Shown: piece after piece, positions 1-25,113 of the stretch | How positions within the stretch are numbered: position 1 is the stretch's first letter | Layout: each line of letters opens with the position of its first letter | DNA from: a virus | Reading direction: 5' to 3' (one strand) | IMG/VR virus record: IMGVR_UViG_3300028197_000147 | Location: 1 to 25,113 of that record | Length of the DNA stretch: 25,113 bases | The notes under the pieces: model-generated | What the model was told of the DNA's origin: nothing | Databases searched by the model: none | What the model saw: only the letters and a program-made list of their open reading frames with translations | Position numbers and translations under genes: made by a program

Positions 1-672
1 TTTGTTTTTCTTACAGTATGCATCAATCATATCTGTTGCTTTAATGAAGTCTTTCTTATTCTCTTCTGAAGTGATTCTGTCTCCTTTACCACCTCTGAAT
101 TGAATGTAGAAGTCTACACATCTAGGATACTGTTTGTCACTGTAAGGTTTGAACTTCTCGGAAATGATGCCTTCATCAAGGATGTCCATTATGAAGTCTT
201 CTACATCGTCTTTATGACCAACTGCTCCAGTTGTTGATGCCCAACCTATTAAATCGTCTTCTACCTTTTTAGGTAAATCTTTGTTGTTCTTTCTGAAATC
301 ATCAATTGCTTTTCTGTGTTTTGTGATGAGTTTCTTCCAGTCTTTATCTCTTGGATACATTTTGATTACTTTTTTGTAATCTTCTTGAAATTGGAATTCT
401 TCGTTTGCATACTTCAATGCATTCTGAACTTCTTTTGATTTTAGAATCTTATCACCGTAGAACTTTTTAATTTCTTGTCTTGCAATAGTGTCTGCACCAC
501 CAAGGTCAAGTGCAACTTCTACAGCTTTCTTAACTTCGGGGTCACTGACTTTATTTCTTCTGAAGTATGTAGATACCTCTCTACCTGTAAGTTTTTGTTT
601 CCCATATGGGCCCAAAGGATTGACTTTACCATCCTTATCTAAAACTTTCTTTGCTTCATGAAATAAATTCAT
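1..672 (-). CDS. Hypothetical protein, 3' end cut by window edge
   Basis: An open frame of 224 codons starts with ATG at 672 and runs off the left edge without a stop, so only the N-terminal part is seen. It starts one base after the TAG stop of the upstream gene, with GGAGAG about 5 nt before the ATG, so it is probably translated as part of the same operon. The product is charged and lysine-rich, apparently mostly helical, without a signal peptide or membrane segment. It opens MNLFHEAKKVLDKDGKVNP and later has Trp-containing stretches (DWKKLITKH, LIGWASTTGAVGHKDD). I do not recognise a family. Its place next to other uncharacterised phage proteins suggests a virion or assembly accessory role, but nothing in the sequence proves this. 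Confidence 0.8.
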   Translation of the reverse strand, partial: MNLFHEAKKVLDKDGKVNPLGPYGKQKLTGREVSTYFRRNKVSDPEVKKAVEVALDLGGADTIARQEIKKFYGDKILKSKEVQNALKYANEEFQFQEDYKKVIKMYPRDKDWKKLITKHRKAIDDFRKNNKDLPKKVEDDLIGWASTTGAVGHKDDVEDFIMDILDEGIISEKFKPYSDKQYPRCVDFYIQFRGGKGDRITSEENKKDFIKATDMIDAYCKKNK

Positions 673-673
673 T

Positions 674-1858
674 CTACTCTCCAAATATTGCGTATGATAG
701 AATCGCATCTTGCATGATGATTTCTGCCATCTCTTCTCTAAATGCAGTATCACCATCAAACTTAAACTTAGAATGCTGTTTGTTTGTCATAACGATATTC
801 TCATCATAACCCATTACTTCTAACTTTTGTAATTGTTTTATTACTGTCTCACCTTGTTTTTTAGACTCTTTGAAACCTGCTTTAACTTCTTTTTTGATGA
901 GGTTTTGTAGTTCCTTTACTATTTTATTAAGTTTAGGTGCTTTGTATACAAATGCTTTTTCTTCACCATGTTTAGAGATTAAAGCATCAGCTTGTTTGTA
1001 GTAATCTCTACTACCTTCATTTACATTTTTTTTTTCGTCACCAAGTTTAATAAACTTTTTTGAAGGTTTTGCTTTCTCTTCTATCTGTCCTTCGAATACA
1101 GCCATAAGAATTCTTTCAAATCCTTTGTCTTCTTTGATACCAAGTTTCTTAATCTCGGATGCAATCTTCTTGTTGATGTCACCAACTTCTTTTGTGGCAG
1201 CTGGGCCTTGTGCAACTAGTCTTGCTTTTTGCATAAGAAGGTCTGAGTATTTTGCATACTTTCCAGCCTTCTCGTTAAATGTTTCTGATTCTGCGACACC
1301 GTCAATTGGTGTTGGTAAGACTTCTTCAATTCTAACTGATTCGTTTTTCGTTGGGCCGTTTACCTTACCCTTATACTTTTTAACAATCTTTTGTACATTT
1401 CTATCAGAAATAAATTTGTCTAAAGACTTTTCGTCACCGTAAAATTCTAAAGAATTTGGTTCATCAGATGCACCATCAAAACTAGTTACATGCATTTTCC
1501 TAATTTTACTAATTAGTTTATCTATAACTGTTAATTCATCTTTGGAAATTTTACCCTTTGTTTCGATATATAAACTAGCCTCATGACCTCTACGGTCTTT
1601 ATTTTTGAAGTTTTTCATATCTCGAACATCTTCGTCTATCTTTGCTTCTTTCTTCTCGTCTTTACCGTCCCAGTTCTTATCGATGTAATCATAGAATTCT
1701 TTCTCTTTGTCACCCTTAAGTTCTGCTGGAGATGTTACTCCAAACTTCTTTAGTGCAGCTTGAAAGAACTTCTTATAATCACCACTTTCCAATACAATTG
1801 CGTTAGCAGCTGCGAGTAAAGAGTCGGATAAACCATGTCCTAATCCTTCAAATTTCAT
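674..1858 (-). CDS. Hypothetical lysine/glutamate-rich phage protein, 394 aa
   Basis: The start codon ATG overlaps the stop of the upstream gene (ATGA arrangement), and AAGGAG lies about 12 nt upstream, so translational coupling is likely. The protein is soluble, very rich in Lys and Glu and mainly helical, with a short N-terminal segment (about residues 31-65: FFQAALKKFGVTSPAEL, then FYDYIDKNW) that resembles a small helical motif I associate with uncharacterised marine T4-like phage proteins. The middle (about 85-165) is a compact mixed region, and the rest looks like coiled coil. No catalytic motif is visible. An internal ESVRIEEVLPTP stretch may be a linker. The function is unknown; a head, scaffold or injected protein would fit the composition but is a guess. 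Confidence 0.8.
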   Translation of the reverse strand: MKFEGLGHGLSDSLLAAANAIVLESGDYKKFFQAALKKFGVTSPAELKGDKEKEFYDYIDKNWDGKDEKKEAKIDEDVRDMKNFKNKDRRGHEASLYIETKGKISKDELTVIDKLISKIRKMHVTSFDGASDEPNSLEFYGDEKSLDKFISDRNVQKIVKKYKGKVNGPTKNESVRIEEVLPTPIDGVAESETFNEKAGKYAKYSDLLMQKARLVAQGPAATKEVGDINKKIASEIKKLGIKEDKGFERILMAVFEGQIEEKAKPSKKFIKLGDEKKNVNEGSRDYYKQADALISKHGEEKAFVYKAPKLNKIVKELQNLIKKEVKAGFKESKKQGETVIKQLQKLEVMGYDENIVMTNKQHSKFKFDGDTAFREEMAEIIMQDAILSYAIFGE

Positions 1859-2400
1859 TGTTCTAATTCTCCTTTTTTGAAGTAGTCAAACATTTTTTCT
1901 TTACCTTCTTCATCAAGACGTAAAGACTTTGCAAGTCTACCTAACATGTTTTTTTCTGTTAATTTTTCAACTGTCTTTTCGAGAGATGTGTTCTCTTCTA
2001 TGACTTCTTCTTGAACCTCTTCCATTGCTGGAAGTTCACCCATCTTTGCAGTCATTCTTTTGAATCCTTTAGGATTTTGTTTCTGCATAGCTTGTAGAAC
2101 TTTGACATCTGTCATGTTCATAAGATTTGCAATACCATTGACTTCTTTTTTGTCCTTAGTTTTGAAAAGTTTAGAGATTTTATCTCCCATTCCCTCTTCA
2201 ACAATAAATTCTTCTATATCTTCTACTTCGGGAAGAGTGTCTTCAGTACTTAAATCTTCCTCAAGATGAGCTACTAAGGCCTCAATTTCGTCTGAAATGA
2301 TGTCTTCTGCAGTCTTTTCTAACGTGCCATCTTTACGTGGTTCCACGTAGTTACGGACTTCATCCAGTTTGTCCTTCCAATTTTCTGATTTATAACTCAT
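1855..2400 (-). CDS. Hypothetical acidic helical protein, 181 aa
   Basis: The protein is strongly acidic in its first 75 residues (runs of Glu and Asp around EEDLSTEDTLPEVEDIEEF) and more basic and helical afterwards (GDKISKLFKTKDKKEV, then a Met/Lys-rich stretch). It lacks a signal peptide, membrane segments or recognisable catalytic residues. No Shine-Dalgarno sequence precedes the ATG at 2400. Instead a late-promoter-like octamer CATAAATA sits exactly 5 nt upstream, so the transcript may begin at the start codon. The end overlaps the start of the next gene by 4 nt, marking the first gene of a three-gene unit running to the window edge. The function is unknown. Confidence 0.8.
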   Translation of the reverse strand: MSYKSENWKDKLDEVRNYVEPRKDGTLEKTAEDIISDEIEALVAHLEEDLSTEDTLPEVEDIEEFIVEEGMGDKISKLFKTKDKKEVNGIANLMNMTDVKVLQAMQKQNPKGFKRMTAKMGELPAMEEVQEEVIEENTSLEKTVEKLTEKNMLGRLAKSLRLDEEGKEKMFDYFKKGELEQ

Positions 2401-2405
2401 AGTCT

Positions 2406-2413
2406 TATTTATG
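2406..2413 (-). promoter_or_regulatory. Late-promoter-like octamer CATAAATA
   Basis: CATAAATA on the minus strand, 7 of 8 matches to the T4 late consensus, ends 5 nt before the ATG at 2400. In T4 the octamer spans -13 to -6, so the predicted transcription start is the A of the start codon. Confidence 0.5.
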
Positions 2414-2708
2414 TAATTCGTATCCTAACAACAAGATTTCCTTGTCCTTTTATCAACCTGTGGTAGGTCATTTTAGGAATATAATACTCTTCTCCTTGAT
2501 TTAATAATATAGGTAACTCGTCATCATGTTGTAATGACCAGTTACTACCACTTAATACGCTAACCTGTCGAGACTCTTTGTCTCTATGCCAGACCAGTTC
2601 TTCTTCCAATACACTGTCCTCGAACTCTCTTATAACGTAAGGTACACCTGTACCATGTTGTTCCTCTACCCTTTCGGTATAAGGTTTAGTCGTCAAGTCC
2701 TTTAACAT
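2409..2708 (-). CDS. Cupin-like small protein, 99 aa
   Basis: I chose the ATG at 2708 (MLKDLTTKPYTERV), which overlaps the end of the upstream gene by 23 nt. An upstream in-frame TTG at 2744 would force a 59-nt overlap and adds a low-complexity leader. The body is a chain of short beta strands. A VWHRDKESRQVSVLSG stretch, then YYIPKMTYHRLIKG and a final VVRIRI strand, resembles the two-histidine beta-barrel pattern of small cupins, where a His near each motif can bind metal. The family call is based on pattern only and the classical GxHxH motif is incomplete, so enzymatic activity is uncertain. It could instead be a small structural barrel. Confidence 0.6.
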   Translation of the reverse strand: MLKDLTTKPYTERVEEQHGTGVPYVIREFEDSVLEEELVWHRDKESRQVSVLSGSNWSLQHDDELPILLNQGEEYYIPKMTYHRLIKGQGNLVVRIRIT

Positions 2709-2946
2709 AGTTGTTTGACTTTTGTTTGTAACCATAGTACCCAATATCGTTCGGTTCTAAGTCGAACATTCCTTCGACGAAGTTCTCTGCTAAATTCTCT
2801 GCATACGATTCAGAATGGTCATAGACCGCTCTGCGTCCTTTCTTACCTGTACCTAATTCTTTGAGGTCAACTTCAAATCCTTTTGAAGTTTTATAGACCT
2901 TTGCTTCTCTTGCATCTTTCACGTATGTGTGATATAATTCTTTCAT
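2686..2946 (-). CDS. Hypothetical protein, 86 aa
   Basis: A short acidic and aromatic-rich protein that opens MKELYHTYVKDAREAKVY and has no membrane segment. Several Tyr residues and an FDLEPNDIGYYGYK stretch stand near the C-terminus. It overlaps the following cupin-like gene by 23 nt, which suggests the two are expressed together. Upstream, a TCTAAATA late-promoter-like octamer lies just after the previous stop codon, about 19 nt from the ATG. I recognise no domain. The function is unknown. Confidence 0.7.
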   Translation of the reverse strand: MKELYHTYVKDAREAKVYKTSKGFEVDLKELGTGKKGRRAVYDHSESYAENLAENFVEGMFDLEPNDIGYYGYKQKSNNYVKGLDD

Positions 2947-2965
2947 AATGTATAACCTACACCTA

Positions 2966-2973
2966 TATTTAGA
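2966..2973 (-). promoter_or_regulatory. Late-promoter-like octamer TCTAAATA
   Basis: On the minus strand this reads TCTAAATA, one mismatch from the T4 late consensus TATAAATA. It lies directly after the TAG stop of the upstream gene and 19 nt before the ATG at 2946. This is a sequence match only. Confidence 0.4.
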
Positions 2974-3507
2974 CTACCAAAAAAAATCTCCCCCACCACT
3001 CAAACCTAATTGTTTTGCGTAGTATGGTAATCGACATGCCCAATAGCCTGCCGTAGTCTTGTCGTTCTTAGTAGAACACTGGTGTCTTGCAACAAAGCTC
3101 TTTCTTGCTTTGTCATTTTTTAACTTTACTTTTAACCCTGTAGTATCACCCCAAGATATCTTCTTAATCTTGTCACCGTCCTTTACATAGACATAGTATT
3201 TCTTACTACCACCGACTTTGGGTTTATTGAGTTCGGGTTCCTTTTCTTCTTCTTCTATAATCATAGGACAATCTAGAGGAACCATGTTACCCTCATAGAC
3301 CTCAAACTCACCTAAGTCTGTCTCTAGGATTTGTTTATCAACCTCTGTAAGTACGTATCTATCCTCACTTAATCTCTTCCTTGCCTCTTTGATGACTTCA
3401 AAATACATCATAGAACCCAATCTAAAAGGATTGTCGGTTATATTAGTGTTAGTCTCTTGTAGACTATCAACTGTCTCGTGTATAGCCAGTTCGTGAAAGG
3501 TCTTCAT
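2974..3507 (-). CDS. Phage protein with C-terminal basic His/Cys/Trp-rich domain, 177 aa
   Basis: The N-terminal two thirds are acidic and helical (opening MKTFHELAIHETVDSLQET). From about residue 103 the character changes to a compact basic domain: a KYYVYVKDGDKIKKISWGD strand pair, then KARKSFVARHQC and GYWACRLPYYAKQLG, ending GGGDFFW. The ARH-x-C and YWACR elements resemble a small domain I recall from several uncharacterised marine T4-like phage proteins, where it occurs on unrelated partners. The paired Cys and His could bind zinc or nucleic acid, which is inference. The start codon at 3507 overlaps the previous stop by one base. The role is unknown, possibly structural or DNA-binding. 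Confidence 0.75.
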   Translation of the reverse strand: MKTFHELAIHETVDSLQETNTNITDNPFRLGSMMYFEVIKEARKRLSEDRYVLTEVDKQILETDLGEFEVYEGNMVPLDCPMIIEEEEKEPELNKPKVGGSKKYYVYVKDGDKIKKISWGDTTGLKVKLKNDKARKSFVARHQCSTKNDKTTAGYWACRLPYYAKQLGLSGGGDFFW

Positions 3508-4001
3508 TAGTCAAGCTTTCCGCTCTCAATAGCATCAACATATTCGTCTAAAGCTCTTCTAGCGTCTACAATACCATCATTGCATTTTCTCAGATAGAGG
3601 GATTTACCATTTTGTAATTTGTTCATACTTTTGTATGCACTCTCTAGCATTTTATCAAGTTTCTTAACATCTCTTAATTCGGGGTTAGGTCTAAATGCTT
3701 CTTGTATTTCTTCACCTATAGGGACACAGTTTGGTACTTGTTTACCATTTTTTGTTTTGAATCCTTTCTGAACGTAACCATCCCAACATGCTTCTTCTAG
3801 TTTCTCTTCATTGTAAGGGAATCCTTTTAATGGATTAGGGTACTTAGTAGAGAAGTGTTTCTTTTGTCTCTCTTCATTGACAACCTTGACCTGTGATAGA
3901 TATTCCTCTACCTGTTGGCCTGGAGTATCTTCTTGATATGCCTTTTTGGTTTCGTCTGTTCCAACTTCATGGACTCCGTTATCATGTTTGTTCCCACTCA
4001 T
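3507..4001 (-). CDS. Hypothetical phage protein with WDGY...PNCVP motif, 164 aa
   Basis: Three parts are visible. A hydrophilic N-terminus (MSGNKHDNGVHEVGTDE) is followed at about residues 67-97 by a short motif CWDGYVQKGFKTKNGKQVP then NCVPIGEE. A helical C-terminus (about 100-164) is rich in Lys, Leu and Asp. The Cys-Trp-x-Gly-Tyr ... Pro-Asn-Cys-Val-Pro element resembles a small module I recall from many marine phage proteins of unknown function; its two Cys are about 25 residues apart. The gene is sandwiched by 1-nt and 4-nt overlaps between two other proteins carrying such modules, so it belongs to a tight three-gene unit. The function is unknown. Confidence 0.75.
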   Translation of the reverse strand: MSGNKHDNGVHEVGTDETKKAYQEDTPGQQVEEYLSQVKVVNEERQKKHFSTKYPNPLKGFPYNEEKLEEACWDGYVQKGFKTKNGKQVPNCVPIGEEIQEAFRPNPELRDVKKLDKMLESAYKSMNKLQNGKSLYLRKCNDGIVDARRALDEYVDAIESGKLD

Positions 4002-4948
4002 TTTATTCCCCTTACCTTTAAAATAGTTTTATAACTTTCTGATTTCGTTTCTGCTTTCTTTCTGTCTGCATCACGTTTTGATTGAATTTGTTTGTCTGCA
4101 GTCTCTTTCTCTTTCTGACCATCGACTCTTTCTGTTTCTCTTTCGTGTCTTTTAGTCAATGCTTCGAGTTCGTCCTCTTGTCTTAGTTTAAGACGTTCGA
4201 GTTCACCTGCTTGTTTTGCTTTTAACTCCGCTGCATCTACGGCTGCATCTTCTAATAAATCACCCTCTAGATTGTCACCGAATTTAAGAAATAGTTTACC
4301 TTTCTCTTGTTTCTTATTGGTAACTTTATGTTTAACCATTGCACCGATTGTATTGATAAGGCCAATACCTTTTTCGGGATTCTTTGTAAACTCATCTTCC
4401 ATTTTTTGACCAACTTTTTTCAAAATTAGAGCAATGATGTCTTGAGCACTAGTAACTAATTTACCTTCTTGGACTGATTCAGATGCACCAGCTTTCTTTG
4501 CAAGGTCTTTGTCTGCACCACCCCATGTTCCTTTACCTTTGGTGATGAATGAATTTACTCTTGCATGTCCCCACTGCTCTGGAGTAGTGCCTGGCCTATG
4601 ACCAGTCTTCCATGCAGCCACACCTCTGTTATAAACCTGTTGTAGAATACCTTTTGATATCCCCGATTTATCAGCTTTCTTTGCAAGTGACTTACCAGCA
4701 TCTTCGTACATATCTTTGTACTTTTTAGTATGTTTGGAAGGTTTAGTATCTGCATCATGGTCGCCAGGTGCAGGGCCGTCTTTTTTCTGTGCAAAATGAG
4801 CTGCACGTTTTTGTTTGGTAGACTTAGACATTTCGTCACCATCAGCATCCTTTGCGTAATACTTGGATGGTTGAGTACCTTTACGGTCTTCAATGTCTTT
4901 GTCTTGTTTGACCTTTCTTTCGTTAAGTATAGATTCTAATATGTCCAT
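3998..4948 (-). CDS. DUF5824-like phage protein with coiled-coil tail, 316 aa
   Basis: After a hydrophilic, basic N-terminus (STKQKRAAHFAQKK at about 42-55) there is a conserved-looking core at about residues 94-150: KSGISKGILQQVYNRG, AAWKTGHRPGTTPEQWGHAR and VNSFITKGKGTWGGADKDL. This GHRPG/QWxxARVNSF pattern matches my memory of the DUF5824 family of marine phages. The C-terminal part (about 240-300) is a long charged coiled coil with repeated EL-KRHERE-like heptads. There are no membrane segments. A GATAAATA octamer lies exactly 5 nt before the ATG and no Shine-Dalgarno is seen. The function is unknown; the domain is often found in structural-region genes, so a virion-associated role is possible. 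Confidence 0.75.
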   Translation of the reverse strand: MDILESILNERKVKQDKDIEDRKGTQPSKYYAKDADGDEMSKSTKQKRAAHFAQKKDGPAPGDHDADTKPSKHTKKYKDMYEDAGKSLAKKADKSGISKGILQQVYNRGVAAWKTGHRPGTTPEQWGHARVNSFITKGKGTWGGADKDLAKKAGASESVQEGKLVTSAQDIIALILKKVGQKMEDEFTKNPEKGIGLINTIGAMVKHKVTNKKQEKGKLFLKFGDNLEGDLLEDAAVDAAELKAKQAGELERLKLRQEDELEALTKRHERETERVDGQKEKETADKQIQSKRDADRKKAETKSESYKTILKVRGIK

Positions 4949-4953
4949 AATAC

Positions 4954-4961
4954 TATTTATC
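4954..4961 (-). promoter_or_regulatory. Late-promoter-like octamer GATAAATA
   Basis: GATAAATA, 7 of 8 matches to the late consensus, is placed 5 nt before the ATG at 4948. The TAA stop of the upstream gene is embedded in the octamer, so it serves both as stop codon and as candidate promoter. No Shine-Dalgarno precedes the ATG. Confidence 0.5.
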
Positions 4962-6240
4962 GTTTTTTAGCATCCAGTTCTGCTTGTTTCCATGCAAGTG
5001 CTTTCTTATTACTTGGGAATGCACCAGTCCAACCAAGTAATTTTGTGTACATCTTAGTTGCAGCTTTATCTAGTTCCTTTAATCCTTCATCGTTTGTGAC
5101 TTCTATATAATCTCTACTAAAGATTTTTTTCAGTGCAGCTGCATTCTTTCTAGATTTTTCCCAATCTGATTTTACTATCTCAGCTGGTAATTTTCTAGGT
5201 CTTGATGCATTTCTCTTTTGTGCATTGTCTAGTGATGCACTTACGTATATCATTTTAGATTCATATCCTAATGCATCTAATGACTTCTTATATTTCTGTA
5301 CTTTAGCAATGTTTGCACTAGTAGTATCAAATATCATTCCAAGTCTACCACCAATATAGTTGTTCATATTCTTTGTAGTGATACTCTTTGCTTTTGCACG
5401 AATAGGGTCAACTTTATCAAAGTCTGCACCACGTAAATCAAGTGACATTCCTGCCTTTTTTAATCCATTTTCAAAAGCTGCATCGGTGTTTACCATCTTC
5501 AGTCCTAATGCCTTTAGTGATAACTTTTGTACCACTGTTGACTTACCACTGCCTGGGCCACCCGAGAAAAACACTGCTTTGAATGTTCCTTGGTCATAGA
5601 CTCCTTCAGTAATTAAATCTTCAATCATATAGTCGGGTAAAGATGACTCAACAATTCCCATCCCTCTACGGATGTCTTTGTATAGTTGTTCAATATCTTT
5701 TTTATTCCTAGTCGGAACACCTTGTGCAAATGCTTTAAAATCACCGACTTCTGCAAGAGCTCTTAATTTAGATGCACTCATTCCACTTAGGTCATCTGCA
5801 TCGGGGTCTCTCTCCCCTGCTGATACAATTTGTATATCATCAAATTTATAGTAGCCGTGCCTTGCTTTAACTCCGTTGTACTTCTTCAGTAACATTTCAA
5901 ATTCTTTAATTCTGTCTGAACCAACTACCATCTTAACACGTTTGAAATTTTGTTTATGTAATTCATTTGCAATCTCAAATACAGTACGTGCTTGTACATC
6001 TGCAACTATCTTACCAAAGAATTTCTTAAGATATTTTACTTTGAGTTTATGGTCTAATGGATTTTTCTTTTTGTCGTTTGAATGAGATGAGAAAAGCATT
6101 GGTTGATAACCACCGCTGGTTTCTTTTTTAAGCTTGTCTACTAATTTTGCATGACCTGTTGTGGGTGGGTTGAATCTACCGAATGTAAATACAACACCCT
6201 TGTCTTTTGCTTCTGTTAAAAATTTACCGAATTCTTTCAT
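4957..6240 (-). CDS. Fused cytidylyltransferase-like / P-loop polynucleotide-kinase-like protein, 427 aa
   Basis: Two domains are visible. Residues about 15-180 look like a HIGH-superfamily nucleotidylyltransferase: TFGRFNPPTTGH at 19-30 supplies the HxGH-like site (TTGH), and SGMSASKLRAL at 152-162 matches the ISxTxxR signature. Residues about 220-400 are a P-loop kinase with Walker A GGPGSGKST at 227-235, an NTDAAFE segment and an arginine-rich lid (NASRPRK). The architecture recalls NadR (NMN adenylyltransferase plus ribosylnicotinamide kinase), but the second half is closer in look to T4 Pnk and zeta-toxin kinases. The start shares bases with the stop of the upstream ligase-like gene, implying coupled expression and a joint role, possibly nucleic-acid end healing. 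The substrate is not determinable here. Confidence 0.75.
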   Translation of the reverse strand: MKEFGKFLTEAKDKGVVFTFGRFNPPTTGHAKLVDKLKKETSGGYQPMLFSSHSNDKKKNPLDHKLKVKYLKKFFGKIVADVQARTVFEIANELHKQNFKRVKMVVGSDRIKEFEMLLKKYNGVKARHGYYKFDDIQIVSAGERDPDADDLSGMSASKLRALAEVGDFKAFAQGVPTRNKKDIEQLYKDIRRGMGIVESSLPDYMIEDLITEGVYDQGTFKAVFFSGGPGSGKSTVVQKLSLKALGLKMVNTDAAFENGLKKAGMSLDLRGADFDKVDPIRAKAKSITTKNMNNYIGGRLGMIFDTTSANIAKVQKYKKSLDALGYESKMIYVSASLDNAQKRNASRPRKLPAEIVKSDWEKSRKNAAALKKIFSRDYIEVTNDEGLKELDKAATKMYTKLLGWTGAFPSNKKALAWKQAELDAKKR

Positions 6241-7442
6241 TACTTATCCCAATTTTTGATTGCAGTGAAGTTGTTAAATGCAAATTCCATACGGTCTACA
6301 AGTTTAACAGCTTTACCTGTTCTGTCGATTGCAACGTAACCTTCGGGGTTAACTGCTTCGAATCCGTTTGCAGTCTTTTTGAATGTTCCGATACTCTTTA
6401 CTCTATTTAGGGCAACAATAATAATCTGTTTTGCAACTACCAAGTGACCCATGAAACTAGTGAGATTAGTAATAAACTTTTTAAGACCTCTAAGTTCTCT
6501 TGAAAGGTCTTCACCAATCTCTGTTTTAATTAATTTGTGTTTCTCTGTTTTAACACCACCAACAACTTTATCTTTCCAATATCCTTCAAAGTGTTTAATG
6601 TAACCATCGAATGATGGATTGAACTTACCTTGTCTGATTAATGAGTTGCAGTAAGTCTTATAGGATGCACCAGCACCTTTCTTTGTGATAGTCATCTGTA
6701 TGTCTTGGAACTTCTGTAGGTCTTTCTTAGTGATACCGTGGAATGCTTTACCTGTTGCAGTCAACTCTTGTGTTAGTTTGAGTGTCTCCTTTGAAGTCAT
6801 TGAACTATTACCACTGACATCTTTGTATGATGCATCATCTATCCATACATCACTACTAGAACCTAACTTAGATATGTTTGCACCAAATGATGCACCCAAT
6901 CCTTCTATAGTACTACCCTCGTATGTGGTATGGAATACAATACCCATCTTAGAACCAGCTATAACTTTACCAAGGTTTGAGGTTTCGTCAACTGCATATA
7001 AGATTGTGTTTGGTTGAAATGTTATGAATGATTTACCATCTATCTTTTGTGTTTTCTTATCGTTTGTATACATCAAGTCACCTTGCATGACATTTGACCA
7101 AGATAGTTTAGATAGATATTTGAATGATGTTAAGAATTTCTCTTTGAGTTGTCCACTTAGTTCTTCTGCATTTTTTATATCATGTTCAGAAGTATAGAAC
7201 AATGGTGTCTTATTGAATAATGATTTCTTTGCAACAAAAAATTGATTTGTTTCGGGATGTCTTCCACAAAAGATTGCAGGAGCTCCATCCCATTTAACAG
7301 TCATGTTTACAGAACTAGAAGAATTGCCCTTCATCATGTCTCTTAAACCTTGAAGAAAGTTAATTGCACCACGACCACCATCAATTCCTTGATTGATGAT
7401 TTCGTCTTCTAGATGTTCTAAATGTAAGTTTTTTGCACTCAT
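6240..7442 (-). CDS. Nucleotidyltransferase/ligase-like protein with KWDG motif (DUF6267-like), 400 aa
   Basis: The covalent nucleotidyltransferase (DNA/RNA ligase, capping enzyme) superfamily uses motif I KxDG, whose Lys accepts AMP. Here TVKWDGAPAIFCG places K50-W-D-G53 in a beta-strand context. GDLMY at 121-125 resembles motif III and MGIVFHTTYEG at 166-176 could be IIIa. Near the C-terminus NPEGYVAI (365-372), followed after a few residues by KAVKLVDRMEF (377-387), is like motifs IV and V of T4 RNA ligases. A second candidate IV/V pair is DGYIKHFE (279-286) with KHKLIK (301-306). The protein resembles the cyanophage family I recall as DUF6267. The long III-IV spacing is unusual and activity is unproven. 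It is coupled to the downstream kinase-like gene. No Shine-Dalgarno is seen. Confidence 0.7.
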   Translation of the reverse strand: MSAKNLHLEHLEDEIINQGIDGGRGAINFLQGLRDMMKGNSSSSVNMTVKWDGAPAIFCGRHPETNQFFVAKKSLFNKTPLFYTSEHDIKNAEELSGQLKEKFLTSFKYLSKLSWSNVMQGDLMYTNDKKTQKIDGKSFITFQPNTILYAVDETSNLGKVIAGSKMGIVFHTTYEGSTIEGLGASFGANISKLGSSSDVWIDDASYKDVSGNSSMTSKETLKLTQELTATGKAFHGITKKDLQKFQDIQMTITKKGAGASYKTYCNSLIRQGKFNPSFDGYIKHFEGYWKDKVVGGVKTEKHKLIKTEIGEDLSRELRGLKKFITNLTSFMGHLVVAKQIIIVALNRVKSIGTFKKTANGFEAVNPEGYVAIDRTGKAVKLVDRMEFAFNNFTAIKNWDK

Positions 7443-7454
7443 AGTAGGTATTAT

Positions 7455-7469
7455 ACACCAAAATGGTGT
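7455..7469 (-). promoter_or_regulatory. Leader hairpin before ligase-like gene
   Basis: ACACCA and TGGTGT form a perfect 6-bp inverted repeat around a 3-nt loop, between a late-promoter-like octamer (7480-7487) and the ATG at 7442. No T-run follows on the minus strand, so a leader structure is more likely than a terminator. Confidence 0.4.
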
Positions 7470-7479
7470 CCTTGTCTAC

Positions 7480-7487
7480 TATTTATG
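7480..7487 (-). promoter_or_regulatory. Late-promoter-like octamer CATAAATA
   Basis: CATAAATA, 7 of 8 matches to the T4 late consensus, lies between the stop of the 129-aa gene and the ligase-like gene. It would give a leader of about 32 nt containing the hairpin at 7455-7469. Confidence 0.5.
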
Positions 7488-7493
7488 CATTTT

Positions 7494-7883
7494 TTAGCTG
7501 TCTGCTATAGTTGTGTCACCTGCGTCGATTCTTGCTTGGATGTTAGCCATGTCTGCTGTATACGAATCTATTGAACCTTGAATGGTTGATACGAGTTCTG
7601 AATTATATTGGAAGTCATTTGATGGAGAAGAGTTATCTGTTGATTGCATTTCTGCATACATGTCTACAAACTGTTGGTCTAAATCGTTTTCGTTTACACC
7701 CTGTGCATTATGCCAAATTAAGAAGGCCTTTCTACCAGCTCCATTCCACTCTGCTGGAGTTGTATCTGATTTAGATTCACCTACAAAATAAGTCTTATCG
7801 ACTCCATTATGCCAATCTAATTGATTTAGTAATTTGTTTTTAGCTGCAGTTTGAACTGCAAGTAGGTCTGTAAGTTCTGACAT
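7494..7883 (-). CDS. Hypothetical protein, 129 aa
   Basis: The start ATG at 7883 is preceded by CGGAG about 7 nt upstream, a clear ribosome binding site. The protein has a helical N-terminus (MSELTDLLAVQTAAKNKLL), a Trp-containing middle (TPAEWNGAGRKAFLIWHNAQG) and a Ser/Asp-rich C-terminal half with a likely helical pair ending DAGDTTIADS. The composition is more neutral than the Lys-rich proteins further left, and it may be a tail or fibre accessory, but no family is recognised. A CATAAATA octamer lies upstream. Confidence 0.7.
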   Translation of the reverse strand: MSELTDLLAVQTAAKNKLLNQLDWHNGVDKTYFVGESKSDTTPAEWNGAGRKAFLIWHNAQGVNENDLDQQFVDMYAEMQSTDNSSPSNDFQYNSELVSTIQGSIDSYTADMANIQARIDAGDTTIADS

Positions 7884-7910
7884 GTATAACTCCGTATGTG
7901 TTTACGTAAT

Positions 7911-7918
7911 TATTTATG
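7911..7918 (-). promoter_or_regulatory. Late-promoter-like octamer CATAAATA
   Basis: CATAAATA overlaps the TAA stop of the upstream 58-residue gene and lies 27 nt before the ATG at 7883, giving a leader with a normal Shine-Dalgarno. Confidence 0.5.
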
Positions 7919-8090
7919 GTTTAGAGAGCGGTGTCGAATGTAATTTATCGTCAATTTTATCAATTTTTTTTGATAATTTCTTTGAGGCCGAGTCATCATG
8001 TTTTCTTTTAGCTTCTCGGAGTTTCTTCTTCAGTGCAATCTTTTCCTCAATTGCACTTATCACGTCTGTTGATTTCAAGTTAGTAGTCAT
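7914..8090 (-). CDS. Small basic helical protein, 58 aa
   Basis: A short open frame opening MTTNLKSTDVISAIEEKIA, followed by KKKLREAKRKHDDSASKKL and a second Lys/Ile heptad stretch, ending HSTPLSKP. It appears to be two amphipathic, lysine-rich helices, perhaps a small coiled-coil DNA- or protein-binding peptide. It fills the otherwise empty space between the 129-aa gene and the 2OG oxygenase and follows the only perfect TATAAATA octamer I found in the window (8101-8108), which supports it as a real gene. No Shine-Dalgarno is seen. The function is unknown. Confidence 0.65.
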   Translation of the reverse strand: MTTNLKSTDVISAIEEKIALKKKLREAKRKHDDSASKKLSKKIDKIDDKLHSTPLSKP

Positions 8091-8100
8091 AATATAATAG

Positions 8101-8108
8101 TATTTATA
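8101..8108 (-). promoter_or_regulatory. Perfect T4-type late promoter TATAAATA
   Basis: The minus strand reads TATAAATACTATT, the full T4 late octamer with the downstream CTATT common at T4 late promoters. It sits in the short gap between the 2OG oxygenase and the 58-aa gene, 10 nt before the ATG at 8090. Confidence 0.65.
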
Positions 8109-8119
8109 GCATCTATAAA

Positions 8120-8770
8120 TTATGTTAATTTAGTTTCTCCAATTCTCAAGACACCAGTTCCCTTTATTCTAATGTTTCCCGATATTGTTATCCTAGGAGT
8201 AGTACTTAAGTTTGGTGATACTGCATGATAGATATGTGCTGGGAAAAAGTATACGGTTCCTTTACCTTTTATGGATGGAACATAATTTACTGAGGTGTCG
8301 TAAGCTTGTAGAAATTCTTGTAAACAGACTTCACTATTAGAAGCATGTTTGTTCTTAAATACAATATGTGAGTCACCAGCTTGATGTACATAACACCATG
8401 CAAAATCAGAAAACTTACTGCCTTGATGGTCATGTGAATCTTGGAATCCATGTTCTTCATATATGTTAATCCAAGGAACTTCTAATACACTTTTTAACAT
8501 TTCCTTTGGGCCTAGAGATTCTAGATAAGTTGTAAACTTATCAAAAATAATATCAGTTACAACATTGTAATCTACATGGTTATTGTCTTCTACTCCTTGT
8601 GATGTTTTACATTTACTAAATGTAAATTCTTCTTTACATAACTCATCAAGGTCTATGGTTTTAAACCATTCATCAATTGGGTCTGAATTTATTTGTATTG
8701 CAGTTATAGGATGTCCCCATAACAAATCGTCAGACCTTGAATTCTGAGAAATCTCGTTTCTGTCCATCAT
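8120..8770 (-). CDS. 2OG-Fe(II) oxygenase family protein, about 216 aa
   Basis: I take the ATG at 8770 (or the adjacent one at 8767) because GAGG lies 5-8 nt upstream; a longer frame from 8851 would overlap the helicase by 122 nt. The C-terminal half looks like a double-stranded beta-helix dioxygenase. SHDHQGSKFSDFAWCYVH carries the first metal-binding histidines (about H113/H115), and FFPAHIYHAVSPN with H182 is followed by TPRITISGN, whose Arg (about R193) would bind 2-oxoglutarate. This resembles the 2OG-Fe(II) oxygenases common in marine T4-like phages. The substrate is unknown: protein, nucleotide and DNA are all possible. It is separate from the TET-like enzyme at 17986-18987. The start overlaps the helicase stop by 41 nt. 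Confidence 0.7.
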   Translation of the reverse strand: MMDRNEISQNSRSDDLLWGHPITAIQINSDPIDEWFKTIDLDELCKEEFTFSKCKTSQGVEDNNHVDYNVVTDIIFDKFTTYLESLGPKEMLKSVLEVPWINIYEEHGFQDSHDHQGSKFSDFAWCYVHQAGDSHIVFKNKHASNSEVCLQEFLQAYDTSVNYVPSIKGKGTVYFFPAHIYHAVSPNLSTTPRITISGNIRIKGTGVLRIGETKLT

Positions 8771-10127
8771 TTCTTCCTCTATCAAACACTGGAACATCAT
8801 CGTTGACTGCTGAGTCAATGAGTTCTTCCTGTGCTTCTTGTTCACAGTCATAGAGTTTCATTCTACTTCTGTCGACACCTATGACAAACCTTTTAAATAC
8901 GGTTGGGTCATTGTATCTATTCTTTAATTGTTTTACTACCATTTGGTCTAGTTCTTCCAGTTCATCGGATGTAATCAGTGCAAACATAAAGTCTGCAGTC
9001 GCTGGTAATCCAAATGATTCTGAAGTATCTGTTAGTTCCACATCTGTAGAACCATAACCACTACGTGTTGTTTGTGTTGCACTCATGATTGGTACATCAA
9101 ACTCAACTGCAAGTCCTCTAAGTTCTTCTGCAATACTCTTCACTAATGTGTATGAGTTTGCACCAGCTCCTGGCTTGACTCTTGCACTTGAACATATATT
9201 TAGATAGTCGATATAAATCATATCGGGTTTAAAATCTTTCTTGATATTCAACTCTTGAAGTAGATGTCTGAAGTGACCTACATGAGCTGATGCAGTTGGA
9301 TATTCCTTTACGATAAGTTTACCTTTAGTCTTTTCTTTAATCTTGTCAATCTTCTTATCAAACATTTTCTTAGATAAGTCGGGTAAATCTTGCATAGGAA
9401 TATTCAATGTGTTTGCATCGATTCTTTCTGCAATCCTTTCCTCTGACATTTCTAATGTAATGTATAACACATTCTTGTTCATCATTAAGTTTGCAGATGC
9501 CATATGACACATGAATAATGACTTACCAACACCAGTACCAGCAAGACATATGTTTAAAGTTTTGTTTGGTAATCCACCTTTGGTGACTTTGTTGAAGTAT
9601 TCTAAATCGAATGGAAGTTTCTCTTCTTCAGTGTGATAGAATTCAAATCTATCGTCTGAGTTCTCAATGAAATCGTGACCGATATTAGTGTCAAACGATA
9701 CAGATAAAGCTTCTTTTAAAAGGTCGGGTATTTCCCCAGTCGAGCGTTGGGACTTTTTGTCGATGACTTCGATACTATCCATGACTGCAATATAGATTGC
9801 TCTATCTTGACACCACTTTTCAGTCTCTTCCACCAACCAATCGATTGGTGTGTCTTCTTTGTCCTTACTAATACTATCTACAATAGTTTTTGCACTAGAT
9901 AAAACACTGTCATTGAGTGACGAGTTGTTATCTAGATTTATGAGAAGTGCTTCCACTGTAGGTGGTTTAGTGTACTTATCGAAATAGGAACCTACTTCGT
10001 TGAACACGGTCTTCTCGTCCGACTCGGAGAAATACTCTTCCTTAAGGAATGGTATTACCTTCCTTGTAAACTCTTCACTCTGAACTAGGTTGTTCAGTAT
10101 CGTCTGTTCTAGTCTCACTGTTTCCAT
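8730..10127 (-). CDS. 41: Replicative DNA helicase, DnaB/gp41 type, 465 aa
   Basis: The protein would unwind DNA at the phage replication fork as a hexamer with primase. From the ATG at 10127 ([10 protein letters not shown]) an N-terminal helical domain (about 1-150) precedes a RecA-like motor. Walker A is GTGVGKS at about 197-203, the Walker B strand is MIYIDYLNI, and an [11 protein letters not shown] stretch fits the H3/loop region. A longer in-frame start at 10157 would add ten basic residues but has a larger overlap; AGGA lies upstream of 10127. The length is close to T4 gp41 (475 aa). The gene overlaps the uvsX end by 53 nt, and the next gene overlaps its stop, so the set is co-translated. 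Confidence 0.93.
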
Positions 10128-11130
10128 ATTTGAAATATTCCTGTGCTTTCTCTTCAAGAAGTCCCATTACCTCGGGGGTAAAGTGTTTCTCGGGATTGTT
10201 ATTAATTGTCTTACCGAATTCGGTTTTACCTGTAGGTAGTTTAACACGAGTTCCTTCTTTTGTAAAGACGCCAAATGCAAGTGCCATGTCTAATAGACCA
10301 TAGTACCTATCCAATCCTTTCTCATAAGAAAGTCTAACATCCACTATTCTATTCTCAACCGTCAATCTTGACTTTGCATTCTTACAGTGAATTATATTTC
10401 CAATAACTTCTGTTCCATCTTTCTCTTTCTTCTTTGAAAGATAAATGATTGATGATGCAGCGTACTTGAGTCCACTACCACCACCCATTTCTTTCTGAGG
10501 GAACATAGAACCAATCACATCATATGTGTGGTTCGTAACTATCATAGGAACACCAACACGTCCTAGTTTAAGAGTCAATACTCTGAATGCACCTTTTACT
10601 ACTTGGGCTCTCGTCATATCTTTAGTCTCTTTACCTTCTGCAGTATCTTCGATTTCTTTAGTAGTTGATAACATACCAAGTGAATCTAAACACATCATCA
10701 TAGGTGGACGTTTTGATTTTGGGGTTTCTGCATACTTATCTAGTATGCTGATTGCTTGATTTCTGAATTCTTGTACAGTAACAACTGGTACGATTACCAT
10801 TCTATTGGAATCAATTCCTCTAGATTCAATCATATCTTTTGATATTGCTGACTCAGACTCAAAGTAAATAACTGCAGATTCGGGGTTATCAGATAGGAAT
10901 TGTTTTACCATGCCTAATGCAAAGTAAGTTTTACCTGTTGCTGATTCTCCTGCGATTGCAGTAATTTTGTTGTCGGGGAGTCCACCGTATAGTGAACCAC
11001 TTAATAGTGCATTGAAAATGTGACTACCTGTGTCTACAAAGGTATCAACATCTCCAGCTGCAACACCGTCCGAAACAATATTTGCATATTCGTTTCCCGA
11101 TGCTTTTACTAAATCTTTAATAAATGACAT
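10075..11130 (-). CDS. uvsX: RecA-like recombinase UvsX, 351 aa
   Basis: UvsX forms filaments on single-stranded DNA and catalyses strand exchange for recombination-dependent replication and repair. The RecA fold is clear: Walker A GESATGKT at 61-68, a Walker B strand [11 protein letters not shown], a VTNHTYDV segment corresponding to motif 3, and [13 protein letters not shown] as the loop-2-like region. The acidic C-terminal tail ([13 protein letters not shown]) is typical of UvsX/RecA. Length is slightly below T4 UvsX (391 aa). GGAG lies about 8 nt before the ATG, and a sigma70-type promoter lies just upstream. Confidence 0.95.
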
Positions 11131-11154
11131 AACACTTCTCCATAATGTATATCC

Positions 11155-11183
11155 ATTATAGACTATGTTCGGGGTTTATGCAA
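11155..11183 (-). promoter_or_regulatory. Sigma70-type promoter of uvsX
   Basis: The minus strand has TTGCAT (11183-11178), a 17-nt spacer and a perfect TATAAT (11160-11155). A GGAG Shine-Dalgarno and the uvsX ATG follow within 25 nt. It suggests host-sigma-driven early or middle expression of the uvsX-gp41 unit. Confidence 0.6.
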
Positions 11184-11190
11184 GGGGGTT

Positions 11191-11370
11191 TTAGAGTTTT
11201 TTTTCTATTTTTGTAAGCTGTTTACCAACTTGTGACATCTTCATATCAAACTTAGTATGCTCTTTCATCATTGATGTTAACTTAGTCATTGACACTTCTA
11301 GATGCATTATAAAACCGAATATAGTTAATATCATTGCTATATAAAAACAGTCCATAGCGGTGATAATCAT
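11191..11370 (-). CDS. Small membrane protein, 59 aa
   Basis: The frame begins at ATG 11370 (MIITAMDCFY), one base after the nuclease stop; a longer TTG start at 11388 is less likely. A single hydrophobic helix (FYIAMILTIFGFIMHL, about residues 9-24) is followed by a charged amphipathic helix rich in Met, Lys and Glu that could form a coiled coil. It has the look of a type II small phage membrane protein such as an accessory lysis or superinfection-related peptide, but no family is recognised. Confidence 0.6.
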   Translation of the reverse strand: MIITAMDCFYIAMILTIFGFIMHLEVSMTKLTSMMKEHTKFDMKMSQVGKQLTKIEKKL

Positions 11371-11371
11371 T

Positions 11372-11830
11372 CTAGGATACCTCGTCAATCTGTTCTTGAG
11401 TAACAGTTCCTTTCTCTAAAAGAAGTTGTCTATGTTCCATGTGACGTTCTGTAGTAGTATCTTTGTTCTCACCAGTATATTCTACTGCATGATGGTCAAG
11501 AATCATTTGTTTATTGATATTGATGACTGACTCATCTTCGTTATGAACAAATAACTCTCCAAGTATTCTTCCGAATTTTCCTTTGTCGTGACTAATGAGG
11601 GTGATATCACCTTCTGATAAAAGATGTGTAAGATGTTTCTTAGATGCTTTACCAAATAATTTCTCCACTAAATCTCTTGTACGTGACTCGGGGGTATCGA
11701 TTCCCATAAGACGCACTCTTTGTTTTTTTAGAACTGTAGAAAAGCCTAAGTCGATATCGACATCAACTGTATCGCCGTCTACGATTTTTGTTACCTTAAC
11801 GTGAAATTCACTTTGTTTGAATATAGCCAT
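11372..11830 (-). CDS. Thermonuclease (staphylococcal-nuclease-like), 152 aa
   Basis: An OB-fold nuclease that would cleave DNA or RNA with calcium. The family signatures appear in order: KIVDGDTVDVDIDLGF (metal-binding Asp region), RVRLMGIDTPESRTRD (catalytic Arg and Glu) and DKGKFGRILGELFV (second catalytic Arg). No signal peptide is present, so it acts in the cytoplasm, perhaps in host DNA degradation or genome processing; similar genes are common in marine T4-like phages. A CTAAATA element lies 5 nt before the ATG, with no Shine-Dalgarno. Confidence 0.88.
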   Translation of the reverse strand: MAIFKQSEFHVKVTKIVDGDTVDVDIDLGFSTVLKKQRVRLMGIDTPESRTRDLVEKLFGKASKKHLTHLLSEGDITLISHDKGKFGRILGELFVHNEDESVININKQMILDHHAVEYTGENKDTTTERHMEHRQLLLEKGTVTQEQIDEVS

Positions 11831-11835
11831 AAACT

Positions 11836-11843
11836 TATTTAGT
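11836..11843 (-). promoter_or_regulatory. Weak late-promoter-like element ACTAAATA
   Basis: ACTAAATA matches 6 of 8 late-consensus positions and ends exactly 5 nt before the ATG at 11830. The spacing matches that at 2400, 4948 and 12334. Confidence 0.35.
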
Positions 11844-11851
11844 TTTTTTCT

Positions 11852-12334
11852 TCACTCGATGAAGTCTTCTCTTGAAAGGGGTGGCGGGTTGTTATGACCT
11901 ATCATTGATTGGTCTAAAATAGGATGTGTATAACCTTCTGTTTGTTTTGTCTCATAGTCCACCATCGCTTGTCTGATAGCGTCTTCTGCTAGTACACTGC
12001 AATGTAATTTTATCGGTGGTAATTGTAACACCTCTGCAATATCTTTGTCCTTGATGAGTTTTGCTTCTGCAATAGTCTTACCCATCATCATGTCTACGAA
12101 CAATGACGAAGATGCAATTGCACTTCCACATCCGTAAGTCTTGAATTTTACATCGACAATTTTTTCGTTGTCATCTAGTAATAGTTGAAGTTGCATCACA
12201 TCACCACAAGCAGGAGCTCCTGCAAGTCCTGTTGCGACCTTGGGGTCTTTCCTATCTAGTGAACCAACTGAGTGTTTTTTTGGGTTTGCAAGAACGGATT
12301 CGAATCGTTTTACTACTTCATCTGAGTATGCCAT
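11852..12334 (-). CDS. iscU: Fe-S cluster scaffold IscU, 160 aa, with C-terminal extension
   Basis: IscU is the scaffold on which IscS-derived sulfur and iron form 2Fe-2S clusters before HscA/HscB-assisted transfer. All key residues are visible: C43 and D45 in GAPACGDVMQLQ, C69 in KTYGCGSAIASSS, and H111-C112 in KLHCSVLAEDA. The chaperone-recognition motif appears as LPPIK at 105-109 (usual LPPVK). Bacterial IscU is about 128 aa; here a tail of about 25 residues (GYTHPILDQSMIGHNNPPP, then LSREDFIE) is added. No iscS, iscA or fdx is nearby, so it must work with host partners. A GATAAATA octamer lies 5 nt before the ATG. This is a likely host-derived auxiliary metabolic gene. Confidence 0.92.
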   Translation of the reverse strand: MAYSDEVVKRFESVLANPKKHSVGSLDRKDPKVATGLAGAPACGDVMQLQLLLDDNEKIVDVKFKTYGCGSAIASSSLFVDMMMGKTIAEAKLIKDKDIAEVLQLPPIKLHCSVLAEDAIRQAMVDYETKQTEGYTHPILDQSMIGHNNPPPLSREDFIE

Positions 12335-12339
12335 ACTAG

Positions 12340-12347
12340 TATTTATC
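12340..12347 (-). promoter_or_regulatory. Late-promoter-like octamer GATAAATA
   Basis: GATAAATACTAGT directly precedes the iscU ATG, with the octamer 5 nt upstream. The gp43 TAA stop is embedded in it. Predicted transcription would start at the iscU start codon. Confidence 0.5.
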
Positions 12348-14835
12348 CGAAAAACGAATCAAGCGAAGCAACTGGTTCGACATTCCAGCCAATCTTTTCT
12401 ATAACCACCTTCAGTGGTTCTATGAATGACTTGTCAAATTGCATGTCATAATTCAAATACTTGTGTAAATCCATTTCTCTTGGTAACACGTTTAGAAAAG
12501 ATATGACGTTCTCGTTGATTGGGTTAGGTGTTGTGAGATATGTAAAGTGTAGTTTCTCTCCACTCTTAATCAACTCATAACGTTTGTGAATGTTCTTTTG
12601 TTTTAGATGATGATTGTAAAGTAAGGCACCGCGTACGTGTATGGGTGTACCCTTGGTGTAAATCATTGTTGGGTCTGCATACTGTCCGAGATTATTACAA
12701 CCTCTTGGTGAAGACATTTCTTCGGGTGGTAACCTACGGAAGTCCATACGAGCACCTTCAACAAAATCCCATAGTTCTTCTTCAGTTCCTTGCATCACAA
12801 TCTTGAATGCATCTGTAAGTTTACCTCTGACCCATTGTGGTGTACTGGACTTTGCAGTCTCAATACCCATCATCTTGAGTTTGGGTTCGGCTAGTCTGAC
12901 TCCTTCGTTGTCGATGACGTTGAGGATGTATCTTTTCTTTGCAGTCCAAATCCCACGGTCTGCGATGACCTCTCTCCCCATTTCCATCTTCTGTTCGTAG
13001 GCATTGGTGTACTCTGCAAGTTCTTTGAAGCCCTCTTCAAGAACTTCTTCCATGTGGGATTTTGCAATTGAGTCGATAAAGTTTGTGATTTTGGTTTTAT
13101 CAGTTTCATTAGGCATTACCTTCTGTATCAGTTTGTCTAGTGTTATGTAAACAGAATCAGTATCCATTGCAACAACATAATCTTCATCTGTCTTGAGTGT
13201 GGTATTCAACCAATCATTGATTGTTTTCTCTGCATGTTTGATAATCAACTGACCCGACAATGTGATTGCCTCTGCAAGTTGTGGGTCAAAGAATGCAAAG
13301 TATTGATTTGCCAAGGCACCATAAGCTGAGTTAAGTGCAATCTTTCTAACCTGTTGGTTGTTGTAAGAACGTTTGATTAATGTGTTGAGTTCATTCTTAC
13401 GTTTCCTGTCTGTACAAGTTTGTAGTTCCTTCTGATACTCAATCATTTTACCCTTCCACATCTTACGTTCGTCATAGAACTTCTGCATAAGTTCGGGAAG
13501 GAAACCTTGTCTGTCGTTAGAGAATCTAGCACCGTTTGGTGTGATACCGAATGCACCATCAACTACTGTTTCTTTGTTGAATAGTTTCTCTACGGATGTG
13601 TCTGTCAATCCTCTCTGCATCTTCTCGGGTGAGATATTGTACTGCATGATGATGTGTGGATACAGTGAGTTCAAGTCGAATGAAACGACCCATTCATGTT
13701 TACCCACCAATGGTTCTTTAACGTATGCACCTTGAATTCTATCACCTTTTGTTTGTGATAGTCTCTGTGGTGGTGTTGCAATCTTCTGTTCCTTAAGGAA
13801 GTTATAGATGATTGTCTCCCAATACTTGACCATACCAAATGTATCATTGTAGTTACACTTTGCATTGTAAGACATGGCAAGAATCAATTCCATCAATCCT
13901 AGTTTCTCTTCTAGGTCTTCTACCAAGGTAACATCCTTTACATTGTATGCAAGGAACTTGGAATAGTTTAGTCTGTATAAATGATGGAGTGAACCTTCTT
14001 CTGAGTAATCAATCTTAGCCTTACCCAGTTCAACCATAGCAATATGGTCTAGTCTGTAGGACTCTTGATTTACGAATGTATGTTTTTTGTATAGTTCTAG
14101 GTAATCAATTACATTGATTCCATACAGATTAAAAACCTGTTGTTGAGAGCCCCAATTGGTTTTAAATTCTCTGACATCACACATGTTCCATGGTGAGAAT
14201 TTTCTATGTGAGTCAGCACCAAAGACTCTGTCGACACGATTACACAAATAAGTAATATCAAAAGTATTAACATTCCAGCCTGTGATGATATCGAACTTCT
14301 CTTTTCTCCAGTACTTGATGAATTGTTCAAGTAGGTCTTTCTCATCCTGTGCTTCATGATATGTTACGTTTGCTGGTTTGTCATCCCACGGCCCAATCCC
14401 GAATGTGTGAGCCATGAATCTGAACGGTTTGATTGTGATTGCATTGACCTTTTCCAAAGCTTGCATGGGTTCGGGGAACCCATCTTCACATTCACACTCA
14501 ATGTCGAGTGTTGCAATCTTGATGACCTTTGGGTCATACTTGATATCACCTTGAAACTTGTCTGCAATATATGTATAGATGTATCTATCATATCCATGGA
14601 TTTCCATCCCTGCTGTTCCAGCAAACTTCTCACGGAACTTTCTTGCACCGCCCATTGAACTGAGATTGACAACCTCAAGGTTCTTTCCATCCAATGACTT
14701 GAATGCAGAGGGTTTCTTTGTTGGGACGTAATGGTTGGGACGGTAATCCACAGACATCTGAACCTGTTTTTTACCTTGGTAACCTTTTACGAGTATCTTG
14801 TCGCGAGTACGACACACATTAGTATAAAAATCCAT
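12343..14835 (-). CDS. 43: Family-B DNA polymerase gp43, 830 aa
   Basis: The phage replicative polymerase with proofreading exonuclease. Exo I is DIE at 111-113, Exo II FDIITGWNVNTFD at 181-193 and Exo III YNVKD at 297-301. Pol motif A is FDLNSLYP at 386-393, B is KIALNSAYGA at 498-507 and C is MDTDSVY at 557-563. All catalytic acids are present. The length is a little below T4 gp43 (898 aa). The C-terminus SLDSFFG looks like the clamp-binding peptide by which T4-family polymerases hold gp45. A perfect palindrome overlaps the promoter and reaches the base next to the ATG. Shadow frames inside the gene were ignored. Confidence 0.96.
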   Translation of the reverse strand: MDFYTNVCRTRDKILVKGYQGKKQVQMSVDYRPNHYVPTKKPSAFKSLDGKNLEVVNLSSMGGARKFREKFAGTAGMEIHGYDRYIYTYIADKFQGDIKYDPKVIKIATLDIECECEDGFPEPMQALEKVNAITIKPFRFMAHTFGIGPWDDKPANVTYHEAQDEKDLLEQFIKYWRKEKFDIITGWNVNTFDITYLCNRVDRVFGADSHRKFSPWNMCDVREFKTNWGSQQQVFNLYGINVIDYLELYKKHTFVNQESYRLDHIAMVELGKAKIDYSEEGSLHHLYRLNYSKFLAYNVKDVTLVEDLEEKLGLMELILAMSYNAKCNYNDTFGMVKYWETIIYNFLKEQKIATPPQRLSQTKGDRIQGAYVKEPLVGKHEWVVSFDLNSLYPHIIMQYNISPEKMQRGLTDTSVEKLFNKETVVDGAFGITPNGARFSNDRQGFLPELMQKFYDERKMWKGKMIEYQKELQTCTDRKRKNELNTLIKRSYNNQQVRKIALNSAYGALANQYFAFFDPQLAEAITLSGQLIIKHAEKTINDWLNTTLKTDEDYVVAMDTDSVYITLDKLIQKVMPNETDKTKITNFIDSIAKSHMEEVLEEGFKELAEYTNAYEQKMEMGREVIADRGIWTAKKRYILNVIDNEGVRLAEPKLKMMGIETAKSSTPQWVRGKLTDAFKIVMQGTEEELWDFVEGARMDFRRLPPEEMSSPRGCNNLGQYADPTMIYTKGTPIHVRGALLYNHHLKQKNIHKRYELIKSGEKLHFTYLTTPNPINENVISFLNVLPREMDLHKYLNYDMQFDKSFIEPLKVVIEKIGWNVEPVASLDSFFG

Positions 14836-14836
14836 A

Positions 14837-14851
14837 CTGTTATTATAACAG
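14837..14851 (-). promoter_or_regulatory. Palindrome at gp43 start, candidate operator
   Basis: CTGTTAT-A-ATAACAG is a perfect 15-bp palindrome one base before the gp43 ATG and covering the -10 box. As RNA it can fold a 6-bp stem with a UAA loop. T4 gp43 represses its own translation through a hairpin near its start, so this may be an analogous site. A DNA operator is the alternative. Confidence 0.5.
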
Positions 14852-14870
14852 AAAGTCTTCTATTCTACAA
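14842..14870 (-). promoter_or_regulatory. Sigma70-type promoter of gp43
   Basis: TTGTAG (14870-14865), 17-nt spacer, TATAAT (14847-14842). The -10 lies inside the palindrome at 14837-14851, and transcription would start at or very near the ATG. Confidence 0.5.
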
Positions 14871-15096
14871 GTGTTTTTTTACTCTCAAAGTCGAAATTCT
14901 TTTTGATTACAGATTTGATTTCTTCCCAGTGTCCTATCTTGTTCAGTTCACTTTCAACTGAAGCCATAAGGTCGGGGTGGTCTGCTGTACCACTTGCATT
15001 TTTTGTTAACACTTCAACATTGATTTTGTGTTTTGCAATCTGAGCGTTTGCGTTTTGTACTTGAGCCATTAAGACTCTATCCATAAAATCTACCAT
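14860..15096 (-). CDS. Hypothetical helical protein, 78 aa
   Basis: A small soluble protein opening MVDFMDRVLMAQVQNANAQ and predicted to be helical, with a Gly/His/Pro break (NASGTADHPDL) between two helices and a lysine-rich C-terminal stretch. Its ATG follows the TAA of the 88-aa gene by one base, so it is co-expressed with it. It is close upstream of gp43 but does not overlap it. No family is recognised. Confidence 0.65.
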   Translation of the reverse strand: MVDFMDRVLMAQVQNANAQIAKHKINVEVLTKNASGTADHPDLMASVESELNKIGHWEEIKSVIKKNFDFESKKTLVE

Positions 15097-15097
15097 A

Positions 15098-15364
15098 TTA
15101 TTTATTTCCTGTTAGAACCTTGTAGTTTGTTGCAAGGTTTGGTCTAGGTTCAAAACATGTCACTACTCTGACTTTTGATATGTCAAAGGTAAAATCCTTT
15201 GCATAAGGAATCCATGGAGCTAGACCTACTTCCATTTGTTCCCCTTCTACTGATACGATACAAGCATGTGCTTCTTCTACAGTATATTTAAAAAATGACT
15301 CTTTCACTTTACCAATAACAACGTCTCCGTTTTCTAAACGTAGGCACTTGATAAGATTAGACAT
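15098..15364 (-). CDS. Small beta-barrel-like protein, possibly Sm-like, 88 aa
   Basis: The sequence is a series of short beta strands: IKCLRLENGDVVIGKVKES, an ACIVSVEGEQMEVG stretch, a Pro/Trp turn (LAPWIPYAKDF) and an RVVTCFEPRPN end. The NGDVVIGKV opening resembles small Sm/Hfq-like barrels I recall among marine phage proteins, which would suggest RNA or protein binding. This is fold-level inference only. It overlaps the lysozyme end by 8 nt, with GGAG about 12 nt before the ATG. Confidence 0.6.
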   Translation of the reverse strand: MSNLIKCLRLENGDVVIGKVKESFFKYTVEEAHACIVSVEGEQMEVGLAPWIPYAKDFTFDISKVRVVTCFEPRPNLATNYKVLTGNK

Positions 15365-15806
15365 TTAATACAAGCTCCTGTAGTTCTTTCGAACGTCTTC
15401 CGACCTGTCCAAACCATTTGGAATCTTCCATTTCATATGCCATTTTTTTCCAATCATGAGACCTAGCTGCACCCATCATACCTTTAAAGTATCCTAGTCT
15501 TGTTGCACCTAAGTTAAAAGTCATGTTGACTAATACATGTTGTATATCTTCGGGTAGATTATAAAATGCTTCCTCTGTACCAAAAACATGAATTGCTTCT
15601 GCAACATGTTTATCAAAATCATAATCATATATATCATCAACTCTTTGTTGTGATACTGGTGTTCCTACTGGTTTACCATGTTCGGGGTCGCCTTCTTTAA
15701 TTAGGTGTCCTACACCAAAAGTTAAGTATCCTAGTGAGTCTGCATAGACTTCTAATACCTCACCTTCGTGTCTTTTAATTTGTTCTTTCAATACTTCTCT
15801 GTTCAT
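15357..15806 (-). CDS. T4-type lysozyme (GH24 endolysin), 149 aa
   Basis: Muramidase that would cleave peptidoglycan between MurNAc and GlcNAc, either as endolysin or as a tail lysozyme. The catalytic triad keeps the T4 lysozyme spacing: E14 in KRHEGEVLEVY, D23, and T29 in SLGYLTFGVGH (T4 has E11, D20, T26). The C-terminal half has the expected LVNMTFNLGATRLGYF and KWFGQVGRRSKEL helices. No signal peptide or SAR segment is seen, so release would need a holin, which is not evident here. AGGAGA lies about 12 nt upstream and the ATG overlaps the TGA of the 50-aa gene. Confidence 0.92.
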   Translation of the reverse strand: MNREVLKEQIKRHEGEVLEVYADSLGYLTFGVGHLIKEGDPEHGKPVGTPVSQQRVDDIYDYDFDKHVAEAIHVFGTEEAFYNLPEDIQHVLVNMTFNLGATRLGYFKGMMGAARSHDWKKMAYEMEDSKWFGQVGRRSKELQELVLNV

Positions 15807-15955
15807 AATTCTTGATACTCTCCTAAGTATTTACCACCCATATCGGTGACAATTTGTGCGACTTTAGCGTCGTAATCTGATTCATCCGTATAATTTATTA
15901 TAGGATAGTGTATATTACTCTCTGAGTCTTCGATTTTAGCTTGTCTTGATTTCAT
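15803..15955 (-). CDS. Small protein, 50 aa, coupled to lysozyme
   Basis: An open frame opening MKSRQAKIEDSESNIHYPI and ending MGGKYLGEYQEL. Its start overlaps the upstream 104-aa gene by 20 nt and its TGA overlaps the lysozyme ATG, while the lysozyme Shine-Dalgarno lies inside its last codons. Translating it would therefore feed ribosomes into the lysozyme gene. It is hydrophilic with an N-terminal basic patch. The function is unknown and conservation elsewhere would confirm it. Confidence 0.6.
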   Translation of the reverse strand: MKSRQAKIEDSESNIHYPIINYTDESDYDAKVAQIVTDMGGKYLGEYQEL

Positions 15956-16250
15956 CTTGTTCTCTTTTCATTTGTTCATCGACTAATTCCATGAGTATTT
16001 CACCCATGAGGTCGTTTAATTCACTATTATTTAGGAGTTCCTCAAGTCCAATATCTGTCTTCTGTTGCCCGTGAGGGAACCTTCTTATTGTTCTTTGGAA
16101 GTTAATATTTGGTTTACCTTCTTCGAATTGTAGCTTACCATATTGGTATACTAGTCCATCCCATTCACCACCAGTCAATTCAATAGCTGCATCTTCTTCA
16201 GATGGGTTCTCTACTACCATGTAGACTTTATTATTGAATAATTTTGGCAT
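15936..16250 (-). CDS. Conserved phage hypothetical protein, 104 aa
   Basis: The N-terminal half is strand-rich (MPKLFNNKVYMVVENPSEE, then GEWDGLVYQYGKLQF) and includes an Arg-rich segment (FQRTIRRFPHGQQ). The C-terminal third is a helical acidic tail ending MKREQDEIKTS. The start overlaps the kinase-like gene by 20 nt. It has the style of the short conserved unknowns between the lysozyme and DNA-modification genes of T4-like marine phages. No catalytic motif is seen. Confidence 0.65.
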   Translation of the reverse strand: MPKLFNNKVYMVVENPSEEDAAIELTGGEWDGLVYQYGKLQFEEGKPNINFQRTIRRFPHGQQKTDIGLEELLNNSELNDLMGEILMELVDEQMKREQDEIKTS

Positions 16251-16767
16251 ATATCTCCTCTTCTATTTTCATAGATGATTCTATTGAATCATTATCACGA
16301 ATATTTAGTTGTCCTAAAAGATTCATGTTTGTTAGTATGTTATTTATCTGTGTTCGTCTTCCCTTCAGCCATACTTCTGATTGTGTGTCTCCACGTTCTG
16401 TGTGACGATTGTGTTCTTCGGATATGTCTACTGTTAGAACGTAAACTAATGCTTCATGGTTTTGCATCAACCATTCTATGTCTACTCCTCTAAAGTATCT
16501 ATCACCTTCTATTAGAACATGTTTGTATGCAATGTTCATTGCTTCAATGAACTCTCTAAACTGTGGGATAGAACCGTGAGAGAGCTTATCAGTTCCGCCG
16601 AATGTCTCTCCCTCGGGATATTGACCGACTACTAATATGTCACCATGTTCTTGGCACTTAAATAGTTTCATCGGTTCAATTAGATTGGGTTCATCTAACC
16701 TAGAGATAAGTCTTCTCATGAGAGTTGACTTTCCCGAACATGGAACTCCACCAACCATTATAATCAT
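16231..16767 (-). CDS. P-loop NTPase, small-molecule or DNA-base kinase-like, 178 aa
   Basis: Walker A GGVPCSGKST at 6-15 is followed by a VLIEGDRYFRGVDIEWL stretch that could be the Walker B or acceptor-site region, and a C-terminal arginine pair (WLKGRRTQINNIL) suited to a lid. Size and layout match small nucleotide or hydroxymethyl-pyrimidine kinases. The start overlaps the stop of the ParB-like gene (ATGA), and the gene sits downstream of the methyltransferase and TET-like genes. By analogy with phage hypermodification operons it could phosphorylate 5-hydroxymethylcytosine in DNA; a nucleotide or RNA kinase cannot be excluded. Confidence 0.7.
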   Translation of the reverse strand: MIIMVGGVPCSGKSTLMRRLISRLDEPNLIEPMKLFKCQEHGDILVVGQYPEGETFGGTDKLSHGSIPQFREFIEAMNIAYKHVLIEGDRYFRGVDIEWLMQNHEALVYVLTVDISEEHNRHTERGDTQSEVWLKGRRTQINNILTNMNLLGQLNIRDNDSIESSMKIEEEIYAKIIQ

Positions 16768-17900
16768 AGTTCTACTATCCTTCCACTTTCATCACAATGT
16801 GGTGTTTTATCTTGAGGTATAAATCCACCCCACTGAAAGATTTCTCTGAACTTCCATTCAAGTTCCATGAAGTTAAGTCCCATCTTGTGATAGTCAAGAG
16901 AATCCGTAAATCTTCTTACACATTCTTCTATGAACCACTCGTATCTTGCAAGTGTTTCTATTCTATCAGACTTTAAAGTCATTGATGAGGGATTCTCAAC
17001 ATAACCATATAACATGATAGGTGTTTGATATTTACTATAAAGTTTCATACCATCCCACAATATCCTGTGACATGTAGTCTTCTTCTCAAAACAATAACCT
17101 AACTCAGTAACATCTTTGTTTCTTGCTCCAGCCCATCCTTTTTTAAGAGAGTTTAGAATTTGGTTTGCACCCTTACCATCTAATGGTAGAATGTTTCTGT
17201 TCTTTCCTCTTTGTCTATAGACTTTATATAGTAAACATGAAGATGATAGTTCTTGAATAGTACTCTCTGAACCATCGTCATTTACTTCCGTTACATCGAC
17301 ATAGTTGACAATCTCTTCATCTGTCTTTAAACGCATACCATCATCTGTTGATGTGATTTGTTTTAAGAATGAGATTATCTCTGCTTCGACTTCTTGATTG
17401 ATTGCATTTGCATCAATCGCTTCTACTACACCTCTAATGAAGTCAATATCTTTATTAGGTTTAGATGGTAGGTTAGTATTGTTACAAACATACTTAAATG
17501 CAATGTTGTCCTTTTGGACTGGTGCATCTTCATACACATCTACTAATAGATATTCCCAACCACTTTCCGTTGCAGCTTTGTATCTGTTGAATCCACTTCT
17601 TAGAATGAAGTTTCCATCAGCAGCGACTTGTACAAATAGTGGTTCTTCTGAATGTAACCAACCTCTGTACTTGAATGAAGTTTTAATCTCAATAACATTT
17701 TGAGTGAGATTGATTTCTTCTCTCGGTTGCAATGGTTCCCCTGTAATAGGGTCAATGATGTGAATCTTATCCTTGTGTACTACAAGTCTTTTCTTGAATT
17801 TACAAGTTTGATAAGTTTCTTTGGGTGGACATAGTTCTCGGGTGAGTTCTATATCGTAGCTCTTTTTTAAACCTGCGAACAGGTGATTTTGTGTTGTCAT
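16764..17900 (-). CDS. ParB/Srx-fold domain protein, 378 aa
   Basis: The recognisable segment is about residues 70-125: a PLFVQVAADGNFILRSGFNR stretch followed by YKAATESGWEYLLVDV. The R-x-G-x-N/H-R pattern is the nucleotide/phosphate-binding core of the ParB/sulfiredoxin fold, which occurs in partition proteins, nucleases and kinases such as SerK. Beyond residue 150 a long helical region with no known motif follows (YGYVENPSSMTLK, then an RYEWFIEECVRRF helix). As the partner of a P-loop kinase in a DNA-modification operon, a role in base modification or in guarding DNA is plausible. A 7-bp hairpin and AAGGA lie just before the ATG. Confidence 0.65.
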   Translation of the reverse strand: MTTQNHLFAGLKKSYDIELTRELCPPKETYQTCKFKKRLVVHKDKIHIIDPITGEPLQPREEINLTQNVIEIKTSFKYRGWLHSEEPLFVQVAADGNFILRSGFNRYKAATESGWEYLLVDVYEDAPVQKDNIAFKYVCNNTNLPSKPNKDIDFIRGVVEAIDANAINQEVEAEIISFLKQITSTDDGMRLKTDEEIVNYVDVTEVNDDGSESTIQELSSSCLLYKVYRQRGKNRNILPLDGKGANQILNSLKKGWAGARNKDVTELGYCFEKKTTCHRILWDGMKLYSKYQTPIMLYGYVENPSSMTLKSDRIETLARYEWFIEECVRRFTDSLDYHKMGLNFMELEWKFREIFQWGGFIPQDKTPHCDESGRIVEL

Positions 17901-17911
17901 ATTTTTTTCCT

Positions 17912-17928
17912 TATCCCTACGAGGGATA
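17912..17928 (-). promoter_or_regulatory. Hairpin in leader of ParB/Srx-like gene
   Basis: TATCCCT and AGGGATA form a perfect 7-bp stem with a 3-nt loop directly before the AAGGA ribosome binding site of the gene starting at 17900. An A-run rather than a T-run follows on the minus strand, so control of translation is likelier than termination. Confidence 0.4.
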
Positions 17929-17976
17929 TGTTATAACGTTGATGTCCAAAAGGAAACGTTCCAGTTGATACATTAT

Positions 17977-17984
17977 TATTTAGG
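17977..17984 (-). promoter_or_regulatory. Weak late-promoter-like element CCTAAATA
   Basis: CCTAAATA follows the TET-like gene's TAG stop and would transcribe the ParB-like and kinase-like genes with a leader of about 75 nt. It matches 6 of 8 positions of the late consensus. Confidence 0.3.
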
Positions 17985-17985
17985 T

Positions 17986-18987
17986 CTAGAAAAAGCTGTC
18001 GAGTGAACCTTTCTCCTCATACTTTCCAGCATGTGGGCCGATAGGATTCTCAGTCTTTCCAGCTCTCCCTTTAGTTGCAACATGTTCATCACAATATGCA
18101 ACACATGATAACCTTACTCCTTCACCAGTGATAGGTGATACACCGTGCAATTCATTTGAATCTGCAATCAGTACGTCTCCATCATCTGCTTCAATAGCAA
18201 TACCATATCTAGGGAAACATAAGTATGCACCCCCAAATTCTCCAATACGGAAGACACACATAGTTGTCATTCCGAACTCTAAATCTTTTCCATCCAAATG
18301 TGCAGACATCTTTGCAGTCCCACCAGTTGAATATTTGTTTGCAGATAAAGCTGTCATCGGTGAACCACCAATGTGATACTTCTCATCTATACATTCATCT
18401 GCAAAAGTTTTTTGTAAGTTGTATACTTCGGGAACTGCAGTCTTCAATGCTTGTTCATTGACGTTTGCAATCTGTGATAAGGTTTCAAACTTTTCTTTGT
18501 TGGATTTCTTATCCATCCATCCACTTGCCTTAATCATTCCTGTGAATCTGCCACGTTTATACCCGATTAGAACTGAATGAATCTCGTTTGCTTCTGCAAT
18601 ACGATTGAACTCACCGTTCTTCTTAAGTGGGTAGTAACTGTTTGGAGTTCTTAGGACATAGTCCTTTCCTTCGATTAATCCTTTTGCCTTCATCTCTTCA
18701 TGGTCGATAGGCCCGGCTGCATTTGCTCTCATTGTAGATGTATCATCGATAGAGAACAAAGTGTCTTTAACTGTTTGATAAGTCGTACCTGTATATGCTC
18801 TCTTTACAATACATGCAAGTAAGGTTTCACCCATGAGTGTACCATGAGGTTTATAGATTTTAATGATGTCATCCTCGACACCAATGGATGATATAACAGT
18901 ATCATAAGAATCTTCAGTAAGATACTTACCGTTCCATTCTTTGAATGTTTCTTTAAATCCTAAGTCTTTTGTTGCAGTGAATTCCAT
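17986..18987 (-). CDS. TET/JBP-type 2OG-Fe(II) dioxygenase, putative 5mC hydroxylase, 333 aa
   Basis: TET/JBP enzymes oxidise methyl groups of pyrimidines in DNA using Fe(II) and 2-oxoglutarate. The catalytic core is at about 225-300: SAHLDGKDLEF gives H230-x-D232, GGAYLCFPRYGIAIEADDGD is the typical GG...P.yG.a.....GD strand, NELHGVSP supplies H281 and GVRLSCVAY supplies R292 for 2-oxoglutarate. All metal and cosubstrate residues are present. It overlaps the C5-methyltransferase gene by 28 nt, the arrangement expected if 5mC is its substrate. The C-terminus GSLDSFF matches the polymerase C-terminus (SLDSFFG), suggesting clamp binding. Residues 1-190 form an uncharacterised N-terminal region. 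The TET assignment is family-level and the base product is not shown. Confidence 0.75.
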   Translation of the reverse strand: MEFTATKDLGFKETFKEWNGKYLTEDSYDTVISSIGVEDDIIKIYKPHGTLMGETLLACIVKRAYTGTTYQTVKDTLFSIDDTSTMRANAAGPIDHEEMKAKGLIEGKDYVLRTPNSYYPLKKNGEFNRIAEANEIHSVLIGYKRGRFTGMIKASGWMDKKSNKEKFETLSQIANVNEQALKTAVPEVYNLQKTFADECIDEKYHIGGSPMTALSANKYSTGGTAKMSAHLDGKDLEFGMTTMCVFRIGEFGGAYLCFPRYGIAIEADDGDVLIADSNELHGVSPITGEGVRLSCVAYCDEHVATKGRAGKTENPIGPHAGKYEEKGSLDSFF

Positions 18988-20234
18988 GGTTCTAATATTT
19001 GTCCTTTAATGTTTTCAACTAAGTAGTACATACACAATGGTGCTACCATCAATCCTATTCTTGCACCTTTATCATTGTAATCACCAGTCATTTTATAGTC
19101 GTTTGGTAGAGTCATTAATCTTACCATTTCTTTTGGTGTGTAAATTCTTTTACCACTGTGGTGGAAATGATTACCACCCATAAACTTAGGTTGACAACCT
19201 TGTTCAGTCAATGAATGAGCTGGTAGATGTTTAGGAACTATTCTTGACATATAGTAAGAATGTTTCTCATCTTCGGGTTTGATATGTCCTAGTGCAATGT
19301 TCTCTTGGAACCATGGTTTTACAATATGGTCTCCAATAGAGGTATATGCTTGGTTGTCTCTTTCTTTTAATACTGGTGTAAGACCTTTACATGGAACACA
19401 ACCTTCAAACTTTTCATCGGGATGAACATCAAATCCATTTACCCAATGACCTTTTGAAGAATCGTCCATGGCAGTCTCTAGATAAGCTGCATCTTTCATG
19501 TTATCTTCATCGGTTTCTAAATCATGGATTGCATCTTCTATAGATGCAAATTCTTTTACTGGGTCGGGGAATACAGATGACATGCACATCCAAGGCATTC
19601 CAATACCTTCAAGTACATCGTCACGTACACCAACCATGAATACTCTTTCTCTCTTCTGAGGTACACCATGCTGATGTCCCTTCATGATTTTCCAAGTCAC
19701 TGAGTATCCTAGTGCTTCGAAATCGTTTACCATCCTGTTTAGATGGTCTCTTGCATAGTCCATTGAAAGACCTTTCACGTTCTCACATATTATAACTTTA
19801 GGCATTAACCCTTCGGCAATCCTAATCATTTCCCATGTTAGGTCTTCAATGTTCTGTTGCTTCATACCATATGCCATCTTCTCTTGGTTCCATCCTTCTT
19901 TCTTGGAACCTGCCATAGAAAATGGTGGACAAGGTGGTGACCCATCCATGATATCTAATTCGTATTTCTTAAGTCCACTAAGCTCCATGATACCTTCTGC
20001 AGTGACTTCTTTGATGTCTCTACATTCATGTACTGTGTTAGGGAAGTTTTCTAGGTAGGTGTCAACATGTAACTGTTGGAACTCGTTCATGTAACGAACG
20101 TCACCACCTGCTAGTTTGTAACCACATGAAGAACCACCACCGCCTGCAAAGAAAGTAATGTAATTAAACTGTTTACTTTCACTGTTACGGTGAAGGTCTT
20201 CTAGATTGTATTGAAAATATTTATTATCACTCAT
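18960..20234 (-). CDS. DNA (cytosine-C5) methyltransferase, 424 aa
   Basis: Transfers methyl from S-adenosylmethionine to C5 of cytosine. Numbering from the first ATG at 20237: motif I FFAGGGGSSCGY at 29-40, motif IV GSPPCPPFS at 99-107 with catalytic C103, motif VI ENVKGL at 152-157, motif VIII HGVPQKRERVF at 190-200 and a motif-X-like ARIGLMVAP near the C-terminus. Residues about 200-370 are the target-recognition region, so the recognised sequence cannot be read off. No restriction enzyme accompanies it. I prefer the second ATG at 20234, 5 nt after GGAG; the first is only 2 nt away. The end overlaps the TET-like gene, implying coupled synthesis. Confidence 0.92.
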   Translation of the reverse strand: MSDNKYFQYNLEDLHRNSESKQFNYITFFAGGGGSSCGYKLAGGDVRYMNEFQQLHVDTYLENFPNTVHECRDIKEVTAEGIMELSGLKKYELDIMDGSPPCPPFSMAGSKKEGWNQEKMAYGMKQQNIEDLTWEMIRIAEGLMPKVIICENVKGLSMDYARDHLNRMVNDFEALGYSVTWKIMKGHQHGVPQKRERVFMVGVRDDVLEGIGMPWMCMSSVFPDPVKEFASIEDAIHDLETDEDNMKDAAYLETAMDDSSKGHWVNGFDVHPDEKFEGCVPCKGLTPVLKERDNQAYTSIGDHIVKPWFQENIALGHIKPEDEKHSYYMSRIVPKHLPAHSLTEQGCQPKFMGGNHFHHSGKRIYTPKEMVRLMTLPNDYKMTGDYNDKGARIGLMVAPLCMYYLVENIKGQILEPWNSLQQKT

Positions 20235-20243
20235 CATGACTCC

Positions 20244-20273
20244 ATTATACTATATTTAGCACAACTCTGTCAA
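20244..20273 (-). promoter_or_regulatory. Consensus sigma70 promoter of the methyltransferase-TET unit
   Basis: Perfect TTGACA (20273-20268), 18-nt spacer, perfect TATAAT (20249-20244). It is the best sigma70 match in the window. A GCTAAATA late-like element (20260-20253) lies inside the spacer. A start at +7 would fall on the first ATG, so initiation may be leaderless, or may use GGAG if the start is slightly further upstream. Confidence 0.8.
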
Positions 20274-20281
20274 GGCGATTT

Positions 20282-20809
20282 CTAAAGATTTTTCAATATA
20301 TTTTCTGGGCTTGAAGTCTCATAAGGGTCGGACTCTGCATTGTCTTGATAGCCATCTTCAATGAATGCTTTTTCAATTACACCATCGTTGATTACAACTG
20401 CATATCTCCAAGACCTATATCCAAAACCAAGATTTGATTTAGAACATTCTGCACCAATCAAGTGAGTAAACTCACCGTTACCATCGGGAAGAGGGTAAAC
20501 ATTTTTGATACCTAATGATTCGAACCATGAGTTCATTACGAATGTATCATTCACTGATACACAATAAATCTCATCAATTCCCTTTTCTCTAAACTCTTCA
20601 AATCTCTCATCAAAGCTAGGCAATTGTTGTGTTGAACATGTTGGAGTGAATGCGCCAGGCAAACCAAATACAATTACTCTTTTACCAGCAAACTGTTGTT
20701 GTGTGTCTAGTGTTACGAATTCACCATCAATTCTCTGAGGTAGGACTACTTCGGGTACTTTAGTTTCCCCTTCGATAATTTCTAATCCCATTCTTCTTTC
20801 TTCTGTCAT
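20282..20809 (-). CDS. Prx5-type peroxiredoxin, 175 aa
   Basis: A thiol peroxidase that would reduce H2O2, alkyl hydroperoxides or peroxynitrite. The peroxidatic cysteine C58 lies in FGLPGAFTPTCSTQQLPSF, with the P-x-x-x-T-x-x-C context conserved in the Prx5/AhpC-TSA superfamily. The YRSWRYAVVI stretch carries the active-site arginine. A second Cys in GAECSKSN could act as resolving residue but is not at a standard position. The frame starts at 20809 with GGAG 12 nt upstream; an internal ATG at 20791 is possible. The promoter region is bracketed by an inverted repeat. It lies next to hsp20, so both may serve stress tolerance during infection. Confidence 0.9.
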   Translation of the reverse strand: MTEERRMGLEIIEGETKVPEVVLPQRIDGEFVTLDTQQQFAGKRVIVFGLPGAFTPTCSTQQLPSFDERFEEFREKGIDEIYCVSVNDTFVMNSWFESLGIKNVYPLPDGNGEFTHLIGAECSKSNLGFGYRSWRYAVVINDGVIEKAFIEDGYQDNAESDPYETSSPENILKNL

Positions 20810-20832
20810 AATAATCTATACTCCATAATAAT

Positions 20833-20867
20833 AGATACACCTATTATATAACATAACAGGTGTATCT
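20833..20867. repeat. 10-bp inverted repeat around the prx promoter
   Basis: AGATACACCT (20833-20842) and AGGTGTATCT (20858-20867) are perfect inverted arms around a 15-nt AT-rich centre. The -10 of the prx promoter is in the centre and one arm overlaps its spacer, an operator-like layout. As RNA from hsp20 it could fold a hairpin and stop or slow transcription, but the following sequence is only ATTATTAT, a weak T-run. Confidence 0.55.
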
Positions 20868-20871
20868 GTAA
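20843..20871 (-). promoter_or_regulatory. Sigma70-type promoter of the peroxiredoxin
   Basis: TTACAG (20871-20866), 17-nt spacer, TATAAT (20848-20843). The -35 is weak, the -10 perfect. It lies almost entirely within the inverted repeat at 20833-20867. Confidence 0.5.
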
Positions 20872-20880
20872 GAGGCTTTG

Positions 20881-21318
20881 TTAAGAAATTTTGATTTTTT
20901 GGGGTTTATCTTCTTCGGGTATAATCCTTTCCAAAGATACACTCAAAATACCATTCTTCATGTCTGCACCTTTAACGACAATGTCGTCTGCAAGTGTGAA
21001 TGTTCTTTTGAATGAACGAGCTGCAAGTCCTCTATGGACGTACTCAAGGTTTTCCCCTTCCTTTTGTTTACCTTCGATATTAAGAACCTCTTTCTCTTTT
21101 GAGATTGTGATGTCCTTTTTATCAAATCCAGCTAATGCAAGTTCGATACTGAAGTTCTCTGCATCGTGTTTTACAATATTGTAAGGTGGATAGTTTGTAT
21201 TAGTCGGTGACTGATTGGCACGTTCTAATAGTTGAAGAGTTCTGTCGAACCCGATTGCGAATGGGAATGATTTCCCGAAATTGAAGACATCGAAGTCTCC
21301 GAGCTGTTTACTTGTCAT
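20881..21318 (-). CDS. hsp20: Small heat-shock protein Hsp20 (IbpA-like), 145 aa
   Basis: An ATP-independent chaperone that holds unfolding proteins. The alpha-crystallin domain spans about 45-135. It includes NFSIELALAGFDKKDI, a KEVLNIEGKQKE strand pair and the NGILSVSLER signature. The C-terminal QKIKIS contains the I-x-I anchor (IKI) that locks into neighbouring subunits. The N-terminus (NFGKSFPFAIGFDRTLQLL) resembles bacterial IbpA. AAGGAG lies about 7 nt before the ATG. Similar genes are common in marine T4-like phages. The upstream region carries a sigma32-type promoter and a UUCG hairpin, features expected of a heat-induced gene. Confidence 0.94.
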   Translation of the reverse strand: MTSKQLGDFDVFNFGKSFPFAIGFDRTLQLLERANQSPTNTNYPPYNIVKHDAENFSIELALAGFDKKDITISKEKEVLNIEGKQKEGENLEYVHRGLAARSFKRTFTLADDIVVKGADMKNGILSVSLERIIPEEDKPQKIKIS

Positions 21319-21350
21319 AGTTTTCTCCTTTATTAAGCAAGTTATGTTAT

Positions 21351-21371
21351 GTAATCCCCGAAGGCAATTAC
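21351..21371 (-). promoter_or_regulatory. Leader hairpin with UUCG tetraloop before hsp20
   Basis: On the minus strand GTAAT and ATTAC form the lower stem, a C(UUCG)G tetraloop caps it, and one G is bulged. It lies in the hsp20 leader between the sigma32-type promoter and the ribosome binding site. A thermosensor or RNA-stability role is possible; no pairing to the Shine-Dalgarno is evident within this hairpin. Confidence 0.45.
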
Positions 21372-21388
21372 AATAGTATATATAGCAT

Positions 21389-21416
21389 ATATGGGGACTG
21401 ATTTAGAAATTTCAAG
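21389..21416 (-). promoter_or_regulatory. Sigma32 (RpoH) heat-shock promoter of hsp20
   Basis: The minus strand reads CCCTTGAAA (with CTTGAAA at 21416-21410), 13 nt, then CCCCATAT (21396-21389). The E. coli sigma32 consensus is CTTGAAA, 11-16 nt, CCCCATnT, so every defined position matches. It lies about 70 nt before the hsp20 ATG, with no competing good sigma70 match. Confidence 0.75.
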
Positions 21417-21422
21417 GGGTTT

Positions 21423-21761
21423 TTACAATTTATTGCATCTTTTTGATGATTTGTTTGAAATACTTGCATTGTTAAGGACAACTAAACCCATAAGAAGGTT
21501 AATATCTCTCATGTCTTCTATACTTAATGTTTGATTGTTCTGTTCAGAAACTATTGCTGGGGCAAGTATAACAATCTTTCTTACACCCATTGTCATTACT
21601 GAAGGTCTTTCACCAAAGAGAGGATTCGTTTCAAATACACAATCGTATTGCAATCCTTTATAGGTAGTGTACATATCAAGAAGTTGAAGTGATACAAATG
21701 TACCCCATTGAAAATCAGTTATGGGTTCCTTTAATTGGAGTGTAGATAGTGACCTTTTCAC
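21423..21761 (-). CDS. Small membrane protein, DUF5658-like, about 112 aa (GTG start)
   Basis: I take the GTG at 21761 (MKRSLSTLQLKEP), with AAGGGG about 5 nt upstream and a 47-nt overlap with the cyclase. The recognisable part starts WGTFVSLQLLDMYTTYKGL and continues YDCVFETNPLFGERPS; this D-x-x-T/T ... NPL pattern resembles small membrane proteins of the DUF5658 type I recall. Two or three hydrophobic helices are visible (about 20-35, 53-66 and 83-95). A longer frame to 22022 shows a signal-peptide-like start, but it lies wholly inside the cyclase gene in another frame and is rejected. The function is unknown; its position suggests a partner of the cyclase cassette. Confidence 0.65.
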   Translation of the reverse strand: MKRSLSTLQLKEPITDFQWGTFVSLQLLDMYTTYKGLQYDCVFETNPLFGERPSVMTMGVRKIVILAPAIVSEQNNQTLSIEDMRDINLLMGLVVLNNASISNKSSKRCNKL

Positions 21762-23574
21762 TTTTCCCCTTGACGTGTATTCTATCGACTTCAATGTATG
21801 CTCCAACCTTACACTGTTTATAAGTTCTTTGTGATAACAACAAGTCCACCCCATCATAATTTCTCGTTTGTCCTTCGAGTCTAGCTCCGAGGTTAACTGC
21901 ATCTCCAATGACGGAATAGTCAAATCTAAGTTCTGACCCCATGTTTCCAACGATGCATTCGCCTGTAGAGATACCAATCCCAACATTAATAGGAGGCAGT
22001 TCGAGAGGTTTAAGTTCTTCATTTAATTCCTTTGTTGCTTCTAGCACTTCCAGTGCTGATTTAACGGCAAGGTCTGCATGGTTCTTACACTCCATAGGAG
22101 CATTCCAAAAACTCATTATACAATCGCCCATGTACTTGTCGATGGTTCCACCATTATTTAGGATTATCTTAGTCTGCATATCAAGGAATTTGTTAATCAA
22201 TTCTACTAATCCTTCGGGGTCATCCTGTTTCATGTAATGTTCGCTTATAGGAGTGAATCCGATGATGTCCATAAACATGAAGGTCATCTCCTTTCTATCT
22301 CCACCAAGTCTCAATTTTTCGGGGTGTTTTTGTAGCTCTTCAATCATGTCGGGAGATAAATACTTTTGGAACTGCTTCTTTATTTGTTGCTTTTCTTGGA
22401 AAGTCACATAGTATTTGTTGAACGAAGCATGACCGAAAACTACTAAGGAGGCCAACGATGAAAAGAAGGTATCGAAAAGAACGAGCTCTGAAGTCCAAAT
22501 ATAATAACTCCCGCCAATCTGGCATACTACAAGTAATAGAAACCCTGTCCCCGAAAGAACTGTGGGAAGCTTGTAAACCATCGCAACTATCATTAGCAGA
22601 ACTAACAGAAGAAGAACAGACTCTAGTGATTCAAGATAGTAGGATTGTTGTATTTGAACTCCTGTCAAAACGGTTTGGAGCAGGTTCGCTTGCACTTCAT
22701 GGGGATACATTACTCCCCTTGGGGTTGAAACTGGATTATTCAAACCCTCTGCAGTCAAACCCCATACAAGTATTTTATTCTCGAAATTAGAATCGGGTAA
22801 GTCTACTGCAGAAATTCTATGGAATTTGTTCCAATAGGATATCATTACATCACTGGTTGGAGTGGTGGTTATCGGTTTGTCTCTTCCCATCCGTACCCAC
22901 TCTACACCAGTCTCGGGTGTAATCTTAGTTTGATAACTTGGTTCGTTACGTAAGGCTCGTAAAGCTTCTAACATTAGTGAGGGATATACTTCATCGTTTG
23001 CCGTAACCAATAGGGGTACAGACCGCGTAGTCCCATCAAAATTTGGTGTTCCAGTGACAGCTGGAGTAGCCGTCACAACTCCAACCCCATAAGTATTATC
23101 TTTCAGCATCGCGATGGGCGATACAATTCCATCGAAGTTCCACAGAAAATCTTTAGGATTACCACCCCCAAACGTTGAGTTACCTACGAATGGTGCAGAA
23201 CCTTTTTGAGTTTGTGATGTTGGAGCAGCTCCAAGGATTGTGAGACGATTGACTAATCCCTCTGCAAATATCGCGTCTTGTGTGGGGTCTCTGTCGGGTT
23301 TAGAAAATAACATACCAAAAATATGAGTATTGCTATAATGGGTATCAAGAAGAAGGTCACGGTAAATACCACGACGTATAGGATATTGTCCAAAAGTTTC
23401 AAGAGACTTCTCGTCGATGTCGACAAGAACGATGTCATCCACATAAAATTCTCCTTGTTGTTGATGTAAGTAATCGAACCATGTCCAAGATATGTTCTCT
23501 ATGAAATAAGGATTAGTAACCTTTAATGCAAAGAGGGCAAGTATCGTAACAAGACACGCTTTCCAAGAGTACAT
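21715..23574 (-). CDS. CHASE2-domain class III adenylate cyclase, 619 aa
   Basis: A membrane receptor enzyme predicted to make cAMP from ATP in response to an extracytoplasmic signal. An N-terminal membrane helix (about 5-20) precedes a CHASE2 sensor (about 28-310), three further helices (about 316-333, 336-356, 365-382), then the cyclase domain (about 425-615). Catalytic residues are intact: metal ligands D436 (MFMDIIGFT) and D484 (DKYMGDCIM), K480 for adenine, S554 in YSVIGD at the substrate-specifying position, N561 and R565 in DAVNLGARLEG. The layout matches bacterial CHASE2-cyclases. The ATG overlaps the curlin stop (TAATG). Finding this bacterial signalling protein in a phage context is unusual and points to capture from a host. 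Confidence 0.9.
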   Translation of the reverse strand: MYSWKACLVTILALFALKVTNPYFIENISWTWFDYLHQQQGEFYVDDIVLVDIDEKSLETFGQYPIRRGIYRDLLLDTHYSNTHIFGMLFSKPDRDPTQDAIFAEGLVNRLTILGAAPTSQTQKGSAPFVGNSTFGGGNPKDFLWNFDGIVSPIAMLKDNTYGVGVVTATPAVTGTPNFDGTTRSVPLLVTANDEVYPSLMLEALRALRNEPSYQTKITPETGVEWVRMGRDKPITTTPTSDVMISYWNKFHRISAVDLPDSNFENKILVWGLTAEGLNNPVSTPRGVMYPHEVQANLLQTVLTGVQIQQSYYLESLESVLLLLVLLMIVAMVYKLPTVLSGTGFLLLVVCQIGGSYYIWTSELVLFDTFFSSLASLVVFGHASFNKYYVTFQEKQQIKKQFQKYLSPDMIEELQKHPEKLRLGGDRKEMTFMFMDIIGFTPISEHYMKQDDPEGLVELINKFLDMQTKIILNNGGTIDKYMGDCIMSFWNAPMECKNHADLAVKSALEVLEATKELNEELKPLELPPINVGIGISTGECIVGNMGSELRFDYSVIGDAVNLGARLEGQTRNYDGVDLLLSQRTYKQCKVGAYIEVDRIHVKGKSEKVTIYTPIKGTHN

Positions 23575-24377
23575 TACTCTTGAGTTATTGTAACACTACA
23601 TCCACCTACTGTAACGCAGTTTTGTGTGAGTGTATATGATTGATTTGTACTTGAGTTTTGCAATAAATTTAAAGTTGATGGGTATGTACCAGTGAGATTT
23701 ATGGTTGAAGTGTGACTCCCACTACCCATTTGAACTATATGTCCTGTATTATCATCTGTTCTACTAATGTAGTTTAAAGTCTTTGCACCATCATTCTCTT
23801 GTTTCACCCAAAGTGAATTGTCATTTGCATAGATGTATAAGGTTGCAGTGTGACCTGAGTATTGATTTTGAGCACCATTTCTTTGAAACCCTGCGACTGA
23901 ATTATTATTACCGTGAATGTCTAGGTTTAGTTTATGATTACCACCCTCATCCGAATCGAGTGAAAATGTCTCATCTGAAGCGTTTGATAGAACCTTTCCT
24001 TGACCCCATCGAACTGAGTTACCATCTCCTTGAATGTGAAATCCTATATCAGATTTACCACAACTGGAACCACGAGTACAATTTTGTTCGAAGTGTAATG
24101 CATTGTTATTACCATCGAGGTCTCCACCCCAAGTTTCTCCCGAACCAAAGTAATCTACGAAGGAAATCTCGTTGTTGTTTCCTTCTTGTTTAATTAGAAA
24201 TGTGTTATTGGAACCACCGATTGTAAAGACGGTATCGTTGTTATAACCTATTTGTGTTAGATTAAACACTAGGGAATCATTAGACTGACTCCCAGTAGTG
24301 TTCACATCAACCTTGTTGTCATCATCTGCGATGACTAACAAGGGAAACATTATTAATAATGATAAAACTTTTTTCAT
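23574..24377 (-). CDS. Secreted curlin-repeat (CsgA/B-like) protein, 267 aa
   Basis: I take the ATG at 24377, which gives a clean Sec signal peptide (MKKVLSLLIMFPLLVIA) and overlaps the stop of the 49-aa gene (TAATG); a GTG at 24389 would only add four residues. The mature part has curlin-like repeats of alternating strands with conserved Gln, Gly and Asn: NLTQIGYNNDTVFTI, then FLIKQEGNNNEISF, LNLDIHGNNNSVAGF, and further degenerate copies down to a C-terminal TLTQNC. Four Cys are present (NCTRGSSCG, QNCVTVGGC), unusual for curlin. Curlins are exported and assemble amyloid fibres with CsgG/E/F help; no such helper is seen here. It could bind the cell surface or another phage product. Confidence 0.8.
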   Translation of the reverse strand: MKKVLSLLIMFPLLVIADDDNKVDVNTTGSQSNDSLVFNLTQIGYNNDTVFTIGGSNNTFLIKQEGNNNEISFVDYFGSGETWGGDLDGNNNALHFEQNCTRGSSCGKSDIGFHIQGDGNSVRWGQGKVLSNASDETFSLDSDEGGNHKLNLDIHGNNNSVAGFQRNGAQNQYSGHTATLYIYANDNSLWVKQENDGAKTLNYISRTDDNTGHIVQMGSGSHTSTINLTGTYPSTLNLLQNSSTNQSYTLTQNCVTVGGCSVTITQE

Positions 24378-24526
24378 TAAAATATCCACTGAAATAATAA
24401 TGTAAGAATCACTCCTTTAGCAAATGTCATCCATAACATATGGTAGTCATCTAACCTCATGGCTTTTTGAAATCCAAATATTTGAGTCTCGTGCCATTCT
24501 CGGAATTTACTTAGCATATTGTCCAT
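24377..24526 (-). CDS. Small membrane peptide, 49 aa
   Basis: An open frame opening MDNMLSKFREWHETQIFGF and ending in a hydrophobic helix (WMTFAKGVILTLLFQWIF). AGGAG lies 6 nt before the ATG and overlaps the TAG of the upstream gene, and its TAA overlaps the start of the curlin gene, so it is tightly coupled on both sides. The hydrophobic C-terminal helix suggests an inner-membrane peptide. The function is unknown. Confidence 0.65.
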   Translation of the reverse strand: MDNMLSKFREWHETQIFGFQKAMRLDDYHMLWMTFAKGVILTLLFQWIF

Positions 24527-24534
24527 TGTATCTC

Positions 24535-25113
24535 CTAGTTTGTTTGTGTAATGGTTATATTTAGAGACGAACCATCACCCACCTGTATTGATGATTCCTT
24601 TTCGTCTGTTATAGTTCTAATGGATGCTTGTGCATACATTGGTAATCTAATAGAAATAATTCCATTAACTTCCCTGTAGAACCATATTTGACCAAGACCC
24701 TTATCTACAATAGTTGAATATTGTGTGTCTTTATCAAATCCTGGCACCGTTCCTTCAATACGAACTGTTCCGAATGCCGTGTTTCTTTGTTTATCTAGTC
24801 CGACTTTTCTGTCGATTCCTACGATAACATCTAATAAATCTTGTAAGAAATCTACATCTAATAAATCTCTATCGAGTTCTGTATATTCTAATTCATCATC
24901 CTCGAAGTAATCTTCTTCTAGGTCATTGAATTCTAGAAAATCAACATCTAAAATATTTTTACTATCATTTTCTCCACTTCCACCTTCTTCTGCGATTGCT
25001 TCTTTAACCTCTTCGGGTGGACTAACAATGAATAAGTTGTCAATCAAGTTGGGTGTTATCCCATTTACCACTACTGGTTTTGTGGGTGAATCATCATATG
25101 TAGACACCATTGT
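24535..25113 (-). CDS. Acidic protein of curlin-cyclase cassette, possibly truncated at window edge
   Basis: An open frame reaches the right edge; the first ATG is at 25110, but the frame stays open beyond it, so the true start may lie outside. The N-terminal half is disordered and strongly acidic (DLEEDYFEDDELEYTEL). The C-terminal half is strand-rich: NTAFGTVRIEGTVPGF, IWFYREVNGIISIRL, then a final SSLNITITQTN. The last strand has a faint curlin-like look. Its role in the cassette may be as a secreted or structural partner; FecR-type regulators are common CHASE2-cyclase neighbours, but I cannot show that domain here. No signal peptide is visible after the ATG at 25110. Confidence 0.6.
   Translation of the reverse strand, partial: TMVSTYDDSPTKPVVVNGITPNLIDNLFIVSPPEEVKEAIAEEGGSGENDSKNILDVDFLEFNDLEEDYFEDDELEYTELDRDLLDVDFLQDLLDVIVGIDRKVGLDKQRNTAFGTVRIEGTVPGFDKDTQYSTIVDKGLGQIWFYREVNGIISIRLPMYAQASIRTITDEKESSIQVGDGSSLNITITQTN

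Follow-up and report, generated by a model that had tools for sequence, protein, structure and literature searches.

What is a 10-bp inverted repeat doing around the -10 element of a promoter in a marine bacteriophage? The question arises in the 71-nt gap between an hsp20 gene and a peroxiredoxin gene (prx), both encoded on the minus strand of IMG/VR virus record IMGVR_UViG_3300028197_000147. The stretch analysed, referred to here as the window, is the entire record of 25113 bases, itself probably a fragment. Annotated isolates examined for hsp20 or prx matches belong to the Kyanoviridae. The original prediction recognized the layout of a repressor operator at this site, possibly under the control of a redox- or stress-responsive regulator, and added that the same repeat could act as the end hairpin of the hsp20 transcript. 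Comparison with relatives favours an extended form of the latter suggestion. With a probability of roughly 0.6, the element is a fused terminator-promoter, in which a sigma70-type promoter is nested in a weak intrinsic terminator that would end, or lead to the processing of, RNA reading through from hsp20.

The element in the window

The repeat is present as described, with perfectly complementary 10-bp outer arms spaced by 15 nt (written along the record, AGATACACCT at 20833-20842 and AGGTGTATCT at 20858-20867), and it does bracket the -10 hexamer with one arm over the promoter spacer (Table 1). Along the minus strand the hsp20 stop (20881) is followed by 8 nt, CTTACA, 18 nt, TATAAT, the right arm, the tail ATTATTAT, GGAG, a further 11 nt and the prx ATG (20809). 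CTTACA-18-TATAAT is a predicted promoter of the sigma70 type, and its spacing would place the start of the prx RNA at about 20836, within the 3′ arm. In minus-strand RNA the arms extend into a longer stem that includes the -10. A 55-nt piece of this RNA folds at -19.9 kcal/mol (z = -6.06), a stability equalled by none of 200 shuffled sequences. Its hairpin score of 12 is the highest of any short hairpin in the window, the best of 20 Markov-simulated windows reaching 10, and it is the sole intergenic member of the four window hairpins that score at least 9. Rfam returned no match in the window and all 15 matches of a further Rfam search lay far below the gathering scores, so that assignment to a known RNA family was rejected.

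Table 1. Features of the hsp20/prx junction in the window
Feature	Coordinates	Strand	Basis
hsp20 gene (HSP20 PF00011, phrog_432), stop 13 nt upstream of the hairpin	20881..21318	-	Pfam, PHROGs
-35-like hexamer CTTACA, one base shared with the 5′ arm	20867..20872	-	hexamer aligned in relatives
Hairpin (inverted repeat), 16-bp stem, 3-nt loop, 10-bp perfect outer arms	20833..20867	-	folding and covariation
5′ arm AGATACACCT (transcript sense), filling the half of the promoter spacer nearer the -35	20858..20867	-	
-10 hexamer TATAAT, in the inner 3′ side of the stem	20843..20848	-	sequence and alignment
3′ arm AGGTGTATCT (transcript sense), beginning right after the -10 hexamer	20833..20842	-	
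AT-rich tail ATTATTAT 3′ of the stem, a weak version of the T-tract of relatives	20825..20832	-	
GGAG, likely Shine-Dalgarno sequence of prx, outside the main stem	20821..20824	-	
Peroxiredoxin gene prx (Redoxin PF08534, phrog_2281)	20282..20809	-	Pfam, PHROGs

Searching for the arm elsewhere in the phage, as originally proposed, gave a divided answer. Exact AGATACACCT has no further occurrence in the window outside the repeat. With one mismatch allowed there are six matches, namely the two arms and sites at 2640, 7758, 7773 and 14577, against a shuffle mean of 1.94 and with none of 100 shuffles reaching six. Among the related contigs of loci L070-L095 (G001-G008), the 145.9-kb G001 has one exact arm outside the element, at 130496, and no exact copy outside the element was found in G002, G003, G005 or G008, searched where applicable with their own arms.

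Conservation behind hsp20 in relatives

The first set of relatives comprised 148 sources (147 loci, some from one contig, and the window), of which 17 gave no hsp20 match. Within about the first 110 nt behind hsp20, a promoter-like site was found in 127 of the remaining 131 sources, in 48 forms; the exceptions are L135, where the sequence ends early, L144, L157 and L174. An inverted repeat scoring at least 8 surrounds the -10 in 40 of the 48 forms, a score attained by 2.75% of 2400 shuffled flanks and 15% of 1978 swapped arm pairs. In nearly all 40 the right arm begins 0-1 nt past the -10 and the left arm lies directly behind the -35 or overlaps its end. The forms below 8 are L022, L037, L101, L158 and L172, all followed by tRNA-Gly, together with L063, L106 (7.5) and L159 (7.0); L048, also followed by tRNA-Gly, retains the repeat with a score of 9.5. 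A second, more distant hsp20 query covered 80 loci; 78 of these yielded 36 forms, and the repeat is present in 22 of the 36. The two sets overlap in one form and their union holds 80 distinct forms.

A promoter-like site without the repeat is seen in the tRNA-Gly forms L037, L158, L172, L282 and L304 (scores 2-4) and in the nine forms whose hsp20 is most distantly related (L305-L316; scores 3-5.5), and the latter make the repeat a trait of one hsp20 clade. The prx loci that lack an adjacent hsp20 (L053-L068 except L063) showed no such element in the stretches inspected. Across all loci of the first sets, a repeat scoring at least 9 with the TATAAT-like site 3′ of the loop occurs at 47 of 2055 sites, and one with the site 5′ of the loop at 10 of 2055, a count in which many sites are the hsp20 elements themselves.

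Pairing is kept while the letters change

The arms of different relatives are unrelated in sequence yet complementary within each element (AGGTGTATCT, GGTGCTACTA, AGAGGTATC, AGGAGTATCT, GAATGTATCT, GAAGCATGTCTGAA, GAGGGTCTAATCT, GGAAGTCTATTCT and others). When 38 of the 48 forms are aligned, two-sided changes occur in eight of the ten pairs, and 46 two-sided cells are observed versus 9.4 in shuffles, none of 500 of which reaches that number. Paired cells make up 92.6%, a percentage inflated by the omission of unpaired forms among the ten left out; when the partner is shifted by 1-3 columns it falls to 27-63%. RNAalifold, unprompted, predicts eight of these ten pairs and three inner ones. The hexamers are fixed, with bases 1, 2, 4 and 6 of TATAAT invariant across the 38 aligned elements. 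The original prediction had been staked on conservation of the repeat; it is the structure that is conserved and not the sequence.

The mismatches bear on which molecule is paired. If the palindrome acted as DNA, every T-G departure would read as A-C from the opposite strand, so no preference between the two is expected. On the read-through (sense) strand, the imperfect pairs of 48 distinct arm pairs comprise 30 G-U versus 7 A-C (23 versus 4 in the first set alone), and 21 arm pairs lean to G-U versus 3 to A-C (P = 1.4e-4), figures to be read knowing that arm pairs share ancestry and that a right arm constrained by the promoter could by itself yield part of the G-U excess. This excess points to pairing in the RNA read from hsp20 towards prx. 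Covariation, wobble and the T-rich tail described below are better explained by an RNA hairpin than by an operator, and they lend support to the suggested end hairpin of the hsp20 transcript.

Terminator character

The stable stem typical of intrinsic terminators is present in the window and averages -17.5 kcal/mol over 39 forms. In those 39 forms the eight nt past the stem contain on average 4.62 T and 2.77 A. The corresponding positions of 61 promoter-like sites in related contigs average 2.07 T and 3.64 A, a control that may include a few of the elements themselves. By a d'Aubenton-Carafa formula the terminator score exceeds 0 in 20 of 58 forms in sense versus 1 of 51 in antisense; 38 of the 58 score 0 or below in sense. 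The window's own form, with the poor tail ATTATTAT, scores -2.3, and four ordinary terminators in related contigs score 31-49. The family thus appears to lean to weak termination in one direction, the window copy being a poor example. L071 and L101 have strong terminator-like hairpins with the -10 in the loop.

Ending the hsp20 RNA seems to be a common need, since ordinary terminator-like hairpins with T-rich tails were seen by eye at the 3′ end of hsp20 in S-RIM2, ACG-2014f and C48C1. By eye, Melnitz-3 has a hairpin within the promoter spacer at this position and P-RSM4 one just before pstS. In L144 an ORF separates hsp20 from prx and an ordinary terminator-like hairpin lies behind hsp20. In this single case the prx element keeps the promoter and right arm while the left arm has decayed (-5.2 kcal/mol). 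Retention of the promoter and loss of the left arm alongside an independent upstream terminator was counted in favour of a fused terminator-promoter. The inserted ORF (about 3410-3940) has repeated motifs and by eye resembles a homing endonuclease; the terminator-like hairpin and TATAAATA precede it.

Variable genes behind the element

Besides prx, the genes that lie behind elements of this layout encode an AhpC-type redoxin (L170), QueD/PTPS (L157, with tRNA-Arg first), a DruA-like protein (L151; L107 and L167 start with similar protein sequence by eye) and, in L097, a protein whose methylase match falls below the cut-off. tRNA-Gly follows the element in L048 and, with weaker repeats, at other loci. 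L097 and L101 have an hsp20 97% identical to that of the window, yet other genes lie behind it. In L170 a second bracketed promoter was seen by eye before the following gene. This variety makes a common peroxide-linked purpose unlikely, and the redox or stress switch of the original prediction finds no support in it. L097, L107, L151 and L167 have an ATG within the 3′ arm, 6 nt past TATAAT, so that transcripts from these promoters could lack a leader and, in RNA reading through, the start codon would be base-paired.

Relation to known phage elements

Arbiol et al. (2010) reportedly described PeSL (promoter-early stem-loop) cassettes in phages RB49 and phi1. These are said to be sigma70-type early promoters fused to a stem-loop in the short gaps of T4-type phages, where they reportedly act as effective terminators and as sites of gene exchange. 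The present element, judged by sequence, likewise combines a sigma70-like promoter with a stem-loop between two genes. It differs in that it brackets the -10, has arms that change from phage to phage and sits at one junction; several copies of shared sequence per genome were not found, G001 having a single exact arm outside the element. In RB49, whose promoter stem-loops we take to be those published cassettes, the stem usually occupies the spacer (TTGACAGGGGATCGGTGATCCCCTATACT and the like) and much sequence is common to the copies. Spacer hairpins occur there at 12 of 81 strict promoters versus 2.8 expected, and repeats bracketing the -10 at 3 of 81 versus 0.47 expected. T4 has 3 bracketed promoters among 42 strict ones versus 0.53 expected, upstream of dmd, mobD.2 and ipII (20583, 57961 and 65770, minus strand). 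These resemble the hsp20/prx element in scoring 12-13 and in a right arm that starts 0-2 nt past the -10, and they differ from it in adjoining other genes. The T4 record has no hairpin, promoter or terminator feature annotated at the three sites.

Bracketing repeats were found at 2 of 35 strict promoters in G001, 1 of 15 in G002, 2 of 17 in G003, 1 of 11 in G004 and 1 of 8 in G008. None was found among the strict promoters of Melnitz-3 (41), P-RSM4 (37), C48C1 (48), HTVC008M (36), G005 (10) or G006 (9), where it should be noted that G004, G005 and G006 do carry the element behind hsp20, with hexamers that fall outside the strict set. The matches in RB49 (L206), G003 (L079) and G004 (L087) look like chance. 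Such low or zero counts indicate that bracketing of the -10 is no general feature of the promoters of these phages.

In the T4 genes e, soc and I-TevI, an RNA structure that only read-through transcripts can form has the promoter over its 5′ side (PMC3014915, PMC2988022). These genes show that placing a promoter within an RNA structure can set a gene's own transcripts apart from those reading through. The T4 cases differ in having a late promoter (TATAAATA) and a structure that hides the ribosome site, which is free at prx; a ribosome site or start codon in the stem is absent at prx and is seen in L097, L107, L151 and L167. A literature search, in which most papers were judged from their listing, returned no paper evidently about this element. 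The available parts of PMC1524935, PMC2988021, PMC2993671, PMC3037559 and PMC4177764 contain no mention of a promoter nested in a terminator. The element is best read as a variant of the promoter/stem-loop design of T4-like phages that works like PeSL, and not as a repressor site.

Other features of the window and its relatives

The hsp20 leader (21319-21371, minus strand) contains a covarying hairpin, GTAATTGCC-ttc-GGGGATTAC, followed by ACTTGCT...AGGAG. From 136 sources 74 distinct leaders were obtained and 73 trimmed ones were folded. RNAalifold finds rich covariation in the first hairpin and pairs UU.CUU with AAG.GA (68-73 of 73 per pair), the TTGC and Shine-Dalgarno part being conserved by row selection because the collecting pattern demanded it. 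UUGCU near the Shine-Dalgarno sequence resembles the motif of ROSE-type RNA thermometers. Folded singly, only 32 of the 73 leaders pair the Shine-Dalgarno sequence, and Rfam ROSE_3 gave a chance-level match (15 bits, E 0.49). The leader is a possible candidate for a phage-borne heat sensor on a heat-shock gene. Upstream of hsp20, L097, L010, L120 and others have by eye a late-type promoter, TATAAATA, inside the repeat ATGGT...ACCAT; the window has TATATATA where L097, L010 and L120 have TATAAATA. In the hsp20/pstS gap of Prochlorococcus phage P-RSM4 (L177, 1205-1280), AACACTCACTTA...TAAGTGGGTGTT were seen by eye around TATATT, directly before the pstS ATG.

An ATG lies 6 or 7 nt past the -10 at 23 of 66 strict promoters in G001-G003, these sites being partly orthologous, and at 9 of 35 in G004-G006 and G008; for comparison the T4 figure is 2 of 42 and that of RB49 3 of 81. 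Many mRNAs of this phage group may be leaderless. A perfect TTGACA-18-TATAAT with an ATG 6 nt later (20244-20273, minus strand) precedes a C5 cytosine methylase gene in the window. The promoter-like TAGACA-17-TATAAT at 7450-7478 (minus strand) has a spacer hairpin in the RB49 style, ACACCattttGGTGT, which is kept in G001, G002 and G003 with the loop changed in two of the three.

The window also encodes a Tet/JBP-type oxygenase whose gene overlaps that of the C5 cytosine methylase (17986-20237, minus strand), likely a DNA base modification pair. The gene at 21715-23574 (minus strand) joins a CHASE2 sensor domain to a nucleotide cyclase domain, unusual phage cargo, and the adjoining gene (23574-24389) has a curlin-repeat match just under the cut-off. 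A NifU-type iron-sulphur scaffold gene (11852-12334, minus strand) adjoins the DNA polymerase gene.

Proposed mode of action and alternatives

In the fused terminator-promoter, RNA polymerase with a sigma70-type factor would start the prx RNA near 20836, inside the right arm. That RNA would lack the left arm and thus the hairpin, and would have a short leader with GGAG free. Polymerase arriving through hsp20 would instead transcribe the whole 35 nt, allowing the hairpin (13-16 bp in most forms) to fold, followed in many relatives by the T-rich tract. Most likely the hairpin would then end the hsp20 transcript, or at least mark it for processing. The benefit would be insulation, hsp20 being uncoupled from the next gene inside a 71-nt gap.

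An operator for a dimeric repressor or activator would account for a palindrome that brackets a -10, and the extra exact arm in G001 and the surplus of one-mismatch copies found in the window speak for it. Against it, the arms of relatives turn into unrelated sequences while their pairing persists, and G-U is favoured on one strand. Exact arms are nearly confined to the element in the window and in G001, the single near-copies form no second palindrome, and the downstream genes are functionally unrelated. The half-site of a dimeric repressor is not conserved among orthologous promoters, and the operator reading is disfavoured as very improbable. That AT-rich promoters can yield palindromes by chance would make the repeat an accident over an ordinary promoter; the window-wide null, the z of -6 and the conservation backed by covariation speak against this reading, which covariation refutes and which is scarcely tenable.

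Two further alternatives accept the RNA hairpin and differ in what it does. The stem could be an exonuclease barrier protecting the 3′ end, or a site of the RNase III type, with no true termination and with a promoter overlap that reflects tight space. Maintenance of the stem by covariation and G-U pairs suits this, and the T-tract is poor in the window and in many relatives; against it stand the T-rich tract that follows the stem across the set and is absent at other promoter-like sites, and the difference in terminator score between sense and antisense. Processing alone is considered rather unlikely. In the other alternative the hairpin would shut off translation as in T4 e, soc and I-TevI, hiding the start of the next gene in the long RNA and leaving it free in RNA from the nested promoter. 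This has the T4 design as a precedent (PMC3014915, PMC2988022), and the start codon does lie in the 3′ arm of L097, L107, L151 and L167, near the expected RNA start. The GGAG and ATG of prx lie outside the stem, so the window copy cannot work in this manner, and translational shut-off is considered improbable.

Implications

The overlap of a promoter and a terminator-like hairpin within 35 nt places every base under two readings. The 80 distinct forms are a natural data set for studying how far a promoter spacer and the initial bases of a transcript can vary when pairing has to be maintained. A more general lesson is that a palindrome over a phage promoter is not necessarily an operator. Building on the fused terminator-promoter, a tentative and rather doubtful extension is that the element serves as an exchangeable plug, terminating one transcript and initiating the one after it. 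Whole genes (prx, AhpC, QueD, DruA-like, methylase-like, tRNA-Gly) could then be swapped behind hsp20 with neither neighbour disturbed, selection renewing the arms by compensatory change and holding the hexamers constant; in some members the ATG itself would be the RNA start, and translation from read-through RNA would be blocked. If this is true, the element would offer a concrete route by which marine T4-type phages exchange genes at one fixed position.
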